The notes beneath the pieces were generated by a model that was not told the DNA's origin, did no database searches, and saw nothing but the letters and a program-made list of their open reading frames with translations. The translations under genes and the position numbers were made by a program. Shown here in pieces: positions 1-64,000 of a stretch of DNA of 64,000 nt (the stretch's first letter is position 1; each line of letters starts with the position of its first letter). Source of the DNA: Rhodococcus wratislaviensis (GTDB taxonomy: Bacteria; Actinomycetota; Actinomycetes; Mycobacteriales; Mycobacteriaceae); contig NZ_UAUI01000001.1 of assembly GCF_900455735.1 (NCBI RefSeq), forward strand, positions 806,001-870,000. The letters run 5' to 3'.

Positions 1-289
1 GGTCTGCACCGGAAACCGTGACGGCCGCCTCCGCCACCGACTTCAGCGAATACACTCATCGACTCCGACAGGCGGCGAGGGTTCAGTTGACACGCCTCAG
101 CGCGGCGTCACCTCTGCAGAGCACATATACCGACTGTCCGCCATGACAGCGCTTGGTCGAGATCCCGCTGAAGCGCGGCGCACCACGTGACCAGATCTTC
201 CTGAGATTCGTTGCGGACGAACCCCGACCGTCGAACGACATACCTCACGCGGCACAACGGTGCAGCACAAGATCAGAGGGAACCGCACA
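1..289. other. Left-edge stretch without a convincing gene
   Basis: I see no protein here with recognisable family character on either strand. It is the upstream region of the acetolactate synthase gene, whose ribosome-binding purine run AGAGGGA lies at about 275-281. An upstream gene may end beyond the left edge. Confidence 0.4.
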
Positions 290-2110
290 GTGAATACACC
301 AATCGCCGATGTCATCTCGATTCGAGCCGACCAACCGTCCGAAGACCGTCCTGCCCGCCCATCACACGAACGGGTGACCGGGGCCCAAGCGGTGATCCGG
401 ACACTCGAGGAACTCGGCGTCGACTACGTCTTCGGCATCCCCGGCGGGGCGATCCTCCCCGTCTACGACCCGATGCTCGAATCCACACGCGTGCGACACA
501 TATTGGTCCGGCACGAACAGGCCGGCGGCCACGCCGCCACCGGCTACGCACAAGCCACCGGCCGGGTCGGCGTCTGCATGGCCACCTCCGGGCCCGGTGC
601 CACCAACCTCGTCACCCCCCTCGCCGACGCCCAGATGGACTCCGTTCCCGTGGTCGCCATCACCGGACAGGTCCACTCCAACCTGGTCGGCACCGACGCG
701 TTCCAGGAAGCCGACATCTGCGGCATCACGATGCCGATCACCAAACACAACTACCTGGTGACCAACCCGGCAGACATTCCCCGCACCATTGCCGAAGCCT
801 TCCACATCGCCTCCACCGGTCGGCCCGGCGCCGTCCTCGTCGACATCCCGAAGGACGTCTTACAGGCACAGACCAGCTTTTCGTGGCCACCAGAGTTGAA
901 TCTGCCCGGATACCGGCCGGTGACCAAACCGCATGCCAAACAGATCCGAGCCGCCGCCGCACTCATCACGTCGTCGACCGCGCCCGTGCTGTATGTCGGC
1001 GGCGGGGTGATCAAAGCCGACGCCGCCACCGAACTCCTCGACCTCGCCGAACTCACCGGAATCCCGGTAGTGACCACCCTCATGGCCCGCGGCGCCTTCC
1101 CCGACAGCCATCCGCTGCATTACGGCATGCCCGGCATGCACGGCACCGTCGCCGCTGTCGCCGCAATGCAGAGAAGTGACCTGCTGATCGCCCTCGGCGC
1201 CCGATTCGACGACCGCGTCACCGGCCACCTCGACTCGTTCGCCCCACACGCCAAAGTCATCCACGCCGACATCGACCCCGCCGAGATCGGCAAGAACCGA
1301 CACGCCGACGTCCCGATCGTCGGTGACTGCCGCCGCATCCTCACCGAACTGCTCACCACCCTGCGCCATAGGTTCGAGACCTCACCCCCACCGGACCTGA
1401 CCGGCTGGCGTGAGGTCTTGGACCGGATCCGCGACCAATACCCCCTCAGCTACACCACCCCTGCGAACGGAATGCTCTCACCGCAGTTCGTCATCGAAGC
1501 CGTCGGAAAAGCAGCAGGACCGGACGCCATCTACGCGTCGGGGGTCGGTCAACACCAGATGTGGGCCGCGCACTTCGTCGGGTTCGAACAACCCCGCACC
1601 TGGCTCAACTCCGGCGGGCTGGGCACCATGGGATACGCCGTCCCCGCCGCGATCGGCGCGAAACTCGGCGCCCCCGACCGCGAAGTGTGGGCCATCGACG
1701 GCGACGGATGCTTCCAGATGACCAACCAGGAACTCGCCACCGCCGCCATCGAGGGCATCCCGATCAAGGTGGCGCTGATCAACAACGGCAACCTCGGGAT
1801 GGTCAAACAACTCCAAGCCCTGTTCTACGAAGAGCGTTACTCCAGTATCGATCTGGCCACCCATTCACACCGGATCCCCGACTTCGTCGCACTCGCCGAA
1901 GCCCTCGGATGCGCCGCCCTGCGCTGCGAACGCGAAGAAGACGTCGACCGCGTCATCGCCCAGGCCAGAACCATCAACGACAGACCGGTCGTCATCGACT
2001 TCATCGTCAGCGACGACGCCCTGGTCTGGCCCATGGTCGCCGCCGGCACCAGCAACGACCACATCATGGCCGCCAAAGGAATCCGCCCCCTCTTCGACGA
2101 GGAAGACTAA
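290..2110 (+). CDS. ilvB: Acetolactate synthase large subunit (orphan copy)
   Basis: Thiamine-diphosphate enzyme that condenses two pyruvates to 2-acetolactate, or pyruvate plus 2-oxobutyrate, the first common step of branched-chain amino acid synthesis. About 606 residues, normal for the family. The N-terminal Pyr domain carries the catalytic glutamate in [14 protein letters not shown]. The central FAD-type domain follows, and the C-terminal PP domain has the GDGCFQMT...NNGNLGMV metal/ThDP motif. I chose the GTG at 290 because AGAGGGA lies about 9 bases upstream; an in-frame GTG at 260 would add ten residues with no good site. No regulatory subunit gene (ilvN) or ilvC follows, unlike the usual operon, so this is probably an extra copy rather than the core biosynthetic gene. 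Confidence 0.9.
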
Positions 2111-2559
2111 TCTGGGGGGATTGTCCGGGGACCTGCGCAGGCCCCATTCGAGAGCACGAAACGGATCGCGCCCGAAGGTCGAATCCCTGATCTGTGAGTT
2201 GCACCGTCGTCACCACCGACACACGAATGAACCCTGGCGAGAGGCGACGAATCGCCAAGTTCGCATGGTCGGTGTACGGGAACAACCTTCGAACAGCCTG
2301 ACCCGCCCAAGGCCGAGGTCGGGAACCTACTCCTGCATCTTTCTCGACCTTGCCGTAAACCACTCGAGGTCGCCAGCAAGCGTATGTCGCACTGCGCCAA
2401 CAACGGCAGCACGAGCGCAACTTTCAAAGGTGTCTGAGTCTGAACGGAAGAAGCATCGTCGGCAAACGACTCACGAGATCATGGTCAGCACAATTGTCAA
2501 TCTCAACCGGGCTCAAGCAGCGATCACCGAGTACCAGGGATGTCCGTCGATATGGAGGA
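2111..2559. other. Intergenic stretch, no gene recognised
   Basis: About 450 bases between ilvB and the decayed LysR gene. Open frames exist on both strands, but none resembles a known family. A GC-rich imperfect hairpin follows the ilvB stop at about 2127-2146 and might help termination. Confidence 0.4.
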
Positions 2560-3462
2560 CTCTGTGCCCCTGGCGGATTCCGGGGCGATGGGCCCGCGGT
2601 CGCCAGGGCGGCTGCGGAGCCTTGGATGGCCGTCGAGACGGCCTTGATCGCGGGGTGCGTGTCGCTGCCGACGCGGAGCGCGATCGACGTCGAGCGGGGC
2701 TCGTCGGCGAAGATCGTGAGGCTGCTCGGCATCCGGTGTGTCCGCCACAGCAGGCCGGGGAGCAACGCGTTGGCATGCCCCGCCGGCACCAGCTGAACAT
2801 GGATGGAGAGGTTGGCCGCCTCGACGCGAATGTCGGTTTCGAAGCCGCTTCCCGGCACCGGGCGATGGCCTACCGTCCGCCCACGCTGCCTTCAGGTTCC
2901 ATGACCCATGCGTCGTAGCGTGCGTGGCAAGGTCGAGCGAGGTGTTGTCCCCCGGCCGAGCGAGATTCAGGGGGTCGTGCCCGATCGGCAGTCGGGTCAC
3001 CTCGGGTGGCACGGGGTACGGGTAGCCAGGGAACTGCTCGGTGATCAACAGGTCTGAGTCGCGAGACAGCAGCGCAGGCAGTGCGTTGCTTGGCTTCGCC
3101 TCGATAACCTCAACACGCGGTCGTTTGTGCCTCAGTATCGCCAGCGCCGGGAACGATGGATTCGGCCACGGTCTGGAATGCGCCGACCCGGATCGTGCCT
3201 ACAGGCTCGTGCACGGCGGCCGCGAGGTCGGCGCCTGCCGTTCCAGCTGCCTGGCGTGCCCGACTAGCACCTGCCCCTCGGCGGTAAGCCGGACGTTGCG
3301 GCCCACTCTCTCGAGCAGTTTCACGCCGGTGGTCTCCAACCTGGCTCAGTTGCTGCGAGACGCCGGACGGGGCCAAGCGGAGTGCGTCGGCTACTGCGGC
3401 GATGGTCCTGTCCCGAGCCGCTTTAGTGCGTGCAGGAGGCACAGTCTCCGCAGGTCAAGCAC
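2560..3462 (-). pseudogene. LysR-type regulator, multiply frameshifted
   Basis: Fragments of one LysR-type regulator can be read on the minus strand in at least three frames. A start-like piece LDLRRLCLLHAL lies just below 3462. A helix-turn-helix piece, IAAVADALRLAPSGVSQQLSQ, lies around 3350-3420. The linker ERVGRNVRLTAEGQVLVGHARQ follows, then effector-domain pieces ITEQFPGYPYPVPPEVTRLP (about 3048 down) and DIRVEAANLSIHVQLVPAGHA (about 2840 down). No single frame encodes a full protein, so it should be non-functional unless the sequence has several errors. It points away from the adjacent transporter, the usual place for its regulator. The downstream limit is approximate. Confidence 0.7.
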
Positions 3463-3603
3463 TGGATCACGAATCGGAAGAAGAAGTGAAGCAATTACTT
3501 CACAATATTCACCTTGTGTGAACGATCAGGTACTCCCCATACTCGTGACATCGATCACACGACGCGAACGTCTCGCGTCGAGATTAGGGACGAAAGAGGA
3601 AAA

Positions 3604-4928
3604 GTGGCTACGCAATCGGACCAAAGCCAGCGCCGCGCGCTGCAAGCGAGCCTGGTGGGCAGCACGCTCGAATTCTACGATTACATCATCTTCGGCCTCG
3701 CGGCCGCGCTCGTATTCCCCCAGATCTTCTTCCCACACAGCTCTCCCGTTGCGGGCACGCTGAGTGCCTTCGCGACCTTCGCGGTCGGCTTTGTGGCACG
3801 CCCGATCGGCGCCGCCATCGCCGGTCACTTCGGCGACCGTATCGGCCGCCGCAAGGTGCTTCTCGTGACCCTGCTCGCCATGGGCGCGGCTACCGGAGGT
3901 ATCGGCCTGCTGCCGACTTTCGAGCAGGTCGGCATCTGGGCGCCCACGCTGCTCGTGGTCTGTCGCATCGTCCAGGGCCTGTCGCTCGGCGGTGAGTGGA
4001 GCGGATCGGTACTACTCGCTGTCGAGCAGGAGGGGGGAGTAAGCGGAAGGGATTCTTCGGAAGCATCCCACAGGCGGGCGATCCGCTTGGCCTGCTGCTC
4101 GCCAACGGCGCATTCTGGCTTGCCAAAGCGTTCACCGACGACGAGCAGTTCATATCGTGGGGCTGGCGCGTACCGTTCCTCGGCGGCCTCGTGATCATCG
4201 CCGTCGGCATGTGGCTGCGACTGCGAATCACGGAGACCCCCGAGTTCGAGCAGCGAATGGAGACGACCGAGGCGGTCCGCACCCCACTGCTGGCGGTGCT
4301 GCGCCAGCAGCCCGTGACGTTCCTGCTCTCCATGGGCTGCCGGATCGGTAACGACGTGGCGTTCTACATTGTCACTGTCTTCGCCATCATCTATGTCAAG
4401 GAACAGAATCTCATGTCCGACTCGGTGATTCTGATGTCCACCATGTGTGCCGCCGGCCTCGCGGTCGTCACCACACCGCTCATGGGCATGCTCGCCGACC
4501 GCATCGGCGTGCGAAAGCTGGCCCTGTTCGGCCTGGTCGGACTCGCAATCGGCGTCGGAGCGTACTTCCCCCTGCTGAACACCGGCCGGCCCGGCCTTGC
4601 GATCGCCGCTGCGGTATTCACCAATGGCATTGCCGCCAAGGCAGTTTGGGCCCCATACGCCAGCCTTCTCGCCTCGCTGTTCCCGCCGGAGACCAGGTTC
4701 AGCGGCATGGCCTTCAGCTTTCAGCTGGCTGGCATCGTCGGCGGCGGCATTGCCCCGTTCGTTGCGGCCATGTTGCTCGACACGACCGGCTCGTCCACAG
4801 CCATCACGATTTACGGCCTGATCGCTGTTGGCATCAGCATCTTCTGCGTCGCGACAGTTCGCGGCTACAACCAGCCTAAGCGAAAGCCGGCAGCGGGCTC
4901 GCCAGCGCCGGTTGCCGCCGTCCATTGA
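3604..4928 (+). pseudogene. MFS transporter (metabolite:H+ symporter type), frameshifted
   Basis: Inner-membrane major facilitator of the proline/betaine or shikimate-like (MHS) class. The N-terminal frame starts at GTG 3604 after GAAAGAGGAAA and reads GSTLEFYDYIIFGLAAALV, then GHFGDRIGRRKVLLVTLLAMG, the MFS signature loop. It loses frame inside a run of six G near 4033-4038. One extra G would join LAVEQEG to SKRKGFFGSIPQAG and restore about 440 residues ending at 4928. So either the gene has a one-base homopolymer deletion or the sequence has an error there. It lies 34 bases upstream of an M24 hydrolase and is probably the uptake gene of that cluster. Confidence 0.8.
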
Positions 4929-4962
4929 TTTTCCTAAACGATTGCTAAGAAAAGAGATTGGT

Positions 4963-6171
4963 ATGACCACCGCAACAGCATCCGTCCCGACCCTCCCCCA
5001 GTTCGACGACATCACGGTCGCACGCCTGCAGCGGCTGCAGACGCAACTCGCCGAGTCCGATTTCGATGCCCTCGTGTGCTGCGGCTTCGAGAACATTCAG
5101 TACGCCACGGGCTACCGCAGCGCGCCCGGTGTCAACCGCCGGGCCCAGCGGATGGCGGCAATCGTCACGACGAACACGGTCCTGCTTGTGGGGGGCACCG
5201 CCGAATCGGCGCCCGCAATCGCCGGCGGCTTCGCTCCGGACCGCTACATCCCGTATGGCACGTTCTTTTTCGACTCGATCGTCGACGATCACCCCGCATT
5301 GCAGACGGCGCCCCAGCAGGCCTCACTCGGCTCCGCAGTGGCCTACGCCGCTCGGCTGATCTCCTCGGCAGGTGTCGTGGGAGTCGACAATGAGGATTGC
5401 TCGATCGAGGTCAGAGATGCCCTTGTGAATGCACTTCCCGGGGCATCCTTCCGCAACGCCAGCGGCTGGCTGCAGTCCGTTCGGAGCATCAAACTCCCCG
5501 GCGAGGTCGATCGACTCCGCCATGCTGCGCGACTTGCCGAGAATGGGGTCACCGCGGCGATCGAGGCGGCGAGGCCTGGGGTTACTGAGAACGAACTGGC
5601 CGCGATCGTCGCACGCACCATGTCCGAGGGGGGTGCCATCCCAAAGTTCATCACCCTCACCACCGGCGTCCGGTCGGCACTGGCGGATGAGTTCTCGACC
5701 GATGCGGTAGTTCGAGAGGGAGATCTGCTTCGCTTCGATATCGGCTGCGATTACGACGGTTACCGCTCTGATATCGGTCGCACCGCAGTCATCGGTGAGC
5801 CGACTGCCCTGCAAAGTGATCGCTATGCCGCGATCCTCGCCGGCGAGTTGCGCGAGATCGAGATCGCCGCACCGGGAGTGCCTGCGGCGCAGCTGTTCAA
5901 CGAGGCCATCGAGACCGTCGAGGCGGCCGGCGTGATCAAGCCGTATCGGCGCCAGCACGCCGGGCACGGGATCGGCCAGCAGATTTACGAGGGCTTCCGG
6001 GTGGCGTCCGACGAAACCCACGTACTCGAGGTTGGGAACGTACTCTGCGTGGAGACGCCCTACTATGTGCTCGGCTGGGGCGGCATAATGGTCGAAGACA
6101 CCCTGGTGATTACGGAGGACGGCTGCGAGAGCCTCACAATCAGCACCCGCGATCTGCGGGTCGTCTCGTGA
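4963..6171 (+). CDS. M24-family metallohydrolase (Xaa-Pro peptidase/creatinase-like)
   Basis: About 402 residues with the pita-bread fold of M24 enzymes, which includes Xaa-Pro aminopeptidases, creatinase and ectoine hydrolase. An N-terminal creatinase-like domain (to about residue 165) precedes the catalytic domain. Expected metal ligands are visible: Asp in FDIGCDYDGYRSDIGR, His in HAGHGIGQ, Glu in CVETPYY and Glu in GIMVEDT. The ATG at 4963 follows AAAAGAG. Its last codons overlap the next gene by four bases (GTGA), indicating translational coupling. No signal peptide, so cytoplasmic. The partner PLP enzyme suggests that the substrate is a modified or cyclic amino acid rather than a general peptide; that part is inference. 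Confidence 0.82.
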   Translation: MTTATASVPTLPQFDDITVARLQRLQTQLAESDFDALVCCGFENIQYATGYRSAPGVNRRAQRMAAIVTTNTVLLVGGTAESAPAIAGGFAPDRYIPYGTFFFDSIVDDHPALQTAPQQASLGSAVAYAARLISSAGVVGVDNEDCSIEVRDALVNALPGASFRNASGWLQSVRSIKLPGEVDRLRHAARLAENGVTAAIEAARPGVTENELAAIVARTMSEGGAIPKFITLTTGVRSALADEFSTDAVVREGDLLRFDIGCDYDGYRSDIGRTAVIGEPTALQSDRYAAILAGELREIEIAAPGVPAAQLFNEAIETVEAAGVIKPYRRQHAGHGIGQQIYEGFRVASDETHVLEVGNVLCVETPYYVLGWGGIMVEDTLVITEDGCESLTISTRDLRVVS

Positions 6172-7403
6172 CCAGCCCTTACACCGGAAAAATGGCCTGT
6201 CCACGCTGCGCGGGGCTGGTCGCAGAGGAGTTCGGGGTCGGGGGCTGCCGGTCGTGTGCGGCAGACGGAGTCCCCGTGAATCTGCACACCAATTTCTTGG
6301 ACTACGACCCAGTAGCGTCGGCCGATCCCAACGAGCCGGGGATCTTCCGTTGGCGCGCAGGCTATCCGATCGCACCCACTTCTCGTCCCGTCAGCCTGGG
6401 TGAGGGGAACACGCCCGCTTTCCGATCTGAGGCGCTAGCGAAACATCTCGGCGTGCGCTCGGTCATTCTCAAGGATGAGAGTCAAAACCCCACGTCGTCA
6501 TACAAGGATCGCCTGGCCGCCGTCGCCATCACGAAAGCAGTCGAGATGGGGGCACGAACAGTAGTAGTTGCCTCCACCGGAAACCACGGAGCCGCTGCAG
6601 CGGCGTACGCTGCCGCGGCGGGCCTCGAGTGCGTGGTACTCGCCGCGCGCAGCGCCTCCGTACTCATGATGGAGCAGATGCGCGTCTATGGAGCGCGGGT
6701 CATTGCGCTGCCGACCATTCCGGATCGATGGACCGTGATGCGTGCGGGGATCGAGGAGTTCGGCTGGTTTCCGGTCTCCGGCTATTCCGGGCCGCCGATC
6801 GGCTCGCCACCATACGGCATCGAGGGGTACAAATCGATCGCGTTCGAACTGTTCGAGCAGCTCGGCGGTTCGCCGTCGAAGGTCATCGTGCCCACCGCGT
6901 ACGGTGATGGGCTGACAGGTATCGCACGTGGCTTCGAAGAACTCCGTGCCGTCGGCCACATCGACGCCCTGCCACGCATGATCGCCGCGGAAGCCCTCGG
7001 CCCGCACGCACGGGGGATCCGCAACGACTGCGGGGACGTTGTCCCAGAGATCGAGCGGCGACCGACGCTCGCGTTCTCCGCGGGGACGCCGGTCGGGACA
7101 TACCAGACGCTCGCGACGATCCGTCGGACCGAAGGGGCCGCGGCCGGACCGGTTTCCGACCGCGAAATACTTGATGCACAGGCACTCATCGCCCGTACAA
7201 CTGGAATCTATGCCGAGACCACGTCGGCGATGAGCCTTGCTGTGGCTGTACAGCTGCGCGATTCTGGGGCACTCAGCGGCAAGGACCAGATCGTCCTGGT
7301 CATCACCTCGAGTGGACTGAAGTCAGCGGCCGAGACGAGTGCCCAGCGGGCTGATATCCCTGTGATTGAACCGACCATCACCGCGCTGCGGACGGTCCTG
7401 TAG
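6168..7403 (+). CDS. Threonine synthase-like PLP-dependent lyase
   Basis: 411-residue fold-type II PLP enzyme of the threonine synthase/dehydratase family. The N-terminus has a zinc-ribbon-like pair, CPRC at about residue 10 and CRSC about 18 residues on. The PLP lysine is in NPTSSYKDRLA, and the phosphate loop reads STGNHGAAAAAYAAAAG. The GTG start overlaps the stop of the M24 hydrolase by four bases. Threonine synthases normally act on O-phosphohomoserine, but a copy coupled to a hydrolase and a transporter is more likely catabolic, for example an ammonia-lyase acting on the amino acid that the hydrolase releases. That role is inferred; the fold assignment is secure. Confidence 0.8.
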   Translation: MTSPYTGKMACPRCAGLVAEEFGVGGCRSCAADGVPVNLHTNFLDYDPVASADPNEPGIFRWRAGYPIAPTSRPVSLGEGNTPAFRSEALAKHLGVRSVILKDESQNPTSSYKDRLAAVAITKAVEMGARTVVVASTGNHGAAAAAYAAAAGLECVVLAARSASVLMMEQMRVYGARVIALPTIPDRWTVMRAGIEEFGWFPVSGYSGPPIGSPPYGIEGYKSIAFELFEQLGGSPSKVIVPTAYGDGLTGIARGFEELRAVGHIDALPRMIAAEALGPHARGIRNDCGDVVPEIERRPTLAFSAGTPVGTYQTLATIRRTEGAAAGPVSDREILDAQALIARTTGIYAETTSAMSLAVAVQLRDSGALSGKDQIVLVITSSGLKSAAETSAQRADIPVIEPTITALRTVL

Positions 7404-8411
7404 GGCAGTTCCGACAACGACTAATGGCGGCAACAGACCGCATGTTCGGCCCGACCGCTGTGCATATCAGCGGCCGGGTCGAACAGGTCCTTCACCTTGA
7501 ACGAGCGAAGGATCGTCCCGGGGTGACTCGCCCCAAAGCGACTCCACGGCCATGTTGAGAGCGGTCTGCGATAAACGCCAGCGCCGCAGCCCACACCTCG
7601 TGCTGGTCGTCGAGCAGCACGATCCTCAACGCTGATCCTTGGGTAGTCGAACAAGAACAGGACAAGGACCATCTTGATCTTAAACCGTCATAGATGCGCA
7701 TTGACGCAACTAAGTACGGCCGCTAACACATACGCGACTGCGCGACAGACGCTTTGGAATTTCGCTGTCGAGCGATCGGACCGCGCTCCGGGGTGTCACC
7801 GCGCCGCGACGGGGGAACGACGAGCGGGAGCCTTGACCATCACCACCACTTCCTTCACGCTTGATGGTCGTCCTCATGCGGACGGTCACTCACCTCCCAC
7901 GCGTGGCGTTAGATTCGGTTGCCGCAACGTGAGCCGGGGGATCTGCAGCCAACGCGTGCCCCGGCATCCGATGTGGGTCAGCACTTCATGCGTCCGAGGC
8001 TACGGCGGGAAGCAGGACGATGAGGCCCGGCGTGACGGTTCTCGGTGACGCTCGCCGACGGTGCCGTTTTCGGGGAACAGCTGCTCACCTGACCGTTCGA
8101 TGGACCCCAGGTCGGCTTCGAACCGATTGCCACCGCTGCGGCTCAGAACCAACACGTACCCACCGCTGACACCGCCTCCAGGTGAGATGTCCTGCGCGGC
8201 AAACCAACCCCCAACTGGCCCACCCGGGCGCAGGGGTACACCGTTCCTTGGCCGCCCTGAAGAGCCCGGCCGGGTCTACCGTCGTTCGGTCGTTCTACCG
8301 AGCACCATCCGTTGCAGCTGCTTGACAGAAACCATGTAGAGACACCTGTCGAGAGGTTCACCGCCGGGGGTATCCTGTTAATTTTCCGCCACCACGTCCA
8401 GGAGGCGCTGC
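7404..8411. other. 1-kb gap without a recognisable gene
   Basis: Short frames on both strands show no family I can name. A minus-strand piece near 7500-7640 (LRIVLLDDQHEVWAAALAF) faintly resembles the start of a receiver domain, but it is too short and broken to call. The gap separates the M24/PLP cluster from the GNAT-AAA+ gene and looks like decayed sequence. Confidence 0.4.
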
Positions 8412-9674
8412 ATGGACGCCTGGAGTATCCGGGACTTCGCACCCGAAGACCTCGACGCAGTCGTCCGCATGGACACCGACTCCAGTACGACAGACCAACC
8501 GCCACTGTTCGGACTGTCGGATGTCGTGTCGAGCCTGTCGAACCACCACCCCGCCGTCGTCGCACTGGTCGACGGACACATCGTCGGGACCGCGATCAGC
8601 CGAGTCGACGAGGACCGTGCATGGATCGTGCGCATCTCCCTCCACCCCGACTGGCGCCACCGCGGACTCGGCAGCGCCCTGCTCTCGCAACTCGAGCACC
8701 GCCTCCTCGCCAAAGGAGTCCGGCGCCTGTCCGCTCTCCTCCCGGACGGCGAGACCGGCGCGGCCGCCCTGACCAACTCCGGCTTCCGAGCGCGCAGCGG
8801 CGTCACCTACTACGAAAAGACCGAAACCGTGTCACCACAGACGGCGGCCGTCCTCACCCGCCTCGGCGGCGGAGTCCCACCGGCCGGACTGTGGAAACAG
8901 GTAGCGGGCATGACCGACGAGAAATCCCTCATCGAACGCCGCATCGTTCTGCCACTGTCGCGACCCGCGCTCGCCGCCGACCACGGCGTGACAGCGCCGC
9001 GAGCCGTGGTGCTCTTCGGTCCGCCGGGGACGGGCAAGACGACCTTCGCCCGAGCCATCGCCAGCCGCCTCGGCTGGCCCTTCGTCGAACTGTTCCCCTC
9101 CCGGCTCGCGACGAACGGAAACGGACTCGCCGCCGGCATCGGTGACGCATTCGCCTCGCTCGACGAACTCCAGCACGTCGTCGTCTTCATCGATGAGGTC
9201 GAGGAAGTCGCCTCCCGGCGACACCCCGGCTCACCATCCGTCGGCGTGGTCAACGAATTGCTCAAATCGATCGTCACCTTCCGAGAGCGCGGCGGCCGAC
9301 TCCTGGTATGCGCCACCAACTCCGTTCGAGCACTCGACGAGGCGTTCCTGCGACACGGCCGGTTCGACTACGTATTACCCATCGGCGCACCCGACGCAGA
9401 CGCCCGGCACGCCCTGTGGGAGCGCTACCTCGGCAACGAGGACGTCGACGTATCCGCACTCGTCGCCGCCACCGACGGCTACACGCCCGCCGACGTCGCC
9501 CACGCGGCACGGACCGTCGCGCAAGCGACCTTCGAGTGCAGTGTCGACTCCGGCGGCCGCTGCCACGCCAGCACCCAGGACTACCTCGACGTCATCAGCA
9601 CCGTCCGCCCCACCCTCACCCCCGACATGATGGGCGAATTCACCGAAGACATCGACAACCACGCCCGCACCTGA
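8412..9674 (+). CDS. GNAT acetyltransferase-AAA+ ATPase fusion protein
   Basis: 420-residue two-domain protein. Residues 1 to about 137 form a GNAT N-acetyltransferase domain; WRHRGLGSALLSQLE (81-95) carries the acetyl-CoA pyrophosphate loop. Residues about 170-400 form a classic AAA+ module of the FtsH/CDC48 type: Walker A GPPGTGKT (203-210), Walker B VVVFIDEVEEV (about 250-260), sensor-1 LLVCATNS (about 298-305), an RHGRFD arginine-finger region and a C-terminal lid, ADVAHAART. The ATG follows CAGGAGGCGCTGC. No membrane segment and no obvious operon partner. A plausible role is ATP-driven remodelling of a target that is acetylated or sensed through acetyl-CoA, but the function is unknown. 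Confidence 0.85.
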   Translation: MDAWSIRDFAPEDLDAVVRMDTDSSTTDQPPLFGLSDVVSSLSNHHPAVVALVDGHIVGTAISRVDEDRAWIVRISLHPDWRHRGLGSALLSQLEHRLLAKGVRRLSALLPDGETGAAALTNSGFRARSGVTYYEKTETVSPQTAAVLTRLGGGVPPAGLWKQVAGMTDEKSLIERRIVLPLSRPALAADHGVTAPRAVVLFGPPGTGKTTFARAIASRLGWPFVELFPSRLATNGNGLAAGIGDAFASLDELQHVVVFIDEVEEVASRRHPGSPSVGVVNELLKSIVTFRERGGRLLVCATNSVRALDEAFLRHGRFDYVLPIGAPDADARHALWERYLGNEDVDVSALVAATDGYTPADVAHAARTVAQATFECSVDSGGRCHASTQDYLDVISTVRPTLTPDMMGEFTEDIDNHART

Positions 9675-10041
9675 ACCCGACATACGACGCCACCCTCATG
9701 TCGCACTAAACGCTGGGCGGGTCCTGAGCAGCGGCCGATACGGTCCCTCCGCTCGCCGAGGTCCGTGTCCTGCAGATAGAGGTCGTCGGGTCATCGCTCG
9801 GTGCCCCGTCCGCCACTAGTACACCCCCACTCGATTCCGTCTCAGGCGGCCTTCCGGTGTCGGCCGCCAGTTGCGCCGTCGTGTTGACCGACAAGTCGGC
9901 CCCGGGAGCATTCGGACGGCTCATGCACGGCGACGGTTTTCGAGGGCAGGCAGTGACGCCCGCATCCGCGTCGATCGAACCGCACCGCGAATTACAGCCG
10001 GGTCGAAGAATCTGTGCCCCCAGGTGCACGACCAGGTCCCG
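9675..10041. other. Convergent intergenic gap
   Basis: About 370 bases between the 3' ends of the GNAT-AAA+ gene and the GntR gene. No gene or clear terminator hairpin recognised. Confidence 0.4.
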
Positions 10042-10686
10042 TCAGCATCTGGCCATCGCGGCGATTCGCAGGTCACGGGTGCGGGATTGGTGCGCGATCA
10101 TGAGAAGCCTCTCCTGCTCGGCATTTCCCGAGCGGACGGCGGTCAGGATATCGCGGTGCTCGGTTTCGATCTGCTGCAGATTCGATTCGGCCTGCGCTTC
10201 TTCCGCGTCGTACACCCGAAGCTGGGCGTCGAGTCGATCCATCAATTCGGCGATCGTCTGGTTGTGTGCAGCGCTGCGCAGCGCACTGTGCCATTCGTTG
10301 TGTAGAGCCAAGCTTGTCACGGGATCGGGGGTTTCGACGGCCTGGTCGAACGGTCGGGTGAGTCGAGCGAGGTCGAGGTCGGTGTGGCGGGTGGCCGCGG
10401 AGTAGGCGAACGCCGATTCGAGGGCCATACGGGCCTCGCAGATCTCGAGCACTTCTTCGGCGGACCGCTCGCGCACCCGGTACCCGCGCGGCGCCTGGAC
10501 GACGAGGCCCTCGTAGTCCAGGCGCTGCATCGCTTCGCGCACCGGTGTGCGGGAGAGCCCGAGTTCGGTGCCGATCGTCGCGGGCACCAGCATCGTTCCC
10601 GGGCGGTAGGTGCCCCCGGTGATGCGCTCGCGTAGTTGCTTGTACGCCGATGACTCTCGTTCCACGGGTTGTCCTCTCTCCGGCAT
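10042..10686 (-). CDS. GntR-family regulator, FCD (FadR) subfamily
   Basis: About 214 residues. The N-terminal winged helix reads AYKQLRERITGGTYRPGTML...LGLSRTPVREAMQRLDYEGLV, the diagnostic GntR signature. The all-helical FCD effector domain follows with conserved R/H/H positions (EICEARMALES, LHNEWHSALRSAAHNQ, EHRDILTAVRSGN). The ATG at 10686 begins MPERGQPVERESS; earlier in-frame starts would give an unnatural leader. A near-palindrome TGTATAC-AGAT-GCATACA at 10751-10768, 65 bases upstream of the start, matches the TGTATAC-type operators of this subfamily and suggests self-repression. The target operon is unclear because the adjacent ABC genes are broken. Confidence 0.88.
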   Translation of the reverse strand: MPERGQPVERESSAYKQLRERITGGTYRPGTMLVPATIGTELGLSRTPVREAMQRLDYEGLVVQAPRGYRVRERSAEEVLEICEARMALESAFAYSAATRHTDLDLARLTRPFDQAVETPDPVTSLALHNEWHSALRSAAHNQTIAELMDRLDAQLRVYDAEEAQAESNLQQIETEHRDILTAVRSGNAEQERLLMIAHQSRTRDLRIAAMARC

Positions 10687-10750
10687 GAAGACATGCCATG
10701 ACGCAACCCTTACCGGAGCGCAGGCGTTCGAGTAAATGGTTTGATCCGTG

Positions 10751-10768
10751 TGTATACAGATGCATACA
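10751..10768. promoter_or_regulatory. Probable GntR operator (TGTATAC/GCATACA)
   Basis: Inverted repeat TGTATAC-AGAT-GCATACA, one mismatch in seven-base arms, upstream of the minus-strand gntR start at 10686. GntR/FCD regulators commonly bind TTGTATACAA-like sites. A second gntR in this window has TGTATACA at 43993-44000 beside its own start. Confidence 0.6.
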
Positions 10769-10986
10769 TCTATGTGCAGTTGTTCGTAGGCTCCTTCGGC
10801 GTCGGCACAAGGAGAAGTCATGCACAACCACCCACCCATCCATCCTGGGCGTCCGATATGTCTGACACCCAGGTCGCACCGCGCCGCGGCGCCACCTCAC
10901 CTCCCGGCGACCGCCCGTCGGCGCCGCGCCGCCGCCGCCGGCCCGCGGTGCTGTTGAGGTCGAGACCGACGAGGGAGGGCGGGGCA

Positions 10987-11715
10987 TCAGCGACTTCCGT
11001 TTTGGTAGTGAGGGTTCCAGCGCAACACCCGGGCCTCGATGAACCGGGTGATCTGGTCCGCGAGCAGACCCGCGATCGCGTACAGAAGAATGGCGAGGAC
11101 GATGCGGTCGTTGCGCAGCATGTCGCGGCCGTTCTGGGCGAGGAAGCCGATGCCCTCGCTGGTGGCGATGGTCTCGGCGATCACCAGGGTCAGCCACGCG
11201 ACGCCGAGGGCGTATCGGATGCCGGTGAGGATCATCGGCATCGCGCCGGGGACGATGATGTCGCGGATCCGGGCGCCGCGGCCGAGTCCGTATGACTCGC
11301 CCAGCTGGATCAGTCTGGGATCCACGGTACGGATACCCGCGACGGTGTTGAGGTAGACGGGGAAGATCACGCCGAGCATGACGGGGACGATCTTCGGCAG
11401 TTCCCCGATGCCGAACGCGGCGATCAGCAGCGGCACCAGCGCGAGGTGTGGCAGCGCCCGCAGCATCCGCAGGGTGCGGTCGACGAGCCCCTCCGCGATC
11501 TTCGAGAGCCCGACGAGGAAGCCGAGCAGCAGGCCGAGGGAGGCGCCGAGGGTGAACCCGATCAGGATCCAGCGCACACTCACCAGAAGATGCCACTGCA
11601 GTTCGCCCGACGTCCACAGCTGATCCGCGGTGGCGAGCACCGTGCTGGGCGGGGGAAGGATCGACGGGGATATCGCGCCGGTCGACGACGCCCACTGCCA
11701 GCCGAGGATCAGCAC
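10987..11715 (-). pseudogene. ABC transporter permease (SsuC/TauC type), 5' truncated
   Basis: Inner-membrane permease of the nitrate/sulfonate/taurine ABC family, about 243 residues of native-looking sequence from [13 protein letters not shown] to the stop. The EAA-like loop region reads SYGLGRGARIRDIIVPGAMPMILTGIRYALG, with several hydrophobic helices. The native reading ends at about 11715, where a fragment of an ATPase gene begins on the opposite strand. The normal N-terminal cytoplasmic segment and first helix start are missing, so an upstream extension would encode unrelated sequence. A GTG at 11715 might still initiate a shortened product, but the partner genes are also broken. Confidence 0.75.
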
Positions 11716-11720
11716 TCGGC

Positions 11721-12161
11721 ACCCGAAACCAGCGCGACAAGGCGGTCGAGTTGCTCCACGCGGTCGGCCTCGCCGGCAGGGAGACGGACTGGCCCTCCGA
11801 ATTGTCCGGCGGGCAGCGCCAACGCGTCGCCCTGGCCCGCGCACTGCTACATCAGCCCGACGTACTGCTGCTCGACGAGCCCTTCGGCGCCCTCGACGCC
11901 ATCACCCGGGTCGCGATGCAGCAGTTGCTCGAGCGGGTGCTGGCCGACCGGCCCCGCACCGTTCTTCTCGTCACCCACGACGTCGAGGAAGCGCTCGTCC
12001 TCTCCGACCGCGTCCTGCTGCTCACCGAGCAGGGCATCACCCGTGACCTGCCGATCCCGCAGGCGCGGCCACGATCACGCGGTGACAGCCGGCTCGCGGC
12101 CTGAAAGAAGGAGTTGCTCGACGGACTCCTGCACGCCGACACCACGCTCACCTTCCCCTGA
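11721..12161 (+). pseudogene. ABC transporter ATPase (SsuB/TauB type), 3' part with premature stop
   Basis: C-terminal half of an ATP-binding cassette. It enters abruptly with [19 protein letters not shown], then the ABC signature [15 protein letters not shown], Walker [13 protein letters not shown], and the H-loop [11 protein letters not shown]. Walker A and the first half are absent. A TGA at 12102-12104 interrupts the frame; the same frame resumes as KKELLDGLLHADTTLTFP to a stop at 12159-12161, which looks like the original C-terminus. It abuts the permease fragment head to head, which is not the usual co-directional operon order. Confidence 0.75.
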
Positions 12162-12187
12162 TCCCACCCGAAAGGTCCATCCTCTCC

Positions 12188-12289
12188 ATGTCTTCGCGCG
12201 TCAACCCGTCCCTCGCGGCACTCGACCGCCGCTGTTTCCTCAAGCCCGCCGGGGCCAAGGGATCAGCCTCATCAACACTTTCCATCTGA
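12188..12289 (+). pseudogene. Signal-peptide stub of an ABC substrate-binding protein
   Basis: Starts 26 bases after the native end of the ATPase fragment and reads MSSRVNPSLAALDRRCFLKP followed by AGAKG. That is the twin-arginine-like beginning of a solute-binding protein. It then stops after 33 residues. This is the expected third gene of the decayed sulfonate/taurine-type transporter. Confidence 0.5.
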
Positions 12290-12466
12290 ACTGGCGAACA
12301 CAGCCCTGCCGTTGCCCACCACGCGTTCGACGCACAACACTTCACCGGAATCCCTCTCCACACGGAATATTTGGGTAGGAACACGGTGAAAGTCCGACCG
12401 CCGCAAGCCTTTAAGTAGACAGGTGTTCTCATCCGATACTCTACATTCACTCCGATTCCCGCCTGA

Positions 12467-12500
12467 CCGCCAGCCCGGTGTCTCACTACCAGGCTGGCGG
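12467..12500 (-). terminator. Hairpin downstream of the VOC gene
   Basis: Perfect 9-bp arms CCGCCAGCC (12467-12475) and GGCTGGCGG (12492-12500), 42 bases past the minus-strand VOC stop. No T-run is evident. It most likely ends the cupin-VOC transcript. Confidence 0.55.
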
Positions 12501-12541
12501 CCACCGTTCCGACCGAGTGCGGGAAACGGACGTAGTGCGAA

Positions 12542-13078
12542 TCAGACTGCCGGGTTGACGACCCTGACCGGGTCCGTGCCGTCCCAGCTCTTCGCGGCTT
12601 CTTCGAAGGCGGCGAACATCTCCGTCACGCCGGTTCCGCCTCCGACGTCACCGATCTCGACGGCGAGGTGCTGACCTGCCGTGTCGAAGTAGACGAACCG
12701 GCCGAAGCCGCTGATGCTGCCGGTGAAGGTGGCCGCCTCGCCCGACGCCTGTGCCTGCAGAACCGTGTCATCGAAGTCGTCGGCGAACACCGCGAGGTGA
12801 TGCAGTCCAGGGCCGTGCTCAGCGATGAAGTCGCGGTAGGGCGACGGGCCTGCGTCGTTCTGCTCGATGAGCTCGATCTGCATGGACCCGCTGTAGGCGA
12901 TCGCGACCGTCAGGTCGATCTCGACGCTCTGTCCAAGGTAGTGCACGTCCTCGAACGGGATGTGCTCGACGACGAAGAACGGGCCGACGCCACGCTTGTT
13001 CGTCCAGTAATCGAGCTCGGCGTCGATGTCGGTGACCGCGTAGCCGAGCTGCCGGACCGGCCCCAGTGAGCACTTCAC
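12542..13078 (-). CDS. VOC-superfamily protein (glyoxalase/dioxygenase fold)
   Basis: 178-residue vicinal-oxygen-chelate protein with paired beta-alpha-beta modules: GPVRQLGYAVTDIDAELDYW at the start, IELIEQNDAGPSPYRDFIAEHGPGLHHLAVFADDF in the middle and a closing EIGDVGG segment. The GPGLHHLAV histidine is a typical metal ligand; the first-module ligand position is less clear. The GTG at 13078 overlaps the stop of the upstream cupin gene by four bases (GTGA), so the two are co-translated. Likely a small-molecule lyase, isomerase or extradiol-type enzyme in the same pathway as the cupin; the substrate is unknown. Confidence 0.8.
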   Translation of the reverse strand: MKCSLGPVRQLGYAVTDIDAELDYWTNKRGVGPFFVVEHIPFEDVHYLGQSVEIDLTVAIAYSGSMQIELIEQNDAGPSPYRDFIAEHGPGLHHLAVFADDFDDTVLQAQASGEAATFTGSISGFGRFVYFDTAGQHLAVEIGDVGGGTGVTEMFAAFEEAAKSWDGTDPVRVVNPAV

Positions 13079-13620
13079 TTCGCGGCCTCGGGGACCATGC
13101 TGTGCATGCCGACCGACGGATCGGTCGCGTAGTCGACGAGCTGGGTGTGACCGACGGCGTCGTTCGCCGCAGCGATGTAGTAATGCAGGCGGGCGTCCGC
13201 GATGGCGCCGAGCTCGCCCTCGGGCCCGTAACCGGCGATCGGTCCGTCGACCATGGCGAACATCGTCGTGCCCTGCGGCGACGTCGGAGAGTGGACCGCA
13301 CCCGCGACCTCGCACGTGTACATCCCGGTCTCGCCCTTGTCGTCCTCGTCGTAGTAGAAGCCGCCGTCGATGATGTACGCCTGCACGTTGCCGATGTGCC
13401 AGTGCGGCGGTGCGACGCTGCCGGCATCGACCTGCAGGATGACGGTGAACGATCCGGTGACGAGGTTGCAGTAGAGGAGCTTGAAACGGGTACCGGGCAT
13501 GAGCCAATCGGTCCACGGGATCTGCTCGGGATCGATGAATTCCTTGCGTGCTCCCTTTGCGGTGATGCCGGGATTGGTCATCCAGTACTCGGGGCCTGCA
13601 GTGCGCATGATCGCATCCAA
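13075..13620 (-). CDS. Cupin-domain protein, 2,4'-dihydroxyacetophenone dioxygenase-like
   Basis: 181 residues. The cupin core has VDAGSVAPPHWHIGNVQAYIIDGGFYYDEDDKGETGMYTCE, giving the HxH and downstream Glu of motif 1. HSPTSPQGTTMFAMVDGPIAGY follows as motif 2. The family includes acetylacetone-cleaving and dihydroxyacetophenone dioxygenases that cut a C-C bond beside a ketone using a mononuclear metal. It overlaps the VOC gene and is divergent from a LysR gene across 175 bases that hold two inverted repeats. An internal Met four residues in (MRTAGPEYW) is an alternative start. Confidence 0.72.
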   Translation of the reverse strand: MDAIMRTAGPEYWMTNPGITAKGARKEFIDPEQIPWTDWLMPGTRFKLLYCNLVTGSFTVILQVDAGSVAPPHWHIGNVQAYIIDGGFYYDEDDKGETGMYTCEVAGAVHSPTSPQGTTMFAMVDGPIAGYGPEGELGAIADARLHYYIAAANDAVGHTQLVDYATDPSVGMHSMVPEAAK

Positions 13621-13699
13621 TCTTCGTGGGGAGAATGCCCGGAATTGTGATGTGGCTGCCGTGGTCCGGGTGGCCTCGGGAGTGATTTAGAATCTCCTC

Positions 13700-13752
13700 G
13701 GTAACGAATGTGATGTCCATTACACTTGTTTTCATTTCGTTAACCTGTTGCT
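13700..13752. promoter_or_regulatory. Divergent promoter with two nested inverted repeats
   Basis: Between the cupin (minus) and LysR (plus) genes. The outer near-palindrome is GGTAACGAATG at 13700-13710 against CATTTCGTTAAC at 13733-13744. The inner one is GTGATG-TC-CATTAC at 13710-13723, with one mismatch. An almost identical inner site lies at 21923-21936. These fit operator sites for the divergently encoded LysR or a shared regulator. Confidence 0.5.
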
Positions 13753-13795
13753 TATCGCGGCAGGTCAGAGATTCAGGAATAGGCGCGGTGACCAG

Positions 13796-14683
13796 GTGGA
13801 CGATCTGAATCCGAGGCTCGTCGCATACTTCGTCTCGGTGATCGAAGAGGGACATTTCGGTCGCGCATCGGAGAAGCTCTTCATCAGCACGCCTGCATTG
13901 AGTCAGCAGATCAAGAGGCTTGAAAAGCAGTTGGGCGTCGAATTGATCGACAGATCGGCGCATCCGTTGCAGCCGACGGCGGCCGGGCGCCGGTTCCTGC
14001 CCGAGGCCCGGGCCTTTCTGGCCACCGCACGACGGGCGGTGGAGGCGGCGACATCGGAGGTTCCGCCGGTTCGGCTGGGGTTCATGGCGGCCTCCCTTGT
14101 CGGGCAGACCCGTCGTTTTCTGGAACTCGTGAGAGAGCGCCAGCCGAGGCTCGAGGTGGCCTTGGTCGAGCTTCAATGGGCCGATTTGGCAGGCGCGGTC
14201 CGGTCGGGTGAGGTCGACGGATCGATCCTCCGTCCGCCGATGTCGGACCGGTCCGGACTCCGACTCGACGTGCTGTGTGACGAGGCGCGTGTGGCGGTGC
14301 TTCCGGTTGGGCATCCGCTCGCGGGCCGCGACTACGTCGATCTGGGCGATCTCGACGACGAACCGCATGTCCGGTCGGACGGCGCCGACCCCGAATGGGT
14401 CAGGTGGTGGGCGTGCGACCCTCGGCCGAGTGGTCGGCCGGTCGTTTACGGCCCGTCGGTACGCACCATGGACGAGATGCTCGAAGTTGTGGCGAGTGGA
14501 GCGGCGATTGTGATTACCACCAGAGCCGTGGAGGCCACACGACCGCATGAGGGCGTCGTCTTCGTGCCGGTCAGGGATGCGCCGCGGTCGACGATGTGCC
14601 TCTGTACACGGCGGGACGACCTGAGCGCGGGTACACGTGCGCTGATCGACGGTGCCATGGAGTTCAGAGGGAACGTCCTATAG
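13796..14683 (+). CDS. LysR-type transcriptional regulator
   Basis: About 295 residues. The N-terminal winged HTH reads LVAYFVSVIEEGHFGRASEKLFISTPALSQQIKRLEKQLGVELIDR, and the effector domain starts near PPVRLGFMAASLVGQ. I prefer the GTG at 13796 (VDDLNPRLVAYF), which puts the HTH at the usual distance from the N-terminus; an in-frame start at 13748 would add a non-homologous leader. Divergent from the cupin-VOC pair, so the likely regulator of that pair and possibly of the acyl-CoA cluster that shares its operator-like repeat. A strong structured hairpin follows its stop. Confidence 0.85.
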   Translation: MDDLNPRLVAYFVSVIEEGHFGRASEKLFISTPALSQQIKRLEKQLGVELIDRSAHPLQPTAAGRRFLPEARAFLATARRAVEAATSEVPPVRLGFMAASLVGQTRRFLELVRERQPRLEVALVELQWADLAGAVRSGEVDGSILRPPMSDRSGLRLDVLCDEARVAVLPVGHPLAGRDYVDLGDLDDEPHVRSDGADPEWVRWWACDPRPSGRPVVYGPSVRTMDEMLEVVASGAAIVITTRAVEATRPHEGVVFVPVRDAPRSTMCLCTRRDDLSAGTRALIDGAMEFRGNVL

Positions 14684-14718
14684 GGGCGAGTGACGCGATT
14701 CGGTATGGGTGGAGAGCG

Positions 14719-14778
14719 GTCAGACGGTCCCATGGTCGGATCCTCGATGACGAGGCACCTGGTCCGGGACCGTCTGAC
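14719..14778. terminator. Nested 13-bp hairpin downstream of lysR
   Basis: Perfect 13-bp arms GTCAGACGGTCCC (14719-14731) and GGGACCGTCTGAC (14766-14778) enclose a second perfect stem, CCTCG-ATGA-CGAGG (about 14741-14754). It begins 36 bases after the LysR stop. It could be a terminator, or an end of the decayed IS30-like element that follows. Confidence 0.55.
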
Positions 14779-14822
14779 ATGGTGAGTGTCAACGGAACCC
14801 GAAAGTTGACCCCTTTCCGGCC

Positions 14823-15300
14823 TTGGGTTCGAGTATTCGTCGCAACACCCTCTTGGTAAAAGAATCGGGTGGAGATGTGCTGCCCGAGGATTCTCGATCC
14901 GGACGCTACCTGTCATTGCTCGAGCGCGAGCGCATCGCTGTCCTGCACGCTCAGCAGTGCAGTGTTCGTGAGATCGCTCGCCGCCTGAATCGGGCGCCGT
15001 CGACGATCTCACGGGAATTGCGCCGAAACATGCGCGCCGGCGACGACGGGAATTACGACGCCGGTCTGGCGCACTCGCGAGCTCGAGAGCAGACGCGTCG
15101 TCGTCGGCGCAGCATCTTCGCTCGCGACAGTGCGCTGCGGACGCTGGTGCAGGACAAGCTCAAGTTGCATTGCCTCCCCGGCAGGATGGCCACGCTTTGG
15201 AACAGGGCATGTCGCAGCTCACACGACCGGCATCGCTACCTCAGCGTCATGAAAGGCTCGCGCGAGCTCGGCCGAAATCCGCCGCGGGACGACACCTCGT
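14823..15300 (+). pseudogene. IS30-family transposase, 5' fragment
   Basis: Residues after the start-proximal leader read YLSLLERERIAVLHAQQCSV, then REIARRLNRAPSTISRELRRN, the hallmark N-terminal HTH of IS30 transposases, and SRAREQTRRRRRSIFARDSALRTLVQDKLKLHC. Family character is lost after about residue 118, and the DDE catalytic domain is absent. A remnant, not an active element. No terminal repeats were identified. Confidence 0.75.
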
Positions 15301-15508
15301 GACCCTCTCTGATCGCCCACTCACGAGTCTCCCTCGCGACGTCTTCACCGGAGCCTCACTCCCCATTTCCTCGTCACCGAGGCCCATTTTGACCAGTTGT
15401 GCAGGATCGGCTCGGAGGTGCCGAAGTCTTTCGCGATCTCGTTCAGCGGGGCTGCGCGCTTGCGGCGACCCGTCGTGGCGGAAACGATTCGGGGAACGGC
15501 TTCGACAT
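15290..15508 (-). pseudogene. IS3-family transposase orfA, degenerate
   Basis: On the minus strand from ATG 15508, pieces in different frames read MSKPFPESFRHD, LNEIAKDFGTSEPILHNWSKWAS and EEMGSEAPVKTSRGRL. This is the HTH-bearing OrfA of IS3-type elements, with at least two frameshifts. It meets the IS30 remnant tail to tail. No orfB is seen. Confidence 0.6.
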
Positions 15509-15626
15509 TGCAGCACCCTTCCGCATGAAGACTGATTTCACAGGTCAGATGTCAACCATTGCGGGTGCAGCCCCTTCGACTGTCATCGTGCAATCTATCC
15601 GGTGGGGATTTCGCAAGTTTGCGACG

Positions 15627-16082
15627 TTAATTCGGAACGTAGATGCTGACGATCTCCGCAATACAAACCGGCTTGTCGGCATTCTCGCGTCCAATCGTGA
15701 CGGCCGTGACAACCTGGACGCCCGAGGGAACGGTTTCAACGTTTGCTATGTCAACTGCAGCCCGAATCCGCGAGCCGACGGGGGCGGGTGCTGGGAATCG
15801 AACCTTGTTCGACCCGTAGTTGATTCCCATTCGGACGCCGTTGACGGCGTAGACCTCCCATACGAGCATCGGGATCATCGAAGTCAGCAGATGTCCGTGG
15901 GCAATGGTGGCGCCGAACGGTCCGTCAGCAGCCCGTGAGGGATCGACGTGAATCCACTGGTGGTCACCCGTCGCGTCAGCGAACGAGTCGATTTTCTCCT
16001 GGGTGAGGGTGTGCCATGACGAGTAGCCGATCCGGGTGTTCGCCACCGCGTGTAGTTCGTCGATTCCGTTGAGTGTCTTCAC
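15627..16082 (-). CDS. MaoC-family (R)-specific enoyl-CoA hydratase
   Basis: 151-residue hot-dog-fold hydratase that adds water to trans-2-enoyl-CoA or removes it from (R)-3-hydroxyacyl-CoA. The hydratase-2 motif is visible as FADATGDHQWIHVDPSRAADGPFGATIAHGHLLTSM, with the catalytic Asp/His pair in GDHQWIH. Length and motif placement are normal. The GTG at 16082 overlaps the fabG stop by four bases, so the two are translated together. With the adjacent ketoreductase, deleted thiolase and acyl-CoA ligase it forms a beta-oxidation-like set. Confidence 0.88.
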   Translation of the reverse strand: MKTLNGIDELHAVANTRIGYSSWHTLTQEKIDSFADATGDHQWIHVDPSRAADGPFGATIAHGHLLTSMIPMLVWEVYAVNGVRMGINYGSNKVRFPAPAPVGSRIRAAVDIANVETVPSGVQVVTAVTIGRENADKPVCIAEIVSIYVPN

Positions 16083-16852
16083 GCTTTGGGCCCTCCGGCG
16101 ACGTAGAGAACCTGTCCGGAGACGAATCCGGCTCCCTCACTGGCAAGGAATGAGATCGTGTGTGCGATGTCGTCGGGGACCCCAACTCGGGCGACGGGGA
16201 TGTCGGCGGCCGCCCTCTTCTTGAGATCGTCGAATTTCATTCCCATTCGCTCCGCCGTCGCGGCTGTCATCTCGGTCTCGATGAAACCGGGAGCAACGGC
16301 GTTGGCGGTAACGCCGAATTTGCCGAGTTCGAGGGCTAGAGTTTTGGTGAAACCTTGCAGCCCGGCTTTGGCTGCGGCGTAGTTCGCTTGACCACGGTTT
16401 CCGAGCGCCGACACGCTCGAGAGGTTGATGATTCGTCCAAAACCAGCCTGAGTCATGTGTCCCTGGACCTCTCTCGTCATCAGGAACGAGCCACGCAAGT
16501 GGACGTTCATGACTGTATCCCATTCGGTGGCAGACATTTTGAACAGAAGATTGTCGCGGGTGACGCCCGCGTTGTTGACCAGAACGACCGGCACTCCGAG
16601 CTCCGTTGTGATCTTATCCACTGCCTTCTCGACACCAGTTCCGTTGGAGACATCTGCGCCGACAGCAAGTGCAGTGCCTCCGCCCTGGGTGATCGTGTCA
16701 ACCACGTACTGGGCGGCGACCTCATCGAGGTCGAGGACGGCGACAGCGTGGCCGTCTGCTGCGAGCCGCTGCGCGACGGCGGCGCCGATTCCCCGTGCAG
16801 CGCCGGTGACAATTGCGGTACGGCGGTGTTCGGGATGAGGTGATGCGTTCAC
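16079..16852 (-). CDS. FabG-like 3-ketoacyl-CoA/ACP reductase (SDR)
   Basis: 257-residue classical short-chain dehydrogenase. Cofactor motif TGAARGIG near residue 17, NNAG in VLVNNAGVTRDNLLFKM, catalytic Ser in NLSSVSALG and YAAAKAG, the YxxxK dyad. The substrate loop GFIETEMTAATAERMG is typical of FabG/PhaB enzymes. Acidic residues after the first beta strand (DLDEVAAQ) could favour NAD(H). It overlaps maoC downstream and follows a deleted thiolase gene. Likely role: interconverting 3-hydroxyacyl- and 3-ketoacyl-CoA in this catabolic cluster. Confidence 0.88.
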   Translation of the reverse strand: MNASPHPEHRRTAIVTGAARGIGAAVAQRLAADGHAVAVLDLDEVAAQYVVDTITQGGGTALAVGADVSNGTGVEKAVDKITTELGVPVVLVNNAGVTRDNLLFKMSATEWDTVMNVHLRGSFLMTREVQGHMTQAGFGRIINLSSVSALGNRGQANYAAAKAGLQGFTKTLALELGKFGVTANAVAPGFIETEMTAATAERMGMKFDDLKKRAAADIPVARVGVPDDIAHTISFLASEGAGFVSGQVLYVAGGPKA

Positions 16853-16896
16853 GAGATCGAGGTTCCTCTCGAGGATTGGATCGATGTAACTTCGGG

Positions 16897-17250
16897 TCAG
16901 GAGAGCGTTCGAGGATCAGGGCATGCCCTGTCCTTCGCCTACGCACATGGTTTCGAGGCCGAAGTGCTTGTCGTGCGTCTGTAGTGAGTTGATGAGGGTG
17001 CTGGTGATCCGCGCACCGGTCATGCCGAACGGGTGGACGATGACGATGCCCCACCGTTGACGTTCAGTCGCTGTTCGCCGCCACCGAGCATGAGGTCGTC
17101 GATGTCGCTTGGATCGAGTGCAGGTACTTTCGCCAACGCGGTCGTGACCATCTGGACGGTGAGGTTATCGGGCCGAATGTCCTTGAAGGAGCCCTTGATG
17201 GCTCTTCCGGTCGGCGAACGTGCAGTGGCGACGATGACAGCTTCAGGCAA
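16897..17250 (-). pseudogene. Thiolase with large internal deletion and frameshift
   Basis: The first ~70 residues are a normal acetyl-CoA acyltransferase start (MPEAVIVATARSPTGRAIKG ... IDDLMLGGGEQ). The sequence then jumps to the C-terminal thiolase motif, NVNGG followed by IVIVHPFGMTGARITSTLIN and a GQG-containing end, which is one base out of frame. About 260 residues, including the active-site Cys region, are missing. The gene cannot make a thiolase; the cluster probably relies on one elsewhere. Confidence 0.8.
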
Positions 17251-17308
17251 GGTTGTTCCTCCAATCGGTGATTGCTGTGTGGAAGAAGGTGCAAGTGGTG
17301 GTTCACTT

Positions 17309-18145
17309 TCAGCCGGCGCAGCCGGAGATCCCGCCGTCGAGCGGAATGATGGTGCCGGTCAGATAGGAGCCGGCACGGGAGGCGAGGTACCGGACCGTGC
17401 CGATCAGGTCGTCGGTTTGTCCGTAGCGGCCCAGCGGGACGCGCTCGAGGAGCTCTGCCTCGACCTGTGGATCCGCCGCGACGTGTCCGAGCATGTCCGT
17501 CGAGATCGGGCCGGGGGCGATGGCGTTGACGGTGATGCCGTCGGACGCCAGTTGCTTGGCTAGATGGCGGGTGACCATGTGCAGCCCGGCTTTGCTCGCA
17601 CTGTAGGAGTAGTTTTCCCAGCTCGGTGTAGTCAAGGCATCGACGCTGCCGATGTTGATGACACGGGCGGGTTGGTCGGGACGGGCCGCATTGCGCAGAA
17701 GCGGAAGCGTTCCCGTGATGAGGTAGAACGGAGCGACAAGGTTGGTGTTGAGCACCTTCGTCCAACCGATGAGGGGGAACTCTTCAAGTGGGGCACCCCA
17801 GGTGGCCCCGGCATTGTTCACCAGGATGTCGATGCTTGTCAGGTGCTCGCCGAGCCAGTCGACCAGACCGGTCACCCCTTCAGCGGACGACAGGTCGCTG
17901 GCGACGGGGGTGCAGCGTCCTGCCGTTCCGGCAGCGTCTGCCTCGGCATTGATGGCTTCGGCCGTCGCGCGGCACTGTTCTTCCTTTCGGCTGGTGATGA
18001 CAACGTGGGCACCGCCCAGTACCAGGCCGCGGGCGATCATGGCGCCGATTCCTCGTGAGCCACCGGTTACGACGGCGGTCCTCCCGGCGACAGAGAAGAG
18101 GATCTCGGGTGCCGGTCGCTCTTCGGAGGTGGTTGCACTATTCAT
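17309..18145 (-). CDS. SDR-family oxidoreductase
   Basis: 278-residue short-chain dehydrogenase/reductase with TGGSRGIG (about residues 27-34), NNAG in DILVNNAGATWGAPLEEFP, catalytic Ser in NIGSVDALT and the YSASK Tyr-Lys pair. The basic residues after the second beta strand (ITSRKEEQ) suggest NADP(H). It resembles the group annotated as gluconate 5-dehydrogenase or 3-ketoacyl reductases, which does not fix the substrate. It lies between an AraC regulator and the deleted thiolase, all on the minus strand. Confidence 0.85.
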   Translation of the reverse strand: MNSATTSEERPAPEILFSVAGRTAVVTGGSRGIGAMIARGLVLGGAHVVITSRKEEQCRATAEAINAEADAAGTAGRCTPVASDLSSAEGVTGLVDWLGEHLTSIDILVNNAGATWGAPLEEFPLIGWTKVLNTNLVAPFYLITGTLPLLRNAARPDQPARVINIGSVDALTTPSWENYSYSASKAGLHMVTRHLAKQLASDGITVNAIAPGPISTDMLGHVAADPQVEAELLERVPLGRYGQTDDLIGTVRYLASRAGSYLTGTIIPLDGGISGCAG

Positions 18146-18281
18146 GCTATCGACGCTAGGACCGGGTTGGCGTTATCTCTTGGGGGGCAGCGCACTTCGC
18201 TTGCATTGCGCGCAGCGGACATGAGCAGACCTGCGGGCGGGCCCGGTCGTCGAGCCTGAGCCGCCACGCGAGTCTGCTGAT

Positions 18282-19235
18282 TCAGTCGTTTTCGGATGCC
18301 GCAGAACGTGTGTCGGACGGGCGCTCGCCGAAGGCCCGCCGGTACGCATTACTGAAGGTGCTGAGGTCGCCGAATCCTGAGGAGTATGCCACCTGAGTCA
18401 CGCTCTGGTGGCTCCAGCCACGGTCCTGAAGACGCAACCGGGCCAACGCCAGACGCTCCTCTCGGATGAGGTCCGACGGTGTTGTCCCACTCCGCTGCAA
18501 TTGGGCCTGAACGTGCCGGAGCGACCAGCCGAGCCGCGTCGCGACCACGGCTCCTGTGAGGTTCGGGTCGTGCGCGTTCTCTCGAACAAAGCGCCGGATG
18601 GCGGTGACCAACGCTTCCTGAACATCGACGGAGGGGGCGGCTGTGTCTGCGTTGTAGGCGAGCGCCACGAGGTCCACGATTCGGTCGGCGATCGCGTCGA
18701 ACTGACTGCCGGTGAGCTCGTGCCGCTCCCTGCGCAGACTACTGACCACGTCGACAACGATGCGTCCCAGTCCAGACGTCGCATCGAGGACGGTGCCTGC
18801 GTGCGGCAATGTCGGCACCCGTGCCTCAATCCGGTCATGTGGAATCACGAATGCAACAGAGGAGAAGTCATCACCATGGCGCAGATCGGTCGCGGTGTCC
18901 AGCGATGTGAGAGCCATGACCGCCGGTGTGATGGTGGCTTCACGACGGTCCTGCTCGAGGATCACTTCGCCTCGAACCGGTAGGAGCAGTTCGTAGGCGC
19001 CATGAGGATGTCGACGGATGTCGGCTGCCGTGCGGGTGAGTACTTCTGCTTCTCCCCACCAGCGAATTAGCTGGTACGTGTCCGAATGTTGATGCTCAAG
19101 GGTTCCCTGGTAGCTGTCCGCAAGGGAGAAGGCCATCGGACAGTGGATCGACGAGACCTGATCGCGCCACCAATCACCGCGCTCGCGCTGGTCGTGCTCG
19201 TTGCTGCGCAACGTATCGACGGAATACAAGGTCAC
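18282..19235 (-). CDS. AraC-family transcriptional regulator
   Basis: 317 residues. The N-terminal ~180 resemble the cupin-like AraC ligand-binding domain (HGAYELLLPVRGEVILEQDRREATITPAVMALTS). The C-terminal double HTH has LTGAVVATRLGWSLRHVQAQLQRSGTTPSDLIREERLALARLRL, then VTQVAYSSGFGDLSTFSNAYRRAFGERPSD, the AraC signature. It lies between the acyl-CoA ligase and the SDR gene on the same strand and probably activates this degradation cluster. Confidence 0.88.
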   Translation of the reverse strand: MTLYSVDTLRSNEHDQRERGDWWRDQVSSIHCPMAFSLADSYQGTLEHQHSDTYQLIRWWGEAEVLTRTAADIRRHPHGAYELLLPVRGEVILEQDRREATITPAVMALTSLDTATDLRHGDDFSSVAFVIPHDRIEARVPTLPHAGTVLDATSGLGRIVVDVVSSLRRERHELTGSQFDAIADRIVDLVALAYNADTAAPSVDVQEALVTAIRRFVRENAHDPNLTGAVVATRLGWSLRHVQAQLQRSGTTPSDLIREERLALARLRLQDRGWSHQSVTQVAYSSGFGDLSTFSNAYRRAFGERPSDTRSAASEND

Positions 19236-19321
19236 AGCACCTTCTCACACCGGTATGCCGAAACTGCGACTCGTGCCACAGTCGACGGTAGCGCGCGCCG
19301 GCGCCCACGCCAACGGCGTGA

Positions 19322-20842
19322 TCATCGCAGAGCCCGCTTGAGGAGCTTTCCTGTCGCGTTCATCGGCAAGGTGTCCCTGAATTCCACCAGTCGCGGGTAC
19401 TTGTAAGCTGCCAACCGTTCCCGCGACCAGCCGATCAGGTCTTCCTCCTTCAACTCCGATCCAGGCTCGCGGATGACGAAGGCTTTCACTTCCTCACCGA
19501 TTCGCGCGTCGGGGATTCCGACGACGGCCACGAGGCTGACCTCTGGATGGGCGATGATCACCTCTTCGAGCTCGCGCGGATAGACGTTGAAGCCTCCCCG
19601 CACGATCAAGTCCTTGGCGCGATCGACGATGAAGTAGTAGCCGTCCTCGTCTCGGGTTGCGATATCGCCCGTGCGGAACCAGCCGTCGCGGATCACTTCC
19701 TTTGTCGCCTCGGGCCGCCCCAGGTATCCCTTCATCACGTTGCATCCACGTACGGCGAGCTCTCCTGGCTCACCGGCGGGGACCTCGTTCCAGTGATCGC
19801 CGATGAGCTTTACCTCTACTCCCCAGATCGGTTTGCCGATCGATCCCGACCGGTTCGGTTGGTCGAGCGGGTTGAACGTGACGGTCGGACTGGTTTCGGA
19901 GAGTCCGTAGCCTTCCCGGATCCCGACACCGAATACATCCCTGAACCGCTCCAGCACGTCGACGGGCATGGCAGCTGCGCCGGACAGCGCGATTCGCAGG
20001 AGACCGGCGAGGTCAACGTCTATTCCGTCAGCGGCCTTGTTGAGCAGAGCCCAGTACATCGTCGGGACACCGGCGAAGACCGTCACCTGGTGCTGCGTCA
20101 TCAACGCCAGGGCCTCAGCTGCGTCGAATCGTGGCAGCAGGACCAGGGTGGCACCCATTGCGAAGCCGGCGTTCAGCTGTACGGTCTGCGCGAACGAGTG
20201 GAAGAGCGGAAGAGTGACCAGGTGTACGTCGTCGGCTCGGGCGTCGAGCAGTTGGTTATGCCCGATGGCGTTGAGGACCATGTTGGCGTGGGTGAGCTCC
20301 GCCCCCTTCGGCTTGCCGGTCGTCCCGCTCGTGTACAGGACCACCGCCGTGTCCGTTGCCTCGGTCACCTGCAGGACGTCTTCCGCGGGGTGTTCGGCCA
20401 ATGCGTCAGCCAAGGTTGTTCCCACGCCTGGCTCATCGAGCAATGCGGAACCAACGGTGACCAGATGCTCGCAGGATTCAACGTCCTGGAATCCGCGCCA
20501 CGCCTCGTCGTCGAGCCCCGGCACGCTACAGAAGTAGGCCGCCGCGCCCGAGTCGCGGAGGTGGTAGGCAACCTCCTCCCGCTTGAGCATCGTGTTGAGC
20601 GGCACGACGGCTCCACCGGCCTTGAGGATGCCGAAGTAGACGATCGGGAACTCGACAACATTCGCGATCGTCAGGGCGACGCGGTCGCCTGGGCGCAACC
20701 CCCGTGAGAGAAGAAAATGGGCGACACTGTTCGCAGCCGCATCGATCTCACCGAAGGTGAGGGTTCGGTCGCCTTCGATCACAGCGGTTCTGCCGGGAGT
20801 GCGTCGAGCAGTGTCGGCAAGCATGGTGGCCAGGTTGAGCAT
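19322..20842 (-). CDS. Acyl-CoA ligase (AMP-forming, ANL superfamily)
   Basis: About 506-residue ATP-dependent carboxylate-CoA ligase. Core motifs in order: VVLYTSGTTGKPKGAELTH (P-loop-like A3), GYGLSETSPTV (A5), GWFRTGDIATRDEDGYYFIVDRAKDLIVRGGFNVYPRELEE (A7/A8) and NATGKLLKRAL with the C-terminal catalytic Lys (A10). The ATG at 20842 follows AAGCAGGATC. It starts 45 bases after the deacetylase stop, so the two probably share a transcript. The chain most resembles medium/long-chain fatty-acid or aromatic-acid ligases; the specificity pocket cannot be read by eye. Confidence 0.9.
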   Translation of the reverse strand: MLNLATMLADTARRTPGRTAVIEGDRTLTFGEIDAAANSVAHFLLSRGLRPGDRVALTIANVVEFPIVYFGILKAGGAVVPLNTMLKREEVAYHLRDSGAAAYFCSVPGLDDEAWRGFQDVESCEHLVTVGSALLDEPGVGTTLADALAEHPAEDVLQVTEATDTAVVLYTSGTTGKPKGAELTHANMVLNAIGHNQLLDARADDVHLVTLPLFHSFAQTVQLNAGFAMGATLVLLPRFDAAEALALMTQHQVTVFAGVPTMYWALLNKAADGIDVDLAGLLRIALSGAAAMPVDVLERFRDVFGVGIREGYGLSETSPTVTFNPLDQPNRSGSIGKPIWGVEVKLIGDHWNEVPAGEPGELAVRGCNVMKGYLGRPEATKEVIRDGWFRTGDIATRDEDGYYFIVDRAKDLIVRGGFNVYPRELEEVIIAHPEVSLVAVVGIPDARIGEEVKAFVIREPGSELKEEDLIGWSRERLAAYKYPRLVEFRDTLPMNATGKLLKRALR

Positions 20843-20886
20843 GATCCTGCTTTCAGATGATGACGTTTTGAATGTGGATTTCCGTC

Positions 20887-21855
20887 TCAGGACCAATCCC
20901 AGTCGTACTCAGCTCCCACCCGTTTCGCCAACGGCTTGAACATGCGCTCTTCGTAAGTCGCCATCGTGTCGAGGCCGGGAATGGGCGCGAGGTTCAGGAT
21001 CTCGGCAAGCCGCTCGACGTCGAGTTCAGGTTTCGGCAAGCCCGCAGCAAGCGCGAATCTCTGTAGCTGGTTGGTGAAGCTCTCATTACACGGCGGCTTC
21101 CCGAAGTTCACCGGATGCTTCATCGCCTCATCGAGGGTTACAAACTCCACGCCGCGCTCGAGGAATGCCTCGAGGATCGGAGCGAGGGTGTCGCGAGAGA
21201 TCGTGGTGCCGTGGACGAGCCAGATGAGGGGCGCGTCGGCACCGAACAGGGTGTGCGCGGTGTCCGCGTGCTGGTAGAGCATGTCAACCGCGGTCGACAC
21301 GTGCAGGTCGCGTACCTGCTTCTGCACGTCCTTGTCGCCAAGGGTCACCGCGCGGAAGTACGGCATTATGAACGCGAAATCACTGAACCAACTGGTGATC
21401 GGGGCAGTGCGGTAGCCGCGATCTGCGAGGTAATTCTCGACTTCCCCTCGACGCCGTTCGGATCCTGATGACATGTCCATGGGGTACCGGAAGTACTTCG
21501 ACGGTGCGGCGTCGATCAGATGACCGATGTACTTCTCGGCCGTCTCAAAATCGCATCGGAATGCCGCGTCGGGCATCCAGCGCAGCGGAGCATGCTGGTG
21601 AGTGTGGTTACCCAGGTGATGACCCGCTTCAGCCCACGCCTCGAAGGCCTCCATTTGCTCAGGCTCGTTCTCGATCCGGTACGTGTGAGAGAAGCCGTAA
21701 GTCCCCTTAAGTCCGTAGTCGTTCAGCGTTCTCGCCACAGACCGCGTGATGTCCGTGGGAGTCGTGTCGTCCGGCATGGGAACGCCGTCCCACAGGACGA
21801 AGTCATCGATCGTCACCGCGATCTTGAGAGGTCGGTCGGCGCGCGTGTCATTCAT
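20887..21855 (-). CDS. Polysaccharide-deacetylase (NodB) family hydrolase, cytoplasmic
   Basis: About 322-residue NodB-fold protein. Metal and catalytic features: IDDF near the N-terminus (first Asp pair), GNHTHQH (the two-His metal motif), KYFRYPMDMSS (R-Y-P motif) and a late WLVHGTTIS histidine. No signal peptide or membrane anchor, unlike cell-wall deacetylases, which points to a small-molecule amide or ester hydrolase such as those related to allantoinase PuuE. I chose ATG 21855 (MNDTRADRP). It is the first gene of a minus-strand run with acyl-CoA ligase, AraC and SDR genes, downstream of the shared operator-like site at 21923-21936. Confidence 0.78.
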   Translation of the reverse strand: MNDTRADRPLKIAVTIDDFVLWDGVPMPDDTTPTDITRSVARTLNDYGLKGTYGFSHTYRIENEPEQMEAFEAWAEAGHHLGNHTHQHAPLRWMPDAAFRCDFETAEKYIGHLIDAAPSKYFRYPMDMSSGSERRRGEVENYLADRGYRTAPITSWFSDFAFIMPYFRAVTLGDKDVQKQVRDLHVSTAVDMLYQHADTAHTLFGADAPLIWLVHGTTISRDTLAPILEAFLERGVEFVTLDEAMKHPVNFGKPPCNESFTNQLQRFALAAGLPKPELDVERLAEILNLAPIPGLDTMATYEERMFKPLAKRVGAEYDWDWS

Positions 21856-21922
21856 TGCGTTGACTCCGAATCTTCCAGGAGGGCCCCTCGGCACGAAGCC
21901 CATTTGTCACCGACCCTATGAA

Positions 21923-21936
21923 GTGATGGACATCAC
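21923..21936. promoter_or_regulatory. Palindrome GTGATG-GA-CATCAC in divergent promoter
   Basis: Perfect 6-bp inverted arms with a 2-base centre, between the minus-strand deacetylase operon and the plus-strand oxidoreductase. Its reverse complement matches 13710-13723 (GTGATGTCCATTAC) at 13 of 14 positions. Probably the operator of one regulator controlling both promoters. Confidence 0.5.
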
Positions 21937-22090
21937 GTCTTGGCTGTTTGCGCGCACCTGCTTTCATCAGGCGCACCGTATTCGGCATGGAGATGCGCGC
22001 TGTGCGCGCTCTTCGAATCCCGTGCGCATAGGGCCAAGTTTCGCCGTGTCATGACTTCTACCGTCGTTGGTGACGAAGGAGTAGCACACC

Positions 22091-23101
22091 GTGAAATCAT
22101 CACAACAAATCGTCCTGGCGCAGCGCCCCCGCGGGCACGTGAGCGTGGAGGACTTCCGCGTGGAGGACGTCGCTCTGCCTGGACTCAAGGCTGGCGACGT
22201 CGCACTCGAGACCCTCTTCATCTCGATCGATCCGGCCATCAGGGGCTGGCTCGACGACCGACCGAGTTATCTTCCGCCAGTTGCACTCGGAGAGCCAGTT
22301 CGCGCTTTCGGTCTGGCCCGCGTGACCGCCTCACGCAACAGCAACTTCACCGTAGGCGACATCGTTCGTGGCTTCGTCGGCTGGCAACGGCACCAGGTCG
22401 TCAGCTCGCCCGGCACTGACTGGGACCGGATCGCATCACGCGAGGAAGTTCCCTTGGAGCACTACCTTGGCGTCCTCGGGATGACGGGCCTGACCGCGTG
22501 GGCCGGAGTGTGCGACATCCTGCGGCCGGCACCAGGTCACACCGTCTTGGTCTCCGGCGCCTCTGGCGCAGTCGGAAGCGTGGCCGTCCAGCTCGCGAAG
22601 CAGACGGGCGCACAGGTTGTCGGCGTCGCGGGCGGCGCCGAGAAGTGCGCGATGGTGGCCCGACTGGGCGCCGACGCCATCGTCGACCGCAAGGCCCCTG
22701 ATTGGAAGAACCAGCTCGAGGCGGCAACACCGAACGGCATCGACCGCCTCTTCGAAAACTCCGGGGGCCCAATGTTCGACGCATCCATCGCCCGGCTGAA
22801 CAACCACGCCCACATCGCGTTATGTGGCCTGATCGACGGCTACAACCTGACCGAACGGCCCTCCGGCCCAGACAATTTCGGACAGCTTCTCACCAAGCGA
22901 ATCCTCACACAAGGATTCGTCGTGCTCGACTACATGGACCGCGCAGCAGAAGTTGAAGCCACGCTCGGCGAACTCCTCAGTTCCGGACAGTTGGAGGCCG
23001 TGCAATCGGTATTGCCCGGATTCGAGCAGCTGCCGGCCGCCTTCGTGGACTCGTTCTCCAACGGTCAACCAGGCAAGATCATCATCGACCTAACTGAGTA
23101 G
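22091..23101 (+). CDS. NADP-dependent oxidoreductase, zinc-free MDR family (CurA-like)
   Basis: 336 residues of the medium-chain reductase class that includes leukotriene-B4 dehydrogenase and curcumin reductase. These reduce the C=C bond of enones. The start VKSSQQIVLAQRPRGHVSVEDFRVE is family-typical, HYLGVLGMTGLTAWAG precedes the Rossmann GASGAVGSVAVQLAKQTGAQVVG, and no zinc-ligand Cys set is present. The GTG follows ACGAAGGAG. It is divergent from the deacetylase-ligase operon across a palindromic site, so probably co-regulated; an alkene-reduction step in the same pathway is likely but unproven. Confidence 0.85.
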   Translation: MKSSQQIVLAQRPRGHVSVEDFRVEDVALPGLKAGDVALETLFISIDPAIRGWLDDRPSYLPPVALGEPVRAFGLARVTASRNSNFTVGDIVRGFVGWQRHQVVSSPGTDWDRIASREEVPLEHYLGVLGMTGLTAWAGVCDILRPAPGHTVLVSGASGAVGSVAVQLAKQTGAQVVGVAGGAEKCAMVARLGADAIVDRKAPDWKNQLEAATPNGIDRLFENSGGPMFDASIARLNNHAHIALCGLIDGYNLTERPSGPDNFGQLLTKRILTQGFVVLDYMDRAAEVEATLGELLSSGQLEAVQSVLPGFEQLPAAFVDSFSNGQPGKIIIDLTE

Positions 23102-23325
23102 CCAGCTCCGAAGCCGCCTCAGTCGGAGGTCATATCCCGTCACCGCGCGGCCGGGATGCAGCCTCCGACGCATGCAACGGGTATCCGACCCCTACTGCAG
23201 GTCCTCGCCAACTCCGGCCACTGGGACCACTCCGCCCCGTCGGCACGCCCCTCGATTTGCACAGGGTGCTCACCGAGCCCGCCCGACGCGCTCACAATCT
23301 CCTGGGCCCGGCAAACTATGGGGGT

Positions 23326-23661
23326 ATGCACGGAGACGAATCCGCCGCCCGCCGGCACCTCTACACCCGCGACGGCCGCCCCGACGGCATCATCACCCGC
23401 GCCGACGGCACCATCGCGTACGGGCCGATCTGAAACTGGATCACCGACGTCTGGGCCCACATCGCCCGCCACCGGCTCCCGGTGAATCCCGTCTATGCCA
23501 GGCCCTCCCAGCTCGGTGTCCCCGAATAGCAGCACCGCCTCTCCCACCTCATCGACGGTGGCCACCTCGACTGCGGCCGGCTGACCTGGCTCCGCCGGGG
23601 TTGGCCCACCCTCTTCGAGCAACTCGTCGATGTACTCCCCCGCATCCGACAACTGAGCTAG
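23326..23661 (+). pseudogene. PAPS-reductase-like (adenine-nucleotide alpha-hydrolase) C-terminal remnant with two stops
   Basis: One frame reads MHGDESAARRHLYTRDGRPD ... IAYGPI, stop, NWITDVWAHIARHRLPVNPV ... QLGVPE, stop, QHRLSHLIDGGHLDCGRLTW ... VDVLPRIRQLS. The TDVWAHIARHRLPVNPVY segment resembles the C-terminal part of PAPS-reductase/DndC-like proteins common on actinobacterial plasmids and phages. Two in-frame stops (TGA near 23431, TAG near 23527) kill it. Confidence 0.5.
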
Positions 23662-23779
23662 GAAATGTCGCCGAGGGATGTCCGAGAACCCGCGCGCGGC
23701 TTCGTCCCCGCAGTGAACGCGCGGCTTCGTCCCCGCAGTGAAACGGCCCACAATGGGCCGCACCGCACCAAAGGAGAAC

Positions 23780-23917
23780 ATGATGGCCAAGTACCTGCTG
23801 CTCAAGCATTACCGTGGCGCGCCGGCATCGGTCAACGACGTACCGATGGACCAGTGGACGCCGGAGGAGATCTCGGCCCACGTGCAGTACATGAACGACT
23901 TCGCCGCCCGGCTGGAG
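23780..23917 (+). pseudogene. YCII-related protein, N-terminal fragment
   Basis: After a strong AAAGGAG, ATG 23780 begins MMAKYLLLKHYRGAPASVND, then VPMDQWTPEEISAHVQYMNDFAARLE. This is the ferredoxin-like start of YCII/DGPF-domain proteins that often accompany ECF sigma factors. Homology stops after ~46 residues and the frame runs to a stop at 24016 with unrelated sequence. A piece in another frame (EDFRIPTTAVDQVLDELNSH) near 23950-24025 looks coding but is unidentified. Confidence 0.6.
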
Positions 23918-24237
23918 CCCGCCTCCGATCGTCGGAAGGCGAAGACTTCCGCATCCCTACCACCGCGGTCGACCAGGTCCTCGACGAACTCAACAGCCAC
24001 AACGATCGCTATCTGATCCAGCCATGACTCCGGTCCGAGCACGCCCGGGACGGGCTAGGAAGCGACCACCGGGCGTCCGGGTGAATCCGGGGGCCATCAT
24101 CCCGGAACGCATCGTCGACACCCGGAATGACACCCCCGGTGACGTACACGCCACCCGGTACGGTCTTCTGACAATCGCGATCGATGCAACGGAAGCAACG
24201 GTGTAGGACAGTGGTGCAAACGTAGCAAGGAGTGCTC

Positions 24238-24951
24238 ATGTCAACACACCGATCGATCTCTCCCCGGCGACACCATAAGCTCGCCGGCTACCGGCTGCGC
24301 CGCGACGCCGTGACCGGCCGCTACACCCGCGCCGGCGACCGCCCGCAGGGCACGCCATCGCCGGACGAACGGCACCGTTTGTTGGACCTGTCGACCCTCG
24401 AACTGATCGACGTCGTCGCCTCCGAACTCGCCGCCCGCCCCGAGATGCACCTGGTCCGCAATCAGGTCACCGCGCTGCTAGCGATGGCACCGACCCTGAC
24501 CGACCGCACCCAGGCCGTCCGGATCGGCGCCGACCTCGTCGACGACGCCATCGCCCAGGCCGAAATCGAGCAGGCCGCCCGCCGGCACATCCTCGACCAC
24601 CCGATGCTCACCGCCAGCCAGGTCGCCGCCGTCCTGCACCGGCCCGCATCAGATCGCACCTTCGCCTCGAGGCTCCGCACCACTGGCAAGGTCGTCGCCC
24701 TGCCCGTCGGCAACAGCTACCGGTACCCGGCGTTCCAGTTCGACGAGGCCACCGCCTCGGTCCGCGACACCGTCGCCGCCGTCAACACGGCCCTCGGCGC
24801 GGCCGCCGACCCCTGGGGGGTGGCGTCGTGGTGGCTGACCCCCTCCACCCGCCTACCCGAGGGGCAGACCCCGGCCGACCTCGCCGCCGACCCCGACCCC
24901 GCAGCCAGCAAGAAACTCGAGCGGCTCGCCGCCGCGGTGCTGCCCGACTGA
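24238..24951 (+). CDS. MbcA/ParS/Xre-type antitoxin of a RES toxin-antitoxin pair
   Basis: 237 residues, longer than the usual ~140 of Xre/MbcA antitoxins. The C-terminal region DPWGVASWWLTPSTRLPEGQTPADLAADPD matches the toxin-binding DUF2384-like domain (PW-x-VA-x-WW ... G-TP-x-DL). A middle HPMLTASQVAAVLHRPASDRTFASRLR segment looks like a helix-turn-helix. The ATG at 24238 follows AAGGAG; an in-frame GTG six bases earlier is less well spaced. Its TGA overlaps the ATG of the RES gene by one base, the normal antitoxin-toxin coupling. It looks intact, although its toxin is broken. Confidence 0.72.
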   Translation: MSTHRSISPRRHHKLAGYRLRRDAVTGRYTRAGDRPQGTPSPDERHRLLDLSTLELIDVVASELAARPEMHLVRNQVTALLAMAPTLTDRTQAVRIGADLVDDAIAQAEIEQAARRHILDHPMLTASQVAAVLHRPASDRTFASRLRTTGKVVALPVGNSYRYPAFQFDEATASVRDTVAAVNTALGAAADPWGVASWWLTPSTRLPEGQTPADLAADPDPAASKKLERLAAAVLPD

Positions 24952-25335
24952 TGCCGAACATCGAACCACCGGCCGCAGGGTTACTCCGGCCGGCGCATAA
25001 GACCGTGCTCACCGCCGGAACAGTGGTGTGGTGGGTGCACAGCAGCCACCGCGCCCCGCACTCCCCCAACCCGACCGCGCAACAGGACGAGCTCGCCGGT
25101 GGCCGGTTCGACTCCCTCGGGCCGCAGCTACGCCTACCTCTACATCGCCGACAGCCCGGACGGGGCGATCGCCGAAACCATCTGCCGGGACCTGCCCTTG
25201 GACCCTTCGATCGCGAGGATCGTTCCTGCGTCCGCCGTGGCCGGCCGCACCCTGACCGCCCTCACCGTCACCCGAACCCTCACCACCGCCGCACTCCACG
25301 GCCCGCACCTCTCAGCGGTCGGCCAAGACCTCCAG
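24951..25335 (+). pseudogene. RES-domain toxin, frameshifted and truncated
   Basis: RES toxins (MbcT-like) degrade NAD+. The first frame reads MPNIEPPAAGLLRPAHKTVL ... WWVHSSHRAPHSPNP ... ELAGGRFDS. Near 25115-25125 a one-base shift moves native sequence to the next frame: GRSYAYLYIADSPDGAIAET, then ICRDLPLDPSIARIVPASAV ... HGPHLSAVGQDLQ. The domain is cut off at about 25335, before its usual end. So the toxin should be inactive. Confidence 0.7.
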
Positions 25336-25610
25336 GTCCACCCGGTGATTGCTTGCGGTCCTTCGGTTTCCGGTCCGAAGAACGGGTGATCCCGGCATCG
25401 CTGTAACCCCAGTCGAGCAGATCCTGACGGGTGCACCAGTCGTCACGCGGATCGGCGACTGTGATGAAGTGCTCGGCGGTCCCGCCGAGCACGTTGGTCC
25501 GACGAGTCGGCGGCACAGGATGGGCACACGAATGGAAAACTCGATACCCCTCCGCAAAACCCGCGGCACGTGCACTACACCGAGGCCACCACACGTGCCT
25601 TGCGTACGCA
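25336..25610 (-). pseudogene. Fragment resembling an AbiEi-type antitoxin N-terminus
   Basis: Minus-strand reading includes ITVADPRDDWCTRQDLLDWGYSDAGITR, like the short N-terminal winged helix of AbiEi/DUF559-type proteins that begin with DLL-x-WG-x-S-x-x-I-x-R. Only a few dozen residues are recognisable, and it abuts the truncated RES gene. Tentative. Confidence 0.3.
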
Positions 25611-25713
25611 GACGAGATGCCAGATGCGACACCGCCAGTGCACACTGAACTCAGCTACCGGCACGGATCGGTGCTGCTCATCGGCATCGGCGAAGACGGT
25701 GTAGGAGGCCCGG

Positions 25714-27060
25714 ATGTTTCACCGGGGTGACCGCGTCGTCACCGAATCCCCCCTCCTCGATGAGGGTCTGCTCGTTGAGCCCGAGGCTGGCCGCCGCCCG
25801 TGGATGGAGTTTCTCGCGTCCACACCGGGACGGTTGTCCGTGCTGGGGATCGCGCTCGTTGCCGCGGTGCTCGCCGCGGGCGTGATCACCTCGGCTGCGG
25901 TCGCAGCCCGACAACAGCGCGTCGAGACCCTCCGCATCCACACCGAACCGCTGGCGAACGCCGCACAGAACCTCTACAGCGCGTTGTCGATCGCCGACGC
26001 CGACGCCACCACGTCCTTCCTCTCCAGTGGCTCCGACACGACCGCCGTCCGGCAGCAGTACACCCAGGCGATCGGCGAGGCGTCGACTGCGCTGGTCACC
26101 GCGGCCAACGGCGTCTCGTCACAGGACACCGAATCCCTGTCGCTGCTGTCGGACATCGTGCGCAATCTCACCGAATACTCCAACCTCGTCGCGACCGCGC
26201 AGGCCAACGACCGGGGCGGCAACCCGGTCGCGGTGGCGTACCTGTCCGACGCCTCCACCCTCATGCAGGACACCATCCTCCCGATGGCCGAACGGCTCTA
26301 CGTCCACCAATCCCAGGCGGTCACCGACACCCAGACCCACATTGCCCAACTCCCCGCAACAGCCCTCACCGTGATCGCGGTCGTCCTCCTCGCCCTCACC
26401 CTCGCCCAGCTGTACCTGCGGCGGAAGAACAAACGCCGATTCAACCCCGGCCTGGCCGCCGCCACCGTGCTGATGACCGGTCTACTGGTCTGGCTGGCCG
26501 CGGCGAGCGTGGTCTCGTCGACGGCGAGCGACCGCGCGAGACTCGACGGGACCGAACCTCTCGATGGTGTCGCCCGCGCTCGCATCCTGGCGCAGCAGGC
26601 CCGCGCCGACGAAACCCTCGCGATAGTGCAACGCGGATCGGACACCCGGTTCGCCGTCGACTACGCCCGGCGCACGGAGGCGCTCACAAAAGAACTCGGC
26701 CGGCAGCTGGCCGACTCGCACGGCCATGCTGCCACGGACCAGATCGGCAACGCCGTGACCACCCTCGACGGGTGGCGTGCCGCCCATCAGGACATCGACG
26801 CTGCCCTCGAACGCGGTGACTACCCCGCCGCCGCGGCAATCGCCGTCGGATCCGACCCTGCGGCGTCGATGGCATGGTTCGCCGCGCTCGACCAATCCCT
26901 GCGCGGCGCGATCGACCGGCTTCGAGACGACGAGGTCGACGCGGTGACGGATGCGTATCGGTCGATGTCGATGCTGACCGCCGGTAGCATTGTTTTCGGT
27001 GTTCTCGGCGGATTCGCCGTCGGCGGGGGTATCTGGCCGAGACTGAACGAGTACCACTGA
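25714..27060 (+). CDS. glnX: GlnX-like membrane sensor protein
   Basis: 448-residue membrane protein like mycobacterial GlnX (Rv0412c). GlnX relays extracytoplasmic amino-acid sensing by GlnH to the kinase PknG. Hydrophobic segments appear at about residues 41-66, 213-233, 249-270 and 425-443, with two extracytoplasmic helical stretches (RQQRVETLRIHTEPLANAAQNLYSALSIADA is typical). ATG 25714 is preceded by AGGAGG at six bases. The stop overlaps the glnH start. In mycobacteria and relatives pknG is the third gene; here it is missing. Confidence 0.82.
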   Translation: MFHRGDRVVTESPLLDEGLLVEPEAGRRPWMEFLASTPGRLSVLGIALVAAVLAAGVITSAAVAARQQRVETLRIHTEPLANAAQNLYSALSIADADATTSFLSSGSDTTAVRQQYTQAIGEASTALVTAANGVSSQDTESLSLLSDIVRNLTEYSNLVATAQANDRGGNPVAVAYLSDASTLMQDTILPMAERLYVHQSQAVTDTQTHIAQLPATALTVIAVVLLALTLAQLYLRRKNKRRFNPGLAAATVLMTGLLVWLAAASVVSSTASDRARLDGTEPLDGVARARILAQQARADETLAIVQRGSDTRFAVDYARRTEALTKELGRQLADSHGHAATDQIGNAVTTLDGWRAAHQDIDAALERGDYPAAAAIAVGSDPAASMAWFAALDQSLRGAIDRLRDDEVDAVTDAYRSMSMLTAGSIVFGVLGGFAVGGGIWPRLNEYH

Positions 27061-28088
27061 TGACCCGGATGACGCTTTCCACCCCACCCACGCGCTCGGC
27101 CACCCGGCACCGCATCACCATCGGTGTCTCGGCCATCGCCGCCACCGTCCTGACCGCATGCGCGGCACCCGACCCGCTCAGTCCGATCACCGTCGGCACC
27201 TACACCCGACCGATGTCCGGCGGTGCACAGATCATCGAACCCCTGGGCACCGCGTCTGCGGAACCACCCCCACCCGAATCGTGCGGTGCCCTGGCCAGTT
27301 TGCGTCCCGGCCCACAACCGACACCCGGGCAGATGCCGCTCGGCGGCTCGCTCGCCGAGATCGCCGCCCGCGGACGGTTGATCGTCGGTATCGATCAGAA
27401 CACCAATCTGCTCAGCTTCCGAGACCCGGACACCGGCACCCTGCAGGGTTTCGACGTCGACATCGCCCGCGAGATCGCCCACGACATCTTCGGCGATCCG
27501 GCGAAGATCGAATTCCGGCTGCTCACCTCCGCCGGCAGGTTCACCGCACTCGAGAACAACGACGTCGACGTCGTCGTCCACTCCACCTCCATCACCTGCG
27601 AACGCGCACAACGGATCGGGTTCTCCACCGAATACCTGCGCAGCTACCAGCGCCTGCTGGTCCCGAAAGGATCCGACATCACCGGACCGGCGGACCTCGC
27701 CGGAAAACGGGTCTGCAGCTTCATCGCCACCACCTCGCTTGCCACCGTCCAACGGGTCGCGCCGCAGGCTACGATCATCGCCGTCCCCGACTGGGACGAC
27801 TGTCTCGTCACCCTGCAAAAAGCGCAAGCCGACGCCGCCAGCACCTCCGACACACTACTGGCCGGATTCACCGCCCAGGACCCGGAACTGCAGATCGTCG
27901 GGCCACCACTCGAAACCGAACACGCCGGAATAGGAGTCAACAAGGACCGGGGCGACCTGGTGCAGTTCGTCAACGGCACCCTCGACCGTATCCGCGCCGA
28001 CGGCACCTGGATGCGCATCTACAATCGGTGGCTGGCCACCGGGCTCGGACCGGTCGCGGGCCCACCCCCGGCCATCTACCGCGACTGA
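27060..28088 (+). CDS. glnH: GlnH-like lipoprotein, amino-acid-binding
   Basis: 342-residue periplasmic-type binding protein. The lipobox is ATVLTACAAP (Cys at about residue 34). The SBP-3 fold starts at LAEIAARGRLIVGIDQNTNLLSFRDPDTGTLQGFDVDIAREIAHDIFG, the hallmark of aspartate/glutamine-binding proteins. The ATG overlaps the glnX TGA (TGATG). In mycobacteria GlnH binds aspartate/glutamate-type ligands and signals through GlnX to PknG to control 2-oxoglutarate metabolism. Here the operon stops at glnH; 336 bases later an IS110-family transposase begins. Confidence 0.85.
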   Translation: MTRMTLSTPPTRSATRHRITIGVSAIAATVLTACAAPDPLSPITVGTYTRPMSGGAQIIEPLGTASAEPPPPESCGALASLRPGPQPTPGQMPLGGSLAEIAARGRLIVGIDQNTNLLSFRDPDTGTLQGFDVDIAREIAHDIFGDPAKIEFRLLTSAGRFTALENNDVDVVVHSTSITCERAQRIGFSTEYLRSYQRLLVPKGSDITGPADLAGKRVCSFIATTSLATVQRVAPQATIIAVPDWDDCLVTLQKAQADAASTSDTLLAGFTAQDPELQIVGPPLETEHAGIGVNKDRGDLVQFVNGTLDRIRADGTWMRIYNRWLATGLGPVAGPPPAIYRD

Positions 28089-28423
28089 GAAGACACGCCA
28101 GTTGAACCAAGTGTCCGTCGCTGACACAGAATTGCAGTCCGCGCCCGAGCCTCCCGCGCCACTGAAAACGGGAACGGTCCGCATAACAGTTGTGTGGTCC
28201 CTTCCGGGGACGCCCGCGCATGCGGGAAAATCGGGTGCGGTCGCTCGCCGAGGTCGATCTTTTCTTGGCGCCGGTGAGCCCGAATAACAGTTTGATCCGG
28301 GGAGCCGATCGTGGGGCTGCGCATTGTTGCCACGAGCACGAGGGTCCGACTCTTACCTTTCCCTGTTCGGCTCCCGCGGGCGACCGTGTTCATGCAATCG
28401 GTTCGGTGGGAAGGAGTTTCGTC
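28089..28423 (+). ncRNA. Candidate IS110 bridge-RNA region (left noncoding end)
   Basis: IS110-group elements carry a structured noncoding RNA upstream of the transposase that pairs with target and donor DNA. This 335-base stretch lies between glnH and the transposase and contains several stems. An outer 8-bp stem is GGAGCCGA (28301-28308) with TCGGCTCC (28367-28374). Inside it is CGTGG (28310-28314) with CCACG (28330-28334), and upstream is CCCGC-GCAT-GCGGG near 28209-28222. Family knowledge plus the visible stems support the call; the RNA ends and guide loops are not resolved. Confidence 0.5.
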
Positions 28424-29713
28424 ATGGATGAGGTCGACGATGTCGAATTGCTCGTGGAGCGGGTCGCGGCGCTGGATCTCGGCAAAGCCGTTCTTGAGGC
28501 GTGTGTGCGGGTGCCGCACCCGCAGCGGCTCGGTAGGCGAATGCAGGAGCTGCGCGGTTACGGCACGACCACCGCACAGCTGCTGGCGATGGTGGCCTGG
28601 TTGCGGCACTGGCACGTGCAGCGGGTGGTGATGGAATCCACCAGCACCTACTGGAAGGGCGTGTACTACCTTCTCGAAGCCGAGGGCTTCGATTGCTGGC
28701 TGGTCAACGCCCGCGAGGTGAAGAACGTGCCGGGCAGGGCGAAGACCGACCGGGCCGACGCGGTATGGCTGGCGAAGGTGGCCGAACGTGGCATGTGCCG
28801 GCCATCGCTGGTGCAGCCGCCCGAGATCCGCCGGCTACGTGACCTCACCCGCTACCGCCGTGCCCTGGTGCAGGACCGCACCCGCGAGCAGCAACGGGTC
28901 GAGAAGCTGCTCGAGGATGCCCAGATCAAGATCTCGTCGGTGCTCTCGGACCTGCACGGCGCATCCGGACGGTCGATGATGCACGCCCTCATCGCCGGAG
29001 AGCGCGATCCGCGGACACTGGCCCGACTGGCCAAGAGCGGTGCGCGGAAGAAGACCGACCAGCTCGAAGAGGCGCTGCGCGGATTCTTCACCGACCACCA
29101 CGCGACGATTCTGACGATGATGCTCGACAACAGTGACCGGATCGGCGACCAGATCGCCGCACTCGACGCGCTGATCGAGGACGCGATCAGCCCTTTCTCC
29201 CGACAGGCAACCCGCCTCGCTGACATCGTCGGCGTGAACACCGTTGCCGCCGCCGAGTTGATCGCCGAGACCGGGGTCGACATGACCCGATTCCCGTCCG
29301 CCGCACATCTGGTGTCGTGGGCGAAGTTCTGCCCGCAGACCCACCAGTCGGCCGGCAAGTCCACGAGCAAGGGCCGCGGCAAGGGCAACCCCTGGCTGGC
29401 CGGAACCCTTGGGCGCATCGCGTTCGCCAACTCCCGCGCCGACACCTTCCTCGGCACCCGCTATCGGCGCCTCGCGCGCCGCCGCGGCAAGCAGAAGGCG
29501 ATCGTCGCCACCGGCAACTCGATACTCACCGTCATCTACCACCTGCTCTCCGACCCAGACGCCAAATTCTGCGACCTCGGGCCCGGATACTACGAATCCC
29601 GGATCAACAAACACCGCCGCGCCCGCGACCTCGCCACCCAACTCCAGACACTCACCGGCCAGCACATCGCCATCCGCGACGGCAAAGCCGTCATCACCGA
29701 CACCGTCGCCTGA
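28424..29713 (+). CDS. IS110-family transposase (DEDD, bridge-RNA type)
   Basis: 429 residues. The N-terminal RuvC-like DEDD domain begins VAALDLGKAVLEACVRVP and contains MESTSTYWKGVYYLLEAEGF and KTDRADAVWLAKVAERG. The C-terminal Transposase_20 domain reads ADIVGVNTVAAAELIAETGVDMTRFPSAAHLVSWAKFCP, with the serine-bearing GTLGRIAFANSRAD region. Length and domain order are normal and the frame is intact, so the element may be active. ATG 28424 follows GGGAAGGAG. It is inserted where pknG would be expected, between glnH and a decayed DUF3800 gene. Confidence 0.92.
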   Translation: MDEVDDVELLVERVAALDLGKAVLEACVRVPHPQRLGRRMQELRGYGTTTAQLLAMVAWLRHWHVQRVVMESTSTYWKGVYYLLEAEGFDCWLVNAREVKNVPGRAKTDRADAVWLAKVAERGMCRPSLVQPPEIRRLRDLTRYRRALVQDRTREQQRVEKLLEDAQIKISSVLSDLHGASGRSMMHALIAGERDPRTLARLAKSGARKKTDQLEEALRGFFTDHHATILTMMLDNSDRIGDQIAALDALIEDAISPFSRQATRLADIVGVNTVAAAELIAETGVDMTRFPSAAHLVSWAKFCPQTHQSAGKSTSKGRGKGNPWLAGTLGRIAFANSRADTFLGTRYRRLARRRGKQKAIVATGNSILTVIYHLLSDPDAKFCDLGPGYYESRINKHRRARDLATQLQTLTGQHIAIRDGKAVITDTVA

Positions 29714-29795
29714 CCCCAAACTTCTTGCGGCAGAACACCATAACCCGGCTCCGCCCGGTGCCTTCGGCCTGCCCACTCACCATCCTATTTTCGGG

Positions 29796-30600
29796 TCAGT
29801 CGAGCCCGGCCAGGACATCATTGCTCTGCCGGCAGCGGCGGGATGCCGTGAGGACTCGTGAACGCGGCCTGCTGACCGTATTCGGTGACCGCACGATGTC
29901 GGTCAGATAGGCCCAGATTCTCATGGCGTTCGTCGGTTCAGCACCGGCTGAGGCTATCGCGAACCGTCCGACGTCGACGCCGATGTCACCGCTGTCGATC
30001 TCGGCGGTGAATGCCTCGACGGCGGCCGGTTTGGTTGTTCGATTATGTCGCTCTTGAACTGACGGGCTTACAGAGGAAGGGCCCAGACACGCCGACAACA
30101 ACTCACGGTGGAGATCCCTCAGCGCCGCATGATTCCGCAGGATGATGTCTTCATCCTCAACGCTGTTGCTCCGACCCAACTCCTTGCCGTCGTACATCAG
30201 GAAGATGTAGGTGTCCTCCTCCTCAGCCCATTGCTGGAGCTCGGCCAGAAGATGCTCATAGGTACCGGTTGGGTTCGCCCCTTTCTTCGCGACAGTCATC
30301 ACGCGGATTCCCGCGCCCGGGATTGCGAGGGTCATGTCGCGGTAAATGGTGTTGCGCTGATGCTTCGGAACCCTGCGAACGGGCTCTTCTCCCGGAGCCG
30401 AGAGAGTACCCGCGGCCGGCCATGAGATTCACTGCGTGCAGCTCTGTCTTCTTCGCGATCTGAAACCGCTCCTGGATGCTCTTTCGGGCGAGCAGCCAGC
30501 GGCTGAGCAGCGGCGACCATTCCCGATCCGGAATCAGCAGCGCTGTATAGGTGACTCCAGCATTGGAGTCACCTGAGTCGTCTACGTAGCAGAGGTGCAC
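29796..30600 (-). pseudogene. DUF3800 protein, frameshifted
   Basis: From ATG 30600 the first frame reads MHLCYVDDSGDSNAGVTYTA ... KKTELHAVNLMAGRGY, with the YVDDSGD signature of DUF3800, a family of unknown function often near mobile DNA. Native sequence moves to a second frame (SRLREKSPFAGFRS) and then a third (QRNTIYRDMTLAIPG ... AEEEDTYIFLMYDGKELG ... MRIWAYLTDIV) to the stop at 29796. At least two frameshifts, near 30410 and 30370, make it a pseudogene. Confidence 0.7.
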
Positions 30601-31107
30601 GATCTCGTAGCCTACTGAGCGTTCGAGCTGGGAAACGTCAGGCGCGGCACGGCAGGAGGGAATGCATCTCGGTCATGCCCACCACAACAGACCCATGCTG
30701 CCCAGCCAGTAGATCCACTGGTAGATATCCGGATGGATGAAGTAGTTCCAGTCCATCGCACACCCCTTCCGCAAGTTTCGGATCGGGACGGTGGATGTAC
30801 ACGTCGTCACCTAGGGTGCGCGACGGGCGCGAGACCGTCAGCGGGTTCTGTCCCGGTGCCCATGCCTGTAATGACGTACTCCTGGTCCTCCCGACCTGCA
30901 TCAACTATCGCTGACCGTGGGAGCGCCGTTACCAGCGAAGCGGCAACACAGGCCGCTGAAATCGCGAGGGCAGCAAGCTAACCAGTCTGGTTTAGGAGGC
31001 GAAACGGGCTCAACGGCGTTTTGCGGTCACCAGGGTCCGTTTTGGCCAACCCTATACCGGCTAGACCAAGCTGTTCAGCGCGCCACCGACCACTGCTCGG
31101 CCTTTGA
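30601..31107. other. 500-base gap with one candidate tiny ORF
   Basis: Nothing here belongs to a family I recognise. The only item that I note is the 27-codon tryptophan-rich frame at 30673-30756. Confidence 0.4.
30673..30756 (-). CDS. Possible 27-residue Trp-rich small protein
   Basis: A minus-strand ATG at 30756 is preceded by GGAAGGGG at good spacing and encodes MDWNYFIHPDIYQWIYWLGS followed by MGLLWWA, then stop. The C-terminal half is strongly hydrophobic and could sit in a membrane. Six tryptophans in 27 residues is striking. It may equally be a chance frame in decayed DNA; no homologue known to me. Confidence 0.25.
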   Translation of the reverse strand: MDWNYFIHPDIYQWIYWLGSMGLLWWA

Positions 31108-31614
31108 TTACGGGACGCTGTTGCAGGTCACTCGGAAGTTTGTGAAATCGCCGTTGGCAAAGGTGTAGTGAAACAGGGATCGCTCGGTCAGCTGAGTGCC
31201 GTCGGAGAACGACCATTTGATCAGTAGCTGACTAGAGTTGGATTCGGCTGGGCCGCTGGTGAGCCCCCCACCGCTGGCTCCGGTTGCGGTAACGGTGGGC
31301 AAGCCCGGATCGACGGGAGTCCCTGTCACCAGCACCGTGAACCGGAAGTTGAGGCGCTGAACGCCTGCACTCGTGTCGACAGTGCGCACCGAGAAGTTAA
31401 AAGTCTCGGTGAGGTTGTACAGCGGCCCATCCGAGCAGTACGAGGCGGGTCCGACACGGTCGGAGGTATCAGTGAAGGTGTCTTCGGTGACCGCCGCCGG
31501 CTCTGCCTGTGCAGGTAGGGCAGCTGCGGCGCTGGGCAGGAGAATAAGGGCTGCCATGGGGAGCGAACGAGCAAGGATGCGAAGGGAACTGCGGATGCCA
31601 AGATCAGACTTCAT
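31108..31614 (-). CDS. Secreted hypothetical protein
   Basis: 168 residues. ATG 31614 sits behind AAGGAGGCACC. A clear Sec signal peptide (SSLRILARSLPMAALILLPSAAAALPAQAE) probably ends after AQA. The mature part is Ser/Thr-rich and beta-strand-like, with two cysteines, ASYCSD and FRVTCNSVP, that could form a disulfide. I do not recognise the family; it resembles small exported proteins of Rhodococcus and Nocardia. No operon partner. Confidence 0.7.
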   Translation of the reverse strand: MKSDLGIRSSLRILARSLPMAALILLPSAAAALPAQAEPAAVTEDTFTDTSDRVGPASYCSDGPLYNLTETFNFSVRTVDTSAGVQRLNFRFTVLVTGTPVDPGLPTVTATGASGGGLTSGPAESNSSQLLIKWSFSDGTQLTERSLFHYTFANGDFTNFRVTCNSVP

Positions 31615-31749
31615 GGTGCCTCCTTGGGCGCAAGAGAATCCGCGACGATCTTCCCACTGCACCGGACTAGTTGGGGCCGGAATCTTCCTCCGGTAAGGGA
31701 GAATTCACGGAATGAAGGGCGGCTCTCCTAGCGCCTACGGCGAAGAGCT

Positions 31750-32049
31750 GATCGCATCCCAGCCACGGTGGCCGGGATGGTGCAAGCGGGCCTCGGGGTG
31801 AGCATCGTCCCCGCGCTCGCACTGCGCCACTTCGACAGCAAATGGCTCGTCGCACGGAAACTCGCCTGGCCAGGACTCGAGCGGGTGATCTATCTCGTGC
31901 AACGCCGGGATCGGTCGCTCTCGTTTGCGACCGACGCGTTCCGCGACTGGGTGGCCGAGCACCGACCGGACGGGTCGGGGCTCGACGTCGCGGATGTAAG
32001 TCTCGCCTCTGACGGGACGCAGTCTGCCGCGGCGCCGGGCCCGCAATAG
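31750..32049 (+). pseudogene. LysR-type regulator, C-terminal fragment
   Basis: The reading PATVAGMVQAGLGVSIVPAL, then ALRHFDSKWLVARKL and RVIYLVQRRDRSLSFATDAFRDWV, is the end of a LysR effector domain (VAAGLGVSIVP and AFRDWV motifs). No HTH precedes it; sequence upstream of about 31750 is unrelated. A remnant next to an intact LysR gene on the other strand. Confidence 0.65.
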
Positions 32050-32115
32050 TAGCTTCGCCCTCCCCGATCGGCGGTCGTCTCCAGGATGGAGATGTTGGCG
32101 GCGATGCTCGCGCAC

Positions 32116-33006
32116 TCAGCCGGTGGGCAAATCCAACTCTTCGGCGACTTCGAGGAACTGCCGCAGCGCGATGTTGGGATTGTCGGAACGGTAGGCGGCG
32201 GCCACCTCCAGGTACCGGGGTTCCCCCGCGACCTCCCGCAGTTCGACACCGGGCACGCGGAAGGCGGTGGCGCGGCCGGCCGGCATCGGTGCGATACCGA
32301 CGCCGGCCGCGACGGCGTGCAGAACCTGCTCGTCGTCGGCTTCGTTGCGGACCACGTTCGGCGGCCGGTGCGGCCACAGTTGCCGCACGATGGCGTCGTG
32401 CATGCCGGGACCGTTGATCCGTGGCCAGAAGACCACGGGTTCATCCGCGAGTTCTGCCGGGTCGATCCGGCTGTCCGCGGTGAACCGGTGATCTGCCGGT
32501 ACCGCGACGAGCAACGCCTCCTGGTCCAATATTTTTACTGCCAAACCTGATTCGTAAATCGGTGGCCGGACGATGGCCACGTCGATGTCGCCGGCGGCCG
32601 CGAGTTCGATGTTCCTGGCGGTGAAGCCGCGGTGCTCGATGATCGTGGTGCCCGGATACCGAACCCGGAACCGCTCGACCGCGCGGGCGATGTTCCCGCC
32701 CGCCCACGAACGAGTGTGTGCGATCCGGAGTTCGCCGCCTGTCCCCGCGGCGGCCGCGCGGATCCTGCCGACCGATCGCTCCACGAGCGTGAGCAGCACC
32801 TCGGTCTCGGCGACGGCGACCTCGCCGGCGGCGGTGAGGGCGAACCGCGGCCCGGCGCGATCGAGCAGTTCCACTCCGAGTTCGTGCTCGAACAGCTTGA
32901 CCTGACGACTCAACGCCGACTGCGCAACATGGAGCTCCTCGGCCGCCCGAGTAAAGCTCATTTGTTTCGCCACGGTAACAAAATAGTGGGCGCGTTGCAG
33001 GTTCAT
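32116..33006 (-). CDS. LysR-type regulator of the D-aminoacylase operon
   Basis: 296 residues. HTH: MNLQRAHYFVTVAKQMSFTRAAEELHVAQSALSRQVKLFEHELGVELLDR. The effector domain runs from GGELRIAHTRSWAG to the C-terminus. ATG 33006 gives the standard N-terminus; an in-frame extension to 33114 is not conserved-looking. Divergent from the transporter-aminoacylase operon, with a perfect palindrome ATATCGATAT at 33016-33025 just upstream of its own start as a possible binding site. Probably activates the divergent operon in response to its substrate. Confidence 0.88.
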   Translation of the reverse strand: MNLQRAHYFVTVAKQMSFTRAAEELHVAQSALSRQVKLFEHELGVELLDRAGPRFALTAAGEVAVAETEVLLTLVERSVGRIRAAAAGTGGELRIAHTRSWAGGNIARAVERFRVRYPGTTIIEHRGFTARNIELAAAGDIDVAIVRPPIYESGLAVKILDQEALLVAVPADHRFTADSRIDPAELADEPVVFWPRINGPGMHDAIVRQLWPHRPPNVVRNEADDEQVLHAVAAGVGIAPMPAGRATAFRVPGVELREVAGEPRYLEVAAAYRSDNPNIALRQFLEVAEELDLPTG

Positions 33007-33015
33007 CCAGCGATT

Positions 33016-33025
33016 ATATCGATAT
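33016..33025. promoter_or_regulatory. Palindrome ATATCGATAT in LysR/transporter divergent promoter
   Basis: Perfect 10-base palindrome 10 bases upstream of the minus-strand lysR ATG and about 145 upstream of the transporter start. Its AT-rich symmetric form fits part of a LysR box (T-N11-A), but its length alone is weak evidence. Confidence 0.35.
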
Positions 33026-33170
33026 GAGATTGGAGGATCGACTCTAGGACTTGGACAGGACGACCCGCCAGAGGCAAGGCTTGACGCCAAGTAACTACCA
33101 GTGACGCCAGTCACTCTCCCACCACACGTGGGTGGCCATCAGCCCCCACCGACCGATCCGAGGGTTCGAC

Positions 33171-34619
33171 GTGACAAAACCGCTCAGCGCTCCAGAGCAG
33201 AGGGACGAGCAGCTCCCCCCCGCTGACCCGTCAGCATCTACAGGTATGTGTACGAAGCAGCGAATACTGAACACCGTCGCGATAGGAAGTCTTGTCCTGT
33301 CGCTTGTGCTCGGCACAGTCGTCGACGGAGCGACCCTGTGGGGCCTGCTCCCGATCGGCATCTACGGCGCCCTGGCGATTTTCGGCATGGACGTCATGGT
33401 CGCGACCGTGGTGTCCGTTGCGTCGGCGATGCTGATCCTGCTCCCCGCGCCCACCGGGGCCGCCGACATTCTCGGTGAATCGATCGGCGATCAGGTGACG
33501 ATGATCGGTCTGATCATCATGCTCGGAGCCGGCCTCGCCGAGGTCATGCGCGTGACCGGGGTGGCCGGTCAGATCGTGCGGTCGGTCATGAGAGTGGCCG
33601 GTGACAAGAGTCAGCTCGCGTTCATCCTGGGCACGATGGTCTCGTGCCTGATCCTCGTGGCCGCGCTCGGCACCCTCGCCGGAGCTCTCGCGGTCGCCGC
33701 ACCGCTGCTGCTGCCGATGGCCGCGAAGAAGGGCTTCACCCGGTCGGCGACGGCGTCGATGATCTTCATCGGAGGCTGCGCCGGGTTGGCGATCGCCCCG
33801 TTCGCCGGGTCCAACGTTGCCATCATGAGCGCCGCGGAGGTCGGCTACCTGCAGTACCTGCTGGTCGGCGGCGGTCCACTGGCGGTTCTGTCGCTGGTGA
33901 TGGGCCTGGTCGTCGTGCCGTGGATGCAGCGCAGGACCTGCCATGACGACGACTTCTACAACGAACACGACCTGGGCCTCGACGAAGAGGACGCACCGCA
34001 CCAACGTCGCGCCACCGCAGTGTTTCTGGTGGGACTGCTCACCTCCATCGTGTACGCGGCCGTCACCTCGGCCGGTATCACCTTTCCCCTGCTCGCCCTA
34101 CCCGTCATCGCCATCCTCACCGGCCTCGCCGGCGGACTGACAGCGGAGGAAACCGGCAAGGCCATCTACCGGGGCGCGGGCGCACTTATCCACATCTTCC
34201 TGCTGTTCTGGTTGCTCGCCGTGATGTTCGTGACGATCGACCTCATCGATCCGTTCAGCATCGTTGTCGCCTCCTACGGAGACTCGTTCCAGAACCTGGG
34301 CCCGTTCCCGTTCGCCATTGCGATCGCCCTGTTCGGCTGGGTTGGTGTTCCCGGCGCCGCCGCGGCCGAGGTCGTCCTGCTGAACCAGATCTTCGGAGAC
34401 ATGGCCGCAACGATCGGTGTCAGTGTGAGCTCCTGGATCATCGTGCTGCTGTGGGCCTCGAAGGCCGATACCTACGGTCCGTTCCCGAACGCGAACATGA
34501 TGGGTGCGATGGGTCTGTCCCGATCGTTCAGCCTCAAGAACATGCTGATCACCGGATGGGCCCTGCTGATCCCGGCGAGCGTCATGTACACGATCATCAT
34601 GTTCATCGAGACCCGATAG
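33171..34619 (+). CDS. Polytopic ion-coupled transporter (IT-superfamily/NhaC-like)
   Basis: About 482 residues, roughly 12 hydrophobic segments, no ABC or MFS signature. Features such as GLIIMLGAGLAEVMRVTGVAGQIVRSVMR, the GGCAGLAIAPFAGSNVAIMSAAEVG hairpin-like segment and FGWVGVPGAAAAEVVLLNQIFG resemble carboxylate or Na+/H+ antiporters of the ion-transporter superfamily. GTG 33171 (VTKPLSAPEQ) is my preferred start; GTG 33132 adds 13 residues. It is 12 bases upstream of the D-aminoacylase gene, so it probably imports that enzyme's N-acyl amino acid substrate. The family assignment is tentative. Confidence 0.65.
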   Translation: MTKPLSAPEQRDEQLPPADPSASTGMCTKQRILNTVAIGSLVLSLVLGTVVDGATLWGLLPIGIYGALAIFGMDVMVATVVSVASAMLILLPAPTGAADILGESIGDQVTMIGLIIMLGAGLAEVMRVTGVAGQIVRSVMRVAGDKSQLAFILGTMVSCLILVAALGTLAGALAVAAPLLLPMAAKKGFTRSATASMIFIGGCAGLAIAPFAGSNVAIMSAAEVGYLQYLLVGGGPLAVLSLVMGLVVVPWMQRRTCHDDDFYNEHDLGLDEEDAPHQRRATAVFLVGLLTSIVYAAVTSAGITFPLLALPVIAILTGLAGGLTAEETGKAIYRGAGALIHIFLLFWLLAVMFVTIDLIDPFSIVVASYGDSFQNLGPFPFAIAIALFGWVGVPGAAAAEVVLLNQIFGDMAATIGVSVSSWIIVLLWASKADTYGPFPNANMMGAMGLSRSFSLKNMLITGWALLIPASVMYTIIMFIETR

Positions 34620-34631
34620 GAAGCAACGAAC

Positions 34632-36218
34632 ATGTCCTACGACATCGTCATCAGCGGCGGACTCGTCATCGACGGCACCGGGACGCCGGCACGCCGAGCC
34701 GACCTCGCCGTGGTCTCCGACAGAATCGTCGAAATCGGCGCAGGCACCTACCCGGCTCGGACCGTCATCGACGCCACAGGATGCGTCGTGACACCGGGAT
34801 TCATCGACCTGCACTCCCACGCCGACTTCAGCGTCCCCCTCGACCCGGCGGCACCGACCCAGCTCGCCCAGGGCGTTACCACGATCATCACCGGAAACTG
34901 TGGCCACTCACCTTTCCCGATCCGAAACCAGGAGCAGGCACGGCGTTCCATCGGATTCCGAGGCGAGATGCCCTTGAGCTGGAACTGGTCGGACGCGGCC
35001 GGATTCGGTGCCGAGGTGATGTCCGCGAAGCCCGCCGTCAACGTGGGCCTCCAACTCGGCCACAACCCCCTGCGTGTCGCGGTGATGGGTGAGGACGACC
35101 GCCCGCCGACACCGGCCGAACTCGACGAGATGTGTGCAATCATCACCGACTCGGCCCAGCAGCCGGGTGTCGTCGGCTTCTCCACCGGCCTGATCTACAT
35201 GCCGGGACTGTTCGCCGACACCAGCGAACTCTTCACCCTGGTCCGGGCGGCGGCCGCTGCCGACCTGCTCTACTCCACCCACGTGCGCAACGAGACGTCG
35301 GAACTCGTTGCGGCGGTGGAAGAAGCGATCACCGTCGCCGAGCAGGCCGGCGCCCGGCTCGAGATCTCCCACCTGAAAGCGATGGGACAGGAGAACTGGG
35401 GATCGGTTCGCCACGCGCTCGACGTGATCGACGCGGCGCGCGACCGCGGTGTAAATGTCACCACCGATGTCTACCCCTACACCGCCTCCAGCACCGATCT
35501 GGCCACGCGGCTGCCGCAATGGGCCCTCGACGGGGGACGGCCCGCACTGCTCGAACACCTCGCAGACCCGAAGCAACGCCTCCGCCTCGCCGAGGCCCTG
35601 CGGGCCCGGTTCGGCCGGGACGTCGACCCGGACGGCGTCGTCATCGCCGACCTTCTCCCCGGCGACTTCGACCGCTACATCGGATGGTCGATCTCCAAGA
35701 TCGGGCAGGACCGCGGCACCGATGCGGCGGAGGCAGCCCTCGACCTGCTGGCCGCGAACAAGGGCGCGGTCCCCATGATCAATCACGCGATGAGCGACGA
35801 CGATGTGTGCACCGTTCTCGCCCATCCCTGGGTGTCGGTGGCCAGCGACGGCTGGATGCTCGCCGCGTCGGGTGAGGGCCGTCCCCATCCCCGCAGTTTC
35901 GGAACCTTCGCGCGGGTGTTGCACCGCTACGTCCGCGAGGGCGGGGTCCTGACCATCGAGGAGGCGGTCCGGAAGATGACCTCGCTGCCCGCCTCCCGGA
36001 TCGGAGTCGGCGACCGCGGCGTCCTCCGTCCCGGTGCCATCGCCGATGTGGCGGTACTCGATCCCGACGCCGTCACCGACACCTCCACGTTCACCGATCC
36101 GTGGCAGTTGGCACAGGGTGTTCGATCCGTCCTCGTCAACGGCACTCCAGCCATTCTCGACGGTGAATTCACCGGACGCCACGCCGGACGGCTCGTAGAA
36201 AAGAGGAAACCCGCATGA
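34632..36218 (+). CDS. N-acyl-D-amino-acid deacylase (D-aminoacylase)
   Basis: 528-residue amidohydrolase-superfamily enzyme that hydrolyses N-acyl-D-amino acids to the D-amino acid and a carboxylate. Metal-site motifs: PGFIDLHSHADF (HxH), GNCGHSPFP with the metal-ligand Cys of this subfamily, STHVRNE, LEISHLKAMG and the late catalytic Asp in VSVASDGWMLA. Length fits D-aminoacylases (480-540). The ATG follows AGGAAGC and is 12 bases after the transporter. The stop overlaps the FAD oxidase ATG by four bases (ATGA). Confidence 0.9.
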   Translation: MSYDIVISGGLVIDGTGTPARRADLAVVSDRIVEIGAGTYPARTVIDATGCVVTPGFIDLHSHADFSVPLDPAAPTQLAQGVTTIITGNCGHSPFPIRNQEQARRSIGFRGEMPLSWNWSDAAGFGAEVMSAKPAVNVGLQLGHNPLRVAVMGEDDRPPTPAELDEMCAIITDSAQQPGVVGFSTGLIYMPGLFADTSELFTLVRAAAAADLLYSTHVRNETSELVAAVEEAITVAEQAGARLEISHLKAMGQENWGSVRHALDVIDAARDRGVNVTTDVYPYTASSTDLATRLPQWALDGGRPALLEHLADPKQRLRLAEALRARFGRDVDPDGVVIADLLPGDFDRYIGWSISKIGQDRGTDAAEAALDLLAANKGAVPMINHAMSDDDVCTVLAHPWVSVASDGWMLAASGEGRPHPRSFGTFARVLHRYVREGGVLTIEEAVRKMTSLPASRIGVGDRGVLRPGAIADVAVLDPDAVTDTSTFTDPWQLAQGVRSVLVNGTPAILDGEFTGRHAGRLVEKRKPA

Positions 36219-37591
36219 CCTCCACGACCCTGTCCATCGTCAGCGAGCTGGCCGAGATCGTCGGCCCGGCCAACGTTCTCACCGATCCGGACGTCACGGC
36301 CGGGTACGTCACCGACTGGACCGGGCACTGGAGCGGACACACCGAAGCGGTGGTCCGCCCGGGCTCGACGGCGGAGGTATCCGCCGTCCTCACCGCCTGC
36401 CACCGACACGGACTCCGGGTCGTCCCCCAGGGCGGGAACACCGGCCTCGTCGGAGGTTCCATTCCGATGGACGGCGAGATCGTCCTGAGTACCCGGCGGC
36501 TCACCACGATCGAGCGGGTGGATGTGGTCGATCGCACCCTCGCCGCCGGTGCCGGCGTGATCGTGGCACAAGCACAGGAGGCAGCGCGGCAACACGGCCT
36601 GGACCTGGGTGTCGATCTCGCCTCCCGTGATTCGGCCACCCTGGGCGGAATCGTCTCCACCAACGCCGGCGGAATCCGGATGATCAAGAACGGAAACACC
36701 CGAAGGCAACTCCTCGGGATCGAGGCAGTTCTGTCCGACGGGCGCGTCGTAACCCGCTGGAAGGAACTGGTCAAGGACAACGTCGGCTACGACCTCCCCG
36801 GCCTGCTGGCCGGCGCCGAGGGAACCCTCGCCGTGATCACCCGCGTCCTGATGCGGCTCGTCATCCCCGCACCACGGACACAGGTCTCTCTCGTGGCCGT
36901 GACCACCGTCTCGGACGCACTGCAGCTCGTCGACCGCCTCGAGCGGGCGGGACTGACCCTCGAAGCCGCCGAGTTGATGACACGGCCCGGTATCGACCTG
37001 GTCCGTCGCCACCACGATCTGCGCGCCCCGCTGGATGTCGACTCGCCGTTCCTGCTCCTGGCCGAGGTGTCGGGTCAGCGTGACACCCAGGCCCTGCTCC
37101 TCGACGTCCTCGAGCAGGCCGGCGAATCGGTGCTCGACGCCGCAGTCGAGGAAGGGCCCGCACCCAAGCTGTGGCGATACCGAGAGAGCCACACCGAATC
37201 CATCAGCGCCGAGTCCTCCACCCCGCCGGTCAAGCTCGACCTCTCGACTCCCCTCCGTGAGGTCGAGCAGTTCCTCACCACCTTGACCCCCGCTCTGGCG
37301 GAGAACTTCCCGGACGTCCGGGCGATCTGCTTCGGCCATGTCGGCGACGGCAACCTGCACGTCAACCTGCTCGACGTCAAGGAAACTGAGCGTGAGCGCG
37401 TGACCGATTTCGTCCTCCGCCACGTGACACAGCACGGCGGAAGCATCAGTGCCGAACACGGCGTCGGCCGCGCTAAGGCCCCCTGGCTCGCACTCGGACG
37501 ATCGCCCGAGGACATCAACCTGATGAAGTCGATACGCGCCGCGATCGACCCGGCCGGGCTGCTCAACCCCCACATCCTGCCCATCCGCTGA
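36215..37591 (+). CDS. FAD-binding oxidoreductase, GlcD/D-2-hydroxyacid dehydrogenase family
   Basis: 458 residues. FAD_binding_4 (PCMH-type) domain with VVPQGGNTGLVGGSIPMDGE and ASRDSATLGGIVSTNAGG; the C-terminal FAD-linked oxidase domain has CFGHVGDGNLHVNL and SAEHGVGRAKAPWL, the metal and active-site signature of D-lactate/D-2-hydroxyglutarate dehydrogenases. Overlaps the deacylase gene by four bases. Family members oxidise D-2-hydroxy acids; in this operon it may instead, or as well, act on a D-configured product of the deacylase. The reaction is inferred. Confidence 0.85.
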   Translation: MTSTTLSIVSELAEIVGPANVLTDPDVTAGYVTDWTGHWSGHTEAVVRPGSTAEVSAVLTACHRHGLRVVPQGGNTGLVGGSIPMDGEIVLSTRRLTTIERVDVVDRTLAAGAGVIVAQAQEAARQHGLDLGVDLASRDSATLGGIVSTNAGGIRMIKNGNTRRQLLGIEAVLSDGRVVTRWKELVKDNVGYDLPGLLAGAEGTLAVITRVLMRLVIPAPRTQVSLVAVTTVSDALQLVDRLERAGLTLEAAELMTRPGIDLVRRHHDLRAPLDVDSPFLLLAEVSGQRDTQALLLDVLEQAGESVLDAAVEEGPAPKLWRYRESHTESISAESSTPPVKLDLSTPLREVEQFLTTLTPALAENFPDVRAICFGHVGDGNLHVNLLDVKETERERVTDFVLRHVTQHGGSISAEHGVGRAKAPWLALGRSPEDINLMKSIRAAIDPAGLLNPHILPIR

Positions 37592-37661
37592 ACACAGAAC
37601 ACACAATCCGCCGCGCTGCGAACGCTTTGCAGCGCCATGACTGCACAAGGTGACCTCACAC

Positions 37662-38150
37662 ATGTCGAACACCACTGTCCACACCGGCCGATGGAGCGAG
37701 CAGCTCGCAATTCTGGGCATCGAACTCCCGCCGGTGGCGATCCCCGCCGCGGCCTACCTTCCCGCCACCCGAAGCGGACGATACGTGTACACCTCTGGCC
37801 AACTCCCACTGGTTGACGGTCGCACGACCGCCACCGGCAAACTCGGCAAGGACGTCACGGTCGACGAGGCAGCCGCGGCCGCTCGCCTCTGCGCCGTCAA
37901 CGGACTGGCGGCCGTCAATGCTCTCGTCGGTCTCGACCGCATCGTGAAGGTGGTCAAGGTCGTAGGATTCGTCGCCTCCGCAGACGGATTCTCACAGCAA
38001 CCCCAAGTCATCAATGGAGCCTCCGACCTTCTGATCGAGGTCTTCGGCGAGGCCGGCAGGCATGCTCGCTCCGCGGTCGGTGTCGCCGAACTCCCCCGCG
38101 GCTCCGCCGTCGAGGTCGAGTTCATTTTCGAGCTCGACGGCGAGTCCTGA
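37662..38150 (+). CDS. RidA/YjgF-family enamine/imine deaminase
   Basis: 162-residue Rid-family protein of the longer YjgF/LPS-related subgroup (GRYVYTSGQLPLVDGRTTATGKLGKDVTVDEAAAAARLCAVNGLAAV ... HARSAVGVAELPRGSAVEVEFIFE). RidA proteins hydrolyse reactive 2-aminoacrylate and other imines released by amino-acid oxidases and dehydratases. The conserved late Arg lies in HARSAVGV. ATG 37662 follows AAGGTGA; a GTG at 37650 is possible. As the last gene of the deacylase operon it supports the idea that an amino acid is oxidised to an imine in this pathway. Confidence 0.85.
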   Translation: MSNTTVHTGRWSEQLAILGIELPPVAIPAAAYLPATRSGRYVYTSGQLPLVDGRTTATGKLGKDVTVDEAAAAARLCAVNGLAAVNALVGLDRIVKVVKVVGFVASADGFSQQPQVINGASDLLIEVFGEAGRHARSAVGVAELPRGSAVEVEFIFELDGES

Positions 38151-38471
38151 GCACTAGCTCACACAGCATGGCCCGCTCACAACAGCGGCCAACCCGGTGT
38201 CTAGAGATCCCCGACACCTTCTCCCGAAGTCGGCATCCCATGACGGGCCAGCCGACTCGGTGACCCCACCCCCACCGGTCGGCATGGCACTGACATCGAT
38301 CATCCTTCGATCTACCGCCTACCGGTGGGGCGACGGAGCGCCCTACGCCCTCAGAGCGCCGCTCATCGAAACTTCCTTGCTCGGAGCACTTCACACCCGT
38401 CAGCTGCGGAAAGTCGAATGCCCGGCTTGGGACGAGGGCCTGTCCTAAGTCCGATCAGAGGTGAAGATCCC
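38151..38471. other. Convergent intergenic region with an inverted repeat
   Basis: No gene recognised. Perfect 10-bp arms CCCCACCGGT (38270-38279) and ACCGGTGGGG (38321-38330), separated by 41 bases, could form a long-loop hairpin that ends transcription from one or both sides. Confidence 0.4.
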
Positions 38472-38615
38472 GTGACCACCCGTCAATATCGCCAATGGCG
38501 CCAGAGGCGCCGCGCCGGTTGGATGGAAGCCACACGCAACCGGATCCATCCCGACATCGAGGCCGAGCGCCTCATAGGTTTCGCCAGCATGTGGGCGCCG
38601 TATGGGGGCGAGGTG
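38472..38615 (+). pseudogene. DUF3263-like small protein, N-terminal fragment
   Basis: GTG 38472, behind GAGGTGA, reads VTTRQYRQWRQRRRAGWMEA, then TRNRIHPDIEAERLIGFASMWAPYGG. The E-x-x-x-LIGFA-x-MWAPYGG stretch resembles the start of DUF3263-type proteins (FE-x-QWW-x-YAG). Recognisable sequence ends at about 38615 where the truncated hydro-lyase begins on the other strand. A complementary C-terminal fragment of the same kind of protein is at 56380-56620. Confidence 0.4.
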
Positions 38616-38974
38616 TGGCTGCAGCCCAACGCAAACGCGACCGCGTCGTCCCGCCAATATGCGATCAGGTCGGTGGGTTCGGCCACGAGTGTGTCGTGCT
38701 GCCAGACGCGGTACCGCGGGAGCATGGTGCGGATGTCGACTGTGCAGTTGTCGTAGGTCAGTTCCGGGTTGCCTGGAGCTGTCCGTGCGAGGAGTGGGCA
38801 GACCTCGGGGTTGCGGCGGCAGTATTCCGCGAAGTCGTCGGCGGCGGCGGACGGTACGACGAGGAGATTGGCCTGCTGGTAGTCGTCGAGGATGCCGGCC
38901 GTCGGTGCGGTCCACTCCCCTGCTGCGACGAGTCGGCGCAGGTCCCGCGGATGAGCTGGTACCGGCACCGTCAT
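38483..38974 (-). pseudogene. YcsI/DUF1445 putative hydro-lyase (D-glutamate cyclase family), truncated
   Basis: ATG 38974 overlaps the MFS stop (ATGA). The first ~115 residues are native: LRRLVAAGEWTAPTAGILDDYQQANLLVVPSAAADDFAEYCRRNPEVCPLL ... DIRTMLPRYRVWQHDTLVAEPTDLIAYWRDDAVAFALGCS. The usual GCSF-x-FE active-site segment and the remaining ~140 residues are gone, replaced by sequence complementary to another gene fragment. The mammalian relative converts D-glutamate to 5-oxo-D-proline, and bacterial copies sit with pxpABC, as here. This copy should be inactive. Confidence 0.7.
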
Positions 38975-40290
38975 TGCAGTGCCTCCTTCGACGATTCGCG
39001 CACGGTGCGAAGTGTGATCAGGGCGAGGACGGCGGCGCCCATCAGCAGGAATCCGGGAGCCAGGAGGTTGTCGGTGCGGGAGATGAGGTAGGTGGCCAGG
39101 TATGGGGTGAGACCACCGCCGATGATGGTTCCGATGTTGAAGGCGATCGACAGCCCGGTGTAGCGGACTCGGGTGGGGAACAGTTCGGCGTAGGTCGGGT
39201 AGGTCACCGATTGCACGATCGGCATCGGCAGTGCGAGCACCACCATCGCACCGACCGCGAGGGCGAAGCTGCCCTTGTCCATCACGATCATGGTGGGTAG
39301 CACCAAGATCGCGTAGCCGAGGAATCCGATCGTGATGACCTTCTTGCGGCCGACCCGGTCGGAGAGTCCGCCGAAGAAGGGCATCAGGGTGGCGACAAAG
39401 AAGCTGATGGCGCCCATGATCCAGAAGGTGTTCGACTTCGGGTACCCGAGGTAGGTGGTCAGGTAGATGTTCATGAAAATCAGGCCGACCCAGTAACCGG
39501 CGTTGGATCCGATCGAGAGGTAGATGACCTTGAATACTGCGGCGGTGTGTTCGGTGAGAACCTCGACGAGCGGGGACTTCGCGGGAGCGTGCTGCTGGGT
39601 TGCGGCGACGAAGGCGTGCGAGTCTTCGAGTTTGCTGCGCGCAACCAACGTGACGGCGATCAGGGGCAGTGCCAGAAGAAACGGTATGCGCCAACCGAAG
39701 TCGCGGAGTTGATCGTCGGTAAGTGCTGTGGTGGTGATGCCTGCTACCAGAGCAGCGGTTCCTCCTCCGAGGGCGACGCCGACCGGGGTGAAGGCGCCGA
39801 AGAAGCCGCGGCGGCCGACCGGGGCGGACTCTGACAGGTAGGTCGCCGATCCTGTGACTTCACCGCCGGCGAAGAAGCCCTGCGCCAGTCGTACGAGAAG
39901 CAGTGCGATGGGGGCGGCGATGCCGATCGAACCGGCGGTGGGTAGGAGGCCGACCGCCGCGGTCGCCGTTCCCATGCCGACGATGGTGGTGACGAGTACC
40001 GGTTTGCGTCCGATCCGGTCGCCGAGGCGTCCGAGGACGATGCCACCGAGCGGTCGCATGATGAAGGCGCTACCGAAAACTGCCAGGGTGGCGAGGAGTG
40101 AGGCCGTCGGGTTGTCGTTGGGAAAGAACAGCGGGCCGATGATGACGGCGAGATAGCCGTACACGCCGAACTCGTAGTACTCGACGGCAGTGCCGGCCGC
40201 GGCGGCGACCGCCGCCCGGCGAGGTTGCATACGAGGTGGCGCGGGTACGTGATCGCCCGTGTGGGGCATGGAGGCAGGTACGGTGGTCAT
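38971..40290 (-). CDS. MFS transporter, metabolite:H+ symporter (MHS) type
   Basis: 439-residue 12-helix transporter resembling proline/betaine, alpha-ketoglutarate and shikimate permeases. AAGTAVEYYEFGVYGYLAVIIGPLFF is the typical helix 1, LGRLGDRIGRKPVLVTTIVGMG the 2-3 loop, and GGLSDRVGRKKVITIGFLGYA the 8-9 repeat. I take ATG 40290 (MTTVPASMPH). Positioned in the gntR-pxpABC operon, it probably imports 5-oxoproline or a related amino acid. The stop overlaps the truncated hydro-lyase start. Confidence 0.88.
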   Translation of the reverse strand: MTTVPASMPHTGDHVPAPPRMQPRRAAVAAAAGTAVEYYEFGVYGYLAVIIGPLFFPNDNPTASLLATLAVFGSAFIMRPLGGIVLGRLGDRIGRKPVLVTTIVGMGTATAAVGLLPTAGSIGIAAPIALLLVRLAQGFFAGGEVTGSATYLSESAPVGRRGFFGAFTPVGVALGGGTAALVAGITTTALTDDQLRDFGWRIPFLLALPLIAVTLVARSKLEDSHAFVAATQQHAPAKSPLVEVLTEHTAAVFKVIYLSIGSNAGYWVGLIFMNIYLTTYLGYPKSNTFWIMGAISFFVATLMPFFGGLSDRVGRKKVITIGFLGYAILVLPTMIVMDKGSFALAVGAMVVLALPMPIVQSVTYPTYAELFPTRVRYTGLSIAFNIGTIIGGGLTPYLATYLISRTDNLLAPGFLLMGAAVLALITLRTVRESSKEALQ

Positions 40291-40430
40291 GGCGACTCCA
40301 ACGAAGAGGTGACTGAGGTGCTGCGGGGAGGACCCTCGATCGAGGGTCGGAGAACGTGGCACCGCGGCGCTGGGGTGCCGAAGTGGTCATCGGCAGGATG
40401 GCCGTCCTGCCGATGACCGTGTTCGCGGGT

Positions 40431-40883
40431 TCAGACCGCGAACAGCTGGTTCAAGTCAGCGAATGCCTTGAACTCGAGCGCGTTTCCCGCGGGGTCGAGG
40501 AAGAACATGGTCCACTGTTCGCCCGGTTCGCCCTCGAATCGGACGTAGGGTTCGATCACGAACTTCGTGCCGACGGAGGTGAGCTTGTCGGCGAGGACCT
40601 TGAACTCGTCGACCGATAGAACCAGGCCGAAGTGGGGCACCGGGACGTCGTGGCCGTCGACCGGGTTGGTCCCGGCGACCCCGTCGCGGGGTGTCGTGCT
40701 GGGTCCGTCGCCGACCTGATGGGTGACGACCTGGTGCCCCCGGAAGTTCCAGTCGATCCATTTGGTATCGGACCGTCCTTCGCTGAAACCGAGCACGCCG
40801 CCGTAGAAGTTGCGGGCGGCGTCGATGTCGTCGACGGGGATGGCGAGGTGGAACGGAACGAGGGTGGTCAGCTGGGCGGTCAT
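40431..40883 (-). CDS. VOC-family protein (glyoxalase-like)
   Basis: 150 residues: [48 protein letters not shown] (module 1, His ligand) and [20 protein letters not shown] ... [18 protein letters not shown] (module 2, His and Glu ligands). Close in form to small dioxygenase-like or isomerase-like proteins of unknown substrate that often accompany amino acid operons. ATG 40883 follows AAAGAAGGAAG. Lies between pxpC and the MFS gene, same strand. Confidence 0.82.
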
Positions 40884-40944
40884 GGGTGTCTTCCTTCTTT
40901 CTATTTTTTGAACTCGGGACGGGGGTCGGACTTGCCGGTGTGGG

Positions 40945-41871
40945 TCAGTGATCTTCGTTTCGGAGCGGTGTGAATCGGATCCGGGTGCCGGGCGCTGCCT
41001 GAGCCAGGAGGTCGACATCGCGTTCGGTGACCACCCCGATGACCGGGTATCCGCCGGTCACGGGATGGTCGGCGAGGAACACGATCGGTTCACCGGAGGG
41101 TGGGATCTGGATTGCTCCGAGGGCCATGCCCTCGGACGGGAGATCCACCGACCCGATGCTCAGGGGTGGACCTGTCAGCCGCGCGCCGACGCGGTCGCAG
41201 TCCGCGCTCACGGTCCAGGGTGTGGCGGTCAGTGCTGCCCGATCTCGTGCGGTGAAGATGGTTTCGCGTGGACCCCAGCGGAAGGATACTTCGACTGCTC
41301 CGACGGGAAGGCGCGGCGGCGTCAGTTCGAGCGGAACATTATGGGGCGGTATGTGAATTGCTGATCCAAGCGTGAACTCCGACCCGGTTCGTACTCTCGC
41401 GGGGCCGAGTCCGGACAGGCAGTCGGTTGCCGCGGAGCCGAACACTTTTTCCGTCTCGATTCCACCTTCGACCGCAAGGTACGCACGCAGCCCTGTGACA
41501 GGCCGGCCCAGGGTCAGAACCTGCCCTGCCCGCAGAAGTGTCCGCCGCCCTTCGGTCGGGGCGCGGCCGTCGATGTGGATGTCGACGGTGGCGCCGGTGA
41601 CAGCAACGTACCGATCGGTGGACACCGTGATTGCGAGCCCACCGAACGTGTTCTCGAACGCGGTTGCGCCGTCCGCATTGCCGACGAGGCGGTTCGCCAG
41701 CGTAAGACTCGTGCGGTCAGCGGCACCGGACACGGTGACCCCGAGGTGGGCGAATCCGGGCCGGCCCAGATCCTGAAGCGTCGTGCTCAGACCCGCGTCG
41801 AGAACGGTCACCCGTGCGGGATCCACTGTGTCTGAGAGGAGACGGACAGGGTCGGCGAGCGTGGTCGTCAT
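40945..41871 (-). CDS. pxpC: 5-oxoprolinase subunit PxpC (KipA-like carboxyltransferase domain)
   Basis: 308 residues of the biotin-dependent-carboxyltransferase-like family. Start [41 protein letters not shown] and end [32 protein letters not shown] are diagnostic. PxpB and PxpC form the ATP-dependent complex that phosphorylates 5-oxoproline; PxpA then opens the ring to glutamate. The start lies directly against the pxpB stop (no gap). Confidence 0.92.
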
Positions 41872-42507
41872 CTATTCCACCGCCTCGAAGCGCACCCGGT
41901 CCCCCACGGACAGTCGGCTGGGAGTTGCCGCGTTGATGTCCCACAGCACCTCGGATGTCGATCCGATCAGGTGCCACCCGCCCGGGGTTCCACCCGGATA
42001 GACGACGGTCTGCGTGCCCGCGATCGCGACGAGGCCGGCCCCGACGCGAGGGCGCGGCGAGGTTCGCCGGGCCAACTTGAGCAACTCGGGCAGACCGTCG
42101 ATATACGCGAAACCCGGTGCGAAGCCGAAAAAGCCGACGCGATGCACGGCGGAGGTGTGCGCCTCGACAACTGCCTCCACGGTCATCCCCAGCGTGCTAG
42201 CCACCTCCGCGAGGTCGTCCCCGTCGTATCGCACCGGAATGACCAGCGGTGCCCGCTCGGGGGATGCAGCCGATGCTTCGGTATCGGTCGTTGCAAGCAG
42301 ATTGCGAACGTTGTCGGCGAGAAGTCCCATATCGGACGATGTATGGGCGCGGAACATGATGGAGCGCGCGGCGGGAACGACGTCCTCCACCAGTGCCGAC
42401 CACGTCTGCGCCCGCGCGGCGGCGGCGAGTGCGGCGATGCGGTCTGGGGCGATGTCGACGATCCAGGCGCGATCGCCGGCCCGGAGAAGGTTGCTGGCCT
42501 CAGCCAT
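41872..42507 (-). CDS. pxpB: 5-oxoprolinase subunit PxpB (KipI-like)
   Basis: About 211 residues. LLRAGDRAWIVDIAPDRIAALAAAARAQ at the start, HRVGFFGFAPGFAYIDGLPELL in the middle and RVGAGLVAIAGTQTVVYPGGTPGGWHLIGST near the end are KipI/AHS1 signatures, including the invariant PGGTPGGW-x-LIG. The ATG at 42507 overlaps the pxpA end by eight bases. Partner of PxpC. Confidence 0.92.
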   Translation of the reverse strand: MAEASNLLRAGDRAWIVDIAPDRIAALAAAARAQTWSALVEDVVPAARSIMFRAHTSSDMGLLADNVRNLLATTDTEASAASPERAPLVIPVRYDGDDLAEVASTLGMTVEAVVEAHTSAVHRVGFFGFAPGFAYIDGLPELLKLARRTSPRPRVGAGLVAIAGTQTVVYPGGTPGGWHLIGSTSEVLWDINAATPSRLSVGDRVRFEAVE

Positions 42508-43294
42508 GGCGCCCACCACCGATCGGAACCAGCGTCTGGCCATTCTGCTCGAGCATCGACCGGGTCTGCCGAGCAATGTCGACCGCACCCGGGGTGTCAC
42601 TGTGGATACACATCGCAATCGTCGCGGCATCGTCTGGAACCACCGTGACGGACCGGGCAGCTACCGAGTCGACCGACCCGGTCTCGACCATGTGCACGGC
42701 GCGTGTCGCAGCCTCCGAGGGGTCGACGATGAGCGCATCCGGATGCGACCGCGGCACGAGCAGACCGTCATCGGTGTACGACCGATCGATGAAAACCTCG
42801 GCATGCGGCGTTAATCCGGCATCGAGGGCTGTTTTCCACAGCACCGTGTCGTATTGGCAGAGAACGGGAAGTCCCGCATCGAGCAGTCCGATCGCTTCCA
42901 CGATCGCGCTTGCCTGTCCCTGATGCCGTGCAGCGGTGTTGTAGAGCGCGCCGTGCGCCTTGACGTAAGACACGAATGTCCCGGCGATCCGGGCGAAAGC
43001 CTGCAGGGCACCGATCTGGTAGACGATGTCGTTGACCAGGGTAAGTGTGGGGACATCGATGAAGCGACGACCGAAACCGACCAGATCTCGATACGACACC
43101 TGCGCACCCACCGAAACGCCGCGTGCAGCAGCCATTTCACAGGTTCGGCGCAGGATGTCGGGATCGCCCGCGTGGAACCCGCATGCGATGTTCGCGGCGG
43201 TGACCTGGTCCATCAGTGGCGCCTCGTCGCCGACCCCCCACACCCCGAATCCCTCGCCGATATCGGTATTGATCGAGACCGTCCGAGAGCCCAT
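42500..43294 (-). CDS. pxpA: 5-oxoprolinase subunit PxpA (LamB/YcsF)
   Basis: 264 residues; NTDIGEGFGVW at the N-terminus, NIACGFHAGDPDILRRTC, SYRDLVGFGRR, YVKAHGALYNTAARHQGQA and EVFIDRSYTDDGLLVPRSHPDALI are the conserved blocks of the family. Its ATG overlaps the stop of the GntR gene by one base (ATGA-type junction), so regulator and enzyme are co-transcribed. Converts activated 5-oxoproline to L-glutamate with PxpBC. Confidence 0.92.
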   Translation of the reverse strand: MGSRTVSINTDIGEGFGVWGVGDEAPLMDQVTAANIACGFHAGDPDILRRTCEMAAARGVSVGAQVSYRDLVGFGRRFIDVPTLTLVNDIVYQIGALQAFARIAGTFVSYVKAHGALYNTAARHQGQASAIVEAIGLLDAGLPVLCQYDTVLWKTALDAGLTPHAEVFIDRSYTDDGLLVPRSHPDALIVDPSEAATRAVHMVETGSVDSVAARSVTVVPDDAATIAMCIHSDTPGAVDIARQTRSMLEQNGQTLVPIGGGRHG

Positions 43295-43986
43295 CAGGTG
43301 CGCTCCGCCCAGTAGGTACGCATGTCCTCGGCCGAGTTTTCCCACGCGCGGTGCAGACCGGTCTGCCCGCCGTCGATGTGCAAGACGATCTGGCGCGCCA
43401 GTTCTTCGGAGTTGCCGTCGGCGAGGGCTTGGACCATGGCCTTGTGCTCGTCCTGCACCCGGTCGTAGGCACACGTCCCGTGAACGTAGTAGCGGGAATA
43501 CGGCTCGAGCCGGTGATACATCTGCGCGATGATCTCGTAGCGCATCGGCAGGCGCGACAGCCGGTACATGTCAAGGTGGAACACCAGATTCGTGCGCGAC
43601 CACACATCGGCCCCGGTCTCGGCCACCTGATCCATCTGTTCGGCCATCGCCTCGAATCGGCTGATGTCTCTCCGTGACACCCGCTCGGTGACGTGCTCGG
43701 CGAAGCTCGGCTCGACGAGGCGGCGAAGGTCGTAGATTTCGTCGATCTCATCGAGATCGAGCGCGGTGACGAACGTGCCGCGACCGGGGACCGATCGCAG
43801 CAGACCCTCCCCCGCAAGGGTTCGGATAGCCTCGCGCAGCGGGATCCGGGACACTCCGAACCGATCGGCCAGTTCCTCCTGCACCAGTCGATGCCCAGGG
43901 GGGTAAATGCCCTCGACGATCGAGGTCCGGAGCCGGGACGTCAGGTCCCCTTCTGGAGACCCGAACTCTTGTGATGTAGGCGACAT
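43294..43986 (-). CDS. GntR-family (FCD) regulator of the pxp operon
   Basis: 230 residues: LTSRLRTSIVEGIYPPGHRLVQEELADRFGVSRIPLREAIRTLAGEGLL is the GntR winged helix; the FCD domain follows with EIYDLRRLVEPS, NLVFHLDMYRLS and EHKAMVQALADGN metal-type positions. ATG 43986. A TGTATACA palindrome sits 7 bases upstream of its start, well placed for autorepression of the whole gntR-pxpABC operon, with 5-oxoproline or a related compound as likely inducer. Confidence 0.9.
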   Translation of the reverse strand: MSPTSQEFGSPEGDLTSRLRTSIVEGIYPPGHRLVQEELADRFGVSRIPLREAIRTLAGEGLLRSVPGRGTFVTALDLDEIDEIYDLRRLVEPSFAEHVTERVSRRDISRFEAMAEQMDQVAETGADVWSRTNLVFHLDMYRLSRLPMRYEIIAQMYHRLEPYSRYYVHGTCAYDRVQDEHKAMVQALADGNSEELARQIVLHIDGGQTGLHRAWENSAEDMRTYWAERT

Positions 43987-43992
43987 ATTCAC

Positions 43993-44000
43993 TGTATACA
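43993..44000. promoter_or_regulatory. GntR operator TGTATACA
   Basis: Perfect 8-base palindrome within CACTGTATACACTGG, immediately upstream of the gntR start at 43986, overlapping the expected promoter or leader of the pxp operon. Same core as the site at 10751-10768 near the other FCD-type gntR. Confidence 0.6.
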
Positions 44001-44049
44001 CTGGATCCAACAGTGCCGTCCAGCCCTGCAGAGCCAAAACGCACGTTGT

Positions 44050-45267
44050 TTACAAGAACGAATCACCGCGTAACACTCGCCTGACCGGTTTCCTCGCCCA
44101 CCGCGCAGCGCACTGGTCTCGCAATCCTGGCGACGGACTCGACGTCTGGTGTGGCCCGCCGCCAGTTCCCGCGGTTGGGTCCGCAAGAACGCCCGAGGTG
44201 GGGTTGGGTGCCAGGTCTGAGTCGAGTGTCAGAATTGCGCGGTGTACGACCTCTCGCATATCCGCACAGCGGTGTCCAGCTAGTTCGCTCGCAATCTGTC
44301 CACGGATACGGGCCTTGCGGAGCGTGCCGCAGCCGGCACGTCGAACTTCACCGAATAACGGATGGGCTAGTCGGACTGTCCGACTGCTGCCGTCCTCCGT
44401 TGCGAGAGTAATGAGCCCTTGCGTCTCTGCCTCCTCGACCGCGATGCGCTGCGTCACCCGGGAAAGAACATCAGAATCGAGGGGCTCACAAAGGGCCAGC
44501 GAATCTACGACATCGACGAGCTTCGGCGAAAGACGCCCCATACGCGCGGCCACCAGGTCGGCGAGGCTGGCCGAGATGATCGGCTCGCCACTCCAGATCC
44601 AGACGCCTGCAATGTTTTCAAGCCTTTCGGATGCGATCTCCTCGTCGACCAGCTGCCGCAGATACAGGGCATTCCCGCGGGACAGCGTCCAGAGCCTGCG
44701 AACACTGCGGGAATCCAGCTGCCCACCTAATACCGCCTCGAGGAGGATGGTTGTTTCGTCGAGGGACAGAGATTGGAGGTCGAGCCGCTCGGCGAGCCTG
44801 TCCTTCCAAACCGACGTCACTGCGTCAGGGGCGAGTTCCCCACTTCGAACGGTGATCACGACGCGCATCACTTGCCGGAGTAGGAGCTGGTGAACGACGA
44901 GCGCCGACAGGTCGTCGAGGAGATGTGCATCATCGACTCCAAGCACCACTGGTGGACTTGCACCATGTCGCGGGGCCAACGCGGCGATCACCTCACGCAC
45001 CCGAAGCCCAGGATCGGGACCGAAATGGCTTACGACGTCACTGAATGCGCCAAGGGGTACCGGCTGCGCAGACTGGGTCGCAGCCACCCACTGCGTTTGC
45101 ATTCCACGCGACGCGGCGACGGCGAGGGCCTCCCTCGCCAGCCGAGTCTTCCCCACGCCAGCCGCACCGGCGATCACGAAGCCTTTGACGCCGTCCTCTC
45201 CTACGAGCGCGTCGGAGATCAGCCCCAGTTCCTCCGCACGCCCCATCAGGGGCCACTCACATGTCAC
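44050..45267 (-). pseudogene. LuxR-family (STAND/AAA) regulator, C-terminally truncated
   Basis: GTG 45267, behind GGAGGGG, starts VTCEWPLMGRAEELGLISDALVG. Walker A GAAGVGKTR, Walker B PPVVLGVDDAHLLDD and LARIA-type downstream blocks (SLSLDETTILLEAVLGG, LSRGNALYLRQLVDEE) define the ATPase part of large LuxR regulators (~850-950 residues). Recognisable sequence ends near residue 350, and no TPR region or C-terminal LuxR HTH follows. It might still bind ATP but cannot bind DNA in the usual way. Confidence 0.72.
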
Positions 45268-45566
45268 GGCCGGCCCCTCCGGCCGCGTCCAGACGCGATG
45301 ACACGACGTCTCATGTCTCCCCACACGGCGATTGACCGGTAACCATCAGCCGCCCAGTAAGGGCGGAAGTATTCCAGTCGTCTGTTCGACTAATACGGCG
45401 CGCTCGAGCGAACCACCTCACGGTTGTCAACAAACCGAACGGTTTTGATGGTAGTCGCGTGGCGCGGAATTTTGATGGACCGAGCAGAGCAAACCTCCGT
45501 GCCCGTACTCGCTACCTCGGGGCAAACGCTCAGTCAGTCGTCCGCACGTCGGCGGAGGATTGAAAC

Positions 45567-45746
45567 CTAGCGCGTACCGCCATCGGCGTCGTCGTAGCCC
45601 ACGCTGGCCAGCTTCGCCTCGGCCACCCGCAGCATGGGGCCGACAGCCTCGGGTTCGACACCGACGCGCCTAGCGATCGCGTCGTCGGACAGTCCGGCAT
45701 CCCGCAAGCGCAACGCGGTCGAATACGCGAGCGGCAACCGATCCAT
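45567..45746 (-). CDS. Small helix-turn-helix protein (sigma-70 region 4-like)
   Basis: 59 residues, MDRLPLAYSTALRLRDAGLS, then DDAIARRVGVEPEAVGPMLRVAEAKLAS. A single HTH resembling region 4 of sigma factors; such small proteins are common and uncharacterised in Rhodococcus and Mycobacterium. Start chosen at the Met that gives the family-like N-terminus; a longer frame extends to 45824. No clear partner. Confidence 0.6.
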   Translation of the reverse strand: MDRLPLAYSTALRLRDAGLSDDAIARRVGVEPEAVGPMLRVAEAKLASVGYDDADGGTR

Positions 45747-45906
45747 CGCGCTCTCGCGGCGATTTGGTCCTGTAGCCACCAAACAAGGATCTCGCATATC
45801 GTCAGCACAGCGTCGAGTAACCATCTACCCGATTCTTCCTACCGCCCACTACATTTTCAGGTGCGATGGGTTGCCGGCGACGCCGCGTCGGAAGACTGCC
45901 TTGCCC

Positions 45907-46221
45907 CTAGGTCGTGGGATGGAACAGCAGGCTGGAGAACCCTCTGCGCTGAACCACCCGGACGGGTGTCGGGCAGTTCACCGACGCTGAGAAGGTGACA
46001 AATTCCCGATAGATGGCGTCGCGGAACAGACCGCGGTCCACCGAGAATGTCACCGCATAGCTTCCTGCGTACCGACTCGCGCAGCTGTAGGCCACTTGGT
46101 CAAGGAGCTTGAGCAGATTTCCGCCGTGAACATTGCCCGAGAAATTCGCCATATCGGGAGTCATAAGCACCGTCATCGTGAGCGATGCCGGCCGGGCGGA
46201 CGGTGCGTCATTTGACGTCAT
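45907..46221 (-). pseudogene. Acyl-CoA thioesterase (hot-dog), damaged and truncated
   Basis: MTSNDAPSARPASLTMTVLM, then TPDMANFSGNVHGGNLLKLLDQVAYSCASRYAGSYAVTFSVD is a good acyl-CoA thioesterase start (the NVHGG-x-LL-x-x-LD motif holds the catalytic Asp). The following GELVTF-type segment has lost residues (YREFVTFSASVN), and after that the sequence is unrelated. 104 residues against about 150-170 expected. Probably inactive. Confidence 0.65.
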
Positions 46222-46416
46222 GATTACGTTCTCCGGGTTCGACTGGTTCGATGAGCAGAGTCCAGAGGGCCCGCTCGTACGTTCTGGCTACCAACCGGGC
46301 GGCATCGAGGACGTGCAGACGGCCGTCCGAAGAGAGATCTACGGTGTGTTGCCGGCTGTACTCGTCGATCCTGGAACCAGATCGGACGGAAAGACGTGGG
46401 GACACGTTCGACGGCG

Positions 46417-49400
46417 TCATATTGTCGAGTGCCCGATGCGCGCGCGGCCGACCATGGTCCGCACCTGTCGGGCCGCGACGGATAAGGTCGCCAGTTCCGT
46501 GGGCCCGGAGGCGAAAATTTCGTTCAAGATAGCGCAAGCACGCCCCAGTCGCGAGGTGTTGATGCGTTCCCAGTCCGCAATCTTCTCGAACGCGGTCTCA
46601 GTTGCCGCCGACCCAGATAGGACGTCGAGACACAGCAGTCGCATCGAGCCGTACACGTCGTCGCGCAGGGCGAGCCGGGCCAGGGCATTCCACCGGTCTG
46701 TGTCGTCGAGGCCAGAGATCGCGGTAAGCAGATGGTCGAGGCCCAGGTGCGCGTTGAGCGTGTAGTACAGCTCGGCGACCTCGCCGAGGTCTCGGCCTTC
46801 GAGATCGGCGATGTCGATCATGTCCATCGCGCAGAACCCGTGCAGCAGGCTGAACACCGCGGTGGCGTGGTGCCGATCGGCTCCCAGGGCGACCAGCTTT
46901 TCGGTCCGGGTCCGCACGACCTCCACGTCCGGACCCTGCAGCCAGTTCGGCACCATCGGCATCAGCTGCGCCACGGCGCCGTATCGTGCGATCTCGGCGC
47001 CGATCGCGATCGGCTGCGGCCGGTGGTTGAGCAACCATCGCGACAGCCGATCGAGCAACCGTCGCATCTCGGCCATCATGGCATCGGACACCGCGGTATT
47101 CGTTGCGTGCGTGCGGATCTGACCGATCAGTACAGGAAGATCGATGATCGCGCTGGCCGCCGCGAAAGCACGGACAGCGTCCACGCTGGAGGCGCCGGTG
47201 TCCTCACAGAGCCGGAACACATACGAGATCCCGCCGGTGTCGACGACCTCGTTGGTCACGACGGTAGCGATGATCTCGCGGCGCAACCGGTGTCCCGCGA
47301 TCGCATCCGGGTAGTCCTGCCGAAGCCGGGCCGGGAAGTAGGCGAGCAGTCGGTCGGTGAACACATCCCCGCCAAGTAGATCGCTGGCCAGCAAGTCCGT
47401 CTTGAGTGTCAGCTTCACATGAGCAGTGAGGGTGGCCAGTTCCGGGGACGTCAGTCCCAGGCCCTGGCGGGCCCGGCGGTCCAGTTCGGTGTCGTCCGGC
47501 AGTGCCTCTAGCCCGCGGTCGAGGTCACGTTCGACGGCCAGCGCCCGGATCTGCCGGGCGTGAACACGCAACCGGGCCGCCGCGGTGGCCCGACTCGTGC
47601 CCAGCAAGTCGTTCTGGGCAATGTTGTCGGCGAGCACCAGGGTTTCGACGTCACCGGTCATCTCCTGCAACAGGGTGGTGCGTTCCGCGGTGGTGAGACG
47701 GCCGACCGACACCAGCCCGTCGAGGAGGATCTTGATGTTGACCTCATGATCGGAGCAGTCCACACCGGCCGAATTGTCGAGCGCGTCGGTGTTGATCCGG
47801 CCCCCGTGGAGGGCAAACTCGATTCGTCCCCGTGCGGTCACGCCGAGGTTGCCGCCTTCGCCGATAACCTGCGCCCGCACCCGGTCGGCATCGACCCGGA
47901 CCGCATCGTTGGACTTGTCGCCAACCTCGAGATGCGTCTCCGCGCCAGCCTTGACATAGGTGCCGATGCCACCGTTCCAGAGCAGATCCACCGGGGCACG
48001 CAGGACGGCGGTGACCAGCTCGTGCGGCGGCAACCGCTGCACGTCCGCGGGAAGACCCAAGGCGTCACGCATCGGTGCGGAAATGGGAATCGACTTGGCG
48101 GTGCGTTCGAAGACACCACCGCCGTCGCTGATCAAAGCCTGGTCGTAGTCGGCCCAGGAGGAGCGCGGTTGATCGAACAACCGGCGCCGTTCCTTGTATG
48201 AGGTCGCGGCGTCGGGGTTTGGATCGATGAAGATGTGCCGGTGGTCGAACGCGGCGACGAGTCTGATGTGCTCGCTGAGGAGCATGCCGTTGCCGAAGAC
48301 GTCTCCGCTCATGTCACCGATCCCGGCGACCGTGAAATCTTCTCTTTGGGTGTCGATCCCGATCTCCCGAAAGTGCCGTCTAACGCTCTCCCATGCCCCC
48401 TTGGCGGTGATGCCCATCGCCTTGTGGTCATAACCGATCGACCCGCCGGATGCGAAGGCGTCGCCGAGCCAAAACCGGTAGTCGGCGGCGACGGCGTTGG
48501 CCTCGTCGGAGAAGGTCGCGGTGCCCTTGTCCGCGGCGACCACGAGGTACGGATCATCCTCGTCTCGGCGGACGACGTCAGTAGGGGGCACGGTTACACC
48601 GGTCTCCGGATCGACATTGTCGGTGACATCGAGCAGTGCTCCGATGAAGGAGCGGTAGCAGTCGACACCGGCCGCCCGGAAGGCCTCGCGGTCAAGGGCC
48701 GCGTCTCCCGTCGACTGTGGCGGCCTCTTGACCACGAATCCGCCCTTGGCGCCGACCGGGACGATGAGCGCATTCTTGACCGCTTGGGCCTTGACCAGAC
48801 CGAGGATCTCGGTGCGGAAGTCTTCGGAGCGGTCGGACCACCGTAGCCCTCCGCGGGCGACGGCGCCGTAGCGCAGGTGCACGCCTTCCACGCGCGGCGA
48901 ATAGACGAATACCTCGAACCGGGGTCGTGGCTGCGGTAGTTGACTGAGCCCCCGGGGATCGAACTTGAGCGCCAGGGCACTCGATCGGCGGGTGTCTGGG
49001 GTGGTGCGCCGGTAGTAGTTAGTACGCGTCGTTGCCTGCAGCAGGTCGAGGTACGCACGCAGGATCCGGTCGGCCTCGAGGCCCACGACGTCGTCGATTG
49101 CGGAGCCAATCTGGCCGGCAAGGGCGGCTGCGACCACCGGGTCGGCATGATCCGGGTTGAACTGAGCGTCAAACAGCTGCACAAGTTTACCGGTGGTCAC
49201 CGGATGCTGAGTTAGGACCGTGGCGATGCGCTCGGTGCTGTACGGAAACCCCACTTGCCGCAGATACTTCGCGTACGCACGCAGCACGGCTGCTTCGACC
49301 CAGCTAAGGCCGGCGCGGGACACGAGAGTGTTGAACTGGTCGACTTCGGCGGCACCGCACCATGCAGCGACGACGGTGTCACAGAACCGTGGACCGAGCG

Positions 49401-51222
49401 CTCCGGCGCGGGGGTGCATGCTGGCCAGATCGGTCAACGTCTGGTCGTTGTGCAGCCCGAAGTCGTAGATCCACGTCGCTGTCCCATCGAGCCGGACGAG
49501 AGGGTAGGGCCGCTCGTCGAGGACGTCTACCCCGAGGCTGTGCAAGATCGGGAGCACCTCGCTCAGGGAGATGCGTTCCCCGGCAATGTAGAGGGTGAAG
49601 CGCAGTTCCGTCTGCTCTCCAATGGACCGGGAGTAGAGATTGACGTCGACGCCGTGGGCGTCGAGCGCCTCGAGTCTGGTGATGTCGGCGACCGCCCGAG
49701 GCCCATCAAAGTCCTGCTTGTAGGACTCCGGGAAGCGGTGGGCATAGTCGTCGCCGAGCGCCGCCCGCGCCGGGCCCTCAACCCGCAACAGATCACGCAG
49801 ATCGTCGTCCCAGGTGCGGGTGACGGCGGTCAGACTGCGCTGCACTCGATTCTGAACGGCTGCCCAGTCGCTAGCCAGGTCGCTGGTGCCGTCCGGCGCG
49901 AGATCGACGGTGAAGTGCACAAGTGCCAGCCTGCTTTCGGTGACGCGCACGGTGGAATCGATATTCGAACCGGGGAACTCGTCGCGCAGGACATCTCGCA
50001 TGGCAATCCGGGCTCGGGTGGTGTATCGGTCGCGGGGCAGATACACCAAGGCGGACATCTGTCGGTTCCCGGCGCGCGGGCGCAACAAGAGCAACAACTG
50101 TTCGCGAGACGCGGCAGCGAGGACCGAAACGACGGTGCGGAGAAGAGCGTCGGTGTCGATGGAGAAGAGTTCCGGTCTGGGATAGTCCTGAATGATCTCG
50201 AGCAGACTCTGTCCGGAATGCGACTCGAGTCGATACCCGGCACGCGCGATGACCGTTCGCGCCCGCCGAGCGAGTACCGGGATGTCGAGGACATTCTCGT
50301 GTAGAGCGGTGACGGTGAACAGTCCCAGGAAATGGTGCTCGCCGACGACGGCGTCGCCATCTGTCTCGGTTACGACGACCAGGTGCGAAGGCATACCACG
50401 CCGTCCCTTAAGGAACTTCGGCCCCTGTGCCACAGTCAGTGACACGGGCCCGTCCGCCACCGGCGCCGCTGGGGTCCGCGGATCGCCAGCGTCGGCGCGA
50501 TACGTCCCGAGAGCGGAGGGGCGACGATCCTCCCGTGGATCGTCGCCGCGATAGTGGTATCCGAGAAGGGTGAAGTTCCCGTCGCCCAGCCAGCGCAGCA
50601 GCGCCGCTGCATCGACGAGTTCGTCCTCGCTCCAGCTTGATTCACCCGCAACGCTGGCCTTTTCCAGAGTGTCGGCGAGATCGCGCTGCTGAGCATGCAT
50701 GACCGGCGAATCGGTGTTGATCTGACGGAGGGTAAGCAGCAGGTGCCAAACGGATTCCATCATGTTCTCGCGGATCGAGTCCGAAGGCGGTGTTGCGAAT
50801 TCGATCCGAATCCACGATTCGACGATGGTCTCTGCAGGGGGGCTGGCACCGACAGAGAGGTCGATGAGGGCACCGTCCGGACCTCGGACCACGGAGATGA
50901 CCGGATGCAGCAGGTGAGCGATTGTGGCCCCGGCCGACTCGACACCGGCGGTCAATGCGTCCACCAGCAGCGGCCTGTCGTCGGTGATCACCAGCAGTGC
51001 CGGACCTGTGTGTGCCTCGCGATCGGCCGGTAGGTACGCCACCAGATCATTGGCTTCCGTGCGCCGTGCGGCGAGGTCAAGGTGCTGACGCACGGTGGCG
51101 TCTACGGCCGCGGTGTCGTCCTGCGTGATATGACGGAAGAAGACCGATCGCAGACTGTCGAAAATATCGAGGTGCGCTGTGCCAAGTATCGAAGCCTTCA
51201 GTTCCTCGGAATCTGTCGACAT
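46417..51222 (-). CDS. gdh: NAD-specific glutamate dehydrogenase, large (~180 kDa) type
   Basis: About 1,601 residues, the L-180 class known in mycobacteria (Rv2476c-like) and Streptomyces, which oxidises glutamate to 2-oxoglutarate and ammonia. The long N-terminal regulatory part contains ACT-like segments. The catalytic core reads RYGAVARGGLRWSDRSEDFRTEI, then LIVPVGAKGGFVVKRPP with the substrate lysine, and the NAD domain includes VAGIGDMSGDVFGNGMLLS. ATG 51222 (MSTDSEELKAS) is preferred; an in-frame GTG two codons earlier is possible. It ends one step downstream of the adjacent proline pathway and lies on the same strand as pruC, 165 bases after it. Confidence 0.92.
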   Translation of the reverse strand: MSTDSEELKASILGTAHLDIFDSLRSVFFRHITQDDTAAVDATVRQHLDLAARRTEANDLVAYLPADREAHTGPALLVITDDRPLLVDALTAGVESAGATIAHLLHPVISVVRGPDGALIDLSVGASPPAETIVESWIRIEFATPPSDSIRENMMESVWHLLLTLRQINTDSPVMHAQQRDLADTLEKASVAGESSWSEDELVDAAALLRWLGDGNFTLLGYHYRGDDPREDRRPSALGTYRADAGDPRTPAAPVADGPVSLTVAQGPKFLKGRRGMPSHLVVVTETDGDAVVGEHHFLGLFTVTALHENVLDIPVLARRARTVIARAGYRLESHSGQSLLEIIQDYPRPELFSIDTDALLRTVVSVLAAASREQLLLLLRPRAGNRQMSALVYLPRDRYTTRARIAMRDVLRDEFPGSNIDSTVRVTESRLALVHFTVDLAPDGTSDLASDWAAVQNRVQRSLTAVTRTWDDDLRDLLRVEGPARAALGDDYAHRFPESYKQDFDGPRAVADITRLEALDAHGVDVNLYSRSIGEQTELRFTLYIAGERISLSEVLPILHSLGVDVLDERPYPLVRLDGTATWIYDFGLHNDQTLTDLASMHPRAGALGPRFCDTVVAAWCGAAEVDQFNTLVSRAGLSWVEAAVLRAYAKYLRQVGFPYSTERIATVLTQHPVTTGKLVQLFDAQFNPDHADPVVAAALAGQIGSAIDDVVGLEADRILRAYLDLLQATTRTNYYRRTTPDTRRSSALALKFDPRGLSQLPQPRPRFEVFVYSPRVEGVHLRYGAVARGGLRWSDRSEDFRTEILGLVKAQAVKNALIVPVGAKGGFVVKRPPQSTGDAALDREAFRAAGVDCYRSFIGALLDVTDNVDPETGVTVPPTDVVRRDEDDPYLVVAADKGTATFSDEANAVAADYRFWLGDAFASGGSIGYDHKAMGITAKGAWESVRRHFREIGIDTQREDFTVAGIGDMSGDVFGNGMLLSEHIRLVAAFDHRHIFIDPNPDAATSYKERRRLFDQPRSSWADYDQALISDGGGVFERTAKSIPISAPMRDALGLPADVQRLPPHELVTAVLRAPVDLLWNGGIGTYVKAGAETHLEVGDKSNDAVRVDADRVRAQVIGEGGNLGVTARGRIEFALHGGRINTDALDNSAGVDCSDHEVNIKILLDGLVSVGRLTTAERTTLLQEMTGDVETLVLADNIAQNDLLGTSRATAAARLRVHARQIRALAVERDLDRGLEALPDDTELDRRARQGLGLTSPELATLTAHVKLTLKTDLLASDLLGGDVFTDRLLAYFPARLRQDYPDAIAGHRLRREIIATVVTNEVVDTGGISYVFRLCEDTGASSVDAVRAFAAASAIIDLPVLIGQIRTHATNTAVSDAMMAEMRRLLDRLSRWLLNHRPQPIAIGAEIARYGAVAQLMPMVPNWLQGPDVEVVRTRTEKLVALGADRHHATAVFSLLHGFCAMDMIDIADLEGRDLGEVAELYYTLNAHLGLDHLLTAISGLDDTDRWNALARLALRDDVYGSMRLLCLDVLSGSAATETAFEKIADWERINTSRLGRACAILNEIFASGPTELATLSVAARQVRTMVGRARIGHSTI

Positions 51223-51386
51223 GCTCACTGTGAGCTCACCATTCCCTCTGTCAGGTTCCTCGCGCGTGGCCTCGTTGCCACTACTGTGACAGTCAGTAAA
51301 CCTGCAGCGCACTGCGAAGTATTCGGCCCAGCGTCCGAAAAATGTTGACAGACTTTGGTTGGCCGACCAAACGCCGGGAACAGGCG

Positions 51387-53132
51387 TTACCCGATTTCTG
51401 TTCGGCGGTGCAGGGCAAGCTGTAATTCGAACAGCATCCGGTCGGAGGCATCCTGCAGGTCGATGCCGACGATCTCTTCGACCCTACGGATCCGATAGCG
51501 CAGAGTGTTCGGATGCACCTGGAGTGCGGTCGCGGCGGCACGGACGTCGCCGTGGTCGGCGAGGTACACTTCCGCACTCTCACAGAGATTCGATGCGTGC
51601 GTGCTGTCGTAGTCGATCAGTGCATCCAGGCGTGGGTCGCGCAGTTCGGGATGCCGGCCGACGAGGTCGAGGATCTCCCCGAGAAGGACCGGAGTACGAG
51701 ATTCTGCGAGCGTGGTCACTCGCCCCTCCGGGAAGGTCGCGGCAGTGCCGTCCAGGACTCGGTCCACCTCGCTCCGAGCACCGGCGACCTGCCCCAGGTC
51801 CGGCACCGGGACGGCGATTGCGGCACGCAGGACGATCGACCGCTTCGCTTCGAATTGGTCTACGAGTTGCCGGGTCCACGCCGCCACACTGCTTGCCGAT
51901 TTGTAGCTCGGCAGTAGTACATACGCGCGATCGCCGATGACGGTGGCCACCGACTCACGGCTGAACGAGCTCGCATGCAGGCGGAGCATGTTCCCCGAAG
52001 CGGCGAATTCGCCGATCGGCGCTGCGGCCTCCGTGGCGGTCGGCGCGAATCCGACGACTGCGGCCGGTCCGGTGATTGGCAGGTTCAGGGCATTCGCCAC
52101 GGACGGGACGTCCACTCCTCCACCGCGCGCGCCGAACAGCCGTTGAATCAACAGTGCTTCGGTGGACGGGGCGTTGAGGGTTCGGGAGATGATGCGCGCG
52201 GCGATCGCCGACGCTCCCCGCAGCACGTCGGCCGCATCCGCGGTGAATGGTGTGTCCCCCTGCTGAACCCAGATCGATCCGAGCAACCGTGGTGCGGCCG
52301 AACCATCTTCGGAGGACTGCCGGATGCTGACCGCCAATCGCCGCTTGGTGGCGAGTTCCTCGTGCGCGGGCACGTCGACCACCTCGTCGCTTTCACGGAG
52401 CCTGTCGAACACCCCCCATTTCTGCAGCACACGCAGATAATCTCGCGGCCCCTCCCGGCCGAGGATCGACAACGTCCGCAACTCGTCCGCTGCTTCGTCG
52501 GACGCCGAATACGCCAGCACGCGCGATTGCGCGTCCTCAATCGACACCATGCCACCAGAGTTCTGGGCCACGATCTGGGCGAGTCCGAACAGGTCGGTGT
52601 CGGTGGCCAGCAGATCCGGGTCCCCCAGCCGGGCCTGCTGCCGACGGGAGCGGTCGAGCATGCGCTGCACCAGCGGGAATACTTGGTCCCATCGAGCTTT
52701 CGGGTGCACGGCAACCAGCGCGACACCGGCACGGTGGGCGGCGGTCTTCAGCCCGCGGGATTCGGTCGCCATCTTCGACATCACCGCGCGCGGTCGGTGT
52801 GCGGGAGCGCGCTGTGCGACCTGGTCGAACCAACGCACCGCCTCAGATTTGCCGACTCCGACGTGGAGGAAGAGGTCCGGCATCGGAGATTGCGATTCGA
52901 TCTCGACCGCCAGGTCCGTACTATCGACGAGCGCCACCGAGGAGACGACGACGTCGTCACCTGCCGGGGCGTCGACGAGTTCGACGACGGCGGTGTCGAG
53001 AGCACGGAGAAGCTCACGCAGCGTGATGGTTTCGGTTGATTCGGCGGTTACGGCGAGATCGTTCGGGAGTGTTCGATCGTCAGCGGTCACGGGCAGGTCT
53101 CCAATTGGGAACTCAGAAAGCGTCTTGGCCAA
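51387..53132 (-). CDS. pruC: PucR-family proline-utilisation regulator
   Basis: 581 residues. An N-terminal PucR-type sensory region is followed by a GGDEF-like CdaR middle domain. The C-terminal PucR HTH reads AEVYLADHGDVRAAATALQVHPNTLRYRIRRVEEIVGIDLQDASDRMLFELQLAL. In mycobacteria, PruC of this type activates pruAB in response to proline. Here it is divergent from pruA with 121 bases between, the expected arrangement. Confidence 0.88.
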   Translation of the reverse strand: MAKTLSEFPIGDLPVTADDRTLPNDLAVTAESTETITLRELLRALDTAVVELVDAPAGDDVVVSSVALVDSTDLAVEIESQSPMPDLFLHVGVGKSEAVRWFDQVAQRAPAHRPRAVMSKMATESRGLKTAAHRAGVALVAVHPKARWDQVFPLVQRMLDRSRRQQARLGDPDLLATDTDLFGLAQIVAQNSGGMVSIEDAQSRVLAYSASDEAADELRTLSILGREGPRDYLRVLQKWGVFDRLRESDEVVDVPAHEELATKRRLAVSIRQSSEDGSAAPRLLGSIWVQQGDTPFTADAADVLRGASAIAARIISRTLNAPSTEALLIQRLFGARGGGVDVPSVANALNLPITGPAAVVGFAPTATEAAAPIGEFAASGNMLRLHASSFSRESVATVIGDRAYVLLPSYKSASSVAAWTRQLVDQFEAKRSIVLRAAIAVPVPDLGQVAGARSEVDRVLDGTAATFPEGRVTTLAESRTPVLLGEILDLVGRHPELRDPRLDALIDYDSTHASNLCESAEVYLADHGDVRAAATALQVHPNTLRYRIRRVEEIVGIDLQDASDRMLFELQLALHRRTEIG

Positions 53133-53253
53133 GAGTACAACTTCAGCAGTAAAAGTTTGTCCTCCTGGCTCATTATCTGAGCCCTGGTCCGGTGTTGACT
53201 ACGTCTAGTTCGAGCGGCGGTCCCTTCGCCGCCACACCCCCGTAGGAGGTTCC
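53133..53253. promoter_or_regulatory. pruC-pruA divergent promoter region
   Basis: 121 bases between two divergent starts, so it must hold both promoters and PruC sites. The pruA ribosome site is TAGGAGG, about 6 bases before ATG 53254. TTGACTACG at about 53192 could be a -35-like element. No clear palindrome seen. Confidence 0.4.
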
Positions 53254-54891
53254 ATGGACGCCGTCACCACCACCCCCCAGCCGATCAACGAGCCGGTGGG
53301 CTCCTTCGCACCGGGCAGCGCCGAGCGTGCCCGCCTGCAGGCGAAGCTGGCCGAGCTGGGTTCGAATCCCACCGAGATCCACAACGTCATCGGCGGTGCG
53401 CACCGGCGCGGCAACGGCCCCGCGATCGACGTCGTGCAACCGCACCGGCACGCCGCGGTCCTGGGCACCTTCACCAATGCCGGCGCCCAGGACATCCAGG
53501 ACGCCGTCACCGCCGCCACCGCCGCCGCCCCGGGCTGGCGGGCACTGTCGTTCGAGGACCGCGCCGCGGTGTTCCTGCGCGCGGCCGACCTGCTGTCCGG
53601 ACCGTGGCGTGAAACCCTCTCCGCCGCAACGATGCTCGGCCAGTCCAAGACCGCGTACCAGGCCGAGATCGACACCCCGTGCGAACTGATCGACTTCTGG
53701 CGCTTCAACGTCCAGTTCGCCCGGCAGATCCTCGCCGACCAGCCGATCTCCTCCCCCGGCGTGTGGAACAAGCTCGAATACCGCTCCCTCGAGGGCTTCG
53801 TCTACGCCATCACCCCGTTCAACTTCACCGCCATCGCCGGCAACCTGCCCACCGCACCCGCCCTGATGGGCAACACCGTGGTGTGGAAGCCGTCGCAGAC
53901 CCAGGCCGTCGCCGCGTACTGGACGATGAAGCTGCTCGAGGCCGCAGGCCTGCCGCCCGGCGTGATCAACCTCGTCAACGGCGCCGGCGCCGCCGTCTCC
54001 GACATCGTTCTCGCCGACCCGCGCCTGGCCGGAATCCACTTCACCGGGTCCACCGCCACCTTCCAGCACCTGTGGCGCCAGGTCGGCAACAACATCTCGA
54101 ACTACAACAGCTACCCGCGACTGGTCGGCGAAACCGGCGGAAAGGACTTCGTCCTCGCCCACAGCTCCGCGAACCCCGACACCCTCACCACCGCCCTGCT
54201 CCGCGGCGCGTTCGACTACCAGGGCCAGAAGTGCTCCGCGGCCTCCCGCGCGTTCGTCCCGAAGTCCGTGTGGGCGAAGATGGGCAACGACTTCATCGAG
54301 AAGGCGTCGACGCTGAAATACGGCGATGTCACCGACTTCTCGAACTTCGGTGGCGCCGTCATCGACCAGCGAGCCTTCGACCGCAACGCCGACGCCATCG
54401 CCCGCGCCAAGGCCACCCCCAGCCTGACCATCGCCGCCGGCGGCCACGTCGACGACAGCATCGGCTACTTCGTCGACCCCACCGTCCTGCTCGGTGACGA
54501 CCCCACCGACGAGGCCTTCCGCACCGAATACTTCGGACCGATCCTGTCCGTCCACGTCTACGACGACTCCGCCGCCGGATCGTTCGAGAAGGCCCTCGAC
54601 CTGGTCGACACGGGGTCCGCCTACGCGCTGACCGGGTCGATCATCGCCGACGACCGCACCGCAATCGCCCAGGCCACCGACGACCTGCGATTCGCCGCCG
54701 GCAACTTCTACATCAACGACAAACCCACCGGCGCCGTCGTCGGACAGCAACCCTTCGGAGGAGCCCGCGCGTCGGGCACCAACGACAAGGCCGGCTCCCC
54801 GCAGAACCTCCTGCGCTGGGCCTCCGCCCGCACCATCAAGGAAACATTCGTCCCAGCCACCAACCACCACTACCCCCACCAGGACATCTGA
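53254..54891 (+). CDS. pruA: L-glutamate gamma-semialdehyde (P5C) dehydrogenase
   Basis: 545-residue NAD-dependent aldehyde dehydrogenase, group 1 P5CDH. Visible: [36 protein letters not shown]-type cofactor region ([16 protein letters not shown]), [15 protein letters not shown] (general-base Glu) and [15 protein letters not shown] (catalytic Cys). Converts P5C/glutamate semialdehyde to glutamate. The stop overlaps the proline dehydrogenase ATG by one base (TGATG). Confidence 0.95.
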   Translation: [545 protein letters not shown]

Positions 54892-55874
54892 TGGCACCCT
54901 CCGATCTGCTCCGGCCCGCCCTGCTCGCCGCCGCCCGCTCCCCTCGCATGGAACGGACCGTCACCAAGATCCCGGTGACCCGCAACCTGGTCGACCGGTT
55001 CGTCGCCGGCGAAACCGAGAATCAGGCGGTGGCCGCCACCACCGATATCCTCGACTCCGGCCGCTACATCAGCATCGACTATCTCGGCGAGGACACCACC
55101 GATCTCGGGCAGGCCAACAACACCGTCTCGCATTACCTCACCCTTCTGTCTGCACTGTCCCAGTTCACACAGAACGGCGAGAAGGACAAGGCGGCCTTCC
55201 CGCCCTCCCGAGTGCGCAATGTGGAGGTGTCGCTCAAGCTCTCGGCGCTGGGGCAGTTCCTGCCACAGGACGGACACAAGGTCGCACTCGAGAACGCCCA
55301 CAAGATCTGCACCGCCGCCGACGAAGCCGGCGCGTGGGTGACCGTCGACGCCGAGGACCACAGCACCACCGACTCGACCCTGTCGATCGTGCGGGAACTA
55401 CGTCAGGACTTCCCGTCCCTCGGCACCGTGCTGCAGGCCTACCTCAAGCGCACCGAGGCCGACTGCCGGGACCTGTCCGGCCCCGGATCGCGAATCCGGC
55501 TGTGCAAGGGCGCGTACAAGGAACCCGCATCTGTTGCCTACCAAGGCAAGCCCGCGGTCGACGACGCATACCTGCGGTGCCTGCGGATCCTGATGAACGG
55601 CCAGGGCTACCCGATGGTCGCCTCCCACGATCCGGCCATGATCAGCGCGGCTCTGCACTTCGCCGAAGCGAAGGGCCGCACCGCCGACGAATTCGAACTG
55701 CAGATGCTCTACGGCATCCGCGATGCCGAACAGCTCCGCCTCGTCGGCGAGCAGCAGCATCTGCGGGTCTACCTGCCCTACGGTGAACAGTGGTACGGCT
55801 ACTTCATGCGCCGCCTCGCCGAACGCCCCGCCAACCTGGCGTTCTTCCTTCGGTCACTGGTCTCGACGAACTAG
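54891..55874 (+). CDS. pruB: Proline dehydrogenase (monofunctional)
   Basis: 327-residue FAD-dependent beta/alpha-barrel that oxidises proline to P5C. Motifs: NVEVSLKLSALGQ, VTVDAEDHSTTDSTLSIVREL, RIRLCKGAYKEPASVAY and a C-terminal YLPYGEQWYGYFMRRLAERPAN with the substrate-binding Arg pair. Length fits actinobacterial monofunctional PRODH. Translationally coupled to pruA. A 15-bp hairpin 43 bases after the stop probably ends the operon. Confidence 0.95.
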   Translation: MAPSDLLRPALLAAARSPRMERTVTKIPVTRNLVDRFVAGETENQAVAATTDILDSGRYISIDYLGEDTTDLGQANNTVSHYLTLLSALSQFTQNGEKDKAAFPPSRVRNVEVSLKLSALGQFLPQDGHKVALENAHKICTAADEAGAWVTVDAEDHSTTDSTLSIVRELRQDFPSLGTVLQAYLKRTEADCRDLSGPGSRIRLCKGAYKEPASVAYQGKPAVDDAYLRCLRILMNGQGYPMVASHDPAMISAALHFAEAKGRTADEFELQMLYGIRDAEQLRLVGEQQHLRVYLPYGEQWYGYFMRRLAERPANLAFFLRSLVSTN

Positions 55875-55916
55875 GCCCCGAGAATCTCGTTTCGGGACAA
55901 CCACGATTGATGATCC

Positions 55917-55950
55917 CGCCGACATGAAGCTGACAAGCTTCATGTCGGCG
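55917..55950 (+). terminator. 15-bp perfect hairpin after pruB
   Basis: Arms CGCCGACATGAAGCT (55917-55931) and AGCTTCATGTCGGCG (55936-55950) with loop GACA. Perfect pairing over 15 bp; no T-run, as is common in actinobacteria. Confidence 0.75.
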
Positions 55951-56379
55951 AACGCAGGCATCTAAATGCATGCGGTGACTCGGATTTGGCAACGACTCGT
56001 CTGGTGGCGTCGTATGCGAATCGATGCTGCTCCGCACTCACAGCATCCGTACGCCGCGTGGTACAGGCGCCCACACGGCACCACCAGTAGCTGACTACCG
56101 TGCATGAACGCCTGACGTGGGCCCTCTGCGTTCAAGTTGGCGGCGGTCGTCAACTGCCTTGTCTGTGTTCCCAATCGACCTCCACCGGTCCCTCATCATC
56201 CTCGCACCGAGGTCGCCAACAGCGATACACCACCGCGTCAGCAACGCATCCACAGCGACGTTTGCTCCGGCATAACGATCTTTACGCTCACCCGATCTTT
56301 GCCGTAGGTACTGAACGGGATACATCTCAAACGATGCACACGAGGTTTACAACACCAACTACCCGGTCACCTTCGCCCA
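55951..56379. other. Gap without a recognised gene
   Basis: About 430 bases between the pru terminator and the DUF3263-like fragment. Frames show no family character. Confidence 0.4.
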
Positions 56380-56620
56380 GAACTGCGGCACCGGGGGCGC
56401 GGGTCCCGAGAAGAGATCCTCGTCGAGTTCGGCCTCTCCCATGGGAGTACTTCCAGCACCTGCTGTCACAGCTCAATCAGCGAATTGGCATAGCCGCGGG
56501 CGTTCCCGCCCCGGTCCTCCACCAGCTCGCCCACAAATGCCGCTCACGCCTCCGGGATCGGCGTACTCACCCACATCGGTTTCTGCGCAACCTACTGACT
56601 GCGATTCCACACGGCTTACA
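56380..56620 (+). pseudogene. DUF3263-like small protein, C-terminal fragment with frameshift
   Basis: Pieces in adjacent frames read FAQNCGTGGAG, SREEILVEFGLSHG and GEYFQHLLSQLNQRIGIAAG followed by VPAPVLHQLAHKCRSRLRDR. The order YGGA-x-REEIL-x-EFGLS-x-x-x-YFQ-x-L-x-x-LN matches the second half of DUF3263-type proteins. Frameshifts near 56410 and 56445. Confidence 0.4.
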
Positions 56621-56733
56621 GGGAGTAGGCATGTCGCACCGGCACATCAAACTGGCACCCCGCCGGTACAAATGAGCGCCTCAGCGACGGCGTGCCGAAC
56701 CAATTTCGTCCTAGCGTTGACGCTGATCTCCTA

Positions 56734-57434
56734 CTATCTGCCACTGGAGTGGCGGCCTTGGGGATGTACGTATGTCACGGCTACCCGCATCACCTTGCGG
56801 TGGTGTGGGATTGACCGTGTCCCGTACCACCGGATTGGCGTACGAATATGCTGTTTCGGATTCACCCCTATCCGCTGTGTCACGGTGGGCAGACCACGGC
56901 GGACCCGTCCGTATCGCGGTGTCGTGCCGTTCTTGTCGCGGCACTTGCGCACCGGCGCATGCTCGGCCACCCAGACCGCGTACCACTCCCCATGCCGACG
57001 GGTGACCTTGTTTCTGCCGAGCAGCGCGCGTGTGGCCAGGTTGATTCCGGCCACACGGTCTCGGTTGCCGCCGACCCCCAGCGTGGACACCACGCGTGAT
57101 GGTAGCCGCGGGGGCGTGCGATCGGATCGTCGCAGCCCGAACATAAAGCGGACGATCCTCGGGTGGGCACTGCGAACAGCGCGATGCCGATACCAGCGGC
57201 GGCATGAGCTAGGGCTGCGACGGCTTGGCGGCGAGCGGACGGCGCGGCCAGGTTGTTGTTGACCCGTCCGTGTCCGCGGGTCTCGACGGTGGTGAAGCAG
57301 TCGACCGTGAACATATCCGCGCGCGGCGCTGGCGTAGTCGGTGACCTGGCGGGCGAAGTGGAACGCCAGGTCCCGGTTAGTCGTCCCCCTCTTGACCCAC
57401 CACGGTGCGGTGGCTGTCTGGACTGCGATCTTCT
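56734..57434 (-). pseudogene. TnpB-like (IS200/IS605/IS607 OrfB) C-terminal part
   Basis: Minus-strand pieces in successive frames read EKIAVQTATAPWWVKRGTTN, RDLAFHFARQVTDYASAAR, then GIGIALFAVPTRGSSALCSGCDDPIARPRGYHHAWCPRCG-type zinc ribbon (one frameshift at the last Cys) and NRDRVAGINLATRALLGR, which resembles the RuvC-III Asp region. This is the layout of TnpB-type RNA-guided nucleases. Several frameshifts, and an IS1380 element cuts its upstream side at 57435-57440. Confidence 0.55.
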
Positions 57435-57439
57435 CTTAG
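57435..57439. repeat. Target-site duplication CTTAG, left copy
   Basis: CTTAG directly left of the IS1380-family inverted repeat; identical copy at 59101-59105. Confidence 0.85.
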
Positions 57440-59100
57440 CCCGGATCCACCGATGCGGTGTCGGGGTAGGTGAGTCGAAACGGCGAGATGCCCTTGCGTG
57501 CTGAAAGAATTGGACTTCTCACAGAACCAGTTCGATCGACACGAAGGGCATCTCTAGGGTGCAACTATCCCACACCCACCCGGTGACGGCCTCGGCGTTC
57601 GACGACCGCAATCTCCTCGCCGAGGCCGGACTGATCCCGGTCCTGGGGTTGGCTCAGGACTGCGGCCTCGATGACCTGGCAGACGAGCATCTGACGCTGC
57701 CCACCGACAAGGGCGCACACGCGGGCCGGAAGGTGACCGCACTGGTAGCGGGCATGGTCGCCGGCGCCGACAGCATCGACGACATGGCGCTGCTGCGGCA
57801 CGGCGCCATGCCCACGGTATTCGACCACCCGTACGCCCCGTCGACGCTGGGCTCCTTCCTGCGGACGTTCTCCTTCGGGCACGTCCGCCAACTCGACGCC
57901 GTCGCCACCCGTTTCCTGTGTGGCCTGGCCGAACGAACACCGCTGGTCGATGGGCCCGAAGTCGGTGGGCGGATCCTCGTCGACCTCGACGACACCATCG
58001 TCCCGGTGCACGGGCACGCCAAGCAGGGTTCGGGCTACGGATATACGGGGGTCCGGGGGTTGAACGCGCTGATCGCCACCGCCACCACCGACGGGCGGGC
58101 ACCGGTGATCGTCGGCCAACGCCTGCGCCGCGGCGGAGCCGGATCCCCGCGCGGGGCAGCACGGATGGTCACCGACGCCGTCGCTACCGTCCGCCGCCTG
58201 CACCCGCACACACCGGGCGGGGTGCTGGTGCGGGCCGATTCGGCGTTCTACGGGCACAAGATGGTGTCCGCGGCGATCCGGGCCGGGGTGGATGTGTCGG
58301 TCACCGTGCGGATGACGGCGAAGGTGAAAGCTGCCATCGCCGCCATCGACGAGACGGCGTGGACACCGATCGAGGACACCGACGCCGTCTACGACGAACC
58401 GAGCGGCCGGTGGATCTCCCGGGCCGAGGTCGCCGAGATCGACTTCACCGCCTTCACTCGACTCGCGTCCGAACGGACACCGGGACGGTTGGTGGTGCGC
58501 CGCATCCCTGACCTCAATCCCCAGGCCGGGGACGGGCAGAGCGCCTTGTTCGATACCTGGCGGTTCCACGCGTTCTTCACCACTACCGACCCGGCGATGC
58601 TGGACACGGTGACCGCCGACAAGGTTCACCGCGGGCACGCGATCATCGAGCAGGTCCACGCCGACCTGAAGAATTCCGCGCTCGCGCACCTGCCCTCGGG
58701 ACGGTTCGCCGCCAACAGTGCCTGGCTGGTACTGGCGGTGATGGCGTTCAATCTCACCCGCGCCGCCGCCATCACCGGCGCACGGCTGGCCAAGGCGACC
58801 ACCGCCACCATCCGCAGGACCCTGATATCTGTCCCGGCCCGGATCGCGTCCTCGGCCCGAACGTTGACCCTGCATCTCCCACAGCGGTGGCCCTGGGAAA
58901 ACGAATGGTCACGACTGTTCGCATCCACGCAGCGACGAAAACCGCAGGCCATCTAGTCCGTCCCGCCGCCTCCGGCCCGACCCGAAAAACCCAGTGGAAC
59001 AATCCGACACACAGGTCGGGCGATCACCCACACCCCGACAGCCCATCAATGGCCACAACCGAACCCATCACCCGACCCGCACCACATCGGTGGATCCGGG
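57440..59100 (+). mobile_element. IS1380-family insertion sequence, complete
   Basis: 1,661 bp. The left end begins CCCGGATCCACCGATGCGGT and the right end, read inward on the other strand, begins CCCGGATCCACCGATGTGGT: 20 of the first 21 bases match. Flanked by perfect CTTAG repeats. Size, 5-bp duplication and one transposase gene all fit the family. The element looks intact and recent. Confidence 0.9.
57559..58956 (+). CDS. IS1380-family transposase
   Basis: 465-residue DDE transposase. ILVDLDDTIVPVHGHAKQGSGYGYTGVRGLNALIATA holds the first acidic residue, GGVLVRADSAFYGHKMV the second (DS-x-FY motif typical of IS1380), and the late HAIIEQVHADLKNSALAHLPSGRFAANSAWL the catalytic Glu region. The frame is open over the usual length, so the enzyme is probably functional. 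A long open frame on the opposite strand is a codon shadow. Confidence 0.92.
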   Translation: MQLSHTHPVTASAFDDRNLLAEAGLIPVLGLAQDCGLDDLADEHLTLPTDKGAHAGRKVTALVAGMVAGADSIDDMALLRHGAMPTVFDHPYAPSTLGSFLRTFSFGHVRQLDAVATRFLCGLAERTPLVDGPEVGGRILVDLDDTIVPVHGHAKQGSGYGYTGVRGLNALIATATTDGRAPVIVGQRLRRGGAGSPRGAARMVTDAVATVRRLHPHTPGGVLVRADSAFYGHKMVSAAIRAGVDVSVTVRMTAKVKAAIAAIDETAWTPIEDTDAVYDEPSGRWISRAEVAEIDFTAFTRLASERTPGRLVVRRIPDLNPQAGDGQSALFDTWRFHAFFTTTDPAMLDTVTADKVHRGHAIIEQVHADLKNSALAHLPSGRFAANSAWLVLAVMAFNLTRAAAITGARLAKATTATIRRTLISVPARIASSARTLTLHLPQRWPWENEWSRLFASTQRRKPQAI

Positions 59101-59105
59101 CTTAG
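59101..59105. repeat. Target-site duplication CTTAG, right copy
   Basis: CTTAG directly right of the inverted repeat; matches 57435-57439. Confidence 0.85.
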
Positions 59106-59998
59106 CCGTGCGCAGGCCACGGGCGGGACGGTGGCGGCCAGTCGTATCAACCGGTGCAGCATCCCCTCGGCCAGTAGGCGGGCTAGATTGATTCCGTGGC
59201 GGTCGTCGTAGGTAAAGCCCCGATAGTCCGACAACAGCCCTTCAGGGTGTTCGGCGGCGATGGCTGCGCCGCCGAGCGTGGACCGGGACCGGTCGACCCG
59301 ACCGCGACGGTGGCCGATTCCAGGTCGTCTGCCGGGGTCGGGCCCGGTGGGCAAACTTCATCGTCAGCACCAGCTCACGGCCTGCCACCGTGATCTGCGC
59401 GAGGTGCCGATCGGCGGCCGATAGTTCGGCCATCACCGCCATCCGCGGTGGTACCTCTACCTCGGTGATCCGCAACCGGCTGGCCGGTCCCCCACCGCCG
59501 CGGCAGGCGCGGGCGGCGAGCTGACGTCGCACGCCCCGGACGAAGCAGCGACAGAAGTCAACTGGTTCAGTCGCCGTCGCCAAAACCCTGGTGGCCGGGT
59601 CAAATCGAACCGCAGTGCCGTGATCGCGCCCCCCTGGTACGCCAGGATCCGCAGCGTCGCCACCACCTGTGCCGTCGCCACCCGCGTAACCCACGACGGA
59701 ACGTAAACCCGGTCCGGATAGATGGGGTTACAACCGAGGCGGGCCTTCGCGACCAAGTCCAGCCGCCACCCCACCCAGATGTCGACGTCGTCGAGACCGA
59801 CCGGCTCGCCTGGCGTGCAGTAAGCCGACAGCGCCGCCGATTCTGCGTCTGAATGACAACCTGACTCCATCGAACACCAACCCCGCTCCGCGCGGGAAGG
59901 CATGGGCGAGGCGCATGAGGTTGTCCCCGCAACAGTGCAGGAGACGCCGTTGCCCGGGAACTCAGAGACCCGAAGCGCGAGATCCCGGGCACGACGGC
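59106..59998 (-). pseudogene. Degenerate ORF(s), probably the 5' side of the split TnpB-like gene
   Basis: Minus-strand sequence looks formerly coding but changes frame repeatedly: IYPDRVYVPSWVTRVATAQV near 59700, then ALRFDPATRVLATATEPVDFCRCFVRGVRRQLAARACRG, RITEVEVPPRMAVMAELSAADRHLAQITVAGRELVLTM and, next to the IS, GFTYDDRHGINLARLLAEGMLHRLIRLAA. I cannot name these pieces. By position they should continue into the TnpB-like part beyond the IS, although the frame at the junction is offset by one base. Confidence 0.35.
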
Positions 59999-61465
59999 TC
60001 ATGGCTGGATCGGCGGATGATAGGGAAGCGTCAACGACAGGAGGGTCAGAAGCCCGAGAATGACTGGGGCGAGGGCAAGCAGATAGAGGAAGGTGAAACC
60101 GACGATGTCGCGCGCTTTGAGTCCTAGCACTCCGAGCAGCGGGAGCATCCAGAAGGGATTGACGAGGTTGGGGAGGACCTCTGCGGCGTTGTAGATCTGC
60201 ACAGTCCAGCCGAGGTTGACGTGTAGATCGTTCGCCGCCTGCATGACGTAGGGTGCTTCGATGATCCACTTGCCCCCGCCGGATGGGACGAGGAACCCCA
60301 GGACGACCGAGTAGATGCCGAGCAGTGCGGGAAATAGGACCGGTGAGCCGACGCTGGTGAAGGCGGATGCCAAATAGTGCGAGACCGTGTTGCCGTCGCT
60401 GTCTGCTGCTTTGGTCATGATCGCGGCGATGGCGGCGTAGAACGGAAACTGGATCAGTACACCGGCTGTGGCCGGCACGGCCTTGGCTACCGCAGCGACG
60501 AACAGCCGTGGGCGCCAGTGCAGGAGCATTCCGAGGGTGAGGAAGAGCAGGTTGTAGGTGTTGAGCCCGGAGATTGCGACGATCGGATCTTTCGCTGCGA
60601 ACTCTTGGATCGCCCAACCCGCGGTCAGGGCGACCACGACCAGGGTCAGCAGCGGACTGTACTCGAGCCACTCGCCCGGGCGGCTGCGGGGCTGGTGGTC
60701 CTCGATCGGGTCGTGGGGATCGATTCCCAGGTCACTCGCGGTGCGGACGACTGATCCGCGGGGAGCCGAGCGATGCGCGACAATCATGCATACAGCGATG
60801 ATGATCGCCGCGAGCAGCAGTGATTGCCAGGAGAAGATGGTCTCTCGGAAGGAGATGACACCTGTGATGGGGAGGAGAGTGGGTGGGATGCTGGCGGGGT
60901 TTGCCTGAAGCTGGGCGGCCGATGAACTCAGTCCGAGCGCCCAACTGCCGCCTAGTCCCAGATAGGCCGCTGCACCGGCGGCGCGGTAGTCCATTCTCAG
61001 GCCTGCGCGCTCGGCAAGTCGCCGGACCAGCAGAGCGCTGAAGATCAGGCTGAATCCCCAGTTGAAGAGCGCCGAGACCAGGCTGACGAAGGCCACCATG
61101 ACGATGGCTCCACGCCCGGTCTTGGGGATCAGCGCGATACGGGTGGTGAATCGGGCCACCGGCCCCGAGGTCGCGACGACGTAGCCGCCGATGGCAACCA
61201 TCGCCATTTGCATGGTGAAGGGGATGAGGTCCCAAAATCCGTTGCCGAAGGTCCTTGCGACGACGGCAGGGGTGGCTCCGATACCCATCGCGGCTATCGC
61301 AACGGCAGTCACCGTCAGCAGGGCGAACACAAGTGTGCTGGGGAACCAACGCTCCGAAAAATTCGACGAGCGAGTAGCGAAGCGCGCCAGAAGACCTAGC
61401 TGTGGTTCCTCTGTATTGGTCTGTGATGCAAGTGGAATGGACTCGTCAGCCATGATTTTGCTCAT
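59999..61465 (-). CDS. atoE: AtoE-family short-chain fatty acid transporter
   Basis: 488-residue polytopic membrane protein of the AtoE/TIGR00366 type, about 12 hydrophobic segments. Typical blocks: RFATRSSNFSERWFPSTLVFALLTV, FGNGFWDLIPFTMQMAMVAIGGYVVATS, LVSALFNWGFSLIFSALLVRRL, FLVPSGGGKWIIEAPYVMQAA and VQIYNAAEVLPNLVNPFWMLPLLGVLGLKARDIVGF. Imports short-chain fatty or related organic acids. It starts 29 bases after the OCD-family gene and probably supplies or exports a carboxylate of the same pathway. Confidence 0.88.
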   Translation of the reverse strand: MSKIMADESIPLASQTNTEEPQLGLLARFATRSSNFSERWFPSTLVFALLTVTAVAIAAMGIGATPAVVARTFGNGFWDLIPFTMQMAMVAIGGYVVATSGPVARFTTRIALIPKTGRGAIVMVAFVSLVSALFNWGFSLIFSALLVRRLAERAGLRMDYRAAGAAAYLGLGGSWALGLSSSAAQLQANPASIPPTLLPITGVISFRETIFSWQSLLLAAIIIAVCMIVAHRSAPRGSVVRTASDLGIDPHDPIEDHQPRSRPGEWLEYSPLLTLVVVALTAGWAIQEFAAKDPIVAISGLNTYNLLFLTLGMLLHWRPRLFVAAVAKAVPATAGVLIQFPFYAAIAAIMTKAADSDGNTVSHYLASAFTSVGSPVLFPALLGIYSVVLGFLVPSGGGKWIIEAPYVMQAANDLHVNLGWTVQIYNAAEVLPNLVNPFWMLPLLGVLGLKARDIVGFTFLYLLALAPVILGLLTLLSLTLPYHPPIQP

Positions 61466-61493
61466 GTGGGGCTCCGTTGACGGTGGGTCGAGT

Positions 61494-62432
61494 TCAGGAG
61501 ACGGGATGCAGTGCCGCGTCGTAGACGAATGCGGCGGATGTGAGGTCTGCCAGGCCGCTGCCGACAGCCTTGAACAAGGTGATCTGGTTGTTGTCCTGAC
61601 GGCCGTGTACTTCGTCCCGGCACAGCTGCGAAAGGGTGCCGGGATTGACTTCGGCGTCGAGGATTCCAGCGGCGATCGGTTGGGTGAGGTCGCCGGATTC
61701 CTCGAGTGCGACAGGGGTGTCGACGTACACGTTGCTGCGGATGATGCACTGGTCGTCGGATTCGCGCATGTTGGGGCGGAAGCTACCGATGAGGTCGAGG
61801 TGGGCCCCTGGCTGGAGCCACTGTCCTCGGATGATCGGTTCGGTGGCGAGGGTGGCGCAGGTGATGATGTCGGCGCCGGCCACCGCGGATGCGAGGTTGT
61901 TGACTGTGTTGGCGTGTATACCTTTCTGGCGCAGGTTACCTACGAGGCGCTCAGCGTTCGGGGCGAATTGGTCGTAAATGAGCACCGTCTGGATGTCGAA
62001 TACGCTGAGGTAAGCCTCGGCCGCGAGACTTCCGACGTGGCCGGCACCGACGATCAGGTGGGTAGTGCTGCTTCGGCGTGCGAGGTATGAGGCGGCCAAG
62101 GCGGATGTGGCGACCGTGCGTCGGCGTGTCAGTTCGTTGCCATCGATCACGGCCAGATGCTCTCCGGTGGTGGAACTGGCGAGGATGAAGGCGGACGATA
62201 AGGCGGGGCGACCAGACTCCGTGTTACTGGGGAAGACGTCGACCAGTTTCACACCGAGGTATTTCTCGTCCCAGGACGGCATGACCAGAAGGGATGCGTC
62301 CGTGGCTTCGTCGAGGGTGTGATGGTGTCGATTCGGCGTGGAGGCGCCGCGGATGAACCCTTCACGGAGTGCAGGTATGAGGTCGTCGAATGCCAGCAGG
62401 GTCGCAGTGTCTTCGGCGTTGATCGTCAACAT
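61494..62432 (-). CDS. Ornithine cyclodeaminase/mu-crystallin family protein
   Basis: 312 residues: LSSAFILASSTTGEHLAVIDGNELTRRRTVATSALAASYLARRSSTTHLIVGAGHVGSLAAEAYLSVF contains the substrate Arg/Thr block and the NAD(P) GAGHVGSLA fold. Members include ornithine cyclodeaminase, alanine dehydrogenase and delta-1-pyrroline-2-carboxylate reductase; the sequence alone does not separate these. It lies 21 bases after the molybdenum-enzyme fusion gene and before atoE, so likely acts on a cyclic imino or amino acid in a shared pathway. Confidence 0.85.
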   Translation of the reverse strand: MLTINAEDTATLLAFDDLIPALREGFIRGASTPNRHHHTLDEATDASLLVMPSWDEKYLGVKLVDVFPSNTESGRPALSSAFILASSTTGEHLAVIDGNELTRRRTVATSALAASYLARRSSTTHLIVGAGHVGSLAAEAYLSVFDIQTVLIYDQFAPNAERLVGNLRQKGIHANTVNNLASAVAGADIITCATLATEPIIRGQWLQPGAHLDLIGSFRPNMRESDDQCIIRSNVYVDTPVALEESGDLTQPIAAGILDAEVNPGTLSQLCRDEVHGRQDNNQITLFKAVGSGLADLTSAAFVYDAALHPVS

Positions 62433-62453
62433 GTTGCAGTCTCCTGATTGTCG

Positions 62454-64000
62454 TCAAGCATCGAGGGTGAGGTCGGATAAGGGCATTGCTTGGCAGGTGA
62501 GGCACTGGTCGGTGGCGAGGTCGTCGTTCGTCTTGACCAAGTGGGCGACCTGGCCGGAGAGCACGCTGATCGCGCAGCTCTCGCATTGGCCGAGGCGGCA
62601 TCCGCTGGGGAGCGCGACGCCCTCTCGTTCGGCGAATTCAAGTAGCGTGCCGTCGGATCTACGCCAGGTCAGTTCTTTTCCGGATCGCGCGAATCGGATG
62701 GTGGCCTGAGCGTCATCGGAAATGGTGACCTCGGCGGGTGCCGAGTGAAACTTTTCGGCGAAGATGTCGAATTTGGGGACTCCGCGGTCGACGAGACCGT
62801 CGATGAGATCTTGGAGCATCTCTTCGGGTCCGCAGAAATAGAATCGTGCTCTCCGACGGATCAGATCAGCGTCGATGTGCTCGGCACGAACTCGGCCTCG
62901 GACGTCGTAGTGCGTGCCTTCGCTTTCGTCCGAGTCGGGCCGACTGTAATGGTTGATGACTCGCAGATTTGGAATTCGTTGCTGCAGTGCACGAATTCGA
63001 TCCGCGAAGACGTGGCTATCTCGATTGCGGCTGCCATAGTGCAGCACCACTTCCGGTGAGTGGTCAAATGCGCAGCCGGCCAGGGTCTCGAGATAGCTGA
63101 GGAACGGGGTGATGCCGATCCCCGCTGCGATCAGTACCACTGGTTGCGCGATCGCGGTGGGGATGACGAACAGACCGGATGGAGCAGAGACGTTGACGGT
63201 GGTCCCGGTCTGAAGTTGCTGGTGGATAAACCCGGAAAACTGCCCACCAACGACGTGCCGGATCGCGAGCGTGTACGCCTTACGGTCGGTGGCGGTGGCC
63301 GGCCCGGTCAATGAGTAGCTTCGGGACAACGCGGCTTCACCGTCCATCAGCGGATGTGACACCGTGATGTGTTGTCCCGGTAGAAAGTCTGGGAGAGGCC
63401 GCCCGTCCGATGGTTGTAACGTCAGGGCGCGCACCTCGTTACTTTCGGTATGTGTTGCCGTGACGACGAAGGGCACGGTTCCCGTCCATGTCTCAGTGGG
63501 TTCTGGTCTGATGTCGCAGCAGGCCGAACGCATCGGTACCGAGCCGCTGATCGGGTCGTTCTGCTCGTCGTCGATAAGAAGGTTGTAGTTACTACCTCGC
63601 GTGGCGACCGGGTCGAAGCCTGGCAAGCCGAGATCCGTGCCTTCTTGCCACCACCCGTACTCGGCGACGACGACACGTGGGTGCAGCGACGAGTCGAGGC
63701 GGGCGCGCATACGGACCTCTGAGTTACGGGTGGACAAGACCACCCATTGGCCCTCCTCGATTCCGCGTCCAGCTGCCAACTCCGCGCTGATGTCGACAGT
63801 GGGGTCCGGCGATCGCTTGCGCAGTGAAGAGATTCCGCGGTGTTGACTGTGACAGAAGTAGCCGTTCTTGGCGCAGGTCATGATGAGTGGATATCGGGAA
63901 TCTTGTGATTGCACTGGATGTTCGGGCACTGGACAGTATCCGTGTTCGGCCAGACGCTCCGAGTAGACCTCGGCGCGACGCGTAGGCGTGGCGAAGCCTG
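62454..64000 (-). CDS. Molybdopterin oxidoreductase fused to FAD/2Fe-2S reductase (partial, runs off right edge)
   Basis: The frame is open to the last base: GFATPTRRAEVYSERLAEHG, then YCPVPEHPVQSQDSRYPLIM lead into the C-terminal molybdopterin-dinucleotide-binding domain (GRGIEEGQWVVLSTRNSEVRMRARLD ... VVVAEYGWWQEG). A flavodoxin-reductase-like unit follows: FLPGQHITVSHPL, LSRSYSLTG (FAD, RxYS), VLIAAGIGITPFLSYLE (NAD(P)), RFYFCGPEEML. A plant-type 2Fe-2S domain ends it: GCRLGQCESCAISV with the fourth Cys in DQCLTCQ. So one chain links a Mo active site to an NAD(P)H reductase. The internal Met at 63929 is not the start; the true N-terminus is outside the window. First gene visible of the atoE operon. 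Confidence 0.8.
   Translation of the reverse strand, partial: GFATPTRRAEVYSERLAEHGYCPVPEHPVQSQDSRYPLIMTCAKNGYFCHSQHRGISSLRKRSPDPTVDISAELAAGRGIEEGQWVVLSTRNSEVRMRARLDSSLHPRVVVAEYGWWQEGTDLGLPGFDPVATRGSNYNLLIDDEQNDPISGSVPMRSACCDIRPEPTETWTGTVPFVVTATHTESNEVRALTLQPSDGRPLPDFLPGQHITVSHPLMDGEAALSRSYSLTGPATATDRKAYTLAIRHVVGGQFSGFIHQQLQTGTTVNVSAPSGLFVIPTAIAQPVVLIAAGIGITPFLSYLETLAGCAFDHSPEVVLHYGSRNRDSHVFADRIRALQQRIPNLRVINHYSRPDSDESEGTHYDVRGRVRAEHIDADLIRRRARFYFCGPEEMLQDLIDGLVDRGVPKFDIFAEKFHSAPAEVTISDDAQATIRFARSGKELTWRRSDGTLLEFAEREGVALPSGCRLGQCESCAISVLSGQVAHLVKTNDDLATDQCLTCQAMPLSDLTLDA

Follow-up and report, generated by a model that had tools for sequence, protein, structure and literature searches.

The window, a stretch of 64,000 nucleotides from Rhodococcus wratislaviensis, carries at 8412-9674 on the forward strand an open reading frame that starts with ATG, ends with TGA and is preceded by an in-frame stop at 8379. 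A gene for a PLP enzyme ends 1 kb upstream of it, a gene for a GntR-type regulator lies downstream in convergent orientation, and the flanking genes are unrelated metabolic and transport genes. The encoded chain joins a GNAT domain to an AAA module, with the following features:

8400-8405 (+), ribosome-binding site AGGAGG, six bases from the ATG
8412-9674 (+), GNAT-AAA fusion gene, 420 amino acids, single-gene unit
8412-8816 (+), GNAT domain, residues 1-135 (PF00583, E 9.4e-13; AF2 pLDDT)
8655-8672 (+), acetyl-CoA (motif A) loop RHRGLG, residues 82-87 (sequence motif)
8817-8900 (+), linker, residues 136-163, with G152 invariant and W161 nearly so
8901-9425 (+), AAA large subdomain, residues 164-338 (PF00004 over 199-324; FIGL-1 fold match)
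9018-9041 (+), Walker A GPPGTGKT, residues 203-210 (K209 in 71 of 71 aligned proteins)
9102-9146 (+), region of pore loop 1, residues 231-245, lacking aromatic-X-Gly (alignment to VAT)
9186-9197 (+), Walker B FIDE, residues 259-262 (D261 and E262 in 71 of 71)
9312-9320 (+), sensor 1 ATN, residues 301-303 (N303 in 71 of 71)
9351-9362 (+), arginine fingers R314 and R317 (RHGRFD, residues 314-319; 71 of 71)
9426-9626 (+), AAA lid, residues 339-405 (PF17862, weak, E 0.0023, under its cut-off)
9621-9671 (+), C-terminal helix with the invariant penultimate arginine R419 (chain ends, structure model)

AAA and Acetyltransf_1 were the top Pfam matches of the protein, and both exceeded their cut-offs: PF00583 covers residues 44-120 with 48.9 bits against 20.7, and PF00004 covers residues 199-324 with 83.4 bits against 21.2 (E 2.5e-23). 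The sequence-only reading of this DNA had proposed an intact 420-residue chain of a GNAT and an FtsH/CDC48-type AAA part, and the joining of the two in one real, intact chain is hereby confirmed. It had asked for a domain search of the GNAT half, which came out in its favour, as a profile built from the GNAT half of 33 family proteins matched E. coli YpeA at 1.9e-17 in addition to the PF00583 match; the same profile found 58 further PDB sequences, all distinct, with E no higher than 0.001. YpeA is thus the closest GNAT with a solved structure, differing in that it stands alone and has serine where the fusion family has W71.

The fusion is not a frameshift product, the artefact that the earlier reading had feared, because at least 66 loci on genome contigs, among 80 matches listed, match across both halves. 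Within the window's own genome and 60 relatives, seven further places, all of the same genus, match residues 1-420 at 82-85% without an internal stop, and two more, at 49 and 53%, span almost all of the chain. A frameshift or chimaera was also rejected on the purifying dN/dS and on the correlation of the halves. The median dN/dS among nine copies from the window's genus was 0.15 for the GNAT half and 0.07 for the AAA half, and the distances of the two halves were correlated with a Mantel rho of 0.64, the largest value in 500 permutations being 0.18 (n 68; rows L096, L097 and L103 left out). The halves have evolved together, at a different pace.

Conservation was evaluated on an alignment of 71 proteins, that is, the window protein and 70 selected loci (46 of the 66 fusion loci from genome contigs, 5 from the own genome and relatives, 4 from plasmids and 15 from a sample of the phylum). 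The mean column entropy was 0.99 bits in the AAA core versus 1.93 bits in the GNAT half. The six ATPase residues K209, D261, E262, N303, R314 and R317 are present in all 71 proteins, while 8 of them have lost the acetyl-CoA loop and otherwise retain most of the GNAT core, a combination that is new.

The AF2 model of the window protein has a mean pLDDT of 91.2 and a pTM of 0.70. Its residues 141-420 match the fold of FIGL-1 with Z 26.6 and an rmsd of 2.7 over 273 residues; among the matches listed, FIGL-1, spastin, Vps4 and p97 lie at Z 24-27 with many ties, p97 (9ox9) at Z 26.4 being tied with FIGL-1. The best PDB match by sequence was the archaeal VCP-like ATPase VAT, at 9.4e-60 for its two AAA domains together. 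The family shares the AAA core and the R-x-G-R-F-D arginine fingers with CDC48/p97/VAT and FtsH/PAN, but differs from them in having one AAA domain, a GNAT head, no protease and no aromatic pore motif. An FtsH protease was rejected for lack of an HExxH motif and of a membrane anchor and with 98.7 bits against a cut-off of 600; the whole 420-residue chain is free of HExxH, in agreement with the earlier view that the AAA part has no protease domain, and its best 19-residue hydropathy is 1.27. CDC48/Cpa was rejected as well, since there is one AAA stretch rather than two and the score was 102.9 bits against 802.65. FIGL-1, spastin and Vps4 are alike in fold, but members of their meiotic clade (Vps4, spastin, katanin, fidgetin) carry an extra arginine directly before the arginine finger, according to the available part of PMC5039278; this doubled arginine is missing from RHGRFD, and membership of the clade was rejected.

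The AAA+ module had been called complete, which holds for the ATPase residues and fails at pore loop 1, where the window protein reads RLATNGNGL and NGNG aligns with WVG of VAT. Only 4 of the 71 aligned proteins have an aromatic residue there, and a family pore loop 1 without the aromatic-X-Gly motif is a further new feature. Classical threading is therefore doubtful. The available part of PMC5511170 describes eukaryotic Cdc48 D1 as likewise lacking the pore-loop aromatic motif, with its restoration being lethal in yeast; the absence thus speaks against simple threading and not against remodelling. In the lid, TPAD takes the place of the G-A-D of classical AAA proteins (GAD in VAT, by alignment), and P359, A360 and D361 are kept in 67, 64 and 69 of the 71 proteins, respectively.

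The acetyl-CoA loop of GNAT proteins has the consensus R/Q-x-x-G-x-G/A, which the window copy fits with RHRGLG at 82-87; its head probably still binds acetyl-CoA. With H and K also admitted at the first position, the motif is intact in 59 of the 71 proteins. Four other rows show a single departure, and eight depart at two or three of the three loop positions, with Gly85 affected in every case: Tsukamurella (L037, L091), a member of the Propionibacteriaceae (L088), Brevibacterium (L089, L090), Rubrobacter (L097), Acidimicrobiia (L103) and L132, those outside Tsukamurella, Brevibacterium and Propionibacteriaceae being mostly metagenome bins. The extended motif occurs nowhere in residues 66-105 of these eight rows. 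Counting rows with a letter, they keep W81 in 0 of 8, R82 in 0 of 5, G85 in 0 of 8 and G87 in 0 of 7, but V50, E95, G102 and G124 in 8 of 8, D13 in 6 of 6, E135 in 7 of 8 and W71 in 6 of 8. L151 (3 of 8) and R97 (5 of 8) are weaker, and their slippage counts against the remodeller reading given below. On the tree, two changes account for the eight rows and five for all twelve departing rows. The loop-less Brevibacterium protein was modelled at a mean pLDDT of 91.9, with 72 for the loop block. In some lineages, then, the GNAT fold seems to do its work with the cofactor site gone.

In the textbook topology of the GNAT fold, the two last strands complete the sheet. The window model has block pLDDT values of 81-96 for residues 1-130 and of 60 for residues 131-140, and no strands are assigned at 123-141, the place of these two strands, where pLDDT falls to 60; this counts tentatively against a full GNAT enzyme.

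At the other end of the chain, the window protein finishes in HART, and an arginine is the penultimate residue in all 70 aligned proteins with a visible end (L103 runs off its contig). The same holds for 5 of 5 deltaproteobacterial cousins, so that every chain with a visible end, 75 in all, finishes in Arg-X, again a new feature. In both structure models, of the window and the Brevibacterium protein, the penultimate arginine makes a strand bridge. An end fixed to the residue suggests that it may be a latch or a docking point.

Four cousins from Thermodesulfobacteriota (L104, L106, L108 and L109; 359-390 amino acids) match the window protein only from about residue 131 onward. Their N-termini match positions 127-161 of the 163 of DUF4032 at E 7.9e-6 to 8.2e-4, the cut-off being exceeded in one of the four cousins scanned (the fifth, L107, was left out), and no GNAT family was listed for these four at E up to 0.01. 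The AAA module of Thermodesulfobacteriota thus bears a DUF4032 fragment in place of GNAT, a new arrangement and what one would expect if the engine can take different heads. No paper naming DUF4032 was found in open-licence PubMed Central. One of these genomes also has a separate DUF4032-like frame about 9 kb from its DUF4032-AAA gene (G453:C187:129161-129349).

The joining of GNAT and AAA had been thought rare. Our sample of the phylum does not bear this out, as the fusion occurs in 29 of 396 genomes and 26 of 237 genera (E up to 1e-60). Plasmid matches of the fusion kind (H1-H23, of which H18 covers residues 86-420 only, in three pieces) come from Rhodococcus, Kitasatospora, Saccharopolyspora, Embleya, Streptomyces, Arthrobacter/Paenarthrobacter and Tsukamurella, the nearest being 97.4% identical (Rhodococcus sp. 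JS3073). A Rhizobium etli plasmid match over 81% of the query proved to be an ordinary FtsH-like frame of 610 amino acids. On the AAA tree, Streptomyces appears in several places and Tsukamurella groups with Brevibacterium and a Propionibacteriaceae genome, a mixing of taxa that points to horizontal movement of the fusion gene. A phage origin was rejected: none of the 130 phage records matched has a place spanning 80% of the protein, and viral contigs gave at least eight matches, those listed being weak and AAA-only. A copy on a contig binned as Bifidobacterium breve (L051) groups with copies from the window's family and is probably a binning error. Another genome has, about 1.7 kb downstream of its full copy, a remnant of residues 6-51 at 67% identity (G007:C1:3339349-3339486).

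The window's own genome has a single fusion copy; its other AAA relatives are longer, with frames of between 495 and 921 codons. Cpa has two AAA domains, and the 736-residue frame at G000:C15 is probably Cpa, judged by its length and match. The window's contig also carries, about 165 kb from the fusion gene, a proteasome beta subunit gene and an AAA gene (G000:C25:978840-979517 and 983170-983811), the latter of which may encode the proteasomal ATPase.

Comparison of the gene neighbourhoods of homologues gave no constant partner, in line with the earlier claim that the gene has no operon partner. We compared the frames of 75 loci all against all, picking neighbours by a codon-position rule rather than with a gene caller and assigning the target in 73 (not in L087 and L103). 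No constant partner gene was found at these 75 loci among the neighbour families inspected; once frames overlapping the fusion gene were set aside, families in at least four genera were mostly short-chain dehydrogenases, response regulators, kinases and transporters. A conserved operon partner was rejected, as the recurrent neighbours are mostly common families at no constant position. For the family scans, 272 frames at 72 loci were reduced to 219 by dropping 14 near-duplicate loci, and in the 144 of 219 scanned no Pfam family occurred more than five times. DUF5994 neighbours the fusion gene, at a distance that varies, in Rhodococcus, Streptomyces and Kitasatospora, and no gene is common by product name to all of seven annotated plasmid neighbourhoods. 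The copy on pDK2 is flanked by the stress-type genes of Hsp20, a Dyp peroxidase and an encapsulin. That no conserved partner gene was found for the fusion gene is likewise a new observation. A SigF/SigB-type promoter was rejected, with 0 of 72 upstream regions matching its consensus.

The protein is named in NCBI, where WP_007297117.1 of Rhodococcus opacus B4 plasmid pROB01, 84.3% identical and of the same full-length architecture, bears the product name "bifunctional GNAT family N-acetyltransferase/ATP-binding protein" and nothing beyond that name. No description of a GNAT-AAA fusion was found in open-licence PubMed Central, most subscription papers being beyond reach, and the statement that no member has been characterised stands within that literature. 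In the parts available, GNAT-EVE operons often include a separate AAA+ gene (PMC7641849) and GNAT is coupled with an ABC ATPase (PMC7824862); the available parts of these two papers and of PMC7159879 and PMC2701414 do not describe the fusion.

The reading that fits best, which we hold tentatively and a little short of calling it likely, is a stand-alone single-ring AAA protein remodeller with a GNAT-fold head. The AAA half would be the engine, of chaperone or segregase type and without protease or operon partner, and the N-terminal GNAT-fold domain would lie over the ring as a client-facing head. Since the acetyl-CoA loop is kept in the window copy and most relatives, the head would in most copies, the window's included, probably acetylate the client or keep hold of it in a way that depends on acetyl-CoA, and in the two lineages where the loop is gone it may act as a plain receptor. 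Support comes from the invariant ATPase residues, the selective loss of the loop with the core kept, the exchangeable heads, the absence of a conserved neighbour and the AAA fold match to FIGL-1, spastin, Vps4 and p97. From these, together with the two domains and the co-inherited halves, we infer ring assembly, remodelling activity, acetylation and a client. Against the remodeller, the pTM of 0.70 and the weak stretch at 131-140 make the position of the head above the ring no more than tentative in the model. The GNAT dN/dS of about 0.15 and the 59 intact loops count against a pure receptor, which leaves them unexplained, and suggest a role for catalysis in most lineages.

The same intact loops, and the purifying selection on both halves, favour the chief rival, a motor-coupled acetyltransferase in which the ring presents a buried protein (or RNA) site to the GNAT domain and acetylation is the output. 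There is a precedent in TmcA, whose helicase domain, driven by ATP hydrolysis, delivers the site to the acetyltransferase domain, as described in the available part of PMC4234376; TmcA/NAT10 also has ATPase motor and GNAT in one chain. The order is different, with helicase_RecD followed by GNAT_acetyltr_2 in TmcA/NAT10, whereas the fusion has GNAT first and an AAA as its ATPase; neither of these families is among the 25 of 37 Pfam families listed for the fusion protein. Eight aligned proteins lack the loop and keep all six ATPase residues, so acetylation is not a universal output, and the model of the head does not show the last two strands. We regard this rival as unlikely, though to be taken seriously. 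A merged unfoldase and acetyltransferase, which appears to us quite unlikely, would be a ring-type counterpart of TmcA acting on proteins: an ATP-driven ring would open or hold the client and present a buried site to the GNAT heads to be acetylated, with the chemistry lost in two lineages and the GNAT domain turned into a pure client receptor. If this is true, the family captures the change of an enzyme into an adaptor with the motor left intact.

The intact loop of the window copy, and the position of its monocistronic gene among genes of metabolism and transport to which it is unrelated, would also suit an ATPase that senses acetyl-CoA, the GNAT fold binding it as a metabolic signal and gating the ring without catalysis. 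An acetyl-CoA-responsive unfoldase had been suggested earlier; the suggestion survives for the window copy and not as a universal role, as 8 of 71 proteins are without the loop and could not sense acetyl-CoA in this way. As an account of the family, we consider sensing improbable.

Very improbable, in our view, is a regulatory ring that feeds the bacterial 20S proteasome as Mpa or Cpa do. The proteasome beta subunit is commoner in carriers of the fusion (24 of 29) than in the sample (157 of 396 genomes, 153 of 396 exceeding the cut-off), with a Fisher p of 1.3e-6 that ignores relatedness; five carriers (G327, G084, G274, G309 and G366) show no beta subunit. Moreover, the C-terminus is Arg-X and not hydrophobic-Tyr-X, the models of PAN (110.2 against 500 bits) and of the bacterial proteasome ATPase (75 against 504.75) are not reached, and cousins occur in Thermodesulfobacteriota. 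A proteasome partner was rejected as a correlation only, with five exceptions. Cpa, an actinobacterial Cdc48-like AAA relative, interacts with the proteasome, and the text of the Cpa paper, as far as available, mentions no GNAT domain (PMC6017811).

A role as an anti-phage defence ATPase, suggested earlier as "defence-like", is hardly credible: the distribution is patchy and partly plasmid-borne and the defence models of IetA and TRIP13 give weak matches to the AAA part, but NCBIfam IteA, which we take to be PADLOC's IetA, scored 72.2 bits against a cut-off of 510, five PADLOC families had one match each (raw counts) among the 144 neighbouring frames, and the matched phage records hold no full counterpart over 80% of the protein.

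The remodeller, if active, would unite a protein motor with an enzyme that modifies proteins in a single polypeptide, needing neither protease nor operon partner, and give actinobacteria a further client-remodelling system alongside Mpa, Cpa, FtsH and Clp. As some relatives have the acetyl-CoA loop and others lack it, they form a natural set for asking directly what the GNAT head does.

Two minor observations concern the surrounding DNA. Just upstream of the gene, three copies from the same genus (L002; L003, whose place is also that of L040; and L005) have an almost perfect palindrome some 40 bases long (GTGAGTACTT..TTAACCGC and the complement), a possible operator; even with 3 mismatches allowed, one arm of it finds no counterpart in the window. 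In the window itself, 11751-12104 (+) reads by eye like the C-terminal half of an ABC ATPase and overlaps the start of an ABC permease gene at 10987-11844 (-), the permease being assigned by Pfam, and the region 10987-12104 looks like a rearranged transporter locus.
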